Source: Microtetraspora sp. NBRC 16547 (GTDB lineage: Bacteria; Actinomycetota; Actinomycetes; Streptosporangiales; Streptosporangiaceae). From it: 64,000 nucleotides of DNA. A program made the translations under genes and the position numbers. This document shows, piece after piece, positions 1 through 64,000 of this stretch. How positions within the stretch are numbered: position 1 is the first letter of the stretch; every line of letters begins with the position of its first letter. Below the pieces are notes generated by a model. That model was given only the letters and a program-made list of their open reading frames with translations. It was not told where the DNA came from and did not search any database. Location of the stretch: assembly GCF_030268965.1 (NCBI RefSeq), contig NZ_BSSE01000016.1, positions 62,001-126,000 on the forward strand. Direction: 5' to 3'.

Positions 1-319
1 ACGCGTCCATGACGACGTGCCGTAACTCGACGTCCTCCCGCGCGGCGGGCAGTTCGGGAGGGGTATGCGTCGGAATCAATCGCATGATTGCCAGACGCCG
101 CGCCCGGCTGATCGCTAGGTTGACGATGATCCGCCGGATGTAGGGCTCGGGGTCGCCGCCACGGCACAGCCTGTCCCAATGCAGACACGCCCGCTCCAGC
201 GCGGTCTGCAGCAAATCTTCGGCTTCCCCAAACGAACCGCAGGTCAGGTACGCCGTGCGCAACAGGCTTGTACTGCGGGCGGCCACGAACTCCGTGAACC
301 CGTCCGTATGCGGCGTCAC
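1..319 (-). CDS. ECF sigma factor, SigE-like (partial, runs off left edge)
   Basis: Only the first 106 codons are in the window; the 3' part lies beyond position 1. The GTG start at 317-319 gives VTPHTDGFTEFVAARSTSLL, followed by TAYLTCGSFGEAEDLLQTAL and then RRIIVNLAISRARRLAIMR. This is the order seen in sigma-70 region 2 of short actinobacterial SigE-family ECF factors: a helix FxxFVxxR, an acidic EAEDLLQTAL helix that contacts core polymerase, and an arginine-rich -10 recognition helix. Region 4 is not visible. No anti-sigma gene lies upstream; the tRNA gene and a weak ORF sit there. The family assignment is good, the regulon is unknown. Confidence 0.8.
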   Translation of the reverse strand, partial: MTPHTDGFTEFVAARSTSLLRTAYLTCGSFGEAEDLLQTALERACLHWDRLCRGGDPEPYIRRIIVNLAISRARRLAIMRLIPTHTPPELPAAREDVELRHVVMDA

Positions 320-410
320 TGAACGCCCTTCGAAATCATGACCCCATACACGCACAGCACGCCGCGAAGGTTGCCTTGGTCTCCCAGCTCCACCGCAGGA
401 GGGAGAACAC

Positions 411-680
411 GTGATGGGGACCCGGCATGCACCGGGACCGGACGGCGAGCGCGCAGAAGCCACCGACCCGGTGGAGACGGGAGACCTCGCTGAGCAACGT
501 TCGGGAGAAGACTCCCCATACGTCGCGACTCGTTGCCCTGGCAGTAACCCCTGCGGTGTCGGTGCAGGCGCCTGCCCGCAGCCGCTCAGCGTTCCTGCTG
601 TGCGACCCAGGCCAGCTATGGACTCGCAGCCACCACAAGACGTCTGTGAGGGGCGGCTGGTGTATTTCGCTGCTGTATAG
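411..680 (+). CDS. Possible small hypothetical protein (weak)
   Basis: An 89-codon frame starts GTG-ATG at 411 after a good ribosome site (AGGAGGGAG, 397-405). The product is rich in Pro, Gly and Asp/Glu, has four cysteines, no membrane segment and no recognisable domain. The first half has high GC at third codon positions; the second half loses that bias, which argues for decay or chance. It is convergent with the tRNA-Arg transcript. I keep it only because of the Shine-Dalgarno match, and because nothing else explains the 320-730 gap. Confidence 0.2.
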   Translation: MMGTRHAPGPDGERAEATDPVETGDLAEQRSGEDSPYVATRCPGSNPCGVGAGACPQPLSVPAVRPRPAMDSQPPQDVCEGRLVYFAAV

Positions 681-686
681 GCACGA

Positions 687-721
687 GAAAGGCCCCCCGA
701 GATGATCCCGGAGGGCCTTTC
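687..721 (-). terminator. Factor-independent terminator after tRNA-Arg
   Basis: GAAAGGCCC at 687-695 pairs with GGGCCTTTC at 713-721 around a short C/G-rich stem and a loop GATGAT. It lies 9 nt past the 3' end of the tRNA gene on the minus strand and reads out into a T/C-rich run, the normal arrangement for tRNA termination. Confidence 0.7.
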
Positions 722-729
722 ACCTGCTG

Positions 730-802
730 CGCGGCCGGGAGGACTCGAACCCCCAACCTTCTGATCCGTAGTCAGATGCTCTATCCATTGAGCTACGGCC
801 GC
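730..802 (-). tRNA. tRNA-Arg (anticodon ACG)
   Basis: The minus strand folds as a 73-nt tRNA. The 7-bp acceptor stem GCGGCCG pairs with CGGCCGC, the D-arm is TAGCTCAATGGATAGAGCA, the anticodon stem TCTGA/TCAGA encloses loop CTACGGA with anticodon ACG, and the T-arm contains GGTTCGAGTCC. No CCA is encoded at the 3' end. ACG reads CGU/CGC/CGA after A34-to-inosine editing. No integrase or partial tRNA duplicate is nearby, so there is no sign that it serves as an attachment site in this genome. Confidence 0.97.
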
Positions 803-1098
803 TCGCTGACGTCAGTAAGCATAGCGGGTTCTGCGGCGTGCTCCGAACTGGAATTGCGGCGTGCCGTCCTGAGTCCGCTCCGGCGCGCCGCCCTCACGCC
901 TGGCGCCGCCGTACGGCCGGGCGCCCCGGGCCTGGTCGGGTGCCGTACGGCGGGTGCGGGAACGGCGATGTGGGCAGGACAAACCGGATCACAGATGTGA
1001 AGGAACCGGACGGGGAAAGCCACGGAGGAGCCGGAGAACATGGGCAGGGCCTCTCGTGGGCGCAGCCGCGTCGTTTGAGGACACGGCTGAGGGCGCGG
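803..1098. other. Non-coding spacer between tRNA-Arg and VOC gene
   Basis: This 296-bp stretch would carry the tRNA promoter on the minus strand. Overlapping frames exist on both strands but have no ribosome site and no domain; they come from high GC alone. I see no strong hairpin or repeat. Confidence 0.5.
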
Positions 1099-1608
1099 TC
1101 ACGCCGAGGTGGAGACGCCGACGCCGCCCCGCGTCTCCGCGCCGTATCGCTCCAGCTCCTTGGCCAGGTCCAGTGGCCTGACGCGCGCGCGGCCGGCGAG
1201 GGTCTCGTCGTCGATCAGGTTGAGCGGGACCAGCCAGGACACCTCGAACTCCAGCCCGTCGGGGTCCTTGGCATAGAGGGCCTTGGTCGTGGAGTGGTCC
1301 GACGCGCCGGCCAGGGCGCCCATCTCGCTCAGCTTCACCGCGATGCGCTGCAGTTCGGCGAGCGTGTCCACCTCCCACGCGAGGTGGTAGAGCCCGACGG
1401 TCGAACGGCCGGCGGGGGACGGCCCCGCCTGCGGGCCCAGCTCGAAGAGCCCGAGGTCGTGGTCGTTCGCCGAACCGGACGCCTGCAAGAACGCGGCCCC
1501 GGGGCCGCCCATGACGACCCGGAAGCCGAGAGCCTCCTGATAGAACGCGACGCTGGCCGAGACGTCCCTTACGTACAGCACCGCGTGATTGAGCCGCTGA
1601 ACCGGCAT
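1099..1608 (-). CDS. VOC-family (glyoxalase/extradiol dioxygenase-like) protein
   Basis: A 169-residue protein with an ATG at 1608 and a near-perfect ribosome site (AGGAGGGG) just upstream. It has the paired beta-alpha-beta-beta-beta modules of vicinal-oxygen-chelate enzymes: LNHAVLYVRDVSASVAFYQE near the start, VGLYHLAWEVDTLAEL in the middle and DPDGLEFEVSWL near the end. His8, the His of YHLAWEV and the Glu of LEFEV match the three metal ligands of extradiol-type members. The order resembles catechol 2,3-dioxygenase-like proteins more than glyoxalase I. The C-terminal 40 residues (LDLAKELERYGAETR) extend past the fold. The substrate cannot be told; it is a single-gene unit next to an unrelated small ORF. 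Confidence 0.85.
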   Translation of the reverse strand: MPVQRLNHAVLYVRDVSASVAFYQEALGFRVVMGGPGAAFLQASGSANDHDLGLFELGPQAGPSPAGRSTVGLYHLAWEVDTLAELQRIAVKLSEMGALAGASDHSTTKALYAKDPDGLEFEVSWLVPLNLIDDETLAGRARVRPLDLAKELERYGAETRGGVGVSTSA

Positions 1609-1724
1609 GACCCCTCCTAGATAATTGAACTCTCAATCATTCTACGCGACGCGGCGTTCACGGAAACTGTCGGCGGCAGGTCGTACGGTGGCCTGCGGAC
1701 TGGAGCCGACGGAGGGGGCGTTTC

Positions 1725-1937
1725 ATGATCGCTGACCGGGTCACCCAGGAGCGCGAGGCCAATCTGATCCTGTTCCGGGTCGTCCACGAGGTGGCGGTCC
1801 GCCATGCCGGGCAGCCGTTCCACGAGGTGCTCTCCATTCTCCGGCGGGCCCTTCCCTCCGTCCCCGGCCTGGACGAGCCGGAGGTCCGCCGCATCGCCGA
1901 GCAGATCAGCGTCGGACGCGATCCCTCGGGTCTCTGA
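1725..1937 (+). CDS. Small hypothetical protein, 70 aa
   Basis: ATG at 1725 follows GGAGGGGG with correct spacing. The product is a compact, mostly helical, soluble protein (EANLILFRVVHEVAVRHAGQ; RRALPSVPGLDEPEVRRIA) with a consistent third-position GC bias, so it looks like a real gene. I do not recognise a family. It is divergent from the VOC gene and faces the ROK regulator gene; the two are separated by a 21-bp tandem repeat. Confidence 0.55.
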   Translation: MIADRVTQEREANLILFRVVHEVAVRHAGQPFHEVLSILRRALPSVPGLDEPEVRRIAEQISVGRDPSGL

Positions 1938-1955
1938 TCCTCAGGACCAGGCGGT

Positions 1956-2018
1956 CCGAGCCCCGGCACGCACTCGCCGAGCCCCGGCACGCAGTCTCCG
2001 AGGCTCGGTACGCAGTCG
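1956..2018. repeat. Tandem repeat, 3 x 21 bp
   Basis: Three consecutive near-copies of CCGAGCCCCGGCACGCAGTC plus one base (1956-1976, 1977-1997, 1998-2018) lie in the convergent spacer between the 70-aa ORF and the ROK gene. The third copy differs at several positions. Confidence 0.8.
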
Positions 2019-2054
2019 CGCCCCGCGGGTTTCCGGAAGGTGGGCGGCGCCGGG

Positions 2055-3386
2055 TCAGGCGTTCAGGAGTGCGGCGGGATCCGCGATGACCTGCTGGATG
2101 ACCTGACCGGCCGCGCCGAGGGTGGCCGCCTCCGTGCCGAGCCGGGACACCTCGACGGACGGCACGACCTCCCGCATCTGGCCGAGCCGGGCAGTGAGCG
2201 TCTCGGTGACCACGCCGCCGATCCATGGGAAGAGCGGCGCGTAGATCCCGCCGAGCACGATCGTGCCCGGATCCACGAGGTTGACCGCCGAGGAGAGGGC
2301 GATCCCGAGCGCCCAGCCTGCCCGCTCGCAGGCGGCCAGCGCGTCCCTGTTGCCCGCGTCGAGCTCCCGCAGGAGCTCGGTGACCCCCGTGCCGTGTCCC
2401 GCGCTGTGTCCCGTGCCGTGTCCCGTGCCGTGTCCCGTGCCGTGTCCCGCGCTGTGTTCCGTGCCGTGTTCCGCGCCGTGTTCCGCACTGTGTTCCGTGC
2501 CGTGTCCCGCGCTGCGTTCCGCGCCGGTGAGCAGCCGCTCTTCGGGTGCGGTTTCCGGGGGCGCGAGTCCGGCCGCCGACAGTAAGGCGTCCTGACCGGC
2601 GTACCTCTCGAGGCATCCGTGTCCGCCACAGCGGCAGGGCGGGCCGCCGGGGGAGACCACCACGTGCCCGAGCTCTCCGGCGAAGCCGCGGAATCCCCGG
2701 AAGAGCTCACCGCGCACGATCAGGCCCGCGCCGACGCCGATCTCGCCGGATACGTGCAGGAAGTCCGGATGCCCGGCGCCGAACCACAGCTCGCCCAGCG
2801 CCGCGAGGTTGGCCTCGTTGTCCACCCGCATCGGGAACGGCATCCGCAGCATCGAGAGCAGCGGCACGTCGCGCCATCCCAGGTTCGGCGCGCTGTGGAC
2901 GGTGCCGGTCGCCAGGTCCACCGTCCCGGGGACGGCGAGCACTCCGCCGACCACCCGAAGCCCTGTGTCCACAGCTTCGTCCACAACTGAAAGCGCCAGA
3001 TCCTGCAGGATCGTGATGACATCCCCAGGCGAGCCCATCCGGTTGTCCACAGGCTGTGTACGGCGGAGCCGTACCGAACGGGTGAGGTCGACGACGTGCG
3101 CGGCGAGGTAGTCGACGTTGATCTCCAGGCCGATCGCCGCGATCCGCCGGCCGCTGACCCGCACCTCCATGCCGGGACGGCCGCGTTCGCCGGCTCGGAC
3201 GATGCCGGTCTCGATCACGAGCCCGGCCTCGATCAGGTCGCCGACCAGTTTGGACACCGTGGTCTTGGCCAGTCCGGTGATCTCGGCGAGCGCGGCGCGC
3301 GTCACCGAGCCGCGCGTGCTGACCTCGCCGAGGACGAGCGCCAGGTTGCGCGCGCGCATCGCGTCGTGCCTGATCGCCTGTGTCAT
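2055..3386 (-). CDS. xylR: ROK-family transcriptional repressor of xylose genes (XylR-like)
   Basis: A 443-residue protein, ATG at 3386 (GTG at 3395 is also in frame). The N-terminal winged helix (ITGLAKTTVSKLVGDLIEAG) is followed by a ROK sugar-kinase-like domain with GEIGVGAGLIVRGELFRG and the zinc motif CRCGGHGC, and a late LVDPGTIVLGGIYAPLF segment. It diverges from xylA, the normal place for the xylose repressor; binding of xylose should release it from the operator at 3452-3475. Oddity: residues about 287-333 are a His/Gly-rich low-complexity insert (units such as EHSAGHGT) encoded by a 12-bp tandem repeat, placed between the zinc motif and the last ROK segment. The rest of the ROK fold is intact, so the protein is probably functional. 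Confidence 0.88.
   Translation of the reverse strand: MTQAIRHDAMRARNLALVLGEVSTRGSVTRAALAEITGLAKTTVSKLVGDLIEAGLVIETGIVRAGERGRPGMEVRVSGRRIAAIGLEINVDYLAAHVVDLTRSVRLRRTQPVDNRMGSPGDVITILQDLALSVVDEAVDTGLRVVGGVLAVPGTVDLATGTVHSAPNLGWRDVPLLSMLRMPFPMRVDNEANLAALGELWFGAGHPDFLHVSGEIGVGAGLIVRGELFRGFRGFAGELGHVVVSPGGPPCRCGGHGCLERYAGQDALLSAAGLAPPETAPEERLLTGAERSAGHGTEHSAEHGAEHGTEHSAGHGTGHGTGHGTGHSAGHGTGVTELLRELDAGNRDALAACERAGWALGIALSSAVNLVDPGTIVLGGIYAPLFPWIGGVVTETLTARLGQMREVVPSVEVSRLGTEAATLGAAGQVIQQVIADPAALLNA
2389..2526. repeat. In-frame 12-bp minisatellite inside the ROK gene
   Basis: About 11.5 copies of GTGCCGTGTCCC, with T/C, G/A and CG/GC variants, fill 138 bp. The unit is a multiple of three, so the reading frame of the repressor is kept and the insert encodes a run of Gly-His-Gly-Thr/Glu-His-Ser-Ala units. 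Confidence 0.92.
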
Positions 3387-3451
3387 CACACCCACTTGAC
3401 CTGTCGCACGGCGAGCAGACCCACTTGACCTGCCGCCTGGGACGCCGGATA

Positions 3452-3475
3452 TTTAGTCCATAACTTAGACTAATT
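3452..3475. promoter_or_regulatory. Candidate xylose operator, inverted repeat
   Basis: TTAGTC (3453-3458) and GACTAA (3468-3473) form an inverted repeat with a 9-bp spacer, extending to ATTTAGTC/GACTAATT with one mismatch. It is AT-rich in a GC-rich region and sits 13 bp before the xylA start, between the divergent ROK gene and xylA. ROK/XylR repressors usually bind such A/T-rich dyads. A 13-bp direct repeat CCCACTTGACCTG also occurs just upstream (3391-3403, 3420-3432). Confidence 0.65.
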
Positions 3476-3487
3476 CGGAGGCGCCAC

Positions 3488-4633
3488 GTGTACTCACCTA
3501 CCCCCGAGGACCGTTTCACGTTCGGCCTGTGGACGGTCGGCTGGCAGGCGCGCGACCCGTTCGGCGATGCCACCAGGGCGGCGCTCGACCCGGTGGAGAG
3601 CGTCCGCCGGCTGGCCGAGCTCGGTGCGTACGGTGTGACCTTCCACGACGACGACCTGCTCGCCGTCGAGCCGGACCGGGAGCGGGCGATCGCGAACTTC
3701 AAGCGCGCGCTGGCCGAGACCGGTCTCAAGGTCCCGATGGCCACGACGAACCTGTTCACCCACCCCGTGTTCAAGGACGGGGCCTTCACCAGCAACGACC
3801 GCGACATCCGCAGGTACGCCCTCAGGAAGGTCATCCGCAACATCGACCTGGCCGCCGAGCTGGGCGCGACGACGTACGTGTGCTGGGGCGGTCGCGAGGG
3901 AGCGGAGTCCGAGGCCGCGAAGGACATCCGGGCCGCGCTCGACCGATACAAGGAGGGCCTGGACCTTCTCTGCCAGTACGTCGTCGACAAGGGCTACGAC
4001 ATCAGGTTCGCGATCGAGCCCAAGCCCAACGAGCCGCGCGGCGACATCCTGCTGCCCACGATCGGTCACGCCCTGGCCTTCATCAACGAACTGGAGCACT
4101 CCGAGCGGGTCGGTCTCAACCCCGAGGTGGGTCACGAGCAGATGGCCGGGATGAACTTCGCGCACGGCATCGCCCAGGCCCTGTGGCACGGCAAGCTCTT
4201 CCACATCGACCTGAACGGCCAGCACGGGCCGAAGTACGACCAGGACCTGATCTTCGGCCACGGCGACGTGAAGAACGCGTTCTTCCTCGTGGACCTGCTG
4301 GAGCACGGCGGCTACGACGGCCCGCGGCACTTCGACTACAAGCCGCTGCGCACGGAGGACGCGGCGGACGTGTGGGACTCCGCCGCGGCCAACATGCGGA
4401 CCTACCTCATCCTCAAGGAGAAGGCCGCGGCGTTCCGGGCCGACCCCGAGGTCCAGGAGGCCCTGGCGAACTCCCGCGTGACCGAGCTCGCGCAGCCGAC
4501 CCTGGCTCCCGGCGAGACCTACGAGGACCTGGCCCGGGACGATTTCGACCTGGACAAGGCGGCCGAGCGCGGTTTCCACTTCACCCGGCTCAACCAGCTC
4601 GCGCTGGAGCACATTCTCGGAGTACGCGGGTGA
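3488..4633 (+). CDS. xylA: Xylose isomerase
   Basis: Converts D-xylose to D-xylulose in the cytoplasm, the first step of the isomerase pathway. The 381-residue length is close to the 385-390 of actinomycete class I enzymes. Visible hallmarks: [20 protein letters not shown] at the start, TFHDDDLL with the catalytic His53, [11 protein letters not shown], the metal-binding [11 protein letters not shown] with its Glu, [14 protein letters not shown], and late [14 protein letters not shown] at 3488 follows GGAGG. The stop overlaps the xylB start (GTGA), so the two genes are co-transcribed. Expression is presumably held by the adjacent ROK repressor. Confidence 0.97.
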
Positions 4634-6108
4634 GAACCCTCGTCGCCGGCGTCGACTCCTCGACGCAGAGCTGCAAGGTCGTGATCAGGGACGCCGAGTC
4701 CGGGGCCCTGGTCCGCCAGGGCCGCGCGGCGCACCCGCAGGGCACCGAGGTCCACCCGGACCACTGGTGGGCGGCGCTCCAGGAGGCGATCGAGCAGGCC
4801 GGCGGCTTGGACGACGTCGCCGCGCTGAGCGTCGCGGGACAGCAGCACGGCATGGTCTGCCTCGACGATTCGGGCGAGGTCGTACGGCCCGCGCTGCTGT
4901 GGAACGACATCCGCTCCGCGCGGGCCGCCCGGGATCTGGTCGAGGAGCTGGGTGGCCCGGAGCGATGGGCCGAGGCCGTCGGCAGCGTCCCGGTCGCCTC
5001 GTTCACCGTGGCCAAGCTCCGCTGGCTGGCCGAGCACGAGCCGGAGAACGCGGGGCGCACCGCGCGGGTGTGCCTGCCGCACGACTGGCTCACCTGGAGG
5101 CTCGCGGGCGCGCCGGACACGATCACGACCGACCGCGGTGACGCGTCCGGGACCGGCTACTGGTCGCCCGCCACCGGTGCCTACCGGACCGACCTGCTGG
5201 AGCTGGCCTTCGGCGCCGTCCCGGCCCTGCCCCGCGTCCTCGGTCCCGCCGAACAGGCCGGGACCATCGACTGGACTGGGCTCACTGACCGGACTGGGCT
5301 CACTGACCGGACTGGGCTCACTGACCGGACTGGGACCATCGGCCAGGCCGGGACCGCTGGGCGACCCGGCCCCCGCGGCCCGGTACGGCTCGCGCCCGGC
5401 ACGGGGGACAACATGGCCGCCGCCCTCGGCGTGGGGGCGCGGCCGGGCGACGTCGTGGTGTCCATCGGCACGTCGGGTACGGCGTTCGCCGTCGCGGACG
5501 CCCCGTCGAGCGACCCGAGCGGCGCGGTCGCGGGCTTCGCGGACGCCACCGGCAGGTTCCTGCCGCTGGTCTGCACGCTGAACGCGGCGCGGGTGCTCGA
5601 CGCGGCCGCCCGCCTGCTGCGCGTCGGTCCTGACGAACTCGACGATCTCGCCCTGCAGGCACCTCCGGGGGCCGGCGGCCTGGTTCTCGTGCCGTACCTG
5701 GAGGGAGAACGCACGCCCAATCTCCCGGAGGCGACCGGCTCGCTGCGCGGGCTCACGCTCGCCACGGCGACGCCGGCGCACCTGGCCCGAGCCGCGGTGG
5801 AGGGCATGCTGTGCGGGCTGGCCGACGCCCTCGACGCGCTCGGCCTGGACCCGCGCCGGGTGCTGCTGATCGGCGGAGGCGCCCGCTCGGAGGCGGTACG
5901 GCGGATCGCCCCCACCGTTTTCGGCCGGCCGGTGCTGGTGCCGGAGCCGGGGGAGTACGTCGCCGACGGGGCCGCGCGGCAGGCGGCCTGGCTGCTGTCG
6001 GGCGGCACGGAACCGCCCGACTGGGCGGTGGGCCACCCGGTCCGCTATGAGGGCGCGCCGACCCCCGGCCTGCGCGAGCGCTACGCGGACGCCGCGGCCC
6101 GATCCTGA
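4630..6108 (+). CDS. xylB: Xylulokinase (FGGY family)
   Basis: A 492-residue FGGY carbohydrate kinase that phosphorylates D-xylulose with ATP to give xylulose 5-phosphate. It begins [20 protein letters not shown] (phosphate loop with Asp), has [27 protein letters not shown], the [12 protein letters not shown] segment, [11 protein letters not shown], and the C-terminal ATP site [23 protein letters not shown] and [16 protein letters not shown] at 4630 overlaps the xylA stop. Oddity: residues about 215-232 are three copies of a six-residue unit (GLTDRT) encoded by an 18-bp tandem repeat, between the two domains. Frame is kept, so activity is expected. Confidence 0.95.
5273..5326. repeat. In-frame 18-bp tandem repeat inside xylB
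   Basis: Three identical copies of GGACTGGGCTCACTGACC follow one another, then a partial fourth copy (GGACTGGGA). The identity of the copies suggests a recent expansion. Confidence 0.95.
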
Positions 6109-6125
6109 GTGACCGATCTCGACCC

Positions 6126-6177
6126 ACCCGCCCCTGAGATGACCCTGACGCCCTCTGGGGCGGCATCAGGGGCGGGT
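6126..6177 (+). terminator. Stem-loop terminator after xylAB
   Basis: ACCCGCCCCTGA (6126-6137) and TCAGGGGCGGGT (6166-6177) are a perfect 12-bp inverted repeat 17 bp after the xylB stop, with a small inner GCCC/GGGC hairpin. No T run follows, as is common in actinomycetes. The ribosome site of the next gene starts right after it. Confidence 0.75.
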
Positions 6178-6191
6178 AAGGAGTTCTCCGG

Positions 6192-6917
6192 ATGGTCGGG
6201 ACGGCTCTTTCACGAGATTCTCAAATCATGGTCAAGAGGCTCTATCCCGTGCTCGCTTGCGGCGGCATCATGATCGCCGTCGCCGCGGCCGTCGTGGGGC
6301 AGATCGATCCGGACCCCTACCTCGATCCGATCAACCTGACGCTGAGCGACTACGCCGTGCTCGACAGGAGCGGCGCCACCGAGGTGGCCATGGTCGTCCT
6401 CGGCGGCAGTTCGCTCGCCCTGCTTGCCGGGATGCGTGCCGTACGGGCGCCGGTCTCCGGCTGGCCGGAGCGGCTCATGCTCGTGTGGAGCCTCGCGCTC
6501 GTGGTGGCGGCGACCGTTCCCACGTCGGCCGTCTCCGAGGGGATGACCTGGGCGGCGCAGGTGCACCGGTACGTCTCGGTGGCCGCGTTCGTCAGCCTGC
6601 CCGCCGCGACGGCGCAGCTCGTGGGGAGGTTCGCCGCGGACGATCGCTGGAAGCCGGTGGCCCGGCCGGTCGAGTGGCTGACGCTGGCCTCGGGCATCGG
6701 GCTCGCCGCGATGACCTATCTCGCGCTTCCCGGCCAGGGGCTCATGATCGGTCTGGTGGAGCGGTTTTTCTTGACCGTCGAGGTAACCATTCTTGGGGTG
6801 CTCGCGGTAAACCTGGCGCGGCTCGCGTGGAAGGACGCCTTTCTTGGTCACCCACCCGTTGCCGGGAATGTCGTTCGCCGGGCTGACCAGGCGCTTCACC
6901 GGCTTCGGGGCATATAA
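6192..6917 (+). CDS. DUF998 integral membrane protein
   Basis: A 241-residue protein with six predicted membrane helices (for example LYPVLACGGIMIAVAAAVVG, VLGGSSLALLAGMRAV, LMLVWSLALVVAATVP). The DPINLTLSDYAVLD motif after the first helix is typical of DUF998 proteins, which have no established function. ATG at 6192 follows AAGGAG with 8-bp spacing; an alternative ATG at 6228 lacks such a site. It stands alone between the xylB terminator and the conservon kinase gene, with no sign of a shared operon. Confidence 0.8.
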   Translation: MVGTALSRDSQIMVKRLYPVLACGGIMIAVAAAVVGQIDPDPYLDPINLTLSDYAVLDRSGATEVAMVVLGGSSLALLAGMRAVRAPVSGWPERLMLVWSLALVVAATVPTSAVSEGMTWAAQVHRYVSVAAFVSLPAATAQLVGRFAADDRWKPVARPVEWLTLASGIGLAAMTYLALPGQGLMIGLVERFFLTVEVTILGVLAVNLARLAWKDAFLGHPPVAGNVVRRADQALHRLRGI

Positions 6918-6958
6918 GAGGTATATAGAAATTGGACCGGTTCACTGCTAGCCTTTCG

Positions 6959-6977
6959 TCGATCTTTTAAAGATCGA
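6959..6977. promoter_or_regulatory. 19-bp palindrome before cvnA1
   Basis: TCGATCTTTTAAAGATCGA is a perfect palindrome around a central T (arms of 9). It lies directly upstream of the ribosome site (GAGGG) and start codon (6989) of the conservon kinase gene. It could be an operator or a 5' UTR hairpin that masks translation. The AT-rich stretch just before it (CATATAAGAGGTATATAG) may hold the promoter. Confidence 0.5.
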
Positions 6978-6988
6978 AAAGAGGGCGC

Positions 6989-8935
6989 ATGGCGGCGAGC
7001 AGGTCCATCGGATTCAAGATCACCCTGTTGCTGGTGATCCCGCTGGTCTCGCTTGTCGCGCTGTGGATCTTCTCCGCCACCCTGACCGTGGGTGACGCGT
7101 TCCGCCTGCTGAACGCCTCGTCGGTCTACAACAGCGTTGGCGAGCCGTCCCACGAGCTGGCCACGGAGATCGAACGCGAATACCTGATCTCCGTGCAATA
7201 TCTCGCCACCCGCGCGGAAACCGACCGGGCCGACCTGATCGCCCAGCGGGCCGTCGTGGACCGGGCGCGTACGCGGATGCGCGAGTTGGCCGCGGACAGC
7301 GACGCGGAGTCGATGCTCGTGGACGCGGCCAGGAAGCCCTACCAGGACATGGAGAGCGCGGCGGCTCAACTCGACACCGTGCGCATGGAGTTCGACGCAG
7401 GGCAGCTCGACCTCACCAACCTGGGCGAGAACTACGAGACGTTCTCCAACGCGGCGCAGCGCTTCTCCGTCGTCGCCGCCATGGACACCGTCGCGCTGAC
7501 CGGGCAGCAGGCCCGCAGCCTCACCTCCGTCTCGGGCGCCCAGCACGTGCTGGCCAAGGAGCGGGCGCTCGTCACCGGAGTGCTCGGACAGTCGAGAACG
7601 TTCACCGACGCGGAGAAGCTGAGGTTCGCCCAGCTCGTCGCGACCCGCAGGGTGCTCTTCGAGCAGGGCATGAACGAGCTGGACGACGAGCTGCGCGCCC
7701 CCCTCGACGTGCTCGTCAAGTCGGAGGCCTACCGGCAGGTGACGAACCTGGAGGACCGCCTCCTTCAGGGCGACATCACCAGCCATGTCTCGCCCGTCCT
7801 GTGGCGGTCCGTCGTCGACCGGGTGGACAACGCGTACACCAACGCGCTCAGCAAGGCCGGGGCCGTGCTCATCGCGCGCAACGAGCCCGCCGCGATCGGC
7901 GTGTTCGTCCGCGCCGGCGTCGCGGGACTGGTCGGTCTCGGCGCGGTCGCCGCCTCACTGATCATCTCCCTCCGCATGGGCCGCGGGCTCACCCGCGAGC
8001 TCGTCGGGCTGAGGGAGGCCGCGACCGAGCTCTCGGAGGTACGGCTGCCGCGGCTGGTCCAGCGCCTCCGGCGCGGCGAGAAGGTGGGCGACGTCGAGGC
8101 CGAGGCGCCCCCACTGGAGCCGCCGGGCAGCACTGCCGAGGTGCGCGACGTGGCCGCCGCCTTCAGCGCCGTCCAGCACACCGCCGTGGACGCCGCCGTG
8201 GATCAGGCCCGTACGCGGGAGAGCGTCGGCCAGGCCCTGCGCAACCTCGCCCGCCGCAGCCAGGGACTGCTCCAGCGCCAGCTCCGCCTGCTCGACACCA
8301 TGCAGCGCCGTACCACGGACCCGACCGCGCTGGAGGACCTCTTCCGGCTCGACCATCTGACGACCCGGATGCGCCGCCAGGCGGAGGGTCTGATCATCCT
8401 CGCCGGCGGTTCGCCCGGCCGTACGTGGCGCCGGCCGGTGCCGGTCGCGGACATGCTGCAGGGCGCGGTCGCCGAGGTCGAGGACTACACGCGGGTCCGG
8501 GTGTACCCCATGCCCGAGGCCGCGGTCTCCGGCAGCGCGGTGGCCGACATCATCCACCTCTTCGCCGAGCTGATCGAGAACGCCGCGGCCTACTCACCGC
8601 CGCACACCCAGGTCTCCCTGCGAGGGGAGTCGGTGGCCAAGGGATACGTCGTCGAGGTGGAGGACCGGGGGCTCGGCCTCTGCGCCGACGAGATCGACGC
8701 GATCAACCTGAATCTGGCGAGCCCACCGGAACTGGACCTGGCCGACACCGACCGGCTCGGCCTCGTGGTGGTCGCCCGGCTCGCCTCCCGGCACGGTGTC
8801 CGCGTTGAGCTGCGCCCCTCGCCGTTCGGTGGCACCACCGCGATCGTGCTGCTGCCGGTGACCCTGCTGGCCGCCACGGGTGACGGCGGCCCGGAGCCCG
8901 TACGGCTCGGCATCCCGGAAGGAGCGGGCACGTGA
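6989..8935 (+). CDS. cvnA: Conservon sensor kinase-like protein CvnA (minimal conservon)
   Basis: A 648-residue membrane protein. The first helix is at 10-30, followed by a long extracytoplasmic helical region like the nitrate/nitrite-sensing (NIT) domain, a second helix near 305-327, a HAMP-like linker, then a helical dimerisation-like stretch (DTMQRRTTDPTALEDLFRLD) and a GHKL ATPase domain with N box FAELIENAAAYSPP (about 525) and G box VEDRGLGL (about 556). The usual phosphoacceptor His within an HELRTP motif is absent, as in CvnA proteins of Streptomyces. It overlaps the following DUF742 gene by 4 bp (GTGA). Roadblock and GTPase partners are missing from this unit; those encoded at 9445-10792 are candidates to serve both. 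Confidence 0.85.
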   Translation: MAASRSIGFKITLLLVIPLVSLVALWIFSATLTVGDAFRLLNASSVYNSVGEPSHELATEIEREYLISVQYLATRAETDRADLIAQRAVVDRARTRMRELAADSDAESMLVDAARKPYQDMESAAAQLDTVRMEFDAGQLDLTNLGENYETFSNAAQRFSVVAAMDTVALTGQQARSLTSVSGAQHVLAKERALVTGVLGQSRTFTDAEKLRFAQLVATRRVLFEQGMNELDDELRAPLDVLVKSEAYRQVTNLEDRLLQGDITSHVSPVLWRSVVDRVDNAYTNALSKAGAVLIARNEPAAIGVFVRAGVAGLVGLGAVAASLIISLRMGRGLTRELVGLREAATELSEVRLPRLVQRLRRGEKVGDVEAEAPPLEPPGSTAEVRDVAAAFSAVQHTAVDAAVDQARTRESVGQALRNLARRSQGLLQRQLRLLDTMQRRTTDPTALEDLFRLDHLTTRMRRQAEGLIILAGGSPGRTWRRPVPVADMLQGAVAEVEDYTRVRVYPMPEAAVSGSAVADIIHLFAELIENAAAYSPPHTQVSLRGESVAKGYVVEVEDRGLGLCADEIDAINLNLASPPELDLADTDRLGLVVVARLASRHGVRVELRPSPFGGTTAIVLLPVTLLAATGDGGPEPVRLGIPEGAGT

Positions 8936-9312
8936 CAGATCACGAGGACTGGGACGAGGAGCTGGTCGAGGACGGGCCGGTCGTCCGGGCCTACGCCCTG
9001 ACCCGGGGGCGGGTACAGCCCACGTCGGCGGCCTCGCTCGACCTGGTCGCCGTGGTCGCCGCGACCGGCGCGGCCGTGCCGTACCACGCGGACCTCGGGC
9101 GGGAGCACCTGCGGCTGCTCGAGCTGGTGCGGCGGGCCCGGCCGCTCGCCGACGTGGCCTCGGACGCCGGGCTGCCGCTGGGGGTCATCCGCGTACTGGT
9201 CGGCGACCTGCTGGATCACGGGCTGATCCTGGTCCGCCCGCCGGCCCCGGAGGTGTCCCAGCCGATGGAGAGCATCCTGCTCGAAGTGATCAACGGCCTG
9301 CGCGCGTTGTAG
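8932..9312 (+). CDS. cvnC: DUF742 protein, CvnC-like
   Basis: A 126-residue DUF742 protein translationally coupled to the kinase gene before it. It has the family's GPVVRAYALTRGRVQPT opening, a helix-turn-helix-like core (LADVASDAGLPLGVIRVLVG), and the very conserved tail SILLEVINGLRAL. In conservons, CvnC works with CvnB and CvnD at the membrane. The last codons and the stop are duplicated downstream (see the 44-bp repeat). Confidence 0.88.
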   Translation: MTDHEDWDEELVEDGPVVRAYALTRGRVQPTSAASLDLVAVVAATGAAVPYHADLGREHLRLLELVRRARPLADVASDAGLPLGVIRVLVGDLLDHGLILVRPPAPEVSQPMESILLEVINGLRAL

Positions 9313-9377
9313 CGGGCCCTGGACGGGCTCCCCCAAACGGCCTGCGCGCGCTGTAGCGGGCCTTGGACGGGCTCCCC
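9292..9377. repeat. 44-bp tandem duplication covering the cvnC 3' end and stop
   Basis: AACGGCCTGCGCGCG through GGGCTCCCC occurs at 9292-9335 and again at 9336-9377 with two substitutions. The first copy encodes the terminal NGLRAL and TAG; the second is silent sequence beyond the stop. Confidence 0.92.
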
Positions 9378-9399
9378 GGCCCGGTGCCGCCGGGGAGCC
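9370..9399. terminator. Bidirectional terminator between the two conservons
   Basis: GGCTCCCCGGC (9370-9380) pairs perfectly with GCCGGGGAGCC (9389-9399) around an 8-nt loop. It lies in the convergent gap between the plus-strand cvnA-cvnC pair and the minus-strand cvnABCD operon, and can serve both directions. Confidence 0.75.
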
Positions 9400-9444
9400 T
9401 CTCGCGCGACGACCGCGCGCCTACTTGCCCTGTTACCTGCTCTG

Positions 9445-10023
9445 TTACCTGCTCTGCGCGGCGGTCAGCGTCTTCAGCGCGTGCTCGACGAGCGTGACGA
9501 GGACGACCTTGGCCGAGGCCCGCCGCCGTACGTCGCAGAGGAGGACGGGAACGTCGGGGTCGAGGTCGAGCGCCACCCGGACGTCGTCCGGCTCGTGCTG
9601 GTCCGAGTCGTCGAAGCAGTTCACCGCGACGATGAACGGCGTGCCGCGCTGCTCGAAATAGTCGATCGACGGGAAGCAGTCGGTGAGTCGCCGGGTGTCC
9701 GCGAGGACGACCGCCCCCAGGGCGCCGTAGGACAGCTCGTCCCACATGAACCAGAAGCGTTCCTGTCCGGGCGTGCCGAACAGGTACACGACGAGACCCT
9801 CGCGGATCGTGATCCGGCCGAAGTCCATCGCCACGGTGGTGGTGGTCTTGCCCTCCACCCCGTCGACGTCGTCGATGCCGATCCCGCGGTCCGAGAGGAC
9901 CTCCTCGGTGCGGAGGGGACGGATCTCGCTGATCGCGCCGACCAGCGTGGTCTTTCCGACGCCGAAGCCGCCGGCGACGAGGATCTTGAGGGCGACCGGC
10001 TCCTCAGAGGGCGCGAAGGCCAT
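9445..10023 (-). CDS. cvnD: Conservon GTPase CvnD
   Basis: A 192-residue Ras-like small GTP-binding protein. Walker A/G1 is GGFGVGKTT, switch I lies around KTTTTVAMDFG, G3 is LFGTPGQERFWFMWDEL, and the specificity loop is VAVNCFDD, where the usual NKxD is NCFD, as in this family. It is the last gene of a minus-strand conservon, overlapping cvnC by 20 bp. In Streptomyces conservons, CvnD binds the membrane complex through CvnB/CvnC and exchanges guanine nucleotides. The stop lies in a small 12-bp direct repeat (TGTTACCTGCTC twice). Confidence 0.93.
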   Translation of the reverse strand: MAFAPSEEPVALKILVAGGFGVGKTTLVGAISEIRPLRTEEVLSDRGIGIDDVDGVEGKTTTTVAMDFGRITIREGLVVYLFGTPGQERFWFMWDELSYGALGAVVLADTRRLTDCFPSIDYFEQRGTPFIVAVNCFDDSDQHEPDDVRVALDLDPDVPVLLCDVRRRASAKVVLVTLVEHALKTLTAAQSR

Positions 10024-10372
10024 TGATCACTTCCTTGAGAATGTGCGCACTGGGCAGCGGCGCCACCTGGGCGGGTGGTCGCACGCGGATCAGCTCATGG
10101 TCGTGCAAATCCCCGAGAAGAACACGGACCACGCCGAGAGGAAGGTCGATCTCGGACGCGATGTCCGCGACGGACATGGGTTCCCTGGTGATCGCGAGGA
10201 TCCGGCGTTGCTCCGGGCCGACCGCGCCTTCGTCCCTCAGCCGCTCGTCCGTGGCCGTGACCAGAGCGATGAGGTCGAAGTCGTCGCCGGACGACCGGGT
10301 ACGGCCTCCTGTCAGCGCGTACGGCCGGACGATGGGACCGGCATCCTCGTCAAGCCACTGCGGTTCCGTCAC
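10004..10372 (-). CDS. cvnC: DUF742 protein CvnC
   Basis: A 122-residue DUF742 protein of the complete conservon. It shares with the plus-strand copy the GPIVRPYALTGGRTRS opening, the SVADIASEIDLPLGVVRVLL helix-turn-helix-like core and the identical EVINGLRAL tail, so the two are paralogues. It overlaps cvnD and follows cvnB with 21 bp between. Confidence 0.92.
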   Translation of the reverse strand: MTEPQWLDEDAGPIVRPYALTGGRTRSSGDDFDLIALVTATDERLRDEGAVGPEQRRILAITREPMSVADIASEIDLPLGVVRVLLGDLHDHELIRVRPPAQVAPLPSAHILKEVINGLRAL

Positions 10373-10393
10373 GCCTCCTCCTCGGGGCCCTCG

Positions 10394-10792
10394 TTATCGG
10401 CGGGGGTTGGTCGAGATGTGCTGGCCGACGCGCTTGACCAGCATCGCCATCTCGTAGGCGATGTGGCCGACGTCCGCGTCGGAGGCGGCGAGAACGGCGA
10501 GGCAGGTGCCCTGCCCCGCCGCGGTGACGAACAGGAACGCCGACTCCATCTCGACGATGGTCTGGCGCACCTCCCCGCCGCCGAAGTGCCGCCCCGCGCC
10601 GCGCGCCAGGCTCTGGAAGCCCGCGGCGACCGCGGACAGGTGCTCGGAGTCCTCGCGGCTGAGCCCCTTGGAGGCTCCGACGACGAGGCCGTCAGTGGAG
10701 AGGATCACCGCTTGGCGGACGGCGCCGACCCTGCTGATGAGATCGTCCAGGAGCCAGTTCAGTTCGCCGGCCGACGTCACTTTGCTGGTCAT
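10394..10792 (-). CDS. cvnB: Roadblock/LC7 protein CvnB
   Basis: A 132-residue Roadblock/LC7 protein: LNWLLDDLISRVGAVRQAVI, STDGLVVGASKGLSREDSEH, then AAGFQSLARGAGRHFGGGEV and IAYEMAMLVKRVGQHISTNP. Such proteins dimerise and modulate small GTPases. The start overlaps the end of cvnA by 4 bp, so translation is coupled. The plus-strand conservon has no equivalent. Confidence 0.93.
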   Translation of the reverse strand: MTSKVTSAGELNWLLDDLISRVGAVRQAVILSTDGLVVGASKGLSREDSEHLSAVAAGFQSLARGAGRHFGGGEVRQTIVEMESAFLFVTAAGQGTCLAVLAASDADVGHIAYEMAMLVKRVGQHISTNPRR

Positions 10793-13353
10793 TCGTCACC
10801 CTTCTCGCCATGCGTGTAACCGGAATTGTCGTCCGCGTCCTTCCGGCCGCGTTGCGCGCCCTGCTGGAAGGCGGAGAACGTCGCCCTGGCCTGCTCCGGA
10901 GACCGTTCGTCAGCGGCCGGGACGGGCGCGGACAACGGCTGGGACGACTCGCGGAGCTGGGGAGCGATGTTGGCCTGCCGTACCCGCCGGGGGAGGCCGG
11001 CGTGCGTGCCGTCCGAGCCGGAGGCCCGGCGGCTCGGCAGCTCCGAGTCCCCGCCACGGCTCGGCAGCTCCGAGTCCCCGCCACGGCTCGGCAGCCCTGA
11101 GTCCCCGCCACGGCTCGGCAGGGCCGCGCCCCTGGTGCGGCTCGGGAGCCCCGACCCGGGGCCGTTCTGGACGATGCTGAGGCTGCGCACCCGGGTCTCC
11201 TCGGGCGTGTCCTCGCGCGTCGCGGACGGTACGGCGTCGCCGCGCTGCGTGGCCGGCGTGAAGAACGGCGACCGGTCCGACCCCAACGTGTCCGTCCCCG
11301 CGCCCCGGGGCGCCGACGCCGGGGGAGCCGCCGGGGCGGTCGAAGCGCCGCCCATGATGGCGGCCGCGGTCATCGACCCGATGACCGGACCCGGCGTCAC
11401 CGTGCCCGTGATGGCCTCCGGCGCGTCCGACGCCACCGAGCCGGCGATGGCCGCAGGCGTGCCGTCCTTGGCCACCAGGTCGCGCGGGATGAGGATGATC
11501 GCCGTCGTGCCGCCGTACGGCGAGGCACGGAGCACCACGCTGATCCCGTAGCGCGAGGCGAGCTGGCTGACCACGAAAAGGCCGAGGCGGTCGCTGTCCG
11601 CCAGGTCGAACTCGGGCGGGGTGGCCAGCCGCTCGTTGATCTCGCCGTACTCCTCGGAGGACAGCCCGAGACCGCGGTCCTCGACCTCGATCGCGAGGCC
11701 GTTGGCCACCAGCTCGCCGCGCACCTGCACCCGGGTCTGCGGCGGGGAGAAGATCGTCGCGTTCTCCAGCAGCTCGGCGATCAGGTGGATGAGGTCGGTC
11801 ACCGCCGATCCCGCCAGCGACGCGTTCGGCATCGGCATCAGCGTGATGCGGGTGTAGTCCTCCACCTCGGCGATCGCGGCGCGTACGACGTCGACCACGG
11901 GGACCGGCTTGCGCCAGGAGCGGCCGGGGGTCGCGCCGGACAGGATGATCAGGCCCTCGGCGTGCCGCCGCATGCGCGTGGTGAGGTGGTCGAGCCGGAA
12001 CAGGTCCTCCAGGCTCTCCGGATCGGTGGCCCGCCGCTGCATCGTGTCGAGCAGCGTGAGCTGGCGGTGCAGCAGGCTCTGCTTGCGTCGGGCCAGGTTG
12101 AGGAAGACCTGGTTGACGCCGCGCCGCAGGGCGGCCTGGCCGACCGCCGCCTCGACCGCGGTGCGCTGGACCGAGCTGAAGGCGTGCGCGAGGTCCTCGA
12201 CCTCGGACGAGCCGCGTGCCTCGATCCGCGGCGCCTCGGCGTCGACGTCGACGTCCTCGCCCTTGCGCAGCCGTTCGACCACGTTCGGGAGGCGAACGTC
12301 GGCGAGTTCGAGGGCGGCGTGCTGCAGCCCGGCGAGGTCGCGCACCAGGCGGCGGCCGAACCGCACCGAGAAGATGATGGTCCCGATCACCGCGATCAGG
12401 CCGACGCCGCCGGCGACCGCGATGCGGATCATGATGGTGCTCGCCACCGACATGGAGCGCTCGTTGAGCGCGTCCGACGCCTTGATCCGGGCGTTGTCCA
12501 GAGCGGTGAAGAGTGCGTTCGTGGTGGACTTCCACCGGGCGGCGTCGGTCGGGAGCGGGCCGCCGGCGCGCACCTGGTCGACGATGCGGTCCTCCAAGCC
12601 GCTGAACTTGGTGAACAGCTCGGAGGTCAGCACCTCCTCGTATGGCTCGCGCATGCCGCCCTGGAGGATCGGCCGGTTCTGCTTGTAGAGGAAGCGGCGG
12701 GTCGCCACCCACTCGCTGAAGGCGTTGTGCTCCTGCTGGCTCATCTGGCCGCGGGCGAGCACGCCGCGGATCAGGGCGTCCTCGCGGGCGATCATCTCGT
12801 ACGCGTTGCCCATCGCCTGCATGGCGGAGCCCTGCTCGTGAATCCCGAGGTCAGGGAGGGAGACGAGCCGCGCGTAGACCGCGAACAGCTCGTCCATGAT
12901 CTGGTTGTACGCGGTGAGCGCGTCGAGCCGGGTGTACTTGCCGAGCGCCACGGACTCGCGGATGGAGGGCAGCCGCCCGAGGGCCTTGACCAGACTGTCG
13001 ACCGGAGCCCGCAGTTCGTCGCCCATGGAGGCGCGGGAGTCCTCGTCCTTGGCGGCCTTGGTGAACTTGTCCACCGAGGTGCTCGTCTTGAGCTGCTGCG
13101 CGCTCAGGGCCGTGGACGTGGTCTGGCCGGAGCTGAGCGTGTCGGCGGCGATGGCGCGCTCGGCCTGAAGCTGGAGGCCGAGGTCGGTGGAGGGCACGCC
13201 GACGGAGTCGTACAGCGCGCCCGCACGCACGAGCGCCAGGCCGTCGCCGACCGTCAGATTGAGGACGAACCCCCACAAAGCACTCAGTGTGAGCAGTGGC
13301 AGGAGCAGCAATAGGAAGATCTTGAACCGAATCGACCGGTTTCTCGAACCCAT
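10789..13353 (-). CDS. cvnA: Conservon sensor kinase-like protein CvnA
   Basis: An 854-residue membrane protein; ATG at 13353 follows GGAG (an upstream in-frame start at 13389 lacks one). Helix 1 spans about 9-28, an extracytoplasmic NIT-like helical domain follows, helix 2 is near 303-328, then a HAMP-like stretch and a GHKL ATPase domain with AELLENATIFSPP (about 524) and VEDRGLGL (about 554). From about 620 to the end it is a disordered Ala/Pro/Ser tail that includes three copies of a nine-residue LPSRGGDSE-type unit (about 747-773). No classical phosphoacceptor His motif. First gene of cvnABCD; it is divergent from the SDR gene, so its promoter is in 13354-13465. Confidence 0.92.
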   Translation of the reverse strand: MGSRNRSIRFKIFLLLLLPLLTLSALWGFVLNLTVGDGLALVRAGALYDSVGVPSTDLGLQLQAERAIAADTLSSGQTTSTALSAQQLKTSTSVDKFTKAAKDEDSRASMGDELRAPVDSLVKALGRLPSIRESVALGKYTRLDALTAYNQIMDELFAVYARLVSLPDLGIHEQGSAMQAMGNAYEMIAREDALIRGVLARGQMSQQEHNAFSEWVATRRFLYKQNRPILQGGMREPYEEVLTSELFTKFSGLEDRIVDQVRAGGPLPTDAARWKSTTNALFTALDNARIKASDALNERSMSVASTIMIRIAVAGGVGLIAVIGTIIFSVRFGRRLVRDLAGLQHAALELADVRLPNVVERLRKGEDVDVDAEAPRIEARGSSEVEDLAHAFSSVQRTAVEAAVGQAALRRGVNQVFLNLARRKQSLLHRQLTLLDTMQRRATDPESLEDLFRLDHLTTRMRRHAEGLIILSGATPGRSWRKPVPVVDVVRAAIAEVEDYTRITLMPMPNASLAGSAVTDLIHLIAELLENATIFSPPQTRVQVRGELVANGLAIEVEDRGLGLSSEEYGEINERLATPPEFDLADSDRLGLFVVSQLASRYGISVVLRASPYGGTTAIILIPRDLVAKDGTPAAIAGSVASDAPEAITGTVTPGPVIGSMTAAAIMGGASTAPAAPPASAPRGAGTDTLGSDRSPFFTPATQRGDAVPSATREDTPEETRVRSLSIVQNGPGSGLPSRTRGAALPSRGGDSGLPSRGGDSELPSRGGDSELPSRRASGSDGTHAGLPRRVRQANIAPQLRESSQPLSAPVPAADERSPEQARATFSAFQQGAQRGRKDADDNSGYTHGEKGDE
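11033..11113. repeat. In-frame 27-bp tandem repeat inside cvnA
   Basis: Three copies of a 27-bp unit (begins CTCGGCAGCTCCGAGTCC on the plus strand) at 11033-11059, 11060-11086 and 11087-11113, plus a partial fourth. On the minus strand they encode LPSRGGDSE-like units in the disordered tail of CvnA. Confidence 0.92.
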
Positions 13354-13465
13354 TGGCCACTCCTGCAGTGCGTGGAGGTCGCGCCGCATTTATGGGGAAA
13401 TGCACCTCCGGAAGATCGCACAGGAGACTAGCACCGATACAGTTCCGGCGCATTGGAGGGACCTG

Positions 13466-14281
13466 ATGAATACTGTCATTACCGGGGCAAGCGATGGAAT
13501 TGGTGCAGCGTCCGCGCTTGAGCTCGCCCGCAAGGGGCACCGCCTCGTCCTTGTGGGGCGAACCGCGTCCAAGCTGTCGGCGGTCGCGGACCAGGTCGCC
13601 GCGATCACAGGCGACCGTCCTGACACGCTGACCGTGGACTTCACCTCGTTCGAGGACGTCCGCCGTGTGGCCGCCGACCTGCTCGACCGGTGCGAGCGCA
13701 TCGACGTCCTGGTGAACAACGCCGGGGTCATGTCCACGAAGCGGCAGGGCACCGCCGACGGGCACGAGCTGATGATCCAGGTGAACCACCTGTCGCCGTT
13801 CCTGCTGACGAACCTGCTGCTCGACCGGATCAAGGAGTCCTCCGGGCGGGTGGTCACGACCTGCTCGCGGGCCGCCAAGACCGGCCGCCTGGACCCGGCC
13901 GACCTGTCGCGGGAGCGCCGCAAGTGGAGCGGATGGCTGCAGTACGGCGACTCCAAGCAGGCGAACGCCCTCTTCACGGTCTCGCTCGCCGAGCGGGGGA
14001 TCGCGGCCACCTGTGTGCATCCCGGTGTCATCCGGACCGGCTTCGCTCCGGGAACGTTCTTCATGAAGCTGGTGCTTCATATGCCGGGGATGGGGGAGCC
14101 GGTCGAGGCGGGTGCCGCCAGGCTCACCCATCTCGCCGCTCATCCGGACGGCGTCGACCACCCGGGCCGGTACTTCGCCGGGAACGTTCCCGCCGCGGTG
14201 CCGCGTCAGATGTCCGATCCGGACCTCGCCGCGGCCCTCTGGTCCGCCAGCCTCGCGGCCACCGGACACCACGAGTCCTGA
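13466..14281 (+). CDS. Short-chain dehydrogenase/reductase
   Basis: A 271-residue classical-type SDR oxidoreductase. ATG at 13466 follows GGAGGGA. It has the NAD(P)-binding TGASDGIGAASALELARKG, an Arg in VLVGRTASK that favours NADP(H), the NNAGVMST strand, VVTTCSRAA with the catalytic Ser region, and YGDSKQAN with the active-site Tyr and Lys. It resembles retinol dehydrogenase/WWOX-like SDRs that act on lipids or ketones; the substrate is unknown. It is divergent from cvnA and followed by low-complexity DNA. Confidence 0.9.
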   Translation: MNTVITGASDGIGAASALELARKGHRLVLVGRTASKLSAVADQVAAITGDRPDTLTVDFTSFEDVRRVAADLLDRCERIDVLVNNAGVMSTKRQGTADGHELMIQVNHLSPFLLTNLLLDRIKESSGRVVTTCSRAAKTGRLDPADLSRERRKWSGWLQYGDSKQANALFTVSLAERGIAATCVHPGVIRTGFAPGTFFMKLVLHMPGMGEPVEAGAARLTHLAAHPDGVDHPGRYFAGNVPAAVPRQMSDPDLAAALWSASLAATGHHES

Positions 14282-14333
14282 CCGAGCCCGCGCCCTCCGG
14301 CCGCGGCCTGGGCGCCGCCCCGACGGTCGCGCG

Positions 14334-14532
14334 GCAGTCGGCTAGCAGTCGGCAGTCGGCAGTCGGCAGTCGGCAGTCGGCGGGGGCGGTGGCGGTCGGT
14401 CGGTTGGTCGGTTGGTCGGGCGGTCGGGCGGGGGCGGGGGCGGTCGAGGGCCGGCGGTTGGTCGGCGGCGGTTGGTCGGCGGCGGGCTGTCGGTCGGTCG
14501 CGGCGGGCGGTCGGTTGGTCGGCGGAACGGTC
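14334..14532. repeat. Low-complexity tandem repeats (7-bp units)
   Basis: Consecutive AGTCGGC units (about 14345-14381) pass into a long run of GGTCGGTTGGTCGG-like units to 14532. The stretch has no reading frame with a ribosome site. It fills most of the gap between the SDR and acyltransferase genes. Confidence 0.9.
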
Positions 14533-14618
14533 GCCGGGGTGGGTGACGGAAGAGTTCGGGCAATGTTCGGCCGTCGTTGCCTGCCCGCGCCACAGGGCCG
14601 TCGCTAGCGTCCGGCTCC

Positions 14619-15812
14619 GTGACCGTCCCCGCTGCCCGCTCGCAAGTCCCGCCCCAATCCTCGGCCGAAGTCCTGCCCCAATCCTCGGCCGAAGCTTTGC
14701 TCCAAGCCCCGGCCGAAGCCCTGCCCCAATCCTCGGCCGCCGGTGCCGATCGCGCCGGATCCTCCGCCGGACTCCAGAGCGCCCCCGCCGGGGCCCGGGT
14801 GCGGGACCCGTTCCTGGACAACGCCAAGTTCCTGGCCATGATCCTTGTGGTCTCCGGGCACCTGATCGAGGACCTGCGGGACGTGGAGATCGCGCACGCG
14901 CTCTACTTCTTCGCCTACCTGTTCCACATGCCGCTGTTCATCATGGTCAGCGGCTATCTGTCGCGGAACTTCACCTTTTCGGGGGGCAAGGCGAGGAAGC
15001 TGATCAGCGGGCTGGCCGTGCCGTACGTGATCTTCGAGATCGCCTACTCGCTGCCCCGGTTCTTCCTGTACGGCAAGCTGCAGATCAGCCTGCTCGACCC
15101 GTACTACCTGACCTGGTTCCTGATGTCGCTGTTCCTCTGGCGGCTGTCCACGCCGGTGTGGCAGCAGCTCAGGTGGCCGTTGGCGGTGGCAGTGGGGCTG
15201 TCGCTCCTCTCGGGGACGAGCCCGCTCCCCGACGAACTGTCCATGAACCGCACGCTCGGCCTGCTGCCGTTCTACGTGCTCGGCCTGATGCTCAGGCCGG
15301 AGCATCTGGACCTGCTCAAGAGACCGTGGGTACGAGCCGCCGGCGCGCTCGTTCTCGTCGCCGGGATCGGCACGGCTCTGGTCGTCCACCGAGCCGTGCC
15401 GACCGAGTGGATCCGCTGGCGGCACGCCAACACGATGATCGGCGTGGACGACCTGACCGGCACCCTGATCAGGCTCGCCATGCTCACGACGGGGGCGATC
15501 CTCGTCATGGCGTTCCTCGCCGTCACCCCGGCCCGCCGTACGTGGTTCACCGGGCTCGGCGCCGCGACCATGTACGCGTACCTGCTGCACGGGTTCGTGG
15601 TGAAGGTCGTCGAACGGTTCCACGACGCGCTGGTCACCCCGCTGGGCGTGGCAGCGATGATCCTTTTCGGTGTGCTTCTCTCCGCGGTGCTGTGTACGGA
15701 GCCGGTGCGGCGGCTGTTCCGCTGGGCCGTCGAGCCGGACATGTCCTGGGCCTTCACCCGGATCCGGCGCCCGGCGCGAGGGCGATCCGATCGCCCGGAG
15801 AAAACGGCGTGA
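14619..15812 (+). CDS. Acyltransferase 3 family membrane protein
   Basis: About 397 residues with ten predicted membrane helices. VRDPFLDNAKFLAMILVVSG followed by HMPLFIMVSGYLSRNF and LTWFLMSLFLWRL is the pattern of integral-membrane O-acyltransferases (fucose 4-O-acetylase/OpgC-like) that acetylate or succinylate extracellular glycans. The N-terminal 45 residues are a cytoplasmic disordered stretch of PQSSAEALP-like repeats coded by a 27-bp unit (about 14650-14740). GTG at 14619 is my preferred start; a TTG at 14577 is also open, and neither has a clear ribosome site. The acceptor could be the surface polymer made by the 21-31 kb region, but that is inference. Confidence 0.85.
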   Translation: MTVPAARSQVPPQSSAEVLPQSSAEALLQAPAEALPQSSAAGADRAGSSAGLQSAPAGARVRDPFLDNAKFLAMILVVSGHLIEDLRDVEIAHALYFFAYLFHMPLFIMVSGYLSRNFTFSGGKARKLISGLAVPYVIFEIAYSLPRFFLYGKLQISLLDPYYLTWFLMSLFLWRLSTPVWQQLRWPLAVAVGLSLLSGTSPLPDELSMNRTLGLLPFYVLGLMLRPEHLDLLKRPWVRAAGALVLVAGIGTALVVHRAVPTEWIRWRHANTMIGVDDLTGTLIRLAMLTTGAILVMAFLAVTPARRTWFTGLGAATMYAYLLHGFVVKVVERFHDALVTPLGVAAMILFGVLLSAVLCTEPVRRLFRWAVEPDMSWAFTRIRRPARGRSDRPEKTA

Positions 15813-15999
15813 CCCTGAATTTGCCGGAATCCCGATTCGACCGGGAAAATCGGGGGAGTTTCTCCTCGGAACCCGCCGCGAGAACCGTGACGATAATCAC
15901 GATGAGAACTGCGACGAGAACCGGTCCGGCAACCTTTTGCGAAATAGGCGGGAATCGCGGGCGTCGCTGTCGGATGAAATTTCGGAACATGACGTTCAC
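15754..15999 (-). CDS. Possible small single-pass membrane protein, 81 aa
   Basis: A GTG-started frame whose product has a basic N-terminus (FRNFIRQRRPRFPP), one convincing membrane helix (VAGPVLVAVLIVIIVTVLAA) and a polar C-terminus. It overlaps the 3' end of the acyltransferase gene by 59 bp on the opposite strand. Third-position GC is lower than in its neighbours and no strong ribosome site is seen. The helix is the only argument for a gene. Confidence 0.3.
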   Translation of the reverse strand: MNVMFRNFIRQRRPRFPPISQKVAGPVLVAVLIVIIVTVLAAGSEEKLPRFSRSNRDSGKFRVTPFSPGDRIALAPGAGSG

Positions 16000-16101
16000 G
16001 TATCGATGCGAGGGGTTGTGTTGCGATGTCGGAACGTTTCGCGGAGGGTGTTCGTTGTGCGGGTCGATGGCATGTCGGCGCGGACGGCGTACGTCGTCGT
16101 G

Positions 16102-16126
16102 GGGTGACCGTCAGGGGCGGTCACCC
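16102..16126. terminator. Stem-loop (9-bp arms) in spacer before nfeD-like gene
   Basis: GGGTGACCG (16102-16110) pairs with CGGTCACCC (16118-16126) around TCAGGGG. It may end transcription from the acyltransferase gene before the NfeD-flotillin unit. The rest of 15813-16198 holds only the weak minus-strand ORF and is less GC-rich than average. Confidence 0.45.
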
Positions 16127-16198
16127 GTGATGACGTGGTGCACGCATTCGGGGTAACGTGCGCATTCGCGATGTAAGTGAAGACGGCGGGGTGGCACG

Positions 16199-16399
16199 GT
16201 GGTCGGCAAGCAGGGCAGGGTCACGGGCAAGATCGGCCCGGGCCTTGTTGGTGAAGTGATGGTGCCGATCCGAGGGGGAGTCGAGGCGTTCTACGCGCAT
16301 CCGAACCTTCCGGAGGAGGAGATCCCGGTCGGGTCGCTCGTCATCATTGTGGAGTATTCGCCACCGCGCACGGTCTACGTCACGCGTGCGATCGCCTGA
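16199..16399 (+). CDS. Stand-alone NfeD-like OB-fold protein
   Basis: A 66-residue beta-rich protein (GKQGRVTGKIGPGLVGEVMV, PVGSLVIIVEYSPPRTVYVT) resembling the soluble C-terminal OB fold of NfeD, the standard partner of SPFH/flotillin proteins. The membrane segments of full NfeD are absent. GTG at 16199; the flotillin gene starts 26 bp after its stop, so the pair form one operon. The assignment rests on gene context plus the G-x-V-G-x2-G pattern and beta-strand spacing. Confidence 0.65.
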   Translation: MVGKQGRVTGKIGPGLVGEVMVPIRGGVEAFYAHPNLPEEEIPVGSLVIIVEYSPPRTVYVTRAIA

Positions 16400-16425
16400 C
16401 CCTGTCCCCTCAAGTGGAGGCGTAG

Positions 16426-17910
16426 ATGACCACGCAATTTATCGTTATCGGCGGCGCGATCGTCGTCGCCCTCATCGTCGTCGCCCTGTTGTTCAAGGCC
16501 ATCTGGCGGGTGGCCGAGCCCAATGAGGCGCTCATCATCTCGGGCCTCGGCGCTCACACGAAGAACGAACTGGCCGACAGCCTCGGGTTCAAGATCATCA
16601 CGGGTAAGGGCACGGCCGTGCTCCCGGGGTTCCAGACCGCGCGGCGCCTCCGGCTGGACAGCCGGGCGACCAACCTGCAGGTCTCCTGCGTCACCCAGCA
16701 GGGCATCCCCGTCCAGGTGCGCGGCGTGGTGATCTACAAGGTCGGTGACGACTTCACCAGCATCGCCAACGCGGCCCGGCGCTTCCTCGACCAGCAGGAC
16801 TCGATGAACGGCGCGATCCACGAGCTGTTCACCGGTCACCTGCGCTCGATCACCGGCAACCTCACCGTCGAGGATCTCATCCTGAACCGCGAGCGGCTCA
16901 CCAGCGAGACGCGCAGTTCGGCCGCCGACGAGATGAGCAAGCTGGGCCTGGTCGTCGACTCGCTGCAGATCCAGGAGATCGACGACGAGACCGGTTACAT
17001 CGTCAACCTGGGCAAGCCGCACGCCGCGAAGATCGCGGCTTCGGCCCGCATCGCCGAGGCGCAGCGCGACCAGGAGGCCACCGAGGCCGAGCAGGTCGCC
17101 GCGGCCAAGAAGGCCGCCGCGATCCGCGAGTCCCAGATCCAGCAGGCCGGTTACCAGGCCGAGGTGGACCAGGCCGCCGCGAAGGCCCGGCAGGCCGGCC
17201 CGCTGTCGGAGGCCACCGCCCGCCAGGAGGTCGTCGTCCAGGAGACCCGGGCCGCCGAGCTGGAGGCCCAGCTCTCCGAGCAGCGGCTCCAGTCCCAGGT
17301 GCGCAAGCCCGCCGACGCCAAGGCGTACGAGACCGTGACGCTCTCGCAGGCCGAGCGTGACGCCCGCATCGCGCAGGCCGAAGCCGAGGCGCGCGAGACC
17401 GAACTCCGCGCCGCCGCCCAGGCGTCCCAGGTCAAGCAGGCCGCGGCGGCCGACGCCGAGTCCGTGCGACTCCGTGGAGAGGCGGCCGCGGCGGCGACCA
17501 AGGCGACGGGTGTCGGTGAGGCCGAGGCGGCGAAGGCGAGGGGCCTGGCCGAGGCTGAGGCGGCCCGCGCCCGCGGTCTCGCGGAGGCTGAGGCGGCCAA
17601 GGCGAAGGGCCTGGCCGAGGCTGATGCGATCCGCGCCAGGTCCGAGGCGCTGGCCGAGAACCAGGAAGCCGTCATCGCCCAGCAGCTCGCCGAGAACTGG
17701 CCGCAGATCGTCGAGGCCGGAGCCAAGGCGTTCGGCAACGTGGACCACATGGTCGTCCTCAACGGTGCCCAGGGCATTGAGGAGATGCTCGCCAAGGCCC
17801 TGACGCTCGGCGGCACCGGCCTGGGCCTGGCCCGCACCCTGCTCTCCGGCGGCACCCCCGCCAGCCTCAACGGCTCGGAGCCCGATTCCAAGAAGGCCGT
17901 CGACTCCTGA
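16426..17910 (+). CDS. Flotillin-like SPFH-domain protein
   Basis: A 494-residue membrane scaffold protein. ATG at 16426 follows GGAGG. It has one N-terminal helix (IVIGGAIVVALIVVALLF), an SPFH/PHB domain from about 28 to 190 (RVAEPNEALIISGLGAHTKN, FQTARRLRLDSR, VQVRGVVIYKVGDDF), then a long Ala/Glu-rich coiled coil (about 200-410) with the EAEAAKARGLAEAEA repeats typical of flotillins, and a C-terminal oligomerisation segment. Flotillins organise membrane domains and affect signalling and envelope processes. The NfeD-like partner precedes it and a strong terminator follows. Confidence 0.92.
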   Translation: MTTQFIVIGGAIVVALIVVALLFKAIWRVAEPNEALIISGLGAHTKNELADSLGFKIITGKGTAVLPGFQTARRLRLDSRATNLQVSCVTQQGIPVQVRGVVIYKVGDDFTSIANAARRFLDQQDSMNGAIHELFTGHLRSITGNLTVEDLILNRERLTSETRSSAADEMSKLGLVVDSLQIQEIDDETGYIVNLGKPHAAKIAASARIAEAQRDQEATEAEQVAAAKKAAAIRESQIQQAGYQAEVDQAAAKARQAGPLSEATARQEVVVQETRAAELEAQLSEQRLQSQVRKPADAKAYETVTLSQAERDARIAQAEAEARETELRAAAQASQVKQAAAADAESVRLRGEAAAAATKATGVGEAEAAKARGLAEAEAARARGLAEAEAAKAKGLAEADAIRARSEALAENQEAVIAQQLAENWPQIVEAGAKAFGNVDHMVVLNGAQGIEEMLAKALTLGGTGLGLARTLLSGGTPASLNGSEPDSKKAVDS

Positions 17911-17934
17911 CGGCACGCGTCCACTGAAGGCACA

Positions 17935-17973
17935 CGGCCGCCCCGCTATCAGCGGGGCGGCCGCTTTCGTTTT
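17935..17973 (+). terminator. Factor-independent terminator after flotillin gene
   Basis: CGGCCGCCCCGC (17935-17946) pairs with GCGGGGCGGCCG (17952-17963) around TATCA, followed by CTTTCGTTTT. It is the clearest intrinsic terminator in the window. Confidence 0.92.
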
Positions 17974-18158
17974 CCCGTCTTACCAGCGCTGACCTTCCGG
18001 GCCCGCCCCTCCCTGACGTCCCGGCCCACCCGGCGAGGCGTACTTCCCGGGACGCGGAAATTTCTGCGGTTCGGCGAGAAATGGTGGCCTTGATCGACAC
18101 ATAGGAAGGGTGTCGGTATTTCGCACTTCCAAAGGAAGCAGGGCCATGGGAACCACAC

Positions 18159-18707
18159 GTGGATGATCCACGCTTGGCCAGATTCGAGGCCGTCTACCGA
18201 GAGACATTTGGCCAAATCACCGCGTATGCCGTGCGCCGCTGCGATTCGCCGCAGGATGCGGCGGACATCGTGGCGGAGACCTTCACCATCGCCTGGCGGC
18301 GGATGGACGAGCTGCCACCGGGGAAGGAGGCCACGCTGTGGCTGTACGGCGTGGCACGCAACGTGCTGGCCAACCATCGCCGAGGTGAGATCCGCCGCCA
18401 GGCGCGCAGCGTCGAGCTCGACGTTGAGATGGTCGATCTCTACGGGGCCGCCCCCGACACCGGAGTCGAGCTGACGGCCATCGCCGAGGTCTTCCGGAGC
18501 CTGCCGGACGACGACCGCGAACTGCTGTCGCTGGTCGCCTGGGAGGGGCTGGACCGCCGGCAGATCGCCACCGCGCTCGGCGTGTCGCGCAACGCCGTAC
18601 GCATCAGGCTCCACCGCGCCCGCAGGCGCTTTTCCCGCGCGCTCGTCGAAGCGGGCGTCCACCTGACACCAGAAAGCCGGCTGCTGCCGGCGGGGAGGTC
18701 ACTGTGA
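18159..18707 (+). CDS. ECF sigma factor
   Basis: A 182-residue RNA polymerase sigma factor of the short (region 2 + region 4) type. Region 2 spans about 8-72 (FEAVYRETFGQITAYAVRRC, DAADIVAETFTIAWRRMDEL, LYGVARNVLANHRR) and region 4 about 120-170 (SLPDDDRELLSLVAWEGLDR, ALGVSRNAVRIRLHRARRR). GTG at 18159. The stop overlaps the start of the next gene by 4 bp, so it is translationally coupled to a single-pass membrane protein that probably restrains it. Confidence 0.94.
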   Translation: MDDPRLARFEAVYRETFGQITAYAVRRCDSPQDAADIVAETFTIAWRRMDELPPGKEATLWLYGVARNVLANHRRGEIRRQARSVELDVEMVDLYGAAPDTGVELTAIAEVFRSLPDDDRELLSLVAWEGLDRRQIATALGVSRNAVRIRLHRARRRFSRALVEAGVHLTPESRLLPAGRSL

Positions 18708-19681
18708 AGCACATCGACGAGATCGAGACGATGATGCGGCCACTGGCCCGGGTCGCGCCCGGGAGGTCGGGAGGCAGCCCGTCCGGCGCGGGGGCGCGGA
18801 CGCTGCTGGCGTCGATCACGTCCGAGGATCCCGGTACGGCCGTCGCCACGCCGCGCCGTGTCCAGCGCTACGGTCCCCGGCGGTTGGTCCTGGGCCTGGC
18901 CGCCGCGGCCGTGGTCGCCACTGGCATCGTCGTCGACCCGAGCCTGCTGCGGAACGGCCACAGCGTCTCCGCCGCCTACGCCGTCACCAAGGACTCCGAC
19001 GGGATCGTGTACATCCAGGTCCGCGACTTCCGGGACGCTGCGGGATTGAGGAAGCGACTGCGGGAGCTGGGCGTCCCCGCCATCGTCGACCACGTCCCCC
19101 AGGGACAGATGTGCCGGGGACCGCGTGCGACACCTATGGAAGACATTCCGTCCGGCCTGTACTCCGTGCCGGAGAACATTCCCGGTGAGAGGAACGGCTG
19201 GCAGATGCGGATCGACACCAAACTCTTCGAGCCGGGCCAGACCTTCGTCTGGACCATCACCGACCTGCCTGGTGGGGGCAGCAGCACGAGCACCATTCTC
19301 ATGAAGGACCCGGTGGCGCCCTGCGTGCTCGTGCCCGACGACACCCCCAAGATGAAGGAGGCCGACTCGAAGGTCCGCCGGGCGACCCGCAAGGGCGGCT
19401 CGCTCGCGGGATACCGGGTGGACGAGAAGACCGTGGGCGAGGTCCTGCCGGAGATCGAGAAGCGCGGACTGAAGGCCGTCTACCTGATCATGGCCATCCC
19501 TCCGGGGAACCCGGGTGGCTTCGGGGAACTGCGCACGCAGGAGAAGCCCGTCGGGAAGGACTGGGTCGTCTGGGAGGCGGAAGACGTCACATCAGGGGTG
19601 GTCCGCTTGCTCGTCACGGACAAGCGTTACGACAAGAACCCGGTCTACGGCGGCCCGCGCGACAACGTCATCCGCGACTAG
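18704..19681 (+). CDS. Single-pass membrane protein coupled to ECF sigma (putative anti-sigma partner)
   Basis: A 325-residue protein with a cytoplasmic N-terminus of about 62 residues (MKHIDEIETMMRPLARVAPG), one membrane helix (RRLVLGLAAAAVVATGIVV) and an extracytoplasmic domain with two cysteines. The architecture and the 4-bp overlap with the sigma gene match the CU044_5270-type membrane proteins that accompany actinobacterial ECF genes and are thought to act as anti-sigma factors. There is no HxxxCxxC zinc motif. The ligand of the outer domain is unknown. Confidence 0.7.
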   Translation: MKHIDEIETMMRPLARVAPGRSGGSPSGAGARTLLASITSEDPGTAVATPRRVQRYGPRRLVLGLAAAAVVATGIVVDPSLLRNGHSVSAAYAVTKDSDGIVYIQVRDFRDAAGLRKRLRELGVPAIVDHVPQGQMCRGPRATPMEDIPSGLYSVPENIPGERNGWQMRIDTKLFEPGQTFVWTITDLPGGGSSTSTILMKDPVAPCVLVPDDTPKMKEADSKVRRATRKGGSLAGYRVDEKTVGEVLPEIEKRGLKAVYLIMAIPPGNPGGFGELRTQEKPVGKDWVVWEAEDVTSGVVRLLVTDKRYDKNPVYGGPRDNVIRD

Positions 19682-19946
19682 CCGAACCTCCGCCGTGGCC
19701 CGCGGCCGGCCAGTCCGCCACGGAAGCGGCGAAACTGTCCAGCGCTGTGCGCGGGTCGTCCTCCGCGGCCACGTGATAAAGCCCGCCGTACCGCCTGGCC
19801 AGATGACCGAGGAGGAAGCTCTTGCCTTGACGACGATGGCCGTAGACCACCGCAAGGTTGGGCCCGGGGGCGGGGTTGGTCACGAACCGTACGAGCTCGT
19901 CCCACTCAGTATCGCGGTCGAAGATCTCGCGGGGCTTGGCCTGCAT
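19668..19946 (-). pseudogene. Truncated AAA ATPase (N-terminal fragment)
   Basis: 92 residues: MQAKPREIFDRDTEWDELVR, then VVYGHRRQGKSFLLGHLARR with a Walker A motif, ending in ADWPAAGHGGGSA. The opening is closely similar to the complete ATPase at 47318 (MQTTGKPERLFGRDAEWREL; VYGRRRQGKTLML). Walker B, the sensor and the whole C-terminal nuclease-like half are gone: the frame stops 14 bp inside the end of the adjoining membrane-protein gene. ATG at 19946 is preceded by GTGGAG. I read it as a 3'-truncated relic; expression as a small NTP-binding peptide is possible. Confidence 0.75.
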
Positions 19947-19948
19947 CG

Positions 19949-19983
19949 CATCTAACTCCACTTCGACGAAATGGGTTTAGATG
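19949..19983. promoter_or_regulatory. Inverted repeat upstream of truncated ATPase
   Basis: CATCTAA (19949-19955) and TTAGATG (19977-19983) are inverted repeats 21 bp apart, immediately upstream of the fragment's start codon. Placement parallels the much longer palindrome before the intact homologue at 47.3 kb. Confidence 0.4.
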
Positions 19984-20017
19984 AGTTCAGCCACTAACCG
20001 GAGGAAGGGGAGGCTTG

Positions 20018-20137
20018 ATGCAGACGGGCGTGGACTCGGCTCAGTGGGCCTCGGAGCCGGTCACGTTGCCGGTCTCGGCGCGGACGCGGGGCATGAGCAG
20101 CTCCGAGCCCAAGAACACCGTCGACACCGCCTCCTGA
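20018..20137 (+). CDS. Candidate short peptide gene, 39 aa
   Basis: ATG at 20018 follows an unusually purine-rich leader with two overlapping ribosome sites (GAGGAAGGGGAGG, 20001-20013). The peptide (MQTGVDSAQWASEPVTLPVS then ARTRGMSSSEPKNTVDTAS) has third-position GC in all but one codon. There is no homology I recognise and no cysteine. The antisense frame shares its wobble positions and is equally GC-rich, so codon bias alone does not prove it. The remaining spacer to 20213 shows nothing else. Confidence 0.35.
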   Translation: MQTGVDSAQWASEPVTLPVSARTRGMSSSEPKNTVDTAS

Positions 20138-20213
20138 CTCGGGCAGCGCGTGCCCGCCGTCCGGGCGGGTACGCGCCCCATCGCATACGGGCATCCGCCG
20201 TGTTCGCGGGTGG

Positions 20214-21179
20214 TCAGCGCCAGTAGTCGTCGTCGGGAAGCCGCACCCACATGTCCGGAGTGTCGGTGAACGCTCGGGCGTCGGGTAGCCGCAGGCCGGC
20301 TCTCGCGCAGCAGTAGGCGACGGCGTGCCCCTGGTAGAGAAACGTCGTGAGGATCTCCAGGGCCGACATGCGGGAGTCCACGCTTCCGCCGCCGGGGTGG
20401 GTGTCCCAGTCCTCGGTCACGCCGTCGCGGAAGACGCCTCCCTGGTTGCCGCTCTTGGGGTTGGCGAACATGGAATAGCAGACGGTGCCCGCGGAGAGCC
20501 GCTCACCGACACCAGGGGCGGACAGGGCGTAGCCGCACACCTGGCTAAGTACGCAGCCGCCGGGAACGTCGGTGATCCCGGCGAGGGCCAGTGACGCGTC
20601 CATGTCCGCGAAGGGATCTTCCATGATCTCCTCGACCTCGGCCTCGTCGGCGGGCACGGCCGCGAGGCGGCGCGCCGCCTCGGCCGCGTCGATCCCGGCC
20701 ACGCAGGCCAGACTCATGCCGTCGTCGTCCCAGCTTCCCAGGCTCGTGATCAGCCGTTGGGCCTCGGCCACCGCGGCGGTCTCCTCGGCGGACAGGCCGA
20801 CACCGCCCGGCGGTGTGCCGAACAGGCCGGGGTGGCGGGTGACCAGGCTGAGCCGTCCGGGGGACCAGCCGGACATCATGGGCCGCCACGGGTCGGCCCC
20901 GGCCGAGACGAGGGCACGGGCGTTGTCCGGTCGATTCTCGAAGACGGCGTCCCACAGCGCGGTGCGGCCGTCGGACTCGGCGTCGACGTCGGTGATCCGC
21001 CGGGCCAACTCGGCCACCACCTCGGACGAGCCCTCCCTTGCCGCCGTCTGCAGCGCCGACTCCCAGACGTGGGGGCCGGAGTCGGGGTCCGCCCCGGCGT
21101 CGAGCCGGGCGCGGATCACGTCGAGCTTCGTCCAGTCCTGCCAGCCGATGCCGGACCATCCGGACGATGAAAGGACCAT
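20214..21179 (-). CDS. Ankyrin-repeat domain protein
   Basis: 321 residues; ATG at 21179 follows GAGGAG. At least two ankyrin-like repeats are visible in the first third (VIRARLDAGADPDSG / ALQTAAREGSSEVVAELARR and DGRTALWDAVFENRPDNARA / LVSAGADPWRP). The middle is acidic and helical, and the C-terminal part has several cysteines and the DDYWR end; I do not know that domain. No signal peptide. The family type (soluble ankyrin protein with an unknown C-terminal domain) is common in actinomycetes, with no assigned role. Confidence 0.75.
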   Translation of the reverse strand: MVLSSSGWSGIGWQDWTKLDVIRARLDAGADPDSGPHVWESALQTAAREGSSEVVAELARRITDVDAESDGRTALWDAVFENRPDNARALVSAGADPWRPMMSGWSPGRLSLVTRHPGLFGTPPGGVGLSAEETAAVAEAQRLITSLGSWDDDGMSLACVAGIDAAEAARRLAAVPADEAEVEEIMEDPFADMDASLALAGITDVPGGCVLSQVCGYALSAPGVGERLSAGTVCYSMFANPKSGNQGGVFRDGVTEDWDTHPGGGSVDSRMSALEILTTFLYQGHAVAYCCARAGLRLPDARAFTDTPDMWVRLPDDDYWR

Positions 21180-21333
21180 GACACTCCTCGGGGGAACGTG
21201 ACGATCATGTCCCGCCCGATCATGGCGTACGAGTCCGACAGAAGGTAAGTGAATTCGGCAGCCCACCGGCGGCCGACTTCACCTCCACCTCTGCGTAGTC
21301 CCCACCGGTAGCCCGTAGCCTCGCGACGGATTC

Positions 21334-21388
21334 AAACGTAACCACGCTCCGGTTGCATTTACCGGGCTTCTGGTTACATTTCCCGGGC
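21334..21388. promoter_or_regulatory. Candidate operator cluster, GGTTACATTT-type boxes
   Basis: AAACGTAACC (21334-21343) and GGTTGCATTT (21351-21360) form an inverted repeat (8 of 10), and the second box recurs as a direct copy with flanking bases: GGTTGCATTTACCGGGC (21351-21367) and GGTTACATTTCCCGGGC (21372-21388), exactly 21 bp apart, or two helical turns. The cluster is AT-richer than its surroundings, about 155-210 bp upstream of the ankyrin gene (minus strand) and just past the end of the glycosyltransferase gene. No gene is convincing in 21180-21489. Confidence 0.5.
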
Positions 21389-21489
21389 CCGTGCGTCGGA
21401 CGTAGCCGCGGCAAGCTCGGCGGGCGCGATCGCGTCCAGGCCGTGATCTCGGCGTACGAGTACGGCCTGGTACGGAGGACACACAAGGA

Positions 21490-23553
21490 TCAGATCAGGA
21501 CGTGCGGCTCGGGGTTGCCGGCGAAGCAGAACTGGGCGTTGCGGGTGAGCTTGTGGTCCGCGGCCTGCCAGGTGTGGGCGGTGGCGTCGGACCCGCGCAT
21601 GTAGACGAAGTTGAAGCGGTCCGCGGAGTAGATCCGGACGCCCTCCTCCTTGCAGCGTCGGACGAGCCGGGTGTCCTCGCCGGCGTTGACCGGCTCGAAC
21701 GGCATCGACCGCAGCAGATCCGCCTTGGCGACGATCGTGGCGCCCTGGATCAGGTGGGCGTACCGGTTCTCCAGGCCGGGCAGGCGAAACACGGTGATGT
21801 CCTGGCTGGGGAAGTACGTGTAGTGCGCGCCCTTGCCCACCATCTCCGCGTCGGCGTAGTCGAACGCCCGCAGCAGGTCGGACAGGTAGTGCTCGCCGTA
21901 GATGTTGTCGTCGTCCATCTTGGCGATCAGCTCGCCGTCCGCGTGCGCGATGCCGTGGTTGAGCACCTCGCCGAGCGTCCACGACGGGTCGGCGGTCAGC
22001 ACCTTGACGCCGGGGATCCCGGCCGCGAGGGCCTTGTCGCGGACCACGCCCGGGTCCTCGGAGAGCCCGTGCAGGACGAGGATCAGCTCGATGTCGCGGT
22101 GCCGCTGCCTGGCGACCTGCGCGATCGCGTGTTCCAGCTGGCCGGACCGGTTGGTCGGCAGCACCACCGACACCGAACGCGACCGTGAGGCCACCGGCCG
22201 TCCGAGGTCGGTGAGGATCTGGTCGACGCGGTGCGAGAAGAGGTGCTTGTCGAACACCTCGCGCATGGCCAGGTGCGCCTGGCGGGCCCGCAGCTCGGGG
22301 CTGTTGATGAAGTACAGCGCCCGGTTGTACGCCTCCTCCTGGGAGTGGGCGATCGGGATCAGCGGCCCGAAGGTCTCCTCGATGGCCCGCGACCAGGCCG
22401 AGAGCACGGTGGTCGAGCAGGCCGACAGCTCGAAGACGCGCCGCGCGCACATCGTCGGTGAGTCGATCACCGAGTTCACGTTCAGGAAGACCTTGTACAT
22501 CTTGTACGCGGCCAGCATCTGCTCGTACGGCAGCTCGCCCACGATGTGCGGGCGGTACTCCTCGGGCCAGGCGTACTTGTCGTCGACCGTGCCGTTGCGG
22601 GCGAAGATGTGCAGGCCCAGTTCGCGTACGGGGGCGAGCAGCGTCTCCATCTGCTCGCGCCGCTCCGGGTGCTTGTCCCGGAAGTACATGCCGCCGAAGA
22701 CGATGTCGTGCGGCCGGCCCTGCTTGGTCTGGATGGGGTTGTGGATCCGGGGCTGGGCGGCGAACTGCAGCACGCCTACCCGGTCATGCCCGAGAATTTC
22801 CCGATATTTCGGGATCATGTCGCCGTCGCACGTGTACACGTAGTCGAACAGCTTGGCCGTGTCGATGAAGAAGTCGAAGTTCGGCGGGTCCTCCTTGTTC
22901 CAGAAGACCGTGGGAATGCCCTCCGACCTGCACCACGCGATGAGGTCGCGCAGCTCCTGCTTGGGGGCGTTCGTCCCGGTCATCTGGTAGCGCCAGCGCC
23001 CCTGGTTGCCGTGCCAGGCCGACTCGCAGAACAGCACGTCGGGGCGCTTCTCGGCGAAGATCTCCGGCCAGTCCGCGAGCCCGAACTCGATCTGGTCCCA
23101 CTCGTACTTGAACGCGAGCCGGGAGAAGTCGTCCAGGATGACGGCCACCTTGAGATCGGGGCGCACCACGGGACCGTCCGGCCACTGCAACGTGGGGATC
23201 TTGACCTCGGGGCCCCTGGCCTCGGCCTGCTCGGCGGCGTCGACCACCGACATCGGGGCCTTCGGGCTCTTCTTTCCCTTGATCGCCTTGCTCAGGTCGC
23301 GCGGCAGCTTGACGAACTTGGCGGGCTTGGTGGCACCGGTGAGCGCCTGGGCGACGCGGAACGGCCGCTGCGTCTGGGTGGCCTTGAGCTTCCAGATGGC
23401 GTAGTCGGCCCGCGCCTCCTGGGTGGCCAGCTTCTTCTCCAGCTCGCGGATCCGCTGTTCGTAGCGCTCGACGACCTTGCGCTCCTCCGGCAGCCAGTTC
23501 ACCGGCCCGAGGCGCTGGAATTTCGGCTCATCTGAAGGGTTCTGGTCAGACAT
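21490..23553 (-). CDS. Two-domain glycosyltransferase (CgeB-like plus GT2)
   Basis: 687 residues; ATG at 23553. After a coiled coil at about 22-50 (RKVVERYEQRIRELEKKLAT) there is a Rossmann-type domain to about 440, like CgeB/DUF3880 spore-coat glycosyltransferases (DVLFCESAWHGNQGRW, WNKEDPPNFDFFIDTAKLFD, VFLNVNSVIDSPTMCARRVF, ELSACSTTVLS). A GT-A family 2 domain follows (SVSVVLPTNRSGQLEHAIAQ, AKMDDDNIYGEHYLSDLLRA with the metal-binding Asp cluster near 546). The fusion of both folds suggests two successive sugar transfers. It is downstream of the WecB-like epimerase gene on the same strand, consistent with surface polymer synthesis. Confidence 0.85.
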   Translation of the reverse strand: MSDQNPSDEPKFQRLGPVNWLPEERKVVERYEQRIRELEKKLATQEARADYAIWKLKATQTQRPFRVAQALTGATKPAKFVKLPRDLSKAIKGKKSPKAPMSVVDAAEQAEARGPEVKIPTLQWPDGPVVRPDLKVAVILDDFSRLAFKYEWDQIEFGLADWPEIFAEKRPDVLFCESAWHGNQGRWRYQMTGTNAPKQELRDLIAWCRSEGIPTVFWNKEDPPNFDFFIDTAKLFDYVYTCDGDMIPKYREILGHDRVGVLQFAAQPRIHNPIQTKQGRPHDIVFGGMYFRDKHPERREQMETLLAPVRELGLHIFARNGTVDDKYAWPEEYRPHIVGELPYEQMLAAYKMYKVFLNVNSVIDSPTMCARRVFELSACSTTVLSAWSRAIEETFGPLIPIAHSQEEAYNRALYFINSPELRARQAHLAMREVFDKHLFSHRVDQILTDLGRPVASRSRSVSVVLPTNRSGQLEHAIAQVARQRHRDIELILVLHGLSEDPGVVRDKALAAGIPGVKVLTADPSWTLGEVLNHGIAHADGELIAKMDDDNIYGEHYLSDLLRAFDYADAEMVGKGAHYTYFPSQDITVFRLPGLENRYAHLIQGATIVAKADLLRSMPFEPVNAGEDTRLVRRCKEEGVRIYSADRFNFVYMRGSDATAHTWQAADHKLTRNAQFCFAGNPEPHVLI

Positions 23554-23603
23554 ATCGCCCCCATCGCGTCCAGGAATGTGCCATCGTACGGCTTTCGCCG
23601 GGT

Positions 23604-24737
23604 CTATGACTGGCGGTTGCGGCCCTGCGCGGCGGGGGAGAGGTTGTCCCCGCGCAGCCAGGCGGCGATGACCCGGGCGATCCTGGGCCCCGCCGCGCCG
23701 TCCCAGAGCGGGGGAAGCTCGCCGCTGGGCGTGGCCGAGCCGTCCGCGAGGGCCTTCTCCGCGGCGGCGGGCAGCCCGGCCGGCGTGACCAGGCGGTTCG
23801 TGCCGTGCGTGACGGTGATCGGCCGCTCGGTGTTGGGCCGCACGGTCAGGCAGGGGACCCCCAGCATGGTGGTCTCCTCCTGTACGCCGCCCGAGTCGGT
23901 GACGACCAGCGCGGCACCCCGGACCAGGGAGAGGAAGTCCACATATCCCAGCGGATCGATGATCTTCAGGTTCTCGCGGTCCATCAGGCCGGCGTCGGCC
24001 AGCCGCTGCCGGCCGCGCGGGTGCAGCGGAACGACAACCGGGACCCGCTCGGCGACCGCGAGGACCGCCTCGACCAGCTCGCGGGCCGACTCCGGGTCGT
24101 CCACGTTCGCCGGCCGGTGCAGCGTCGCGACCGCGTACCTGCCGGACACGCCGAGGCGCTCCTGCACGGGCGCGGGGTCGAGCTTCGGCAGCGCGGAGAA
24201 GAGGCTGTCGATCATCGGGTTGCCGACGAGGTGCACCCGCTCCGGGTCGGCGCCCTCGCGGGCGAGGTACGACAGAGCCTCCGGCGAGGTGGCGAACAGG
24301 ATGTCCGACAGCGCGTCGGTGACGACCCGGTTCACCTCTTCGGGCATCTCCCGGTCGAAGGAGCGCAGGCCCGCCTCCACGTGCGCGGTCGGGATGTGCA
24401 GCTTGGCGCAGACGAGGATCGCGGCCAGCGTGGAGTTCACGTCGCCGTACACGACCACGAGCGAGGGCCGGTGCTCCAGCACCACGTCCTCCAGGCCGAC
24501 CAGCAGCGCCGCCGTCTGCTTCGCGTGCGACCCGGAGCCGACGCCCAGGTTGGCGACCGGCTCGGGCAGGCCGAGGTCGGCGAAGAACACGTCCGACATC
24601 AGCGCGTCGTAGTGCTGGCCGGTGTGGATGATGCCCTGCCGTACGCCGATCTCGTCCAGCGCCCGCACGACCGGGGCCGCCTTGACGAAGTTGGGCCGGG
24701 CGCCCAGCACGTGCAGGACGAGGGGGTTCTCCCTCAT
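23604..24737 (-). CDS. wecB: UDP-N-acetylglucosamine 2-epimerase (non-hydrolysing)
   Basis: 377 residues; interconverts UDP-GlcNAc and UDP-ManNAc. Landmarks: VLGARPNFVKAAPVVRALDE, IIHTGQHYDALMSDVFF, TAHVEAGLRSFDREMPEEVN, HRPANVDDPE, and VTDSGGVQEETTMLGVPCLT. Product UDP-ManNAc is the substrate of the dehydrogenase gene at 26561. It reads away from the GT4 gene at 24795, so the 57-bp gap holds divergent promoters. Length and motifs match bacterial WecB. Confidence 0.95.
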   Translation of the reverse strand: MRENPLVLHVLGARPNFVKAAPVVRALDEIGVRQGIIHTGQHYDALMSDVFFADLGLPEPVANLGVGSGSHAKQTAALLVGLEDVVLEHRPSLVVVYGDVNSTLAAILVCAKLHIPTAHVEAGLRSFDREMPEEVNRVVTDALSDILFATSPEALSYLAREGADPERVHLVGNPMIDSLFSALPKLDPAPVQERLGVSGRYAVATLHRPANVDDPESARELVEAVLAVAERVPVVVPLHPRGRQRLADAGLMDRENLKIIDPLGYVDFLSLVRGAALVVTDSGGVQEETTMLGVPCLTVRPNTERPITVTHGTNRLVTPAGLPAAAEKALADGSATPSGELPPLWDGAAGPRIARVIAAWLRGDNLSPAAQGRNRQS

Positions 24738-24794
24738 TGACCTTGCCTTTCATGGTGGGACTGGGGCAAACGTTGCCTATGGTACGGTCACGCC

Positions 24795-26453
24795 GTGGTA
24801 TCCGAGGCCAAGAAACCGTCCGTATCAGCCAAGTCGGCGAGGGCCGGGATGGGCGGTCTGCTCCGCGGTTTCGTGAAGAACCCGGTGGTCGTCTCCCGCA
24901 TCGTGGTGAGCAAGGTGAAGTCCGATCCCGTGCGGGTCGCGCAGGCCGCCGCCGAGGCGATGCCCAGCGGGATGCGCCCGCTCATCGGCAAGGTCGCCTG
25001 GCCCGCCGCCCGGTACGCCAGGGTGACCGTGCGCAAGATCGTCCGGAGGATGGCCGACGGCCCGCTGGAGGCGGCGAAGGTCCACTTCGAGGCCGGTCGC
25101 ATGACCCAGGCGATCAAGACGCTGCAGCCGCACACCCGGTGGCCGTTCATCCGTCGCAGGATCGCCTACTACGAGGGCGAGATGGCCGCCATCGGCCCCG
25201 CCCCGATCCCGCCGAAGCCCAAGGTGATCATGGGCTCCCGCGAGGAGGGCCGGGTCCTCCACCTCGTCACCAACGCCCTGCCGTACACGCAGGCGGGGTA
25301 CACCGTGCGGACGCACCGCATCGTCACCGCGCAGCGCAAGGCCGGGCTCGACCCGCACGTCGTGACGAGCTGGGGCTGGCCGATGCTCCAGGGCCACACC
25401 GACGCCACGCCGTACGAGGAGATCGACGAGATCCCCTACCACCGGCTGCTGCCCAACGGGGGCGACCTGCCGTTCGAGAGCCGTGGGCGGATGATCCGCG
25501 GCGCGGCCCAGGTGACCGAGCTGGTCAGGAGGCTGCGCCCGCAGGTGCTGCACGCCGCGACCGACCACCGCAACGGCTCCGTGGCGCTCGCAGTACGGGA
25601 GCGGACGAGCACGCCGTTCGTCTACGAGGTCCGCGGCTTCCTTGAGGAGACCTGGGCGTCTCGGGACCCCAAGCGGGTCGGCAGCGAGCGGCACATCATG
25701 CAGCGCGACCGCGAGGCGCACATCATGCGCGAGGCGGACGCCGTCGTGACGCTGGCCGAGACCATGGCGGCCGAGATCGTCGAGCGCGGCGTGCCCCGCG
25801 AGCGGATCCACCTCGCCCCGAACGCCGTGGACGACGCGCTGCTGACCGCCGACTACGACGGCGCGGCCTTCCGCCGCCAGTACGGCATCGGCGACCGCGA
25901 GGTCGTCATCGGCTCGGTGTCGAGCATCGTGGCCTACGAGGGCTTCGCCACCCTGCTGAACGCCGCGGCGCTGCTCAGGGACGCCGGCTCGCCGGTCAAG
26001 GTGCTGCTCGTCGGCGACGGCGTGGAACGACCGAACCTGCTCCAGCAGGTCGAGCGGCTCCGCCTCGGCGACATCGCGATCCTGCCCGGCCGGGTGGGCC
26101 CCGACGAGGCGCTCCAGGCGCAGGCGGCGATCGACATCTTCGCCTGCCCGCGCGAGGACCTGCGAGTTTGCCGACTTGTTACGCCATTGAAACCCGTCGA
26201 GGCGATGGCGCTCGGCAAGCCGGTCGTTCTCAGCGATCTGCCCGCGCTTTCCGAACTCGTCGGCAGTGAGGGGGCCGGGATGCTGGTGCCGGCCGGAGAC
26301 CCCGCCGCGCTCGCCGACGCGGTGGCCGCGCTGCGCGACGACCCCGAGCGCCGCCGCCAGATGGGAGAGGCAGGGAAAGCCGAGGTAGCGGCGAAACGTA
26401 CATGGAGTAGCCTCGCGCGGACATACCGCGCGATCTACCAATCTTTGACCTGA
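24795..26453 (+). CDS. Glycosyltransferase family 4 with long N-terminal extension
   Basis: 552 residues. The first 150 are basic and helical (VKNPVVVSRIVVSKVKSDPV, AARYARVTVRKIVRRMA, YYEGEMAAIGPAPI) without known domain, perhaps for membrane or protein contact. The rest is a GT-B enzyme: VLHLVTNALPYTQAGYTVRT, RTSTPFVYEVRGFLEETWAS, ERIHLAPNAVDDALLTADYD, VLLVGDGVERPNLLQQVERL, and KPVEAMALGKPVVLSDLPAL with the EX7E-type donor site. GTG at 24795; ATG at 24849 has a better ribosome site (GAGGG) and would shorten the extension. It is codirectional with wecC and a second GT4. Confidence 0.88.
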   Translation: MVSEAKKPSVSAKSARAGMGGLLRGFVKNPVVVSRIVVSKVKSDPVRVAQAAAEAMPSGMRPLIGKVAWPAARYARVTVRKIVRRMADGPLEAAKVHFEAGRMTQAIKTLQPHTRWPFIRRRIAYYEGEMAAIGPAPIPPKPKVIMGSREEGRVLHLVTNALPYTQAGYTVRTHRIVTAQRKAGLDPHVVTSWGWPMLQGHTDATPYEEIDEIPYHRLLPNGGDLPFESRGRMIRGAAQVTELVRRLRPQVLHAATDHRNGSVALAVRERTSTPFVYEVRGFLEETWASRDPKRVGSERHIMQRDREAHIMREADAVVTLAETMAAEIVERGVPRERIHLAPNAVDDALLTADYDGAAFRRQYGIGDREVVIGSVSSIVAYEGFATLLNAAALLRDAGSPVKVLLVGDGVERPNLLQQVERLRLGDIAILPGRVGPDEALQAQAAIDIFACPREDLRVCRLVTPLKPVEAMALGKPVVLSDLPALSELVGSEGAGMLVPAGDPAALADAVAALRDDPERRRQMGEAGKAEVAAKRTWSSLARTYRAIYQSLT

Positions 26454-26560
26454 TATTGGAAATGACTGGGAGTTCGTATCTACGGCATCAGGCACCGTTG
26501 GTGTCGACTTGAGATAGCCTTTCCCACCATGAAGTGTTGTTTCGGCCCCCAGGTCACGTC

Positions 26561-27832
26561 GTGAGCGAGCGAACCGGTTTCGATCTCACGGTCATCGGGC
26601 TGGGATACGTGGGTATGCCGCTGGCCAAAGAGGCCACGGCGGCGGGCCTGCGGGTGGCCGGTCTGGACGTCGACCCCCGCAAGGTCGAGGCGTTGAACGC
26701 CGGTCGTTCCTACATCGACGACCTGACCGACGCCGACCTCGACGCGATGCTGGCCGGTGGCTTCACCGCCACGCTGGACGCCTCGGTGCTGGCCGAGTCG
26801 CGCACGATCGTCATCTGCGTGCCTACGCCGCTGGACGAGGACCACCGCCCCGACCTGTCGGCCGTCGAAGGCGCGACGCGCACCGTCGCCGAGCACCTGC
26901 GGCCCGGCACGCTGGTCGTGCTGGAGTCCACCACCTGGCCCGGCACCACCGACGAGATCGCGCGGCCGATCCTGGAAAGCGCCGGGCTCGTCGCCGGCAC
27001 GGACTTCCACCTCGCCTTCTCGCCCGAGCGCATCGACCCCGGCAACACGAAGTACGGCCTGCGCAACACGCCCAAGGTGGTCGGCGGCTACACCGTCGCC
27101 TGCCGCGACCGGGCGGCCTCCTTCTACGGCCAGTTCGTGGAGCAGGTCGTCCCCGTCAGCGGCACCCGCGAGGCCGAGATGGCCAAGCTGCTGGAGAACA
27201 CCTACCGGCACGTCAACATCGCCCTCGTCAACGAGATGGCGATCTTCTGCGACGAGCTCGGGATCAACCTGTGGGAGGCCATCGAGGCCGCCTCCACCAA
27301 GCCCTTCGGCTTCCAGAAGTTCCTGCCCGGACCCGGCGTCGGCGGGCATTGCATCCCGGTCGACCCGTCCTACCTCTCGTACACCGTCCGCAAGCTCGGC
27401 TACCCGTTCCGCTTCGTGGAGCTGGCCCAGGAGATCAACGAGCGGATGCCGTCGTACGTCGTGGCCCGCGCGCAGCGGCTGCTGAACCGCGCGCGCAAGC
27501 CCGTGAACGGTTCGCGCGTGCTGCTGCTCGGCGTCACGTACAAGCCCGACATCGCCGACGAGCGTGAGACGCCCGCGATCCCGGTCGCCGAGGCGCTCCT
27601 GGAGCTCGGCGCCGAGCTCGTCTTCTGCGATCCGCACGTCAAGGAGTGGGCGGTCGAGGGCCGGCCGATCCCGCGGGCGGACGACCTGGCCGCGGCGGTG
27701 GCCGACGCCGACGTGACGCTGCTGCTGCAGCAGCATTCGGCGTTCGATCTCGGTGTGGTTGAGGAACGGGCCCAGCTCGTGCTCGACACTCGCGGTGTCC
27801 TGACCACGAGCGATCGCGTCGAGCGACTGTAG
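26561..27832 (+). CDS. wecC: UDP-N-acetyl-D-mannosamine dehydrogenase
   Basis: 423 residues of the UDP-glucose/GDP-mannose dehydrogenase family; NAD-dependent four-electron oxidation of UDP-ManNAc to UDP-ManNAcA. It has VIGLGYVGMPLAKEATAAGL (NAD site), STTWPGTTDE, AFSPERIDPGN, EMAKLLENTYRHVNIALVNE, and GPGVGGHCIPVDPSYL carrying the catalytic Cys. The last two motifs and the wecB gene nearby favour ManNAc over glucose as substrate. The start is uncertain: GTG at 26561 fits the family N-terminus, while an in-frame GTG exists at 26534. A GT4 gene follows within 13 bp. Confidence 0.92.
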   Translation: MSERTGFDLTVIGLGYVGMPLAKEATAAGLRVAGLDVDPRKVEALNAGRSYIDDLTDADLDAMLAGGFTATLDASVLAESRTIVICVPTPLDEDHRPDLSAVEGATRTVAEHLRPGTLVVLESTTWPGTTDEIARPILESAGLVAGTDFHLAFSPERIDPGNTKYGLRNTPKVVGGYTVACRDRAASFYGQFVEQVVPVSGTREAEMAKLLENTYRHVNIALVNEMAIFCDELGINLWEAIEAASTKPFGFQKFLPGPGVGGHCIPVDPSYLSYTVRKLGYPFRFVELAQEINERMPSYVVARAQRLLNRARKPVNGSRVLLLGVTYKPDIADERETPAIPVAEALLELGAELVFCDPHVKEWAVEGRPIPRADDLAAAVADADVTLLLQQHSAFDLGVVEERAQLVLDTRGVLTTSDRVERL

Positions 27833-27845
27833 GAAGGGTCCGCCC

Positions 27846-28934
27846 GTGCACGTGCTCGTCATGACGGTGGTGCATCACCCCGAGGACGCCCGGATCCTGC
27901 ACCGGCAGATTCGCGCACTCGTCGACGCCGGTCATGAGGTCACGTACGCCGCGCCGTACAACGCGCGCGGAGTGGTCCCACGATCCTGGGTCAACGGGGT
28001 GGACCTGCCGCGCGCCGCCGAGCGGCGCAGGTTCACGGCGGTACGGGCCGCCCGCAAGCTGTTCAAGAGCATGCGGGGCAAGATCGACCTCGCGCTGATC
28101 CACGACCCGGAGCTGCTGCTCGCCGTCGCCGGCGTGCGGAAGCGTCCCCCGGTGGTCTGGGACGTCCACGAGGACACGCCCGCCACGCTCTCCTTGAAGC
28201 CGTGGCTGCCCGCGTTCTTACGCCCGCCCACCCGGTTCCTCGCCCGGCTGCTCGAAGGCGCCGCGGAGCGCCGCCTGCGCCTGCTGCTGGCCGAGACCGC
28301 CTACGCGGGACGCTTCAAGCAGGCGCACCTGGTCGTGCCCAACGAGACCTGGGTCCCCGACACCGCCAGCCCCCCCGGCGACGACCGCGTCGTCTACCTC
28401 GGCTGGCTGTCCGAGGCGCGCGGCGTCCGCGAGGCCGTCGAAGCGGCTCGCCTGCTCCAGCCGTACCGGGTGGTCGTCGAGCTCATCGGATACGCCGACC
28501 CGCAGACCCGGCCGCTGCTGAACCAGGCCGTCGCCGAGGGCGTGCTCGAATGGCGTGACTTCATGCCGAACGACGAGGCGCTCAAGCGGCTCGACGGCGC
28601 GCTCGCCGGTCTCTCGCTCCTGCACGACGAGCCCAACTACCGGCACTCCATGCCGACGAAGATCGTGGAGTACATGGCGCACGGCATCCCCGTGATCACC
28701 ACGCCGTCCCCGCGCGCGGTCGAGCTCGTCGAGCGGTACCGCTCCGGGTTCGTCGTCCCCTGGCAGGACCCTCAGGCGGTCGCGAGTACGGTGCTCTTCC
28801 TCCGGGACAACGCCGAGGAACGGCGTGCCACCGGTGCCCGGGGCTACGCCGCCGCGCGGGCCAACCACCACTGGCCGAACTCCGCCCGCCGCTTCGTCAC
28901 CCAGCTCGAAGAGTGGGCCGGCGTCAGGCGCTAG
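27846..28934 (+). CDS. Glycosyltransferase family 4
   Basis: 362 residues, GT-B fold. GTG at 27846 follows GGAAGGG. HVLVMTVVHHPEDARILHRQ begins the acceptor domain, LIHDPELLLAVAGVRKRPPV and VVWDVHEDTPATLSLKPWLP follow, then the donor half with VVYLGWLSEARGVREAVEAA, and MPTKIVEYMAHGIPVITTPS with the conserved Glu. This resembles actinobacterial GT4 enzymes in exopolysaccharide or glycolipid clusters. Tight spacing behind wecC suggests a shared operon and use of ManNAcA or a sugar linked to it. Confidence 0.9.
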   Translation: MHVLVMTVVHHPEDARILHRQIRALVDAGHEVTYAAPYNARGVVPRSWVNGVDLPRAAERRRFTAVRAARKLFKSMRGKIDLALIHDPELLLAVAGVRKRPPVVWDVHEDTPATLSLKPWLPAFLRPPTRFLARLLEGAAERRLRLLLAETAYAGRFKQAHLVVPNETWVPDTASPPGDDRVVYLGWLSEARGVREAVEAARLLQPYRVVVELIGYADPQTRPLLNQAVAEGVLEWRDFMPNDEALKRLDGALAGLSLLHDEPNYRHSMPTKIVEYMAHGIPVITTPSPRAVELVERYRSGFVVPWQDPQAVASTVLFLRDNAEERRATGARGYAAARANHHWPNSARRFVTQLEEWAGVRR

Positions 28935-28973
28935 CCCCCGCCGCTGGGCGGAGTCGATTTATCTGGGCCTGAG

Positions 28974-30833
28974 ATGATGGGCGGTAATGTCCTGAAGGTG
29001 CGCTGGATCACTTTGCTCCTTGGCATGGCGATACTCACCGGTGTCGCCTCCGTGGTGATCGTCATGCGGCACGATCAGCCCGGCTCCTCCCCGATCGCCG
29101 GAGCCAGTGCCACCACGCCGGCTCCGTCGGGGCCGGGCACCCCCTCGGCCAGCGCGTTCACCGACCCCTGCGGAACGTTCGACACCACGACGCCCGCGCC
29201 GTACGCGGTGACGGGGTACTGGCTCGTCCCGACGGCGGACCGGTGCACCTGGCGGCGCCAGCTCCAGGAGATCCACAAGGTCGGCGGCGACACCGTCGTC
29301 CGGCTCGGCTTCGGCCTGTCCCCCCGCCGGGTGAACAGCCAGACCGGCCAGGTCCTGGAGAAGGACAGCGACAAGCCCGACGCACGGTACAGCGCCTGCA
29401 CGGAGAACGGACTCTCCTGCATGAAGGCCGCCCAGAAGGACCTCCAGGCGGCCAACCCCGGCAACCGGATCTCCTGGACGTACGTCTACCGGACGGACGA
29501 GCAGTTCGGCCCGCAGATCTTCCGCTGCCCGACGATGGAACGCAAGATCGTCGTCGGGTCGGCCGTGTTCTACCGGCTGATCGCCCCCGAGGACGGCTCG
29601 GACGACGCGACCTGCGACTTCTCGTCCAAGGGCCGCAACTACCACCTGATCCTGATCTCGGCGGGGGCCGAGGACAGCCTGACGGAGCTCCTCGATCTCG
29701 GCGACCGGTTCGCCATCAAGGTCTTCCCCGCGCTGCCGCTCGCGCCCCGTGACCCCGCCAACACCACCCGCGCCGACCCGCGGCACATCGGCACACTGAC
29801 CACCCTGACCCGGCGCATCCTGCAGGACTACGGCGCCCGCTTCGCCGACAGAGAGTCCCTCGGAGGCGTCTACCAGCCGTTCGAACTGCAGCTCCGCGAC
29901 TGGCCCGACCCGTCCAAGGTCCAGACGCTGCAGGTCTACGCCGAGCAGCACCGCATCGTCGAGCAGGAGCTCCCGGGCAAGCCCATCCTGGTCAGCCCCT
30001 ACATCGACGCCCGCCGCAAGGTGAAGTTCACCGCCACGCCGAAGCAGGTCGCCCAGGGGTTCAAGGCTTTGGCCAAGACCGGCGTGGAGATCATCGCGCC
30101 CCAGGACGGCCGCGGCACCGGCAAGGTCGGGCTGTTCTGGCCGCACTGGAAGAACAAGTCCGTGGACGATCGGTTGAAGATCGTGAACGGCGTGGGCGAC
30201 GCCACGTACGCCTCCGCGTACTACGGCGGCACCCGCGATTACTACCGGGAGATGGCGCAGGCGAGGGATGAACTCGCCTCCGAAGGCGTACAGGTCCAGC
30301 TCTGGGCCAACGTCGAGGCGTTCGAACCGTCCACGCCCACGGAGTCGAACACGCCCCAGTGCGGCACGCAGGCCACCCGCAGCCGCACCGACAAGCCCCG
30401 CCTGGACACCCAGGTGACGCTGGCCGGCCCGTACGTCTCGAAGGTCATCTCCTATATGTGGAGTGACTTCTTCACCTGTGGCTCTCCGTCGCTGTCCGGA
30501 GAGATCGCCAAGGACTGGGACCGCCCGATCGCCGTCCAGGCGGTCAAGCAGGCCCGGGACATCCAGGAGGGCCTGGAGATCCGCGGCTACCACCTCAACT
30601 CGGCCAAGGTCACGCTGAGCTGGACCGGCCTGGACACCCCCCGCGTCGTCGACTCGGCGACGGTCGGCTGGCACGACACCACCCCGATCGAGAACCTGCC
30701 GTACGGCGTCGAGAGGACCTGGATCCCGGTCGACTGGGCGACAGTGCCCTCGGACGTGTGGGTCCGCGTCGAGGTGAGCTCCCTCGACGGCCGCAAGGCC
30801 GCGGAGCCGGTGTACTACAAGAACACCGGCTGA
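28974..30833 (+). CDS. Membrane-anchored exoprotein with DUF4434 (TIM-barrel glycosidase-like) domain
   Basis: 619 residues. An N-terminal membrane anchor (WITLLLGMAILTGVASVVIV) is followed by a Ser/Thr/Pro/Ala linker and an exodomain. Segments GGDTVVRLGFGLSPR, GGVYQPFELQLRDWPDPSKV, GKPILVSPYIDARRK and GVEIIAPQDGRGTGKVGLFW form the alternating strand/acidic pattern of DUF4434 proteins, which fold like glycoside hydrolases. LWANVEAFEPS holds a Glu near a predicted active-site strand. The C-terminal 100 residues look like a beta-sandwich. Its place at the end of a polysaccharide cluster suggests processing or binding of that polymer; activity is unproven. Confidence 0.72.
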   Translation: MMGGNVLKVRWITLLLGMAILTGVASVVIVMRHDQPGSSPIAGASATTPAPSGPGTPSASAFTDPCGTFDTTTPAPYAVTGYWLVPTADRCTWRRQLQEIHKVGGDTVVRLGFGLSPRRVNSQTGQVLEKDSDKPDARYSACTENGLSCMKAAQKDLQAANPGNRISWTYVYRTDEQFGPQIFRCPTMERKIVVGSAVFYRLIAPEDGSDDATCDFSSKGRNYHLILISAGAEDSLTELLDLGDRFAIKVFPALPLAPRDPANTTRADPRHIGTLTTLTRRILQDYGARFADRESLGGVYQPFELQLRDWPDPSKVQTLQVYAEQHRIVEQELPGKPILVSPYIDARRKVKFTATPKQVAQGFKALAKTGVEIIAPQDGRGTGKVGLFWPHWKNKSVDDRLKIVNGVGDATYASAYYGGTRDYYREMAQARDELASEGVQVQLWANVEAFEPSTPTESNTPQCGTQATRSRTDKPRLDTQVTLAGPYVSKVISYMWSDFFTCGSPSLSGEIAKDWDRPIAVQAVKQARDIQEGLEIRGYHLNSAKVTLSWTGLDTPRVVDSATVGWHDTTPIENLPYGVERTWIPVDWATVPSDVWVRVEVSSLDGRKAAEPVYYKNTG

Positions 30834-30859
30834 CCTGTGGGCACGGCCCGTGGTTGTGG

Positions 30860-30920
30860 GGGCCGGTTCGCTGCGCCACTCTCGCATGCTGATCTGCTGT
30901 GAGGGCCGGTTCGCTGCGCC
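30860..30920. repeat. 18-bp direct repeat in intergenic region
   Basis: GGGCCGGTTCGCTGCGCC occurs at 30860-30877 and 30903-30920. The following 90 bp (30921-31010) are rich in related CGCTGCG/CGCTCC words, in style like the 97-bp repeats near 45.6 kb. No gene is evident in 30834-31117. Confidence 0.8.
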
Positions 30921-31117
30921 GTCCGGAAGCTCCGGTCCTCGCGAAGCCCGCTTCGCTGGGCCTTCGCTGCGGTCCTCGCTCCCGCCCGCTCCGCTCTCTC
31001 GCCTGTCGTGAGGGCGGTCGCGTCTGATCCTGCCGAAGCCTCTCTTGGGGGCGAGGGGCGTCTCAGTGATCGAATCGAGGGATACCGAGGTGGACGCCTT
31101 CAGGTAGCGTTCTGTGC

Positions 31118-31774
31118 ATGATCCCGCGTATACCCGTCAGCGTGGATCTCGTCGTGCTCACGGTGAGGTCGCAGGCGCTCTGCGCGCTGGTCTGGCGGCG
31201 GGACAGGCTCCCGTACGAAGGGTGCTGGGCGCTGTCCGGAGGGTTCATCCAGCTTGACGAGGACCTTCCGGCCGCCGCCGCCCGGGTGCTCGCCGAGCGC
31301 GCCGGCCTTCCGGGCGCCCCCGTCCATCTGGAGCAGCTCCAGACGTACGGATATCCGGACCGCGACCCCCGGCAGCGCGTGGTCAGCGTGGCCTATCTGG
31401 GGCTCGCGCCCGACCTGCCGGCTTCGACCGAGGCGCACATGAGCTGGCAGCCGGTCGACTCGCTGACCCGCATGGCGTTCGACCACCGGCGCATCATGCT
31501 CGACGGCATCGAGCGGGCCAGGGCCAAGCTGGAGTACAGCCCGCTGGGTGCCGCTTTCTGCCCGCCCCAGTTCACCGTGGCGGAGCTGCGCCGCGTGTAC
31601 GAGATCGTGTGGGGCCGGCCCCTGGATCCGCGCAACTTCCACCGCAAGGTCACCAAGACCGAGGGCTTCCTGATACCCACGGGCGAGACCACCACCCGTG
31701 ACGGGGGACGACCGGCGATGCTCTACCGGCGCGGCCCCGCGCTCGTGCTGCACCCGCCGATGCTCCGCGTCTAG
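31118..31774 (+). CDS. Nudix-domain transcriptional regulator (NrtR-like)
   Basis: 218 residues. The N-terminal Nudix fold is clear (VDLVVLTVRSQALCALVWRR, WALSGGFIQLDEDL) but the catalytic box is degenerate: Gly42, Glu48, Arg56, Glu60 and Gly63 are present, while the Glu expected after Arg56 is Val57 and the second Glu of the EE pair is Arg61. The C-terminus is a winged-helix-like segment (FTVAELRRVYEIVWGRPLDP, then NFHRKVTKTEGFLIPTG). This arrangement is that of NrtR-type regulators, where the Nudix domain senses ADP-ribose-like ligands without hydrolysis and controls NAD or sugar metabolism. No NAD gene is adjacent, so the target is open. Confidence 0.82.
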   Translation: MIPRIPVSVDLVVLTVRSQALCALVWRRDRLPYEGCWALSGGFIQLDEDLPAAAARVLAERAGLPGAPVHLEQLQTYGYPDRDPRQRVVSVAYLGLAPDLPASTEAHMSWQPVDSLTRMAFDHRRIMLDGIERARAKLEYSPLGAAFCPPQFTVAELRRVYEIVWGRPLDPRNFHRKVTKTEGFLIPTGETTTRDGGRPAMLYRRGPALVLHPPMLRV

Positions 31775-32040
31775 CGCTGCGACCGGGAACGTCCAGGAGT
31801 GTGCTCCAGTCGGGCCGCGTCCGCCGAAATACGTTTCGGGCCTTGTGGGAAGGGCGTCTACTGCGGCGCCGTGACCACTCGAGCTTGAGGTGGACACCAC
31901 TCGTACGGAGTCCCTGATGTGCGCGCGGGCTGTCGTCGCCCACGTCGCCTGATCGGCGGCCCACCTGCCGCGTACCCAAAACCGCCGGTGTCGGAGTGTG
32001 ACTTTGATGGCTTGATGGCGTGAGTTGCTGAGACGGCTGG

Positions 32041-33219
32041 TCAGGGCGAGGCGAGCGCCTCTGTCGGGGCCAGGTGGCTGGCGCGGATGGCGGGATAGAG
32101 CCCGGCCAGGCTGCCGATCAGCAGGGTGGCGGACAGAGCGCCGGCCGGTGCCCAGACGGGGATCACCATGGGCAGGGCCTGGATGGCCGCGAACATACCG
32201 GTCACCGCGGTGCCCAGGAACAGGCCGCCGAGACCGCCGAGGCCGGACAGCAGCAGCGCCTCGGTCAGGAACTGGACGCGGATCTGCCCCTGTGTAGCGC
32301 CGAGCGACCGGCGCAGCCCGATCTCGGCCTTGCGTTCCAGGACCGAGATGACCATGGTGTTGGCCACGCCCACGCCCCCGACGACCAGGGCGACCGCGCC
32401 GAGGCCGAGCAGCAGGCCGGTCAGCGCCCGGTTTGTCGCCTGGCGGGCGGCGAGCGCGTCGGATGGCCTGGACACGTTCACCTCGCCGGGCACCTGAGGT
32501 TTGGCGGTGGCGGCCAGCACGGCGCGCACCGCTTCCACGGCCGAGTCCTCGGTGCGGGTGTAGATCGTGGTGGGATGCCCGTCGAAGGACAGGTATCTTG
32601 CGGCAGCGGGCCAGCCGATCAGCGCGGAGGAGTCCAACTCCGGCGCGAGCGGCGCCGCGTCCAGCAAGCCGATGACGGTGAACCAGTGTCCGCTCAGGTA
32701 CACCTGCCGTCCCAGTGCCGTGACGCCCAGCCGTTCGGCAGCCGTCGAGCCCAGAACGACGGCCGGGTACCGGGCCGTCGCGGCGTTGAGCCAGGTGCCT
32801 TGCGCCACGGTCGCCCCGATGAGATCGGGGACGGTGAGGTCTGTGGCGACGACGGCGATGCCGCCGCTCTCGGCGGCAGGGATTCGATCGTTGCGGTACA
32901 CGTGCGCGTCGGGCAGCAGCGCGGTGGCGGCGGCACCCGTCACCGGGCGGATCCTGCGGATCATGGCCGCCGCTTCCTGCGGCAGCTGCGCTTGCTTCCC
33001 GAAGACGGTCTGGCCCGGCGCGACCGTGAGCAGGTTGGTGCCGAGCCTGGCCAGGGTCCGGTCCAGCTCGGCTCTGCTGGAAGCGGAGATCCCGACGACC
33101 GACACCATCGCGGCGATGCCGATGGCGATGCCGAGGGCCGACAGGAGGGCTCGCAGCGGCCGGGTGCGCAGCCCGGCGCCTCCCACCCTGATCACGTCCC
33201 TGGCCGACAGCGCCGTCAT
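32041..33219 (-). CDS. ABC transporter permease, MacB/FtsX type
   Basis: 392 residues. ATG at 33219 overlaps the ATPase stop (ATGA). One N-terminal helix ([20 protein letters not shown]), a long extracytoplasmic MacB-core domain (about 45-265), then three C-terminal helices ([60 protein letters not shown]). [20 protein letters not shown] is the conserved coupling segment. It forms the exporter with the ATPase and adaptor genes that precede it on the same strand; such systems move peptides, lipoproteins or drugs. The 266-bp stretch 31775-32040 downstream shows no gene. Confidence 0.93.
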
Positions 33220-33872
33220 GGCAGCACCCGCCCGTCCCGCATGCGCACCTGCCTGGGCAGGTCGTGCGCGATCTCCAGGTCGTGCGTGATCACCACGATC
33301 GTGGTCCCTGACGCGTTCAGCTCCCGTAGCAGCGCGAGCACGCCCGCGCCCGCCGCAGTGTCGAGGTTGCCCGTCGGCTCGTCGGCCAGCAGCAAGACAG
33401 GCCTGCGCACGGCCGCCCTGGCGATGGCCACGCGCTGGCGTTCGCCGCCGGACAGCTCGTGGGGCCGGTGCCGTACGCGATGGCCGAGGCCCACCTGGTC
33501 GAGCGCCTCCAGCGCGCGGGCGCGCCGCTGCCCGAGCGGCACCCCCGCATACAGCAGCCCGTCGGCCACGTTGTCCAGCGCCGACGCCCCTGTGGTCAGG
33601 TGGAACTGCTGGAACACGAACCCGATCCTGGTGGCCCGCAGCTCCGACAGGGCACGGTCCGGCAGCGCGGCCACGTCGTGGCCATCGAGGCACACCCGGC
33701 CGCTGGTCGGCCGGTCCAGGGTGCCGAGGACGTGCAACATGGTGGACTTGCCCGACCCAGACGGCCCGACGATGGCCAGCAGCTCGCCCTCCTCGATCTC
33801 CAGCGAGACGTCATCCAGCGCGATGACACCCCCGGGATAGGCCTTGGTGACGCCCTCGAGCCGCGCGATCAT
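33216..33872 (-). CDS. ABC transporter ATP-binding protein, MacB/LolD type
   Basis: 218 residues: Walker [18 protein letters not shown]-loop [20 protein letters not shown], signature [14 protein letters not shown], Walker [16 protein letters not shown]-loop [13 protein letters not shown]. The extended Q-loop region and the DEPTGNLD tag are typical of the LolD/MacB group that pairs with FtsX-type permeases. It overlaps both neighbours by 4 bp, so the three genes are strictly coupled. Confidence 0.95.
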
Positions 33873-34888
33873 GCCGGCATCCCCACCTTCAGACCTGCGG
33901 TGAGCCCCTGTCCTGACACCTCGACACGCCCGCCGGCGAACAGCCCCGTCCGGACCGGAACGATCCGGCCGTCCGCGAGCTCGACGCCGTACCCGCCCTC
34001 GGACAGTGCCAGGAGCGCCGCGACCGGAACCGTGAGGACGCCCTCGCGCACCTCGGAGACGAGCGTCACATCGACCGCTGCCCGGTCGTAATCGACGGCC
34101 CCGATCGCCACGGTCAGCTCCACTTTCGTGGTCGTGCCTCCCTGATCGGAGTTGACCACGAACTGCGCGGTGGCGACCTTTCCCTGGACCTGTTCGCCGG
34201 CCGGCGTCCTGACCGTCGCCGTCGCGCCGACCTTGGCCAGCCGGTATTCGGTCTCGTCCAGCCGTACGGTGACCAAGTGCGCGGTCCCGGTAACGGTGAG
34301 AAGTGGAGAGCCCGGACGGATGAGCGTCCCGGGCCCTGCCGTCTGGTCGTTGACGCGGACGGCGCCCGGCTGGAAGACGACCCGGCCGAGCTCGACCACG
34401 CCGGTCTGCTTGACGCCGAGGTCCTTCTGCCACCTGCGTACGGCCCGCGTGCTCTCCTTGCTGAACACGTCGTCGACGGTGAAACCGCGATAGCCGAGTT
34501 CGCGCAGGTTCTCTTCCAGCTGCCGGACATCGGCCCCGCGCACTCCGGACCGCAGCGTCCGGTAGGCGGGCACCTTGCCGTACAAGAGCACGGTGGGGAT
34601 CTGGTCGACCTTGAACAGCACGCCACCACGACGGACCGTCGAGCCGATGGCGGGGAGCGCGGTGACCGTGCCGGGAGCGGCTGCGGCGAGCGGGCGCTCG
34701 CGGCCGTAGCCCACGATCCCCGTGGCCGTCGTGGTGTCGGCCAGGTCCTGCTTGGTGACCTCGGCGACGGCGGCGGGCGCGGCGTCGCGGGTGGCCGGTT
34801 CGTCGCCGCGCCCGCCGAGCACGATCACCGCGGTGGTGGCGCAGCCCGCTGCAAGGATCAGCAACCCGGCCGCGATCCGGCCGGTCAT
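33869..34888 (-). CDS. Membrane-fusion/adaptor protein with peptidoglycan-binding domain
   Basis: 339 residues, ATG at 34888 overlapping the preceding stop (ATGA). A signal-anchor ([20 protein letters not shown]) is followed by a biotinyl-lipoyl-like half ([40 protein letters not shown]), a PG_binding_1 domain near 112-160 ([37 protein letters not shown]) and HlyD-like beta domains ([20 protein letters not shown]). The PG-binding insert is standard in Gram-positive adaptor proteins of MacAB-like exporters and would anchor the complex to the wall. Confidence 0.9.
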
Positions 34889-35379
34889 GCCGCGCGGCAC
34901 TTTTCCATCGCGGCCTTGAACTTCGGGTCGTCAGGGCTGGCTCCGAGGGCTCCGAAATCCAGCTTGAGCCTTCCGCTGGGGTCGGGGTCGGGGAACGTGG
35001 GGTATCCGTTCTCGCGCATGCACTTTGCCTGCTTGCGCGCGCTGTCGAGATCTTGCGGGCTCGGCTTGTCTCCTTGACCGCCGGGGAGGAGGTGACCGCA
35101 CTTGGCCATCGCCGCGTCCATCTTCTTCTTCTCGGCGATGTCGCTGCTGACCTGGAAGCGGCCGTCGGTCGGGTCCTTGATGTCGATGCCTTCACCTCGC
35201 ATGCACCGGGCGAAGGCCAGCTCGCCGTCACCGGCGGCCGAAGGGCTCGCGGCCCCGCTCGCCGTGGCCCCGCTCGCGGTGGCGACTTTGGTCTCGGGTT
35301 GGGCGCCGCAGGCGGTAAGGGTGAGGCCCACGGAGACAAACATGATCAGCGCCTTCGTCTTCATGGCCCCGGAGTTCAT
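34885..35379 (-). CDS. Small lipoprotein with cysteine-containing repeats
   Basis: About 164 residues; ATG at 35379 or 35364. The signal ends in a lipobox ([10 protein letters not shown]), giving an acylated Cys. The mature part has two related segments, [20 protein letters not shown] and [20 protein letters not shown], each with a CMRxxG motif, plus further cysteines, a pattern frequent in actinobacterial lipoproteins located beside MacB-like exporters. It is the first gene of the four-gene exporter operon and diverges from the response regulator. Function unknown; likely a surface sensor or substrate-capture subunit. Confidence 0.82.
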
Positions 35380-35392
35380 CGCAGAGCCGATT

Positions 35393-35421
35393 ACCGTGGC
35401 GTTAGCGCGAACGTTAACGGT
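35393..35421. promoter_or_regulatory. Nested inverted repeats between lipoprotein and response-regulator genes
   Basis: ACCGT (35393-35397)/ACGGT (35417-35421) enclose CGTT (35400-35403)/AACG (35410-35413), and the segment also reads as two direct CGTTA-type boxes. It lies in the only divergent gap of the exporter/two-component locus, so it is the best candidate for the OmpR-type binding site. Confidence 0.4.
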
Positions 35422-35454
35422 GGCGATACACCCAGCCGGATAGAACTCCTGAGC

Positions 35455-36108
35455 GTGCGTGTTCTGATCGTTGAGGACGAACCGGTGCTGGCCGACGGCA
35501 TCGCCGAGTGGCTGCGTCGCGACGCGCTGGCCGTTGACGTGGTCAACGACGGCGGCTCGGCGCTGGAGCGGCTGGAAGTGAACGACTACGACGTGGTCAT
35601 CCTTGACCGTGATCTGCCTGCCGTCCATGGCGACGACGTGTGCCGATCGATTGTGGAATCGGCCTCACGAACCCGTGTTCTCATGCTGACCGCTGCTGCG
35701 GCCGTACGGGATCGGGTGGCGGGCCTCCAGCTCGGCGCCGACGACTACCTGTCCAAGCCGTTCGCACTGGCCGAGTTGTCGGCCAGAGTGCAGGCGCTGC
35801 TGCGGCGCACCGGGCACATCACGCCTCCGGTCCTCAGCCGCCGTGGCCTCCGGATGGATCTGGCCAGGCGGGAGGTTTATCGCGACGGGCGTTACGTCGC
35901 GCTGTCGCGCAAGGAATTCGCCGTACTCGCCGAGTTGCTGCGCGCCGATGGGGCGGTGGTGTCGGCCGAGGACCTGCTGGAGCGGGCCTGGGACGAGCAC
36001 ACCGACCCGTTCACCGGCGTCGTGCGGGTGACGATTCTGAAGCTGCGCCGCAAGCTGGAGGTCCCCGTGATCGACACCATTCCTGGAGTCGGGTACCGCA
36101 TCGCATGA
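35455..36108 (+). CDS. OmpR-family response regulator
   Basis: 217 residues: receiver domain with the acidic pair in VEDEP, phosphoacceptor Asp51 in VVILDRDLP, LTAAAAVRDRV and the Lys of YLSKPFALAE, then a winged-helix effector (LSRKEFAVLAELLRADGAVV, TILKLRRKLEVPVIDTIPGV, GYRIA). GTG at 35455 suits the start of the receiver strand. It overlaps the kinase gene by 4 bp and is divergent from the exporter operon, which it probably regulates. Confidence 0.95.
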   Translation: MRVLIVEDEPVLADGIAEWLRRDALAVDVVNDGGSALERLEVNDYDVVILDRDLPAVHGDDVCRSIVESASRTRVLMLTAAAAVRDRVAGLQLGADDYLSKPFALAELSARVQALLRRTGHITPPVLSRRGLRMDLARREVYRDGRYVALSRKEFAVLAELLRADGAVVSAEDLLERAWDEHTDPFTGVVRVTILKLRRKLEVPVIDTIPGVGYRIA

Positions 36109-37235
36109 AGAAGCTCACGATCAGGGCCAGACTGACCCTGGTATACGCGGCGTTCTTCCTGGTGGGCGGAGTGGTGCTGCTCGGCGTCACGACCCTGCTG
36201 GTGTCCCAGCAGGTGCCCTCGGCCATCAGCGGCAAGCACGTCCTGTCGTCCACGCCGTCTGGGCCGCCGATGGACGAGGGCCGGCAGATGCTGAGCGAAC
36301 GGATCCGTACGGTGACCACCACCTCCCTGATATCGCAGGGTGCGATCGGGTTGCTGCTGGTCGGAGCAGCCTCGGTCGGGTTCGGCTGGCTGGTGGCGGG
36401 CCGAGCGCTGCAGCCCTTGCACCGTGTCACCGAGACCGCGCGGCGGCTGTCCGTGGGTGCGGGGCGGGGACTGCACGAACGGATCGTCATGGACGGCCCG
36501 CAAGACGAGGTACGCGACCTGGCCGACGCCTTCAACCTGATGGTGGAGCAACTGGACGCGGCCTTCGACGGACAGCGCAGGCTGGTCGCCAACGCCTCGC
36601 ACGAGTTGCGCACCCCGCTGGCCATGAACAGGACGCTGGTGGAGCTCGCGGTCAGCAGGCCGGGCGCTTCGGAGGACTGCATCCAGCTCGGCACGTCGTT
36701 GCAGACCGTCAACGAACGGCACGAACGGCTGATCGACGGCCTGCTCACACTGGCCGACTCCGAGCACGGCATCACCGAGCGCACCCCCGTCGACCTGGCC
36801 GACATCGCCGGCCACGTCTGCGACCAGCTCGGCGTTCCCTGCGACGGCGCGGCCGCCGCGATCACCAGAGGCGATCCGATCCTGCTCGAACGGCTGGTGC
36901 AGAACCTGGTCGAGAACGCCGTCGAGCACAACGTGCCCTCCGGGCTCGTCTCTGTGACCACGGAGACTGTCGGCGAGGACGCGGTGCTGACCGTGGCCAA
37001 CTCGGGGCCCATCGTGCCGCACTACGAGATCGAGTCGCTGTTCCAGCCGTTCCGGCGGCTCAACCGCGAACGTACCGGCGGCGGGAGGGGATTCGGCCTC
37101 GGCCTGTCCATCGTGCGCTCCATCGCCCGCGGTCACGGCGGCTCGGTGACGGCCATCCCTCGCGACGGCGGCGGCCTGGTGGTAACCGTACGATTGCCGG
37201 GCCCAGGCACCGCCTCACCGCGAGAGGCCGTGTGA
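36105..37235 (+). CDS. Sensor histidine kinase
   Basis: 376 residues. Membrane helices at about 12-34 and 79-99 enclose a short extracytoplasmic loop of about 45 residues, then HAMP, HisKA with VANASHELRTPLAMNRTLVE (His166), and HATPase with LVQNLVENAVEHN and GFGLGLSIVRSIARGHGGSV. A short outer loop is typical of kinases that sense the membrane or a transporter rather than a free ligand. Coupled to the response regulator and adjacent to the MacB-like exporter. Confidence 0.94.
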   Translation: MKKLTIRARLTLVYAAFFLVGGVVLLGVTTLLVSQQVPSAISGKHVLSSTPSGPPMDEGRQMLSERIRTVTTTSLISQGAIGLLLVGAASVGFGWLVAGRALQPLHRVTETARRLSVGAGRGLHERIVMDGPQDEVRDLADAFNLMVEQLDAAFDGQRRLVANASHELRTPLAMNRTLVELAVSRPGASEDCIQLGTSLQTVNERHERLIDGLLTLADSEHGITERTPVDLADIAGHVCDQLGVPCDGAAAAITRGDPILLERLVQNLVENAVEHNVPSGLVSVTTETVGEDAVLTVANSGPIVPHYEIESLFQPFRRLNRERTGGGRGFGLGLSIVRSIARGHGGSVTAIPRDGGGLVVTVRLPGPGTASPREAV

Positions 37236-37301
37236 CGCACTCGGCCGGCTATCTACTGACCGGGCTAACCAATTGCGACGCAACGCATAGAGTCCACCGA
37301 T

Positions 37302-37637
37302 ATGACCGTCGTGCGTTCTGTGCTCCTATTCGTACTGGCCGGGGTGCTGGAGATCGGCGGGGCCTGGCTGGTGTGGCAGGGCACCCGCGAGAGCCGCGGC
37401 TGGGCATGGATCGGCGCCGGAGTGATCGCGCTCGGCCTGTACGGATTCGTCGCCACGCTCCAACAGGACGCCAACTTCGGGCGCATCCTGGCGGCGTACG
37501 GCGGGGTGTTCGTGGCGGGCTCGCTCGCGTGGGGCATGGCGATGGACGGCTATCGGCCGGACCGGTTCGACGTCATCGGTGCCCTGATCTGCCTCGCCGG
37601 GGTCGCTGTGATCATGTACGCGCCGCGAGGTGGCTGA
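37302..37637 (+). CDS. ynfA: YnfA/UPF0060 small membrane protein
   Basis: 111 residues, four membrane helices: [71 protein letters not shown]. The pattern [16 protein letters not shown] and DxRPDRFDxIGA is diagnostic of UPF0060, distantly related to the small-multidrug-resistance fold. ATG at 37302. Role uncertain; single-gene unit. Confidence 0.93.
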
Positions 37638-37673
37638 CGCCGAAAGCCCGATGCCGGATTAGGTTTGTCTGCC

Positions 37674-38102
37674 ATGACGACACTCAGGGTGATGATCAGG
37701 CATGGCGGGCGGGACGACGTCGAAGCCGTGCTCCGCTTCTGGGCCGAGGCGGCCGAGGACACCGATCGGCACGACGACGCGGACAAGGTCGTCCAGCTCG
37801 TCGAGCGTGACCCGGAGGCGCTGCTGATCGCGGAGATCGACGGGCGGATGGTGGGCACGCTCATCGCGGGTTGGGACGGCTGGCGGGCCCATCTCTACCG
37901 GCTCGCCGTGGACCCCGGACACCGGCGCATGGGCATCGGATCCCGCCTGATCGAGGCGGCGGAGGACCGGTTCCGGGCGTTCGGGGCCTTCCGCGCGGAC
38001 GCGATGGTCCTGCACGACAACGAGCTCGCCCATCGGGCCTGGTCGGCGTCCGGCTACGGGCCGCAGCCCCAGTGGGGCCGCTGGGTGAAGCCCCTGGCCT
38101 GA
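37674..38102 (+). CDS. GNAT-family N-acetyltransferase
   Basis: 142 residues; ATG at 37674 (an upstream TTG at 37665 is less likely). GNAT fold with RHGGRDDVEAVLRFW at the start, LIAEIDGRMVGTLIAGWDGW, the acetyl-CoA motif LYRLAVDPGHRRMGIGSRLI and NELAHRAWSASGYGPQPQWG at the end. It resembles RimI-like members, but the substrate is unknown. 38103-38297 downstream holds only short GTCCGCCTCA repeats and what looks like a decayed reading frame. Confidence 0.88.
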   Translation: MTTLRVMIRHGGRDDVEAVLRFWAEAAEDTDRHDDADKVVQLVERDPEALLIAEIDGRMVGTLIAGWDGWRAHLYRLAVDPGHRRMGIGSRLIEAAEDRFRAFGAFRADAMVLHDNELAHRAWSASGYGPQPQWGRWVKPLA

Positions 38103-38297
38103 CGCGTTGACCTCGGAGCGCAGGCCGCGAGACGGACATCGGTGAAGGCCGCGGCTGACGTCAGCGGTGGAGCAGGCCGTCGATCGCGTGGCGGGTGCGG
38201 ATCTTGACCGGCCGGCCGTCCGCCTCACGTCCGCCTCAGTCCGCGGGCCTCAGTAGGGTTGATTTCGCACAAAGAGACTCATAAGAGGAGGACGAGC

Positions 38298-39362
38298 ATG
38301 TCGACGCCGCGCTTCCGGGCCGTACTCGACACCATGCCCCCGTACAAGCCGGGCAAGGCCGTGGTCGCCCCTGACGGCAGGTCGTTCAAGCTGTCCTCCA
38401 ACGAGAGCCCGTTCGGGCCGCTGCCGAGCGTGCGGGAGGCGATCGCCGAGGCCGCCGCGCGGATCCACCGCTACCCCGACCCTGGCGCGACCGCCCTCAC
38501 CGAGGCCCTCGCCGAGCGCTTCGCCGTGCCGCAGGAGCATGTCGCGCTGGGCGGAGGATCGGTCGCGGTGGCGCAGCAGATCTTCGAGACCGTCGCCGAG
38601 CCGGGCGCCGAGGCGATCTACGCGTGGCGGTCCTTCGAGGCCTACCCCATGCTCGCGGACCTGGCCGGGATGACCTCGGTCCAGGTGCCGCTCACGGACG
38701 AGACGCACGACCTCGACGCCATGGCCGCGGCGATCACCGACGCGACCCGCCTGGTCTTCGTCTGCAACCCGAACAACCCGACCGGTACGGTCAACCGCAC
38801 GGCCGAGCTGGCCGAGTTCCTCGACCGTGTGCCCGGCGACGTACTGGTGATCATCGACGAGGCGTACTGCGAGTACGTCCGCGACGAGGACGTCCCCGAC
38901 GGCCTGGCGCTGTATCGCGACCGCCCGAACGTGGCCGTCCTGCGCACGTTCTCCAAGGCGTACGGCCTGGCCGGGCTGCGCGTGGGTTACCTGATCGGCC
39001 ACGAGTCCGTGGCCGCCGCCGTACGTAAGACCGCGGTGCCGTTCGCGGTCAACGCGATCGCCCAGGCCGCCGCGATCGCGTCCCTCAGGGCCGAGGACGA
39101 GCTCCTGGAGCGGGTCGAGACCGTGGTCAAGGAGCGGGACCGGGTCCGGGAGGCGCTGATCGCCCAGGGCTGGACGATCCCCCCGACCGAGGCCAACTTC
39201 GTCTGGATGCGTCTGGGTGACCGGACTCCGGAGTTCGCCGAGTTCTGCGCCGGGTACGGCGTGGCCGTGCGGCCCTTCGGCACCGAGGGGGCGCGCGTCT
39301 CGATCGGCGACCAGGAGGCCAACGACGTCTTCCTCGCCGCCGCCGAGGCATTCGGCGCCTGA
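38298..39362 (+). CDS. hisC: Histidinol-phosphate/aromatic aminotransferase (HisC-like)
   Basis: 354 residues; ATG at 38298 behind AGAGGAGG. A PLP-dependent fold-type I aminotransferase: [61 protein letters not shown], and the PLP Lys in [19 protein letters not shown]. Converts histidinol phosphate with 2-oxoglutarate, or acts as an aromatic (phenylalanine) aminotransferase as described for actinobacterial paralogues. No other his gene is near, which favours the second role or a paralogue. Its last codons are repeated five times after the stop. Confidence 0.9.
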
Positions 39363-39424
39363 CTCTTCGGCGCCTGACTCTTCACGCCTGACCCGTCGGC
39401 GCCTGATTCTTAGGCGCCTGATCC
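39351..39424. repeat. 15-bp tandem repeat starting with the hisC stop
   Basis: Five near-copies of TTCGGCGCCTGACTC (39351, 39366, 39381, 39395, 39410; the third is 14 bp). The first encodes Phe-Gly-Ala and the TGA stop of the aminotransferase. The array spans into the spacer before the convergent EamA gene. Confidence 0.92.
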
Positions 39425-39480
39425 GTCGCCGCGCGGTCGGTTTCCACTCCGCACCGGACACCGACCGCCCGGCGGGCGGA

Positions 39481-40416
39481 TCAGCTCGGCGCCGCCTCCG
39501 CCTGCGCCTCGAGCACGGCGCGCGCCGCCCGCCCGCGGCGCTCGGTGGACACCACCAGGGCGACGCCGATCACGATCAGCGCCCCGGCGCCGAGCATGCC
39601 CGCGGTGACGGTCTCCCCGACCACGGCCACCCCGAGCAGCACCGCCACGACCGGGTTGACGTACGCGTACGTCGAAACCAGCGAGATGGGCGCGTTGCCG
39701 AGCAGCCAGACGTACGACGTGAAGCCGATCAGCGAGCCCACCACGATCAGGTAGGCCAGCGCCGCCCAGGACCGGCCGCTGACGGCGGCCAGGTCCAGTC
39801 GCTCGCCCAGCCCCGAGCCGATGATCAGCAGGCCGACGCCGCCGACGGCCATCTCCACCGTGCTCGCCGCGAACGGGTCACGCGGCATGGGGATGCGCCC
39901 CGACAGGAAGGAGCCGATCGACCACGACAGCGACGCCACCAGGATGATGACCACGCCGACGGGGTCCGACCCGGTGCCACCGCCCAGCGAGATCCCCGCC
40001 ACGCCGACGAACCCGACGAGCACCCCGGCCAGCGTGAGCGCCTGGGGCCGGTCACGGAAGACGGTGCGCAGCATGACCAGCCAGAGCGGGACCGAGGCGA
40101 CCAGCAGCGCCGCGAGCCCGCTCCCGATGTGTCGCTCGGCGACCGCCACCATGCCGTTCCCGCCGGTCAGCAGCAGCAGGCCGACCAGGGCGGCCCCGCC
40201 CAGCTCCCGCCTCGTCATGCGGAACGGCTCGCGCCCCTTGCGGAGCAGCAGTACCGCGCCGAGGATCAGCGCCGCCGTGACGAACCGCAGGCCGCCGCTG
40301 AGCAGGCTGGGCAGGGTCTCGATGGCGATCCGGATCCCGAGATAGGTCGACCCCCACACGATGTAGACGGTCACCAATGCCAGCCAGGTCCGCATGCCAT
40401 GAGCGTTCTTCCCCAT
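39481..40416 (-). CDS. EamA/DMT-family exporter
   Basis: 311 residues with ten predicted helices in two EamA repeats: ALVTVYIVWGSTYLGIRIAI at the N-terminus, LTGGNGMVAVAERHIGSGLA, then the second repeat VVIILVASLSWSIGSFLSGR and NAPISLVSTYAYVNPVVAVL. Close to the YedA/RhaT-like metabolite exporters. ATG at 40416 lies 31 bp after the stop of the regulator gene on the same strand, so they may be co-transcribed, and the exporter may be the regulator's target. Confidence 0.92.
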   Translation of the reverse strand: MGKNAHGMRTWLALVTVYIVWGSTYLGIRIAIETLPSLLSGGLRFVTAALILGAVLLLRKGREPFRMTRRELGGAALVGLLLLTGGNGMVAVAERHIGSGLAALLVASVPLWLVMLRTVFRDRPQALTLAGVLVGFVGVAGISLGGGTGSDPVGVVIILVASLSWSIGSFLSGRIPMPRDPFAASTVEMAVGGVGLLIIGSGLGERLDLAAVSGRSWAALAYLIVVGSLIGFTSYVWLLGNAPISLVSTYAYVNPVVAVLLGVAVVGETVTAGMLGAGALIVIGVALVVSTERRGRAARAVLEAQAEAAPS

Positions 40417-40447
40417 GGCTCATGACAATAGCGGGACAATTCCTGAC

Positions 40448-41734
40448 TCAGCGGTTGAGTTTCTCCACGATGAGCCGGTAGAGCTGGCGCGGCCGGCCAG
40501 GGGCGGGCGTACGGTTCGGCGGAAGCGGCCACGCGAGTCCCTCGTCCACCAGCGTGCGCAGCAACCGCCGGGCCGTGCGCGGCGTGACGCCGAGCATCTT
40601 GCCCGCGCTCTCGGCGTCCACGACCGTGTCGCCGCCCTCCAGCTTGGCCGCCAGCCGGGCGAGCACCTCGACGCCCTTCGGCTTGGCCGTCCCGACCGCG
40701 TGCGGGGGCATCCGGGGCGCGGGGACCAGTGCGCGGCCCTCCCTGTCCACCGCGAAGCCCTGGGAGTTCTTGGCCCCCTGGCTGCGTCCGAGCGCGCCGC
40801 GCGCGTGGGTCTCGGCGTCGTGAGTGGTCCGGCCCATGCCCACCCCCACCTCGACGGCCAGGCCGAGCTCATCCCTGATCTTTGCCGCGAACGGCAGGAC
40901 CCGGAAGCCGTCCGTCGCGGCCGCGATCGAGCCCCGCGAGGACACCACCAGGTAGCTGTGGTCGTCGATCGGCCACACGCTCGAGTTGATCCGGTTGGCC
41001 TCCTGGACGAGCAGCCGGTGCAGCGACAGCCGCAGCTCGTCCCGCCAGTAGCGGGGCGCGGCCCGCCGTACCGGCTCGCGCAGCGTGGGGACCTCCACCA
41101 GCACCACCGTGAGCTGGGACTCCTCCAGCCGGTGGTGCGCCCCGAGCAGCGCGGCCGTGTGCAGTGCCGTACGGACCGCGGCCGAGGTGGGGCGGACCCG
41201 CACGACGGGCAGGCCCGCGGCGGCCAGCCGGTCGGCGACCCCGGGAAGGCAGGTCAGCGCTCCCGTGGTGGCCCCCTGCCGGATGAGGCGCTCGTGGAAC
41301 GCTGCAATGGTGCCGGCGGCTCCAGGCTCGTCGCGGCTCTGTACCTCGCCCGAAGGCAGGCCTAAATCGGAGTACGCCTCGTCGATCTCCGCCCGGCTGA
41401 GCACGTCCACGCTCACCCGCAGGGGGTCGATCCGCTCGTCCATGGCCGCCTGGGCGATGGCGGCGGCCAGGGCGGCGCCGCCCAGCTGCACATGCGTGGC
41501 CGGCATGGTGAGCACCCCGGCACGACGGGCGATCTCGTAGGGTGCGGGGCTGGAGAACAGGCAGGCGTCCACGTTCGGGCCGAGCCTGGTCACCTTGTCG
41601 GCCGCCTCCTGCTCGTCCCGGTAGGCGGCCGCCACCAGGCGGCACGGCACGGGTGCGGCCGCATGACCCATGAGCATCACTCGCTCGACCAGATCATGCG
41701 GCCCCACCACACCGATAGTGAGATCCGGAGTCAT
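40448..41734 (-). CDS. Unfamiliar transcriptional regulator with C-terminal winged helix
   Basis: 428 residues from ATG 41734 (ATG 41794 is also open). Three regions: an N-terminal alpha/beta domain (TIGVVGPHDLVERVMLMGHA, DACLFSSPAPYEIARRAGVL); a middle domain whose strand/helix order (LTVVLVEVPTLREPVRRAAP; DDHSYLVVSSRGSIAAATDG; LAVEVGVGMGRTTHDAETHA) resembles a nucleotide-cyclase/GGDEF-like fold without catalytic residues; and a winged helix (AESAGKMLGVTPRTARRLLR, LYRLIVEKL). I do not recognise a named family. It sits between the MurA-like gene and EamA on one strand. The pattern suggests a sensor that binds a nucleotide-like ligand and controls neighbouring genes. Confidence 0.7.
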   Translation of the reverse strand: MTPDLTIGVVGPHDLVERVMLMGHAAAPVPCRLVAAAYRDEQEAADKVTRLGPNVDACLFSSPAPYEIARRAGVLTMPATHVQLGGAALAAAIAQAAMDERIDPLRVSVDVLSRAEIDEAYSDLGLPSGEVQSRDEPGAAGTIAAFHERLIRQGATTGALTCLPGVADRLAAAGLPVVRVRPTSAAVRTALHTAALLGAHHRLEESQLTVVLVEVPTLREPVRRAAPRYWRDELRLSLHRLLVQEANRINSSVWPIDDHSYLVVSSRGSIAAATDGFRVLPFAAKIRDELGLAVEVGVGMGRTTHDAETHARGALGRSQGAKNSQGFAVDREGRALVPAPRMPPHAVGTAKPKGVEVLARLAAKLEGGDTVVDAESAGKMLGVTPRTARRLLRTLVDEGLAWPLPPNRTPAPGRPRQLYRLIVEKLNR

Positions 41735-41957
41735 CGTGCCCAGGCGTGACCCGCGCGGATTCTCTTCCGTGCGCTCGACCAATGTCTGTCCCATCCGCGT
41801 AACCGATTCCAAATTCGTTGAAGCTCTCTTTGGAACGATCGCGTGTGGCGGCCGTAATGTCACGCCCAAATTTGCCGGAAATCCGTTCTGCATACGGCCT
41901 GCGGATGGCCAATCAGAACGTTTCACCAGCTCAGGAGTGCAAAATTGGCCTCTGGGA

Positions 41958-43235
41958 TCAGCCTGCGGCCAAAGGGGAAATCTGGCGTTCCACATCTGCG
42001 CCGAGCGCCTGCATACGCTGCGCGAGATGAGCGTGACCGCGATCGATGAGATAACCCGAGTCGATTGTCGTCTCGCCTTCGGCGCAGAGCCCGGCCAGCA
42101 CGAGCGCGATGCCCGAGCGGAGATCGTGCGCGGTGACCTCGGTGCCGTGCAGCGGCGTCGGGCCGTGCACGACCGCGCGGTTCTCGTCGACCTCGATCCT
42201 GGCGCCCATCTTGTTCAGCTCGCCGGCGAGCGCGAAGCGCCCGTCGAAGATCCGCTCATGGATGTAGCTGGAGCCGTCGGCCAGGCACGCCACCGTCATC
42301 AGCGGCGACTGCAGGTCGGTGGCGAAGCCCGGGTAGGTGTCGGTGATGACGTTGATCGGCCGGAGCGTGCGGTCCCTGCGGACGTTCAGCACGGCGCCGT
42401 CGGTCGCGAACTTCACGCCCATCTGCTCCAGCTTCCAGCGGACCACGCCGAGGTGCTCCAGGGAGGCGCCGACCAGGTTGACCTCGCCGCCGGTGATCGC
42501 GGCGGCCATCGCGAAGACGCCGGCGTCCAGCCGGTCCGGCATCACGGTGTGCTCGACCGCGGTCAGTTCGGTGACGCCCTCGACGGTGATGAAGCCGGTG
42601 CCGCCGCCGCGGATCCTGGCGCCCATCCGGGAGAGCATGCTGATGACGTCGAGCACCTCGGGTTCGAGCGCCGCGTTCTCGATCACGGTGGTGCCGCCCG
42701 CCAGGGTGGCGGCCATGATGAGGTTCTCGGTGCCGGTGTGCGAGGGCGTGTCGAGGTACAGCGGGGCGCCGGTCAGCCCGGCCGCCTTGATGTGGATGAC
42801 GGCCTCGCCCTCGTCCACGACCGCGCCGAGCCGCTTGTAGCCGAGATAGTGGAAGTCCAGGTTGCGGCTGCCGAGGTTGCAGCCACCCACACCCTCGATG
42901 ATCGCCTCGCCCAGGCGGTGCAGCAGGGCCGGGACGAACAGCACCGAGCCGCGGAAGCGGCGCGCGATCTCCGCCGGCAGCACCGGGCTGGTGAGCTGGG
43001 ACGCGTCGATCACCAGCGTCCGCTCGTTCTCGTGGAACTGCACCTTGGCGCCGATCGCCTGGGCCAGCTCGACGGCGCGGCGCACATCCTCGATCACGGG
43101 CACGTTGCGCAGCACCGTTTGGCCCTCCGACGCGAGCAGCGCCGCGCCGATCATCGGGAGGACGGCGTTCTTCGCGCCCTGGATGAAGGCGGTTCCGCGC
43201 AGTACGTTGCCTCCGCGCACGCGGTAACGGACCAT
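41958..43235 (-). CDS. MurA-family enolpyruvyl transferase (divergent paralogue)
   Basis: 425 residues with the EPSP-synthase/MurA fold. ATG at 43235 follows AGGAG. MurA landmarks are kept: GNVLRGTAFIQGAKNAVLPM with Lys22/Asn23, and the loop GVGGCNLGSRNLDFH with the fosfomycin-target Cys118 and Arg123, then DTPSHTGTENLIMAATLAGG and NVITDTYPGFATDLQSPLMT with the catalytic-base Asp region. The active loop reads Asn-Leu-Asp-Phe-His where orthodox enzymes have Pro-(Ile/Val)-Asp-x-His, so it looks like a second MurA-type enzyme, perhaps for a modified UDP-sugar. It makes UDP-GlcNAc-enolpyruvate if orthodox. The 223-bp gap to the regulator shows no other gene. Confidence 0.82.
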   Translation of the reverse strand: MVRYRVRGGNVLRGTAFIQGAKNAVLPMIGAALLASEGQTVLRNVPVIEDVRRAVELAQAIGAKVQFHENERTLVIDASQLTSPVLPAEIARRFRGSVLFVPALLHRLGEAIIEGVGGCNLGSRNLDFHYLGYKRLGAVVDEGEAVIHIKAAGLTGAPLYLDTPSHTGTENLIMAATLAGGTTVIENAALEPEVLDVISMLSRMGARIRGGGTGFITVEGVTELTAVEHTVMPDRLDAGVFAMAAAITGGEVNLVGASLEHLGVVRWKLEQMGVKFATDGAVLNVRRDRTLRPINVITDTYPGFATDLQSPLMTVACLADGSSYIHERIFDGRFALAGELNKMGARIEVDENRAVVHGPTPLHGTEVTAHDLRSGIALVLAGLCAEGETTIDSGYLIDRGHAHLAQRMQALGADVERQISPLAAG

Positions 43236-43329
43236 CGATGAGACTCCTAAGTCAAAGGTGGGGACTCGCACGACGCGGCGGCCAAGGCTGGACCAGAGTA
43301 GCCGCTGAGACGGGCGTTATGAGGGGGAA

Positions 43330-44178
43330 CTACCCGCGGAAGACGCGCCCAGTCAGCCGCTCGTACGCCTCGACGTACCGCTGCCGGGTGCGCTCGACGA
43401 TCTCGTCGGGAAGGGGCGGTGGCGGCTCGTCCGACGACCTGTCCCAGCCGGACTCCGGCGAGGTCAGCCAGTCGCGGACGAACTGCTTGTCGAACGACGG
43501 CTGGGACCGGCCCGGCCGCCACTCCTCCAGCGGCCAGAAGCGGGAGGAGTCGGGGGTGAGCACCTCGTCGCCCAGGACCAGCTCGCCTTCGGCGTCCCAG
43601 CCCAGCTCGATCTTGGTGTCGGCCAGGATGATGCCGCGTTCCCGGGCGATCTCGGCGCCGCGGACGTAGACGTCGAGCGTGATCCGTCTGAGGCGCTCCG
43701 CGACGTCCGCCCCGACCTCCTCGACGACCTGCGCGTACGTCATCGGCTCGTCGTGCTGCCCGATCGGGGCCTTCGTCGACGGCGTGAAGATCGCTTCGGG
43801 CAGCCGCGAGCCGTCGGTCAGCCCGGTGGGGAGGGAAACGCCGGAGACGACGCCCTCACGGCGGTAGTCGGCCAGCCCGGAACCCGTCAGATAGCCGCGC
43901 GCGACGCACTCCACCGGGACCATCCGCAGTCTGCGGCACAGCACCGCCCGGCCCGCGAACTCGGCGGGCACGTCGGTAGAGACCACATGGTTGGGAACCA
44001 CGTCCGCGAGCTGTTCGAACCACCACAGCGAGAGCTGGGTGAGGATCTTGCCCTTGTCGGGGATGCCGGGCGTGAGGACGTGGTCGAACGCGGAGATCCG
44101 GTCCGAGGCCACCATCAGCAGCAGCCCGTCCTCGGTCTCGTACAGATCGCGGACCTTGCCGGAGTGGAGGTGCTTCAC
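43330..44178 (-). CDS. purC: SAICAR synthetase
   Basis: 282 residues; phosphoribosylaminoimidazole-succinocarboxamide synthase, step 8 of de novo purine synthesis. GKVRDLYETEDGLLLMVASD, RISAFDHVLTPGIPDKGKIL, RLRMVPVECVARGYLTGSGL, FTPSTKAPIGQHDEPMTYAQ and LADTKIELGWDAEGELVLGD are all family signatures. The C-terminus (SFDKQFVRDWLTSPESGWDR) is complete. Downstream of purD on the same strand, with a strong hairpin between. Confidence 0.97.
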   Translation of the reverse strand: MKHLHSGKVRDLYETEDGLLLMVASDRISAFDHVLTPGIPDKGKILTQLSLWWFEQLADVVPNHVVSTDVPAEFAGRAVLCRRLRMVPVECVARGYLTGSGLADYRREGVVSGVSLPTGLTDGSRLPEAIFTPSTKAPIGQHDEPMTYAQVVEEVGADVAERLRRITLDVYVRGAEIARERGIILADTKIELGWDAEGELVLGDEVLTPDSSRFWPLEEWRPGRSQPSFDKQFVRDWLTSPESGWDRSSDEPPPPLPDEIVERTRQRYVEAYERLTGRVFRG

Positions 44179-44243
44179 TATGCCATTTTGCCAGTGGTTC
44201 AGACCTCTTTGCCGACCGGCCCAAACCCGGCCCCGGCAACCGG

Positions 44244-44271
44244 CCGGACGACCGGCCGCGCGGCCGTCCGG
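44244..44271 (-). terminator. GC-rich hairpin between purD and purC
   Basis: CCGGACG (44244-44250) and CGTCCGG (44265-44271) enclose the perfect palindrome CGGCCGCGCGGCCG (44253-44266). It begins about 10 nt after the purD stop on the minus strand. It can attenuate or end purD transcription, or protect the message. Confidence 0.5.
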
Positions 44272-44281
44272 GATGACCGGC

Positions 44282-45535
44282 CTACGACTCGACGGCGCGA
44301 AGCGCGATGTCGGAGCGGTGGTGGGAGCCGCGCAGCCGGATGTGACCGACCGCCTCGTACGCGCGCGTGCGGGCCTCGGCGAGATCGCGTCCGGTGCCGA
44401 TCACACTCAGCACCCGGCCCCCGTTGGAGACGATCCGGCCCCCGGCGTCGGGCGCGGGGTCGAACGCCGTGCCCGCGTGCAGCACGTACGCCCCCGGAAC
44501 CTCGGCGTCCAGCCCCTCGATGACGTCGCCCTTGACCGGCTCGCCGGGGTAGTTCTCCGCCGCGACCACCACGGTCACCGCCGCGCCGTCCCGCCAGCGG
44601 AGCGGCTCGTGCGCGGCCAGCGTGCCGGTGGCGCACGCCAGCAGCAGCCCGGCGAGCGGCGTCTCCAACCGGTCGAGCACGACCTGGGTCTCCGGGTCGC
44701 CGAACCGCGCGTTGAACTCGATCACACGCGGCCCCTTCGCCGTGAGGGCCAGGCCCGCGTAGAGCACGCCCGTGTACGGCATGCCGCGCGCCGCCAGCTC
44801 CGCCACGGTTGGCAGGACGATCTCGGTCATGACCTGCTCGGTCAGGCCCTCAGGCGCCCACGGCAGCGGCGTGTACGCGCCCATGCCGCCCGTGTTGGGG
44901 CCCGCGTCGCCGTCCCAGGCGCGCTTGAAGTCCTGTGCGGGCTGGAGCGGCACCGCCGTCTCCCCGTCGCACAGGGCGAACAGCGACACCTCGGGACCGT
45001 CGAGGTACTCCTCGATGACGACGCGCTCGCACGCCTCTGCGTGCGCGAGGGCCTCGTCCCTGTCCCCGGTCACCACGACGCCCTTGCCCGCGGCCAGGCC
45101 GTCGTCCTTCACGACGTACGGCGGGCCGAACTCGTCCAGCGCGGCCGCCGCCTCCTCCGCCGTGGTGCACGTGAACGCGCGGGCGGTGGGCACACCCGCC
45201 GCGGTCATCACGTCCTTGGCGAAGGACTTGGACCCCTCGATCCCAGCCGGCTCACGCGACGGGCCGAAGCACGGGATCCCCGCGGCCCGTACGGCGTCGG
45301 CCACGCCCGCGACCAGCGGCGCCTCCGGGCCGATCACGACGAGATCGGCACCCAGCGTGACCGCCAGCTCCGACACCGCCGCGCCGTCGGTCGGCGTCAC
45401 CTGGTGCAGGGTCGCCACCCGCGCGATGCCGGCGTTGCCGGGAGCGCAGTGGACTTCCGAGACGGACGGGTCGAGCCGCAGCCCACGACACAGGGCGTGT
45501 TCGCGACCACCGGATCCAATAACTAGAACGCGCAC
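44282..45535 (-). CDS. purD: Phosphoribosylamine-glycine ligase (GARS)
   Basis: 417 residues, GTG at 45535. ATP-grasp ligase, step 2 of purine synthesis: [100 protein letters not shown] and [20 protein letters not shown] are intact. The start lies at the edge of the 590-bp repeat-containing spacer 45536-46125, which must hold its promoter. Confidence 0.97.
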
Positions 45536-45542
45536 CCGCTGA

Positions 45543-45766
45543 GTTTATTGGCGCTCGCTGCGCTCGCGCGGGCTCGGGGCGCCCTAGAGGCGACTCGTGC
45601 CCTCGTCACGTCCTCGCTCCTCCGTCGCTCCGGGCGTTCCTCGGTTACTTCCCCGCCGCGCCCCTTGCGGTTTATTGGCGCTCGCTGCGCTCGCGCGGGC
45701 TCGGGGCGCCCTAGAGGCGACTCGTGCCCTCGTCACGTCCTCGCTCCTCCGTCGCTCCGGGCGTTC
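45543..45766. repeat. Two copies of a 97-bp intergenic direct repeat
   Basis: The segment from GTTTATTGGCGCTCGCTGCG to GCTCCGGGCGTTC is identical at 45543-45639 and 45670-45766. After each copy the homology resumes (CTCGGTTACTTCCCCGCCGCGC versus CTCGGTTGGTTCCCCGCCGCGC style), the second copy having an extra GCGCTCGCCCGCTCGCTG. The period is 127 bp. No reading frame across it has a ribosome site. Confidence 0.95.
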
Positions 45767-45991
45767 GCGCTCGCCCGCTCGCTGCTCGGTTGGTTCCCCG
45801 CCGCGCTACCGGGGGACGTTACTGGTGAAGTTCCGGGGGCTTGGAGGCTTTTGAGGAGAACCACCTGATCATCGAGGGGACGGGTGGTTACCCTAGAGAC
45901 AGCCCAGCCTGATGTGATAAGTTAGCTCAGCTTTACCATGCCTCGTGGCGATTGGAGGTGGTTTGGGGTGTCTTCTGATGATCCCGTCAGT

Positions 45992-46018
45992 ACGTGCCCG
46001 CGCACGTGCGACGTGCGC
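45992..46018 (+). promoter_or_regulatory. Mutually exclusive hairpins in the corA leader
   Basis: ACGTGC (45992-45997) can pair with GCACGT (46002-46007), or GCGCACGT (46000-46007) can pair with ACGTGCGC (46011-46018) around a GCG loop. Both use the same central strand. The element lies 108 bp before the CorA start. Another dyad (AACCACC 45859-45865, GGTGGTT 45883-45889) lies further upstream. The remaining 45767-46125 has no gene. Confidence 0.35.
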
Positions 46019-46125
46019 ATTCCCGACCACCTGATCTCTGAGCCCGAGGGGCAAGCTCACGCCTGAAAAAGGGGTGACGTCGCGTCGCGCGTGGAGCGTG
46101 CCGGCTCGGGCGGGAAGGGTCCGCC

Positions 46126-47244
46126 ATGCGCTCCTCAACGCTTTTTCCACTCATTTCCCGCCACGCCCGGGTTGTTCCGCCACGTCTGGCGAAGCCCGTG
46201 CCTGAGCAGCCCGTCACCGACCGCTGCGTGCCGCCGAGCAATTCTCTGCTGGAGTTCGGCGCGTACGTCGCCGGCAAGAAGGTTGACGTCGACGGCATCG
46301 CCGAGGCGGTCCGCCTGGTCCGCGCGCACAACGAAAGCAGTGCCGCCTCCGACGCCTACGTCTGGGTCGGTCTCTACGAGCCCGCCGCCCCCGAGGTCGA
46401 GTGGCTCGCGGAGGTCTTCGGCCTGCACCCGCTCGCCGTCGAAGACGCGATCAAGGCGCATCAGCGCCCCAAGGTCGAGCGGTATGGCGACTCGCTGTTC
46501 GTCGTGCTCAAGACCGTGGCGTTCCTCGACCACCAGGCGCCCACCGCCACGAGCGAGATCATCGCCGTAGGCGAGATCATGGTGTTCGTCGGCCCCGACT
46601 TCGTCGTCACCGTACGGCACGGCAAGCAGTGCCCACTGGCGGACGTCCGCGAGAAGCTGGAGGACGACGCCAAGCTGCTCGGACGCGGACCGACCGGCGT
46701 GCTCCACGCCATCGCCGACTACGTCGTGGACAAGTACCTCTATGTCGCCGATCTGATGCAGGACGAGTTGGAGCACGTCGAGGCGACCGTCTTCGCCGAG
46801 GTCAGCTCCCGGGACATTAACCGGATCTATCAGCTCAAGCGCGAGATGCTGGAGCTCAAGAGGGCGGTCGGGCCGCTCCAGACGCCGTTCAACTCGCTTC
46901 CTCAGCGGCGGATAATCCCCTCGGAGATGCGCGAGTACTTCCGCGATGTGGGCGACCACCTGTCCCGGGTGTGCGAGCAGGTCCAGTCATCTAACGAGCT
47001 GTCCGACTCGATCCTGCAGGCCGCGCTCGCTCGCTCCAACGCGCTGGCGAACGAGGACATGCGGAAGATCTCCGCCTGGGTGGCCATCATCTCCGTGCCC
47101 ACGATGATCGCCGGTTTGTACGGCATGAACTTCACCCATATGCCGGAGATCGACACGTACTGGGGATATCCGGCGGCGCTCGGTCTGATGGCGGTCGTCT
47201 GCACACTGCTCCACCGCGCGTTCCGCCGCAACGGCTGGCTCTGA
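46126..47244 (+). CDS. corA: CorA-family magnesium/cobalt transporter
   Basis: 372 residues; ATG at 46126 follows GGAAGGG. A large cytoplasmic domain (EWLAEVFGLHPLAVEDAIKA, HQRPKVERYGDSLFVVLKTV, RIYQLKREMLELKRAVGPLQ) precedes two C-terminal helices; the first ends in the signature YGMNF and the loop carries MPE (FTHMPEIDTYWGY). Pentameric channel for Mg2+ entry. The N-terminus of about 45 residues is extended relative to short members. Single gene, with structured leader DNA upstream. Confidence 0.95.
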   Translation: MRSSTLFPLISRHARVVPPRLAKPVPEQPVTDRCVPPSNSLLEFGAYVAGKKVDVDGIAEAVRLVRAHNESSAASDAYVWVGLYEPAAPEVEWLAEVFGLHPLAVEDAIKAHQRPKVERYGDSLFVVLKTVAFLDHQAPTATSEIIAVGEIMVFVGPDFVVTVRHGKQCPLADVREKLEDDAKLLGRGPTGVLHAIADYVVDKYLYVADLMQDELEHVEATVFAEVSSRDINRIYQLKREMLELKRAVGPLQTPFNSLPQRRIIPSEMREYFRDVGDHLSRVCEQVQSSNELSDSILQAALARSNALANEDMRKISAWVAIISVPTMIAGLYGMNFTHMPEIDTYWGYPAALGLMAVVCTLLHRAFRRNGWL

Positions 47245-47253
47245 CGGCGGAGC

Positions 47254-47311
47254 TAATGATAGCTGAAACTATAATAGCTTCAGCTATCATTATCGCAGCT
47301 TCCTCTATCAT
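47254..47311. promoter_or_regulatory. 39-bp AT-rich palindrome plus extra half-site before ATPase gene
   Basis: TAATGATAGCTGAA (47254-47267) is a perfect inverted copy of TTCAGCTATCATTA (47279-47292), and the centre CTATAATAG (47269-47277) is itself palindromic; only one base pair of the 39 is mismatched. A further CTATCAT half-site follows at 47305-47311, 7 bp before the GTG start. AT content is extreme for this genome. Best read as an operator/promoter, possibly autoregulatory. Confidence 0.7.
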
Positions 47312-47317
47312 CGATAT

Positions 47318-48793
47318 GTGCAGACCACGGGGAAGCCTGAGCGGCTGTTCGGGCGGGACGCGGAGTGGCGGGAGCTGACCGAGTTCGCCGCCTCGCCCAC
47401 CATCGGCGCGACGCTCGGCCTCGTCTACGGCAGGCGACGCCAGGGCAAGACGTTGATGCTCGAACTTCTCACACGGCAGACGTCGGGCTTCCTCTTCGCG
47501 GCCACCCAGCAGAGCGAGACGCAGAACCTCGCCGATCTCGGTGCCGCGTACGGCGCTTTCCTCGGCCTCCGGCAGCCTGTCAGCTTCCCGTCGTGGCGGG
47601 AGGCACTGGAGGAGCTGTTCCGGCTGGGTGAGAACCGCGCGGTGCCAGTGATCATCGATGAGTTTCCGTACCTGGTGAACGCCAGTCCTGGGCTCCCGTC
47701 CTACCTCCAGCAGGCGCTGAGCCCTCTGGGGTTCGCCAAGGAGCACACCCGCACCAGGATGATCCTCTGCGGCAGCGCGCTGACCACCATGGCTCAACTG
47801 CTCGGGGGCGGGGCTCCGCTTCGTGGGCGAGCGAGCATGGAACTGGTCGTCCGCCCGTTCCGATACCGGGAGGCGGCGGCTTTCTGGCAGGTGTCGCACG
47901 ATCCCGAACTGGCGTTCCGGCTGCACGCACTGGTCGGTGGAACTCCCGCGTACCTCGAAATGAGCGGAGGATCCGCCCCTTCCTCGGCGGCCGAGTTCGA
48001 CGAGTGGGTGGCGCGCCGGCTGTTGAATCCCGCCTCGGCCATGTTCCGGGAGGGCGGACTGCTTCTCCGGGAGGAATCGTCCATCGCCGATCCCACCTCG
48101 TACGCGGCGACGCTGGCGGCTCTGTGCGCGGGAAACCATCGCCGCTCCGAGATCGCGTCCGCGCTCGGCCGCCCGAGCAGCGCGCTCGGCCACCTGCTGT
48201 CCGGCCTGCGGGACATCGGCCTGATCGACCAGATCGACGACGCGCTCAGGGAGAAGCGCAGCGTGTACCGGATCGCGGAACCGGTCGTCCGCTTCCACCA
48301 GCTTCTGATCCAACGCCACGAGCCCGCGCTGGTGATCGGCCGGGCGAGCCAGGTGTGGGCCGGCAACGCCGATACCGTGGCAGGAAAGATCTACGGGCCG
48401 CACTTCGAGGATCTGGCACGGGAATGGTGCTTCGAACACGCCGATCCGGGGACGCTGGGAGGAATGGCGGCCCGCGTCCGCCCCACCGAGATCGCCTGCC
48501 GCGAGCACCGGCAGGGGCATGAGATCGACATCGTCGTCACGGAATCCCCCTCCTTCGCCGCGGAGCGGATAACCGCGATAGGCGAGGCGAAGGGGACCAG
48601 CACGGCGATGGACGTCCCGCACCTGGAGCGCCTCGAACACCTTCGCGGTCTCCTGCCCGCCGCCAAGGTCGGGCCGCTTCCCAAACTGCTGCTTTTCAGC
48701 CGATCGGGGTTCACCGACGCCCTTCGCCGGGTCGCGGACGCGCGGGCGGACATCGAACTCGTGGATCTCGCCCGCATGTACGGCGGTTCGTAG
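47318..48793 (+). CDS. AAA+ ATPase of the archaeal-ATPase/DUF234 type
   Basis: 491 residues, GTG at 47318. Walker A in VYGRRRQGKTLMLELL (about 37-52), Walker B in VPVIIDEFPYLV (about 108-119), sensor-like MILCGSALTTMAQL, then helical winged-helix segments (SEIASALGRPSSALGHLLSG, LREKRSVYRIAEPVVRFHQL) and a C-terminal PD-(D/E)XK-like DUF234 region (GHEIDIVVTES, AIGEAKGT, VGPLPKLLLFSRSGF). Proteins of this class are widespread in archaea and bacteria, with unclear, perhaps mobile or defence-linked, roles. The E-I-D-I-V and G-E-A-K elements fit a nuclease core. A truncated paralogue lies at 19668-19946. Convergent with the TetR gene. Confidence 0.85.
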   Translation: MQTTGKPERLFGRDAEWRELTEFAASPTIGATLGLVYGRRRQGKTLMLELLTRQTSGFLFAATQQSETQNLADLGAAYGAFLGLRQPVSFPSWREALEELFRLGENRAVPVIIDEFPYLVNASPGLPSYLQQALSPLGFAKEHTRTRMILCGSALTTMAQLLGGGAPLRGRASMELVVRPFRYREAAAFWQVSHDPELAFRLHALVGGTPAYLEMSGGSAPSSAAEFDEWVARRLLNPASAMFREGGLLLREESSIADPTSYAATLAALCAGNHRRSEIASALGRPSSALGHLLSGLRDIGLIDQIDDALREKRSVYRIAEPVVRFHQLLIQRHEPALVIGRASQVWAGNADTVAGKIYGPHFEDLAREWCFEHADPGTLGGMAARVRPTEIACREHRQGHEIDIVVTESPSFAAERITAIGEAKGTSTAMDVPHLERLEHLRGLLPAAKVGPLPKLLLFSRSGFTDALRRVADARADIELVDLARMYGGS

Positions 48794-48798
48794 TCGCG

Positions 48799-49434
48799 CT
48801 AACGAGGGCGGTCGTCGGGGGAACCGAGGGAGCCGAGGCCGCTGATCGTGATGTCGATCGCCTTACGGGCGGCGGCCCGTACCTCCGGGGGAGAGGCGCC
48901 GAGGCCGCGGCTCGTCAGGGCGGCGAGCCTGGCCGCGCCGACGATCGCGCCGACCGCCGTGGCCGCCTCGACCGGGTCGAGCTCGTCGGGGCAGGCGTCG
49001 TGCAGGGCCCGGGCCAGGCGTCGCTGCGTGTCGAAGAGCAGGTGCAGCGCCCGCGCCTGGAGCGAGGGCACCGACTCGATCAGATGCGTGCGCCGCTCGG
49101 CCGACTCCGCGGAGCGGTCCGGGTCCGCGAAGTCGCGGTCCAGGCTCTGCCGCACCGCCCGGACGAGGAGGTCCATGGCCGACTCGCCGGGCCGGCGGTC
49201 GGCGATTACGTGGAGCGCCTCCTCGGCCCGCATCTCGTGGTCGAAGAAGACGACGTCTTCCTTGCTGGTGAAGTAACTGAAGAAGGTCCGCGGCGAAACG
49301 TCCACGGCGGCGGCGATCTCCGCGATGGTCGTCTCGTCGTAGCCCTTTTCCTCGAACAGCCGTAGAGACGCCTCGATCAGCGCGTTCCGCGTGCGGATCT
49401 TCTTGCGTTCCCGCAGGCCAGGAGCGTCCGACAT
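48799..49434 (-). CDS. TetR-family regulator
   Basis: 211 residues. N-terminal helix-turn-helix with [51 protein letters not shown], then a variable ligand-binding helical domain. ATG at 49434. Divergent from the P450-ferredoxin pair and therefore probably its repressor; the shared spacer is AT-rich with a palindrome. Confidence 0.94.
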
Positions 49435-49477
49435 AGTTTGATTTTACTACATATATATCTTCACTCATTGCAACTTT

Positions 49478-49488
49478 ACATTAAATGT
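49478..49488. promoter_or_regulatory. Candidate TetR operator
   Basis: ACATTAAATGT is a perfect 11-bp palindrome in the divergent TetR/P450 spacer. The surrounding 49435-49500 is strongly AT-rich (TTTTACTACATATATATC), unlike the rest of the window, and includes the promoters of both genes. Confidence 0.5.
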
Positions 49489-49545
49489 TGTTCCGTGAAA
49501 GAGGCGAAGTGCTTTCCGACTGAGTTCTCCCACAAGGAGCCCGTC

Positions 49546-50745
49546 ATGACCGAAGCCACGACCCATCCGGTGACCCTCCCCCTCACGCGTGTGCACCCGT
49601 TCGACCCGCCGGAGGACCTCGCCCTCTGGCGCGAGGAGGACCCGATCCGCCCGCTGGCCTACCCCGACGGCCATCAGGGCTGGCTGGTCACCGGCTACGC
49701 CGCCGCTCGTGCCATCCTCGCCGACCCCCGTTTCAGCACGCGCATCGACCTCCTGCACACGCCGATCGCGCAGCGCGACGCGCAGTTCCGCTCGACCGTG
49801 CGGCGGCCGGGCTTCTTCCTGCGGATGGATCCGCCGGACCACACCCGCTACCGGCGGTTGCTGACCGGCCAGTTCACGGTCCGCCGGATGAAGCAACTGG
49901 AGCCGAGGATCGAGGAGATCACCCGCGATCACCTGGACGCCATGGAGCGCGCCGGTGGCCCGATCGACCTCGTACGGGCGTTCGCGCTGCCGATCCCGTC
50001 CCTCGTGATCTGCGAGCTGCTCGGCGTCCCGTACGACGACAGGGAGAAGTTCCAGCGCGACTCCTCCGTGCTGCTCAGCCTCGACTCCACGCTGGAGCAG
50101 GTGGAGGCCGCGATGCAGGACCTGCTCGACTATCTCGGCGATCTGGTCCGGCACAAGCGGGCCGAGCCGGAGGACGACCTGGTCAGCGGGCTCGCAGCGG
50201 ACACCGACCTGACCGACGAGGAGCTCACCGGCATCACCACGCTGCTCCTCATCGCGGGCCACGAGACGACCGCGAACATGCTGGGCCTCGGCACCTACGC
50301 CCTGCTGCGCAACCCCGCCCAGCTCGCCGCCGTGCGCGACGACCCCGAGGTGGTGGAGCACGCCGTCGAGGAGTTGCTGCGCTACCTGACCGTCGTCCAC
50401 ATCGGCCCGGTACGGGCGGCCCTGGAGGACGTCGAGATCGACGGCCGTCTCATCAGGGCGGGAGAAACGGTGACCATCTCGGTGGCCGCCGCCAACCGCG
50501 ACCCCGAGCGGTTCTCCGAGCCCGACCAGCTTGACGTCGCGCGGCCCGCGAGCGGGCACCTGACCTTCGGCCACGGCATCCACCAGTGCCTCGGGCAGCA
50601 GCTCGCCAGGACCGAGATGCGGATCGCCTACCCGGCCCTGCTGCGCCGCTTCCCCGGCCTGCGTCTCGCCGTACCGGCGGAGGAGGTCCCGATGCGGACC
50701 GACATGGTGGTCTACGGGGTGCACCGGCTGCCGGTCACCTGGTAG
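49546..50745 (+). CDS. Cytochrome P450 (CYP105-like)
   Basis: 399 residues; ATG at 49546 follows AAGGAG. I-helix AGHETT (237-242) for oxygen activation, ExxR motif EELLR (276-280) and heme loop [15 protein letters not shown] with Cys348 as iron ligand. Soluble bacterial class I type, needing ferredoxin and a reductase. The next gene encodes the ferredoxin; no reductase is nearby. The TetR gene upstream suggests induction by a small hydrophobic compound, which may be a substrate. No biosynthetic cluster surrounds it, so xenobiotic or lipid oxidation is as likely as a tailoring role. Confidence 0.95.
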
Positions 50746-50758
50746 GGAAGGGGGCGCG

Positions 50759-51004
50759 ATGAGGATCATCGCGGACACCGGCCGCTGCATCGGGGCCGGG
50801 ATGTGCGTGCTGGCCCTGGGCGAGGTGTTCGACCAGAGCGAGGACGACGGGACCGTCGTCCTGCTCGACGCGGAGCCGCCCGCCTCGATGGCGGGCGCGG
50901 TCCGGCGGGCCGTACAGCTGTGCCCGTCCGGCGCCCTGTCCATCGCGGAGACGTCCGGAGGGGACCAGGACGCCGCGGGCGGCGTGAAGGGGAACGGGGA
51001 CTAG
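50759..51004 (+). CDS. P450-associated ferredoxin, [3Fe-4S] type
   Basis: 81 residues; ATG at 50759 after GGAAGGGG, 13 bp after the P450 stop. Cys10 and Cys16 in TGRCIGAGMCVLA and Cys55 in AVQLCPSGALSI are the three cluster ligands; the fourth, present in 4Fe-4S ferredoxins, is replaced (Ala13), as in SuaB/SoyB-type partners of CYP105. The C-terminus is extended by a Gly/Asp-rich tail. It passes electrons to the preceding P450. Confidence 0.93.
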   Translation: MRIIADTGRCIGAGMCVLALGEVFDQSEDDGTVVLLDAEPPASMAGAVRRAVQLCPSGALSIAETSGGDQDAAGGVKGNGD

Positions 51005-51014
51005 GGAAACAGGT

Positions 51015-51974
51015 CTAGGCGACCGCGTTGCGGAGCGGCGCGATCGGCCGCGGCAGGGGGAGCCCACGGGCCGCCCACAGGAGCCGCATCCGGTCCGGAT
51101 AGTCGGTGACGATGCCCGCCACGCCCAGGTCGAGAAGCGCGGCCGCCTCGTCGGGGTCGTTGACCGTCCACACCACGACCGGCAGGCCGCACTCCGACGC
51201 GGCGGTCATCAGCGCCTGGTCGACCAGCACGCGGTCGGGGGAGAGCGTGGTGGCCCCGACCGCCCGGGCCGCGGCCGCCAGGTCGCCGCCGAAGTCGGCC
51301 AAATCCAGGCCGTTCATCCAGGCGGGGGCCATCGTGGCCTCCTCGACCAGCGCGTACCGCCGGTCGACCAGCGGTCGCGCGGCCTCGAGGACGCGCCAGT
51401 CGAAGCTGAGCAGAGCGGCGTTCGCGAGCCGGCCGTGCCGGTCGAGCTCCTTCACCACGAGCTCGGTGAACTCACGCGGATCGGCCGTCAGCTCCGGGTG
51501 GTCCGGGTCGGACTTGAGCTCGACGTGCAGCCTCACCCCGTCCGCGCCGTACGCGTCGACGAGGCCGAGCACGGCGCCGAGCGTGGGCATCCGGGTGTCG
51601 GGCAGCGGCACCTGGGTGAGCGCGAAGGGGTCGTCGGGCCGCGTCGGGAGCCGGATGCCGACATCGAGCGTCCTGAGCTGGGCGAGCGACAGGGAGCCGA
51701 TCGGCTTGCCGACGTAGGGGAACATCTCGTCGCCCGCGGTGGCCATCCCGGTGTCCGCGCTGGTCACCGGCGAGACGATCAGGTCGTGCGTGAGCACGAT
51801 CTGCCCGTCGGAACTCAGGGCGACGTCGAACTCCAGTGCGTCGACCCCGAGTTCCAGCGCGAAGGCGAGCCCGGGGAGCGTGTTCTCGGGCCGCAGCCCG
51901 CGTGCCCCCCGATGGCCGTGTAGTTCAACGTGTCCATGCACAAGGGCGAACCCTACTGGGTCGCCTTGTGTCAC
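51015..51974 (-). CDS. Glycerophosphodiester phosphodiesterase
   Basis: About 319 residues; GTG at 51974 is preferred, 51941 is possible. GDPD-fold: HGHRGARGLRPENTLPG with the catalytic His and Glu, ALEFDVALSSDGQIVLTHD with metal-binding acidic residues and second His, HVELKSD, and WTVNDPDEAAALLDLGVAGI / TDYPDRM at the end. Hydrolyses glycerophosphodiesters to glycerol 3-phosphate and alcohol. No signal peptide, so intracellular phospholipid turnover is likely. Convergent with the ferredoxin gene. Confidence 0.93.
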   Translation of the reverse strand: MTQGDPVGFALVHGHVELHGHRGARGLRPENTLPGLAFALELGVDALEFDVALSSDGQIVLTHDLIVSPVTSADTGMATAGDEMFPYVGKPIGSLSLAQLRTLDVGIRLPTRPDDPFALTQVPLPDTRMPTLGAVLGLVDAYGADGVRLHVELKSDPDHPELTADPREFTELVVKELDRHGRLANAALLSFDWRVLEAARPLVDRRYALVEEATMAPAWMNGLDLADFGGDLAAAARAVGATTLSPDRVLVDQALMTAASECGLPVVVWTVNDPDEAAALLDLGVAGIVTDYPDRMRLLWAARGLPLPRPIAPLRNAVA

Positions 51975-52047
51975 CCGAGCATCCCCACCCCCGCGGCGCG
52001 CATCAGCACAAAGCGTCACACAACCATCCGGGGTGGGGGAAACGCGC

Positions 52048-53331
52048 TCAGATCAGCGGGCGGATCTGGAGGGTCTGGGTGCGGCCGGGGCCGACGCCGA
52101 TCGCGGAGATCGGGGCCCCGCTCATCTCCTCCAGCGCCTTGACGTAATCCTGCGCCTTGGGCGGCAGGTCCTCGAACGTCTTGGCGTCGGTGATGTCCTC
52201 CTGCCAGCCGGGCAGCTCCTCGTAGATCGGCTTGGCGTGGTGGAACTCGGTCTGCGTCATGGGGATCTCGTCATGGCGCACGCCGTCCACGTCGTACGCG
52301 ACGCAGACGGGGATCCGCTCCAGCCCGGACAGCACGTCCAGCTTGGTGAGGAAGAAGTCGGTCACGCCGTTGATCCGGGTGGCGTACCGCGCGATGACGG
52401 CGTCGAACCAGCCGCAGCGGCGGTTGCGGCCCGTGGTCACGCCGTACTCGCCGCCGGTGGAGCGCAGCCAGTCGCCCATCTCGTCGGTCAGCTCGGTGGG
52501 GAACGGCCCGGAGCCGACCCGAGTGGTGTACGCCTTGAGGATGCCGATGACGCGGGTGAGCCGCGACGGCGGGATGCCCGAGCCGATGCACGCGCCGCCC
52601 GAGGTCGGGGACGAGGAGGTCACGAACGGGTAGGTGCCGTGGTCGATGTCCAGCAGCGTGCCCTGGCCGCCTTCGAGGAGGACGACCTTGCCCTCGTCCA
52701 GCGCCTTGCTCAGCACCAGCGACGTGTCGGTGATGTGCGGCTTGAGCCGCTCGGCGTACGCGAGGTATTCATCCAGCACCGCGGCCGGGTCGAGCCCGCG
52801 CCGGTTGTAGATCTTGGTGAGGATCTGGTTCTTGTCGCCGAGCGCGACCTCGATCTTCTGCTTGAGGATGCCCGGGTCCAGCAGGTCCTGGACGCGGACG
52901 CCCATGCGGGAGATCTTGTCGCCGTAGGCGGGGCCGATGCCGCGGCCGGTCGTGCCGATCTTGGACTTGCCCAGGTAGCGCTCGCTGACCTTGTCGATGG
53001 CCTTGTGCTGCGGCATGATCAGGTGGGCGTTCGCCGAGATCAGCAACCGGTCGGCGTTGATCCCGCGCTGGGCCAGCCCGTCGATCTCGCTGAGCAGCAC
53101 ACCCGGGTCGATCACGACGCCGTTGCCGATCACGGGGACCACATCGGGAGAGAGCACACCCGTGGGCAGCAGGTGCAGGGCGTATTTCTGGTCGCCGATG
53201 ACCACGGTGTGGCCCGCGTTGTTGCCGCCCTGGTAGCGGACGACGTAATGGACGTCGCCGCCGAGCAGGTCGGTGGCCTTTCCCTTGCCCTCATCGCCCC
53301 ATTGGGCGCCTACGAGAACCACAGCCGGCAT
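52048..53331 (-). CDS. purA: Adenylosuccinate synthetase
   Basis: 427 residues; ATG at 53331 after AGGAG. Joins IMP and aspartate with GTP, first step to [23 protein letters not shown] (GTP P-loop and catalytic Asp), [75 protein letters not shown] and [20 protein letters not shown] are intact. It follows the DUF3151 gene on the same strand, as in many actinomycetes. Confidence 0.98.
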
Positions 53332-53486
53332 GGTCTGACTCCTGCACCACAAAACGAAAACCCCTGACGCAAGTACGACAGGGGCCTCTTGCAACCTGAG
53401 ACTACCTGAGCCGGTCGGAAACCGGGATTCGCGGGTCCTGAACGGGCGGCCCGCCCCTCATGTACGGCTCCGCCGGCTCGGCAGGG

Positions 53487-53906
53487 TCAGTGTCCGGCGA
53501 GCGCCTGGGCGGCCTCGGCGCTGCTGTCGCGCAGGAACTTGGCGCAACGCTCGGCCTCGTCCTTCTCGCCGATGGCGTGTGCGGCTCGGCTCAGCGCGTG
53601 CAGGCAGCGGAGGAAGCCCTTGTTGGGTCCGTGGTCCCACGGGACCGGGCCGTGACCCTTCCAGCCGGCGCGGCGCAGCTGGTCGAGGCCGCGGTGGTAG
53701 CCGGTGCGCGCGAAGGCGTACGACGTGACGGCGTGCCCGGCCGCGAAGTAGTCCTCGGCCAGCGCCGCCCAGGCTTCGGAGTAGGCGGGGAAGCGCGCGG
53801 CCACGTCGGCCGCCTTGGCGCCGGACTCGATCATCTCTCGAGCCTCGGCGTTGTCCGGGAGGAGGGTGGGCGGCGGACCGGCCAGGAGGTTTTCGTGCGT
53901 TTCCAT
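53487..53906 (-). CDS. DUF3151 protein
   Basis: 139 residues, ATG at 53906. HENLLAGPPPTLLPDNAEAR at the start, then SGAKAADVAARFPAYSEAWA, FARTGYHRGLDQLRRAGWKG, and PWDHGPNKGFLRCLHALSRA: the DUF3151 pattern, helical repeats of TPR type. No function is known; the gene regularly lies between fba and purA in actinobacteria, as here. Confidence 0.9.
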   Translation of the reverse strand: METHENLLAGPPPTLLPDNAEAREMIESGAKAADVAARFPAYSEAWAALAEDYFAAGHAVTSYAFARTGYHRGLDQLRRAGWKGHGPVPWDHGPNKGFLRCLHALSRAAHAIGEKDEAERCAKFLRDSSAEAAQALAGH

Positions 53907-54026
53907 GAGCACAGTCTTACCCGTGGAAAGTCCGCACCATCATGAGGGGGCCGGGACAAGATTGGCGAAAATTCTCCGGCAAGCCGTCGCGTGGAACGGA
54001 AGGACCCGGTTTCGAGCGGCCGCACG

Positions 54027-54218
54027 GGCACAGTACGGGCGCAGTGCGTATGGGCACAGTGCGTAAGGGCACAGTGTGGAGCGCAGTGTGTGGAGCGCAG
54101 CCGCGCTGGGCGCGGGAACGCGTTCAGCGCGGCTACGTCCGGTTAAGCCGGGTCAAGCCCGGCCTGGTGCGGTCCGGCCTGGTGCGGTCCGGCCTGGTGC
54201 GGTCCGGCCTGGTGCGGT
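54027..54218. repeat. Minisatellite region between fba and DUF3151 gene
   Basis: 54027-54100 contains several GGGCACAGTGCG-like units; 54159-54218 is four perfect copies of the 15-bp unit CCGGCCTGGTGCGGT. The 345-bp spacer 53907-54251 has no gene with a ribosome site; a plus-strand frame over the 15-bp array would encode GLVRS repeats but looks accidental. Confidence 0.9.
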
Positions 54219-54251
54219 CCGCCGGCCCGGCTTGCCCTGGTCAGGATGCGT

Positions 54252-55274
54252 TCAGCGGAGCTTGGTGCCCGCCGACTTCAGGTGCCGGCAGGCCTCGGCG
54301 ACCCGCGCGGCCATGCCCGCCTCGGCGGCCTTGCCGTACGCGCGAGGGTCGTAGGCCTTCTTGTTGCCGACCTCCCCGTCGACCTTCAGCACGCCGTCGT
54401 AGTTGCGGAACATGTGGTCCGCGACCGGCCGGGTGAAGGCGTACTGCGTGTCCGTGTCGATGTTCATCTTGACCACGCCGTACGCGATGGCCTCGTGGAT
54501 CTCTTCGAGCAGCGAGCCGGAGCCGCCGTGGAAGACCAAGTCGAACGGCTTGTCCTTGCCGAACTTGGCGCCGACGGCCTCCTGGATGTCCTTCAGGACG
54601 GTGGGACGCAGCTTGACGTGGCCCGGCTTGTAGACGCCGTGCACGTTGCCGAACGTCGCGGCCAGGAGGTACCGGCCGCGCTCGCCCAGGCCGACGGCCT
54701 CGGCGGTGGCGATGGCGTCCTGGGCCGTGGTGTAGAGCTTCTCGTTGATCTCGCCGACGACGCCGTCCTCCTCGCCGCCGACGACACCGATCTCCATCTC
54801 CATGATGACGCGCGCCTCGGCGCACTTCTCGATGAGCTCGGAGGCGATGGACAGGTTCTCCTCCAGCGGTACGGCGGAGCCGTCCCACATGTGGGACTGG
54901 AACAGCGGCTCCTCGCCCCTGGCGACCCGCTCACGAGAGATCTCGATCAGCGGGCGCATGAAACCGTCCAGCTTGTCCTTCGGGCAGTGGTCGGTGTGCA
55001 GGGCGACGGTCACGGGGTACTTGGCGGCCACCACCCGGGCGTACTCGGCCAGAGCGACCGAACCGGTCACCATGTCCTTGACCGTCGTTCCGGAGAGGAA
55101 CTCCGCCCCGCCGGTCGACACCTGGATGATGCCGTCGCTCTCGGCCTCGGCGAAGCCGCGAAGCGCCGCGTTCAGCGTCTGGGACGAGGTCACGTTGATC
55201 GCCGGGTAGGCGAAGCCGCCCTCCTTGGCCCGGTCGAGCATCTCGGCGTAGACCTCTGGAGTCGCGATAGGCAT
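54252..55274 (-). CDS. fbaA: Class II fructose-bisphosphate aldolase
   Basis: 340 residues; ATG at 55274 after AAGGAGA. Zn-dependent aldolase of glycolysis and gluconeogenesis: YPAINVTSSQTLNAALRGFA, VALHTDHCPKDKLDGFMRPL with metal His residues and Asp, FQSHMWDGSAVPLEENLSIA, MEMEIGVVGGEEDGV, VYKPGHVKLRPTVLKDI, DLVFHGGSGSLLEEIHEAIA and KMNIDTDTQYAFTRPVADHM. Complete and canonical. Confidence 0.97.
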   Translation of the reverse strand: MPIATPEVYAEMLDRAKEGGFAYPAINVTSSQTLNAALRGFAEAESDGIIQVSTGGAEFLSGTTVKDMVTGSVALAEYARVVAAKYPVTVALHTDHCPKDKLDGFMRPLIEISRERVARGEEPLFQSHMWDGSAVPLEENLSIASELIEKCAEARVIMEMEIGVVGGEEDGVVGEINEKLYTTAQDAIATAEAVGLGERGRYLLAATFGNVHGVYKPGHVKLRPTVLKDIQEAVGAKFGKDKPFDLVFHGGSGSLLEEIHEAIAYGVVKMNIDTDTQYAFTRPVADHMFRNYDGVLKVDGEVGNKKAYDPRAYGKAAEAGMAARVAEACRHLKSAGTKLR

Positions 55275-55410
55275 CGGAAATTCATCTCCTTCTGAGACAG
55301 TTACCGGCGGTCGCAAGTATCCCGAAGCGCGTGCCGATGTGTGAAGCAGGCTCCGGGCCACGCCCGTCTTCTATCAGTGTCGCCTCATATCCGACCGGTA
55401 AGCTCGAGGC

Positions 55411-56088
55411 GTGGACGTGATCCTGAATCTTCTTGACCCGCAGTGGTGGCTGACCATGCTCGGCGCCTTCGCGACGGTCGGCGTCATCGCGATCATCTTT
55501 GCCGAGACCGGGTTGCTCGTCGGTTTCTTTCTGCCGGGCGACTCACTGCTGGTCGCGGCCGGGATCTTCGCTTCGGGCAAGGTGCTCGAAGGTGTCGAGC
55601 CCTTGTCACTGCCCACCCTGCTGGTCGGGACGCCGCTGGCCGCGATCCTCGGCGCCCAGCTCGGGCATTTCCTCGGCGCGCGAGTCGGCCGCAAGCTTTT
55701 CGACAAGCCCGACTCCCGGCTGTTCAAAAAGGAACACGTCGAAAAGGCGGAGTACTACTTCGAGAAGTTCGGCCCCGCCAAGGCCGTGGTCGTGGCGCGG
55801 TTCATGCCGATCGTGCGCACCTTCATGAACCCCGTGGCCGGCGTTCTGCAAATGGACGCGCGCAAGTTCTTCCTGTGGAACGCCCTGGGCGGCGTGGTCT
55901 GGGTCGAGGCGCTGCTGCTGCTCGGGTACTTCCTCGGCAGCAAGGTCGAGGGCATCGACAAGTACATCCTGCCGGGCGTCTTCGTGATCATCGTGCTGTC
56001 GCTGGTGCCGATCGTTCGTGAGGTCCTGAAGAACCGGAAGGCCGGAGGCGCCCCCGCCCCGAGGGGCAAGCACCACGCGGGGCGTTGA
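55411..56088 (+). CDS. DedA-family membrane protein
   Basis: 225 residues, GTG at 55411. The SNARE-associated/DedA fold: GVIAIIFAETGLLVGFFLPG with the reentrant loop, GDSLLVAAGIFASG, LGAQLGHFLGARVGRKLFDK, FGPAKAVVVARFMPIVRTFM NPVAG with the functional Arg residues, and FLWNALGGVVWVEALLLLGY. Such proteins scramble or recycle lipid carriers (for example undecaprenyl phosphate) and influence envelope homeostasis. Divergent from fba. Confidence 0.93.
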   Translation: MDVILNLLDPQWWLTMLGAFATVGVIAIIFAETGLLVGFFLPGDSLLVAAGIFASGKVLEGVEPLSLPTLLVGTPLAAILGAQLGHFLGARVGRKLFDKPDSRLFKKEHVEKAEYYFEKFGPAKAVVVARFMPIVRTFMNPVAGVLQMDARKFFLWNALGGVVWVEALLLLGYFLGSKVEGIDKYILPGVFVIIVLSLVPIVREVLKNRKAGGAPAPRGKHHAGR

Positions 56089-56167
56089 TCCCTTTAGCGC
56101 ACCAAAGTGTGATTAATCCTCATTTGGGTGCTGTTGGCCTGTTCGCGGAACCGCTACCCTCCGGTAT

Positions 56168-56605
56168 GTGGGACGCCACAGGTCTGATCCGATGGGGATC
56201 GCCCGGCTGGTACTCATCGGCCTGGTGGTCCTGCTCGCGCTGGCTGTCGTCGCCGTCGGAGCCAAATCGCTGATGACGGTCCTCGGCTCGGACGACGCCG
56301 GGGCCGCCGTCGCCACGCCCCGCGCATCCGGCGGGGCGTCCTCGTCCGCGAGCACGCGGACGGCGACCGTACAGATCGTGTGCAGCGCCGACCGGTGCCC
56401 GGTGTTCGTCCGCATCCCCGGCGGAGACGTGCTGATGGACCGGGACATGACCCGGGGCGAACAGGCCTCCTATTTCGAACCCGAGCTCGACGTGGTCCTC
56501 GGTGACGCGAGCACGGTCACGGTCCTGGAGAACGGAACCCAGCGTCCCCCGGGTGAGACCGGGGAACGCCAGACGTTCAAGGTGACGAGATCCCCAGATC
56601 GCTGA
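56168..56605 (+). CDS. Small membrane protein with extracytoplasmic domain
   Basis: 145 residues from GTG 56168 (ATG 56192 also open). One N-terminal helix (GIARLVLIGLVVLLALAVVA), a Ser/Ala-rich linker, then a small beta-rich domain with two cysteines (VQIVCSADRCPVFVRIPGGD, PELDVVLGDASTVTVLENG). The CxxxxC pair probably forms a disulfide. I do not recognise a family. The 3' end overlaps pyrE on the other strand by 29 bp. Confidence 0.7.
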   Translation: MGRHRSDPMGIARLVLIGLVVLLALAVVAVGAKSLMTVLGSDDAGAAVATPRASGGASSSASTRTATVQIVCSADRCPVFVRIPGGDVLMDRDMTRGEQASYFEPELDVVLGDASTVTVLENGTQRPPGETGERQTFKVTRSPDR

Positions 56606-57119
56606 GGCCGTAGGCCGAGCGGTACGGCAGGCCGGTGGCGGCCAGGTTCTCGTCGCCACCGCGGTGCACGATCGTCGCGATGCCCACCACCTCGGCGCCG
56701 GCCTCGCGCAGCGCCTCCACGGCGGTCAGCACGGAGCCGCCCGTGGTGGTCGTGTCCTCGACCGCGAGCACGCGGCGTCCCTTCACATCCGGGCCCTCGA
56801 TCCGGCGCTGCAGGCCGTGCGCCTTGCCCGCCTTGCGTACGACGAAGGCGTCCAGCACGCGTCCCCGGGCGGCGGCGGCGTGCAGCATCGCGGTCGCCAC
56901 GGGGTCCGCACCCAGCGTCAGGCCGCCGACCGCGTCATAGCCGAGGTCCTCGGTCAGGTCGAGCATCACTCGCCCCACCAGCGGGGCCGCCACGCCGTCG
57001 AGCGTGATGCGGCGGAGATCGACGTACCAGTCGGCCTCCTTGCCCGAGGAGAGCACGACCCTGCCGTGCACGACCCCCTTCTTCCTGATCTCGTCAAGCA
57101 GCTTCTCGCGGTCGCTCAT
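56577..57119 (-). CDS. pyrE: Orotate phosphoribosyltransferase
   Basis: 180 residues. Type I PRTase that converts orotate and PRPP to OMP. KEADWYVDLRRITLDGVAAP, GYDAVGGLTLGADPVATAML, AFVVRKAGKAHGLQRRIEG (catalytic Lys loop) and the PRPP-binding VLAVEDTTTTGGSVLTAVEA are present. Normal length. Divergent from the sigma-fusion gene at 57239. Confidence 0.96.
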   Translation of the reverse strand: MSDREKLLDEIRKKGVVHGRVVLSSGKEADWYVDLRRITLDGVAAPLVGRVMLDLTEDLGYDAVGGLTLGADPVATAMLHAAAARGRVLDAFVVRKAGKAHGLQRRIEGPDVKGRRVLAVEDTTTTGGSVLTAVEALREAGAEVVGIATIVHRGGDENLAATGLPYRSAYGLSDLGISSP

Positions 57120-57238
57120 GGCGCCCAGCCTACGAGGTCGCGACCACCGCTTCGAAGGTAAGGACCCGTCACCGGTTTAGGCAGCGCACGGTCGGCGGAA
57201 TCATGTGCTGGACGACTCAGCGTAATCGTGAGGTAACA

Positions 57239-60007
57239 ATGAGTGCGGGAATCCGGCAAACCGATGCAGAACTCCTGGACGCGGTGCGGGGCGGCAACGT
57301 GTCGGCCTACGCCGCGCTCTTCGATCGCCACGTGGCCGCGGCCCGCTCCCTGGCCGGCCAGATGGTCGAGGGGGACGTCGAGGGGGACGTCGAGGGGAAC
57401 ACGGAGGCCGAGGAGATCCTCTCCGAGACGTTCGCGGCCGTGCTCAACGTGATCAGGAGCGGCGGCGGCCCGGAATCGGCATTCCGTCTCTACCTCCTGA
57501 CGGCGCTCCGCCGCACGGCCGCGGGCGAGCAGGACGGGGACGAGCTCGGCACGCCCTACGTGGACCCGGCCTACGCCGGGCTGGAGCGCTCGCTGGTCGC
57601 CAGGGCGTACTTCTCGCTTCCGGAGCGGTGGCGGATGGTGCTGTGGCACACCGAAGTGGAGAACTGCGGCGCGGCCGAGATCGGCCCCATGCTCGGCCTC
57701 TCCGTGAAAGGCGTCGCGGCGCTCGCGTACCGGGCCCGCGAGGGGCTGCGCCAGGCGTTCCTGCAGATCCACCTCGACGGCGGGCCGCTTCCCGGCTGCC
57801 GGGCGATGACGGAGAAGATGGCGGCCTACGTTCGGGGCGGCCTCACCCGGCGCGAGACCCGCATGGTGGACGGGCACGTCGCCGACTGCGTCGACTGCCG
57901 GACCGTCTTCCTCGAACTCTCCGACGTCGTCCAGGGACTCCGGGTCGTCGTCGGGCCGCTCATCGCGGGGCCATTTCTCACCGGGTATCTCGCCGCGCTC
58001 CGCGGCGCCGCCGCCACTGGGCGCGGGGGACGGGCCGGCCTCGCTCGCTGGGTACGGCGGGTGCCCCTCGCGTACTGGGCCGTCGCGGGGGGCACGGCCG
58101 CGGCGGCGGCGGGCGGGCTGCTCCTGATCGACGCCATCACCGACGTCGTCACCGGCGGCGGGCATCCGGCCGCACAGGGCGTCCACGACGAGCGGGACGC
58201 GCACGGCGAAAGCGGCACTCGCGACGGTGTGCCAGACGGCGTGCCGGGCGGGCGCGGCGCAACCGGTGGGAACGGCGGTCATGACGGCCGCGCCCGGCCG
58301 CAGCCGGTGCCGTCTCCGCCGCCGATCTCTCCGCGCGTGATCTCCTCGCCGTTGCCCTCCGCGCTCGTGCCGTTCTCGCCCGGCCGGTCGCCGGGGGCGT
58401 CACCGGCGCGTCCTGCGGTGGTTCCGTCCCCTCCCGCCGCGGCGCCCTCGCCCTCGCCTTCACCCTCGCGATCGGCATCGCCTTCACCCTCACGATCGCC
58501 CTCGGGATCACCCTCGCGATCGGCATCGGGATCGGCTTCGCCGGAGCCGTCCGGCGGGACGGGCGACCTCGCGAAGGCGGCCCCGGAGCCGCCCGTCGAG
58601 CAGCCGCTGCTGTCCAGGAAGCCGGCTCAGGCGCCCGTCCCCAGGGTGGCGCGGCTCGCCGCGACCGTCGAGCCGGTCGGCGCGCTCGTGCGGGCCCGCC
58701 GGGGCATCGTCGCCGTACGGCTGCGCAACACAGGGAACGCCGCCTCCCAGGAGGTCGAGGCCGCGGTCGACCTGCCCCGTGGAGTCGTCCCGGCCGCCGC
58801 CGGAGGCAGTAAGGGGCGCGCCGCGGCCTCGGCCGAGACATCGGGCGGCTGGGCGTGCCGCACGAGCGGAAGGGGGGTGCGCTGCGCGCACGGCGCGCTC
58901 GCGGCGGGGGAGGCCACCTCGTTCTTCCTGCCGGTGACCGTGGCCGGGGACGCACCCGAGGATCGGGGCCCGGCGGTGCGGGTGCGGGCGGGCGCGCTGA
59001 AGGTGGCCGCGACCTCGGCCAAGGGGGTGCGCGCGTCCGGCGCCACCGCCCGCTTCGCCATCGACGGGCACGTGACCGGACAGGCTGTGGGGAGCACCCT
59101 GCTGGCCTGCCCGCCGAAGCGATCCACGTGCACGGAGAAGGTCCTGGTGGACCTCGACAAGGACCCTTCGACGCGGAGCTCCAGCTTCGCCCGCCTCGCT
59201 CTGCCCAGCAGCGGCCGGGTTCTCTGGGCCGGGCTCTACTGGTCGGCCGACGCTGAGGGGACCGCTCCTTCCGGGGACATCCGCGTCCGCGCGCCCCGCT
59301 CGCGGCACTACGTGACGGTGCACGCCGCCGAGGTGGCCCGGCGCACCCTTCCCTCGGGGACCGGCTACCTCGCTTTCGCCGACGTGACGCGGCTCGTCCG
59401 CGAGGGCGGGCCGAGCGGCGTGTGGTGGGTCGCGGACGCGTCCATCCGAACCGCTGCCGCAGGTTCCCAGGGCACTCCCGGGACTCCCGGCACCTCCGGA
59501 ACTCTCCCTTCCAAGGGCACGCCCGCCGCGAAGGCCGCGCCCGATTCCAAGGGCACGCCCGCCGCCAAGGCCGCGCCCGATTCCAAGACCGCGCCCGATC
59601 CCAAACGAACGTCCGATCCCAAGGCCGCGCCCGATCCCAAACGAACGTCCGATCCCAAGGCCACTCCACGCGCTTCCGCCGACCCGACGGGAAGCGCCGG
59701 GTCCGCCGGTCGGGCCGGATGGACGCTGGTCGTGGTCGCCTCCGACCCGCGACAGCCGTTCGGGCAGGCGGCGGTGCTGGAGACGGCGTCGCTGCTCCGG
59801 GGCGGGCGGCCGCTGAACGTCACGCTCGGCGGGCTGTCGGCCGGGGGACCGCGGGCACGGCTGGAGGTCCTGACCTGGCCGGGGAAGGCCGGGCCGCGGC
59901 GCGACTCGGTGACGCTGCGTGGCGAGAGCCCGGTGCTCAACATCCTGACCAGGAGGGACGCGTTGCTCTTCGGAATCGCCGCGATCAGCGTTCCGGCCCT
60001 GCCATGA
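57239..60007 (+). CDS. ECF sigma factor fused to zinc-finger anti-sigma, membrane helices and extracellular domain
   Basis: 922 residues; ATG at 57239 after GAGG. In order: sigma region 2 (about 8-92; DAELLDAVRGGNVSAYAALF, TEAEEILSETFAAVLNVI), interrupted by a duplicated VEGD unit; region 4 (about 125-178; LPERWRMVLWHTEVENCGAA, LGLSVKGVAALAYRAREGLR); a zinc-binding anti-sigma-like module with Cys187, His213, Cys217, Cys220 (GHVADCVDC); hydrophobic segments near 236-256 and 278-304; a Ser/Pro-rich linker to about 450; and a large exodomain. The latter has a DUF11-like part (VGALVRARRGIVAVRLRNTG, EVEAAVDLPRGVVPAAAG), a second part with GRVLWAGLYWSADAEG, and a Lys/Pro/Asp repeat insert. One polypeptide thus joins signal sensing, membrane anchoring, inhibition and transcription. 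Proteolytic release would be needed for the sigma part to act; this is inference from ECF biology. Confidence 0.88.
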   Translation: MSAGIRQTDAELLDAVRGGNVSAYAALFDRHVAAARSLAGQMVEGDVEGDVEGNTEAEEILSETFAAVLNVIRSGGGPESAFRLYLLTALRRTAAGEQDGDELGTPYVDPAYAGLERSLVARAYFSLPERWRMVLWHTEVENCGAAEIGPMLGLSVKGVAALAYRAREGLRQAFLQIHLDGGPLPGCRAMTEKMAAYVRGGLTRRETRMVDGHVADCVDCRTVFLELSDVVQGLRVVVGPLIAGPFLTGYLAALRGAAATGRGGRAGLARWVRRVPLAYWAVAGGTAAAAAGGLLLIDAITDVVTGGGHPAAQGVHDERDAHGESGTRDGVPDGVPGGRGATGGNGGHDGRARPQPVPSPPPISPRVISSPLPSALVPFSPGRSPGASPARPAVVPSPPAAAPSPSPSPSRSASPSPSRSPSGSPSRSASGSASPEPSGGTGDLAKAAPEPPVEQPLLSRKPAQAPVPRVARLAATVEPVGALVRARRGIVAVRLRNTGNAASQEVEAAVDLPRGVVPAAAGGSKGRAAASAETSGGWACRTSGRGVRCAHGALAAGEATSFFLPVTVAGDAPEDRGPAVRVRAGALKVAATSAKGVRASGATARFAIDGHVTGQAVGSTLLACPPKRSTCTEKVLVDLDKDPSTRSSSFARLALPSSGRVLWAGLYWSADAEGTAPSGDIRVRAPRSRHYVTVHAAEVARRTLPSGTGYLAFADVTRLVREGGPSGVWWVADASIRTAAAGSQGTPGTPGTSGTLPSKGTPAAKAAPDSKGTPAAKAAPDSKTAPDPKRTSDPKAAPDPKRTSDPKATPRASADPTGSAGSAGRAGWTLVVVASDPRQPFGQAAVLETASLLRGGRPLNVTLGGLSAGGPRARLEVLTWPGKAGPRRDSVTLRGESPVLNILTRRDALLFGIAAISVPALP

Positions 60008-60199
60008 CCCCCGCTTTATGTCGAATTGGGGGGAAGGCAAGACCAGGACAAACTGGTACGGTCTCCGTGAACGCCAAGGCATCGGGGCTGGGGCGCACGA
60101 GATCCCCATCGTGTCGGCGAGGCCTGAATCGTGGCGATTCACCCTCGCTGCTCCACCGGCTTGATTACCCTGAGAGCCACGTAGGAAGGGCGGTGTCGC

Positions 60200-61615
60200 G
60201 TGGATCGCTGCGCGTTGTTCGTTGACGCCGGCTACCTGCTGGCGGACGGCGCGCTGGCCGCGCACGGGACCCACCAGCGAGAGTCCGTCTCCTGGGACTA
60301 CCCCGGGCTCCTCCACATGCTCACCGGCCTCTGCCAGGAGCGCACCGGACTTCCGCTCCTCCGCTGCTACTGGTACGAGGCGACGGTCGAGGGGCGCCGG
60401 ACGACCGAGCATGACGCGCTGGCCGACCTGCCTGGCCTCAAGCTCCGCCTGGCCCGCATCCGCCCCGGTCGTCGTGAGGGCGTGGACGCCCAGGTGCACC
60501 GCGACCTGATGACGCTGGCGCGCAACAACGCGGTCTGCGACGCCGTGGTGCTCAGCGGCGACGAGGACCTCGCCCAGGTCGTCAGTGACGCGCAGGATCT
60601 CGGGATCCGGGTGACCGTCATCCACATCGCCGTCGAGGGCGGCTGGGCGGCCTCCCGCCCGCTGCGCCAGGAGTCCGACGACCTCATCGAGATCGGCGGC
60701 GTCCAGCTCCGGCCGTACACCACCCTGAGCGCGAGCGCCGATGCGGGGCCCGGCCACGCCAACGGGCAGCAGCCCGCCCTGAACGGCCAGCCCCTGCAGA
60801 ACGGCTTCGGGCAGCTCGTCAACGGCACACCCGCCAACGGCGGATCGGGTGGCGGCTCGGGTGGCGGCTCAAACAACGGCGCATTGGGCGGTGGGGCGTT
60901 GGGGGGCGGTCATGCCGCGCCCACCCCCTCTTCCGGCGCTTCGCACGCCGGACCGGCGCAGCCCGCGTACGCGGGTTACTCGCCGGATCCGCAGCCCGCG
61001 CAGCTTCCCGTGCCTGTCCCGACCCCGACTCCGGTGACCGCCGCACCACCCGCGCAGATGCCGATCTCGGCCCAGACGCCCCCGTCCACCCACGGCTCGC
61101 CGTCGGTGGCCCCACCGGCTCAGGTCTCGCCGACCCCGATCTCCTCGCTCGCCCCGGTGTCGCCGCCTCCGCTTCCCGCGCCGATCGCGTCGCCGCCCGC
61201 GCAGGTGTCACCCGCGAGCCCTTCCACGGCGCAGAACCAGCATTCCGGCAGCTCCACGAACTACTTCGCGCCATCGGCGAGCGCGTACCCGTCGCCCGGC
61301 CTGGTGCCGCTGGGGCCGTACACGGGACCGCAGCCCACCCCGCCTCCGTCGCACAGCGCGGGGACCACGACGACCCTCGCGGAGTCGGTGCAGGCGGCGC
61401 ACAAGGAGGGCTTCGACTTCGGTGAGTCCGTCGCCCGGGACGCTCCCGTCCTGTGGCTGGAGGCGGTGCTCGCCCGCAAGCCCCGGATGCCCTCCGACCT
61501 GGAGGCCCGGCTCCTCCAGGGCTCGTCCCTCCCGATCGACTTCCTCCTCCACGAGGAGGTCCGCCAGGCCCTCCGCCGCGGCTTCTGGGATGCCCTGGAG
61601 CGGGCGCGACGCTGA
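60200..61615 (+). CDS. NYN-domain protein with Pro-rich linker and conserved C-terminus
   Basis: 471 residues, GTG at 60200 after GGAAGGG. The N-terminal 170 residues form a PIN-like NYN domain: CALFVDAGYLLADGALAAHG (first Asp), YWYEATVEG, VDAQVHRDLMTLARNNAVCD and VVLSGDEDLAQVVSDAQDLG (acidic pair), which in related proteins binds metal and cleaves RNA. A Pro/Ala/Gly-rich linker (about 175-390) contains GGSGGGS-type repeats. The C-terminal 75 residues (EGFDFGESVARDAPVLWLEA, RKPRMPSDLEARLLQGSSLP) look conserved and helical. Likely an RNA-processing factor. It lies downstream of the sigma-fusion gene after 192 bp without a clear promoter or terminator. Confidence 0.88.
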   Translation: MDRCALFVDAGYLLADGALAAHGTHQRESVSWDYPGLLHMLTGLCQERTGLPLLRCYWYEATVEGRRTTEHDALADLPGLKLRLARIRPGRREGVDAQVHRDLMTLARNNAVCDAVVLSGDEDLAQVVSDAQDLGIRVTVIHIAVEGGWAASRPLRQESDDLIEIGGVQLRPYTTLSASADAGPGHANGQQPALNGQPLQNGFGQLVNGTPANGGSGGGSGGGSNNGALGGGALGGGHAAPTPSSGASHAGPAQPAYAGYSPDPQPAQLPVPVPTPTPVTAAPPAQMPISAQTPPSTHGSPSVAPPAQVSPTPISSLAPVSPPPLPAPIASPPAQVSPASPSTAQNQHSGSSTNYFAPSASAYPSPGLVPLGPYTGPQPTPPPSHSAGTTTTLAESVQAAHKEGFDFGESVARDAPVLWLEAVLARKPRMPSDLEARLLQGSSLPIDFLLHEEVRQALRRGFWDALERARR

Positions 61616-61650
61616 GCTGACCGACGAGCGAGTGGGCGGCGGTGAGGTGA

Positions 61651-62283
61651 CTACGACAGCGCGTCGAAGCCGGCTCTGAGGCGGCCGACACGATCGGCGA
61701 GGTCGGTCATGGGGCCGATGAGGGGGGTTTCGCCGTTCTTTCCGACGAGTTCACGTACCCGGTCCAGCTCGTCCTCGACGGCGCTGAGCCGGCGTGACAG
61801 TTCGGGCAGCACCTCGGCCTGGTCGGCGCCGTTGCCTTCCGGCAGTTCGGAGGTAAGCCGTTCGCGGAGGAGCGCGGCCTGTTCGGCGAGTCGCCGGTTC
61901 ATGTTGTGGAGCTCGACGAAGACGGCCACCTTCGCGCGCAGCACCCAGGGGTCGAAGGGCTTGGTCAGGTAGTCCACCGCTCCGGCGGCGTACCCCCGGA
62001 AGGCGTAGTCGGGGGCGCTGTCAACGACGGTCAGGAAGATGATCGGGATGTTGCGGGTGCGCTCGCGCCGCTTGATGTGGGCGGCGGTCTCGAAGCCATC
62101 CATTCCGGGCATCCGCACGTCGAGGAGGATGAGCGCGAACTCGGTGCCCAGCAGGGCCTTCAGCGCCTCCTCACCTGACCTGGCCCGGACGGGGATCAGG
62201 TCGAGTGAGCTGAGGATCGCCTCCAGGGCGATCAGGTTCTCTTCGCGGTCGTCGACAAGGAGGATCTTGGCGCGGTCCGACAT
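61651..62283 (-). CDS. Response regulator, receiver domain with coiled-coil C-terminus
   Basis: 210 residues. Receiver domain KILLVDDREENLIALEAILS, LILLDVRMPGMDGFETAAHI with Asp55, IIFLTVVDSAPDYAFRGYAA and YLTKPFD with Lys; beyond 120 a long helical coiled coil (FVELHNMNRRLAEQAALLRE, PELSRRLSAVEDELDRVREL) and no DNA-binding domain. It follows the hybrid kinase gene (3-bp gap) on the same strand, so both belong to one phosphorelay. Output is probably by protein contact. Confidence 0.93.
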   Translation of the reverse strand: MSDRAKILLVDDREENLIALEAILSSLDLIPVRARSGEEALKALLGTEFALILLDVRMPGMDGFETAAHIKRRERTRNIPIIFLTVVDSAPDYAFRGYAAGAVDYLTKPFDPWVLRAKVAVFVELHNMNRRLAEQAALLRERLTSELPEGNGADQAEVLPELSRRLSAVEDELDRVRELVGKNGETPLIGPMTDLADRVGRLRAGFDALS

Positions 62284-62286
62284 CGA

Positions 62287-64000
<1,714 letters not shown>

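Follow-up and report, generated by a model that had tools for sequence, protein, structure and literature searches.

The window, by which we mean the whole stretch of 64,000 nucleotides that was analysed, encodes a single protein combining a predicted ECF sigma factor, a zinc anti-sigma (ZAS) domain, a membrane anchor and an exodomain. This observation was confirmed, and sequence comparison places the head of the exodomain as a divergent DUF3344-like domain, below the Pfam cut-off. The general fused design is already published as ECF48, ECF52 and ECF53 (SCO4117), in support of the statement in the sequence-only reading of this DNA that membrane-extended ECFs are known groups. What is new is the DUF3344-like exodomain together with a natural dissection in graded steps, this one locus having full, headless, free-sigma and absent versions. 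We consider it probable that the protein is a membrane-tethered ECF sigma factor with its own class-I ZAS, released by proteolysis upon a surface event. The features of the locus are as follows.

56577..57119, minus strand: pyrE-like gene (orotate phosphoribosyltransferase), divergent conserved neighbour
57173..57201, plus strand: promoter-like element CGGTTTAG-N14-GCGGAAT (GGTTTAG-N16-GGAAT), conserved upstream of the sigma gene
57230..57233, plus strand: ribosome-binding site GAGG, assigned from sequence, five bases before the ATG at 57239
57239..60007, plus strand: fused sigma/anti-sigma/membrane/exodomain protein, 922 aa, one open frame
57239..57784, plus strand: ECF sigma domain, regions 2 and 4, residues 1-182 (Pfam, family profile)
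57365..57397, plus strand: 12-base tandem repeat inside sigma region 2 (alignment of 30 sequences)
57788..58006, plus strand: ZAS domain with Cys187, His213, Cys217 and Cys220 (Pfam zf-HC2)
57944..58000, plus strand: hydrophobic segment 1, residues 236-254, with a conserved GPLxxGP...Y motif; putative role discussed below
58082..58138, plus strand: hydrophobic segment 2, residues 282-300, likely the single membrane crossing
58151..58624, plus strand: Pro/Ser/Gly-rich stalk, poorly conserved in sequence
58634..59098, plus strand: exodomain part 1, residues 466-620, family-conserved, unnamed
59099..60004, plus strand: exodomain part 2, residues 621-922, the head with WAGLYWSAD, divergent DUF3344-like
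59453..59698, plus strand: Lys/Pro/Asp tandem-repeat insert within the head, about residues 739-820 (alignment)
60047..60062, plus strand: conserved GACAAACTGGTACGGT element, extended -10-like, upstream of the NYN gene (conservation)
60200..61615, plus strand: NYN-domain protein, near-universal in the family, conserved downstream neighbour

The frame begins with the ATG at 57239 and is open as far as the stop at 60007, bearing out the continuous 922 codons reported earlier. A stretch similar to the GAGG site, GTAATCGTGAGGT, recurs upstream in many orthologues; an alternative ATG at 57203, directly after the conserved promoter-like element, would give a protein of 934 aa. In 62 of the 144 family loci, representing 35 genera, a single frame ahead of the NYN gene encodes sigma, ZAS and exodomain; in two (genomes G001 and G021) the gene is split over two frames. 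The frameshift that the sequence-only reading raised as a point to check, between residues 230 and 450, is therefore unlikely, and a frameshift or assembly artefact was rejected on the strength of the 62 single-frame loci.

Sigma regions 2 and 4, likewise noted from the sequence, were upheld through the relatives of the window protein. The protein itself stays below the Pfam cut-offs: region 4 scores 20.9 against a cut-off of 25.7, and region 2 was not detected by Pfam. In L001, a close orthologue, region 2 clears its cut-off of 24 with 31.9 bits, and a profile of 15 family sequences matches solved ECF sigma factors across both regions (best 1.8e-9), which together predict an ECF sigma factor. 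The weak Pfam score of the window sigma coincides with a tandem repeat that adds eight residues to region 2; at least 70% of the 30 sequences in the alignment lack these residues (47-54). Between sigma2 and sigma4 the window protein has a linker of 25 residues, a length shared by the three rows closest to it in the alignment; six further rows have 26 and 13 of the 30 have 37. In the window protein the linker is acidic, and this short acidic linker could weaken the activity of the window sigma.

The ZAS domain matches zf-HC2 above the Pfam cut-off (4.8e-7), and its HxxxCxxC motif with an upstream Cys/His ligand is that of a class-I ZAS, so that the zinc motif is as the sequence-only reading claimed. 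Of the 32 locus proteins examined, 31 have the ligand pattern, a count that includes the window protein (as L021) and in which L020 and L001 are taken as one gene; the exception, L022, is cut by a contig end.

The exodomain had been described as impossible to name. This holds for part 1, which in the window protein gave no Pfam match at E<=1, DUF11 included, leaving a proposed DUF11-like part unconfirmed. Part 2, the head, can be placed: its profile aligned with four DUF11-bearing Thermus/Deinococcus proteins with an hhalign probability of 100 (E 5.3e-42, 287 columns), which argues for homology to DUF3344-type domains. None of the 12 head-bearing proteins scanned reached the Pfam gathering score of PF11824 (DUF3344), 27.2 bits. 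Sub-cut-off scores were 27.1 for L004, 26.1 for L241, 24.5 for L250, 19.0 for L257 and 18.0 for the orthologue L216; no PF11824 match was listed for the window protein (E<=1), L001, L003, L016, L017, L018 or L091. L004 is one of the four Thermus/Deinococcus proteins (3.9e-6), and the other three gave no PF11824 match at E<=0.01. Otherwise, the DUF3344-like domain stands at the start of large, presumably surface-located DUF11 proteins. Such DUF3344 (PF11824)/DUF11 proteins of Thermus, Deinococcus and Actinomycetota have the head in common with the window protein and mostly lack a sigma domain; among the 19 phylum loci examined, 18 have the head and no sigma domain, the frames being mostly large (up to 5,239 aa) or of 393-424 aa. 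A comparison with solved structures gave no lead (best E 0.086 for the exodomain profile, 0.023 for the single sequence), and a scan of viral contigs yielded the exodomain in none of 57 candidates. The Lys/Pro/Asp repeats reported as part of the exodomain are present, but as a variable tandem-repeat insert; at least 70% of 30 aligned sequences have a gap there, and the repeats were rejected as a conserved module.

According to the available portions of two accounts (PMC5826349, PMC8999054), ECF52 (SCO4117 of Streptomyces coelicolor), ECF48 and ECF53 are likewise single actinobacterial proteins that unite a sigma factor and a zinc finger with a membrane helix, a Pro-rich stalk and an exodomain. 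Judged by the group descriptions given there, the window protein has the hallmarks of these fused groups, namely sigma, zinc finger, one or two helices and a long C-terminal extension in Actinobacteria. The exodomain of ECF52, in the same portions, is a carbohydrate-binding module, whereas that of the window is DUF3344-like and the window protein gave no carbohydrate-binding module match in Pfam at E<=1; SCO4117 is described there as adjoining atrA, whereas the window locus reads pyrE-sigma-NYN. IutY of Pseudomonas putida (ECF243) is also a sigma factor fused to a membrane anti-sigma and is released by Prc and RseP; it differs in serving iron-starvation cell-surface signalling in a Gram-negative bacterium, and the portion of the source covering it does not mention a DUF3344-like head (PMC8999054). 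Searches of one open-access paper library listed nothing on a DUF3344 exodomain joined to a sigma factor, although this does not prove that none has been described. Streptomyces and Arthrobacter have plasmid-borne relatives (L005-L007, L009-L012) that share the sigma-ZAS-membrane chassis, with 27-38% identity to the window there, although in L007 Pfam at E<=0.1 finds neither a sigma nor a zinc-finger domain; they differ from the window protein in the exodomain, which is a ricin-type lectin, LamG, Ig-like or unnamed.

In the model that we favor, whose topology, inhibition, proteolytic release, autoregulation and signal we infer, sigma and ZAS would be cytoplasmic, segment 2 would cross the membrane once, and the Pro/Ser stalk would hold the DUF3344-like head outside. 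At rest, sigma2 and sigma4 would be clasped by the ZAS. Something happening to the head or stalk, whether binding of a ligand or surface, tension, damage to the wall or shedding, might expose a cut site near the membrane, whereupon a general M50 intramembrane protease encoded elsewhere would free the cytoplasmic part; more proteolysis of the ZAS would yield active sigma, which would act on its own promoter and a further set of genes. For SCO4117-type fusions, the consulted parts of the literature propose proteolytic release and suggest autoregulation (PMC5826349, PMC8999054), and IutY is presented as the only experimentally characterised case of proteolytic activation of a fused sigma/anti-sigma protein (PMC8999054). 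Besides these precedents, the model is supported by the one-frame architecture, the zinc ligands, the kinship of the head, the M50 proteases, and the selection, free-sigma clade, loop charges and promoter-like element described below; the linker, the headless versions, the L091/L092 substitution rates, the hydrophobicity of segment 1, the single element copy and the lack of the element in 23 full fusions count against it.

The site-2 (M50) protease expected of a RIP system is encoded in the window's genome by three open frames (four match rows, all over the cut-off, best 4.1e-45). M50 also occurs in all 14 control genomes, which makes its presence weakly informative. No protease was found among the 12 neighbouring frames scanned, as had been noted; this is no obstacle, because the M50 proteases are encoded elsewhere in the genome. 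A membrane-bound sigma activated without proteolysis, by a conformational change of ZAS or segment 1 transmitted through the helix, is in our judgement unlikely. Such a switch would fit the absence of any known cleavage site and the conservation of GPLxxGP...Y beyond mere hydrophobicity, and amphipathic helices are the switch in RsiV, though there, in the part of the source consulted, they control cleavage (PMC6066255). Yet the nearest studied fusions are described in the available text as activated proteolytically, SCO4117 being thought and IutY shown to be so (PMC5826349, PMC8999054), M50 proteases are at hand, and free-sigma homologues indicate that the membrane is not needed.

These homologues belong to a series of module losses at the locus. 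Eleven of the 144 family loci hold a headless version, a label for which well-supported branches force at least five changes; the existence of these versions makes the head dispensable. Five loci, from all five sampled genomes of one genus, hold sigma only. This free-sigma clade (100/100) is nested inside full fusions and has dN/dS values of 0.10-0.21 (10 pairs); since sigma is kept there by itself, the other modules look like a removable regulator. The sigma gene is missing from 53 loci. Because the same chromosomal site carries, from genome to genome, the gene with its head, the gene minus the head, sigma freed of its inhibitor or no such gene, each module's role is testable by comparison and domain swap, with the conserved candidate promoter as a ready reporter. 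The locus is a good natural test of how tethered sigma switches sense and release, and links DUF3344-like domains, whose function is unknown according to Pfam, to signalling. As a more speculative and rather doubtful extension, a surface-type head may have been turned into a sigma input through which the cell monitors its surface for attachment, tension or shedding of the head, possibly as a self-sustaining switch, with lineages that lack head or inhibitor using another input.

Against M. glauca, all domains included in the comparison are under purifying selection, with dN/dS of 0.17 in sigma, 0.10 in ZAS, 0.16 in exodomain part 1 and 0.22 and 0.31 in the head; the neighbouring pyrE has 0.12. 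That the protein is mainly a surface protein, with a vestigial sigma in the window's lineage and the exodomain as the selected function, is improbable. The sub-cut-off sigma scores, the region 2 repeat insert and the short acidic linker would agree with it, as would the close pair L091/L092, in which dN/dS is 0.81-0.91 in sigma and 1.15 in ZAS, from few changes. However, the sigma value against M. glauca is similar to or below those of the exodomain parts, and 16 of the 144 loci (11 headless and 5 sigma-only) have lost the exodomain and kept sigma, whereas the reverse was seen in only six loci, all cut by contig ends.

Both hydrophobic segments noted earlier exist; if both crossed, the exodomain would end up back in the cytoplasm. 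Lys/Arg average 5.8 and Asp/Glu 0.8 in the loop between them, whereas the 15 residues that follow segment 2 average 1.4 and 1.6; the loop is the more positive of the two in 29 of 30 sequences. The GPLxxGP...Y motif of segment 1 stands in place of anti-sigma helix 4. The strongly basic loop and this motif suggest that only segment 2 crosses, segment 1 probably being anti-sigma helix 4 or a membrane-surface helix, and both features disfavor two crossings. In some orthologues segment 1 could be a second crossing, given its hydrophobicity (Kyte-Doolittle mean 1.56, range 0.85 to 2.04, 30 sequences). A cytoplasmic exodomain that is no surface sensor, as this hydrophobicity in many orthologues would allow, is very improbable in view of the basic loop, the Pro/Ser stalk after segment 2, the occurrence of the head in DUF11 proteins and the lectin-type exodomains (ricin, LamG) at the same position in plasmid relatives.

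Returning to the proteolytic model, its autoregulatory step concerns the promoter-like element. The pattern GGTTTAG-N12-18-GGAAT has 38 matches in the 785,426 bases of the 144 family loci, equal to the number of loci with a sense-strand match; all 38 carry the sigma gene, and none is among the 53 loci without it. By this pattern the element is missing from 23 of the 62 full fusions. At its own spacing it occurs once in the window's genome, upstream of its own gene, and once in each of four congeneric genomes (in G061 on another contig); a single genomic copy is odd for a sigma factor with a regulon and counts against the model. The free-sigma clade lacks the GGTTTAG half; all five of its genomes have AGTCAG-N5-CTGACT, a palindrome, upstream of the gene. 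Reading GGAAT as a GGAAC-type ECF -35 was rejected, as the geometry would leave the ribosome-binding site no room. Of the SCO4117 motif in the form given in the source text available, CSGYN-17-SRHA, the first half fits CGGTT and the second only at a spacing of 19; no match is claimed.

The downstream NYN gene had been proposed as a co-regulated RNA effector. NYN matches occur in 149 of 150 genomes (three weakly), and the NYN promoter-like element is retained in 8 of the 53 loci without the sigma gene, including those of G101 and G122, whose congeners have the fusion. This near-universality and the survival of the element without sigma leave co-regulation by this sigma unsupported, and NYN was rejected as a likely target of the fused sigma. 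Its adjacency is kept in 72 of 77 exodomain-positive genomes.

The architecture and conservation of the fused sigma protein are well supported. The frame is open over all 922 codons claimed for it (57239-60007, forward strand), with an ATG start and GAGG five bases upstream. In the window protein, both hydrophobic segments proposed by the sequence-only reading were found, followed by a Pro/Ser-rich stalk and about 450 more residues, and the zinc ligands that it had listed are present, with a zf-HC2 match above the Pfam cut-off (4.8e-7). The sigma assignment was borne out less directly, as region 4 matched Pfam below the cut-off and region 2 gave no Pfam match in the window protein. Region 2 scores above the cut-off in L001, the closest named orthologue (Microtetraspora glauca). 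In the window protein, region 2 is longer by eight residues, encoded by a 12-base tandem repeat. A profile of 15 relatives, compared with solved structures, matched ECF sigma factors across both sigma regions. The matches included the following two, presumably from M. tuberculosis and E. coli, respectively.

Solved structures among the matches of the 15-relative profile
SigL structure, 6dv9, 1.8e-9
Sigma E structure, 1or7, 2.4e-9

The sequence-only reading could put no name to the exodomain, which no longer holds for its second part (the head, residues 621-922). The head can be aligned to N-terminal stretches of four DUF11-carrying Thermus/Deinococcus proteins (hhalign probability 100, E 5.3e-42, 287 columns). 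Five of the 12 head-bearing proteins scanned matched Pfam DUF3344, all below its cut-off of 27.2 bits (Thermus L004, 27.1; L241, 26.1; L250, 24.5; L257, 19.0; orthologue L216, 18.0), and the other seven, which include the window protein and every one of the four Thermus/Deinococcus proteins except L004, had no DUF3344 match listed. Because all 12 fall below this curated threshold, the label DUF3344-like is given by homology via relatives. The DUF3344 model itself matched in one of 31 family genomes, the window's own genome being without a match, so standard annotation overlooks the domain. A paper on fibrillar adhesins mentions DUF3344 once (PMC9210967).

A search of 396 genomes of the phylum with the head matched 15 at 1e-8, counting the window's own genome. 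We inspected 19 of 21 other phylum loci, which held mostly large open frames together with frames of 393-424 aa; 18 of these 19 head-bearing loci had no sigma match. DUF11 was confirmed by Pfam in L241, among the phylum frames scanned. In the one locus of the 19 with a sigma match, from a genome of another class (G262; L257/L262), sigma, a ZAS-like region without the final Cys pair, stalk, and DUF3344-like head follow in the same order as in the window protein. Five genomes of a single genus within the window's class carry a DUF3344-like frame of 393-424 aa (L248-L252), whose hydrophobic start resembles a secretion signal on visual inspection.

We examined topology in 30 aligned orthologues, window protein included. 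The loop between the hydrophobic segments carries on average 5.8 Lys/Arg and 0.8 Asp/Glu, compared with 1.4 and 1.6 in the 15 residues past segment 2, and is the more positive of the two in 29 of the 30. Positively charged loops lie on the cytoplasmic side according to the positive-inside rule; the loop is therefore likely to be cytoplasmic, with segment 2 crossing outwards and segment 1 not crossing, and the overall topology is predicted as likely. Segment 1 follows the zinc motif, at the expected site of anti-sigma helix 4, and its conserved GPLxxGP...Y motif would fit a specific role. Helix 4 of class-I anti-sigmas binds sigma2, according to PMC7406223.

A scan of named genomes returned two relatives, each from Microtetraspora: a complete one and one truncated by a contig end. 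The orthologue in Nonomuraea gerenzanensis matched 69% of the query at 45%. Of 150 genomes from the window's family, 77, belonging to 40 of 68 genera, contained a match to the exodomain profile, and the NYN gene was matched at 1e-20 in 149, three of them weakly. Class counts rest on 144 genomes, from each of which the stretch upstream of NYN was fetched. Outside this set are the window's own genome, G096 (taken as M. glauca), G082 (NYN match absent), and G047, G126, and G137 (weak NYN matches).

Locus classes upstream of the NYN gene (144 loci)
Full fusion: 62
Exodomain cut by contig end: 6
Gene in two frames (split): 2
Headless (sigma and ZAS without exodomain): 11
Sigma only: 5
Nothing recognisable upstream of NYN: 53
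Contig too short: 5

ZAS was seen in all 62 full fusions, a class defined by sigma and exodomain sharing one frame, with the membrane helix checked in the 30 aligned sequences only. The gap between sigma and NYN genes does not exceed 610 bases in any of them but one, where it is 1,098 (61 of 62). The exodomain gene lies next upstream of NYN in 72 of the 77 exodomain-positive genomes (window and G096 counted); the other five (G024, G047, G081, G129, G144) matched weakly, with best E values between 4.9e-4 and 1.7e-11.

Headless proteins retain sigma and ZAS, and most of them the helix, with the Pro-rich stalk mostly at the end; that of G020, whose contig starts inside the gene, stops shortly after ZAS. 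In a tree built from 81 sigma domains (midpoint root, bootstrap not fully settled, some long rows), the headless state required six changes, five of them forced by well-supported branches. The sigma-only proteins, from all five sampled genomes of one genus, stop a few residues past region 4. They form one clade (100/100) nested within the full fusions, grouping with those of genus g28 (97/96), so this lineage has probably lost its inhibitor, membrane part, and exodomain. Purifying selection acts on the sigma-only genes (dN/dS 0.10-0.21 over 10 pairs). Together, these variants give the best evidence that the sigma domain works on its own and that the remaining modules regulate it.

Between the window and M. 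glauca, dN/dS was 0.17 for sigma, 0.10 for ZAS, 0.16 for exodomain part 1, and 0.22 and 0.31 for the head, the stalk not being alignable; the neighbours gave 0.12 (pyrE), 0.10 (response regulator), and 0.29 (NYN). Against G038 and G118, the values were 0.21 (sigma), 0.13-0.14 (ZAS), 0.25 (part 1), 0.42-0.47 (head), and 0.44-0.47 (stalk). The close pair L091/L092 is a counter-example to purifying selection (sigma 0.81-0.91, ZAS 1.15), with few changes. Each of three relatives compared (L001-L003) has counterparts of the response regulator and hybrid histidine kinase encoded at 61651-63999 on the minus strand.

The sigma gene is preceded by the element GGTTTAG-N16-GGAAT. Looser matches to it were found in 42 of the 80 upstream regions, with exact N16 spacing in 39, and are missing from 23 of the 62 full fusions, many of which have a different upstream region. 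When both strands of the 144 loci (785,426 bases) were searched, the strict pattern (spacing 12-18) matched 38 times, all sense-strand matches in full (36/62), headless (1/11), or split (1/2) loci, and never in the 53 gene-less, five sigma-only, six cut, or five short loci. Four congeneric genomes each hold one copy at N16 spacing. In G000 this copy adjoins the sigma gene, as it does, judged by position, in G096 and G118; in G061, whose sigma gene is cut by a contig end, it lies on another contig. Two extra matches at other spacings occur, one each in G000 and G118. Autoregulation would be the simplest reading; alternatively, another regulator might bind the element. The sigma-only clade keeps GCGGAAT and lacks GGTTTAG. 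A palindrome, AGTCAG-N5-CTGACT, precedes the free-sigma gene in all five genomes (L109, L114, L116, L142, L232) and in none of the remaining loci of the 144; it is possibly a new operator or a hairpin.

The NYN gene has its own upstream element, ACAAACTGGTACGGT, which we read as extended -10-like. With at least 12 of its 15 positions required to match, it was found in the window and in 39/62 full, 3/6 cut, 5/5 sigma-only, 1/11 headless, 0/2 split, and 1/4 short loci; of 720 shuffled sequences, 2 scored as high as 12. The element is confined to part of the family. The suggested co-regulation of NYN with sigma is not supported, as the element persists in 8 of 53 loci without a sigma gene and is complete in G101 and G122, which lack a local sigma gene while congeners have one; sigma is thus probably dispensable for NYN expression. 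A tandem repeat lies inside the NYN gene (60839-60870), and frame length varies among orthologues.

As had been noted, no protease gene is nearby, none of 12 neighbouring frames scanned matching a protease family. Three open frames elsewhere in the genome match M50 proteases above the cut-off. Since M50 was also present in all 14 control genomes, and is near universal, this only removes an objection to proteolytic release of sigma, which by analogy is likely. SCO4117 shares the overall design, but its exodomain is a carbohydrate-binding module; PMC5826349 and PMC8999054 give a proteolytic release model and report self-activated expression in a strain carrying the truncated protein. According to PMC8999054, IutY is the sole fusion with demonstrated proteolysis. 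What is new relative to the known kind is the exodomain and the lineage series of module loss.

Sigma-ZAS-membrane fusions also occur on actinobacterial plasmids, upstream of a LAETG sortase-dependent protein (L006) or downstream of SpaA pilin-related proteins (L011, L012), and may regulate these adjoining surface-protein genes. Three putatively viral IMG/VR contigs (L013, L014, L015) encode fused or shortened sigma-ZAS proteins, two in tandem on L013.
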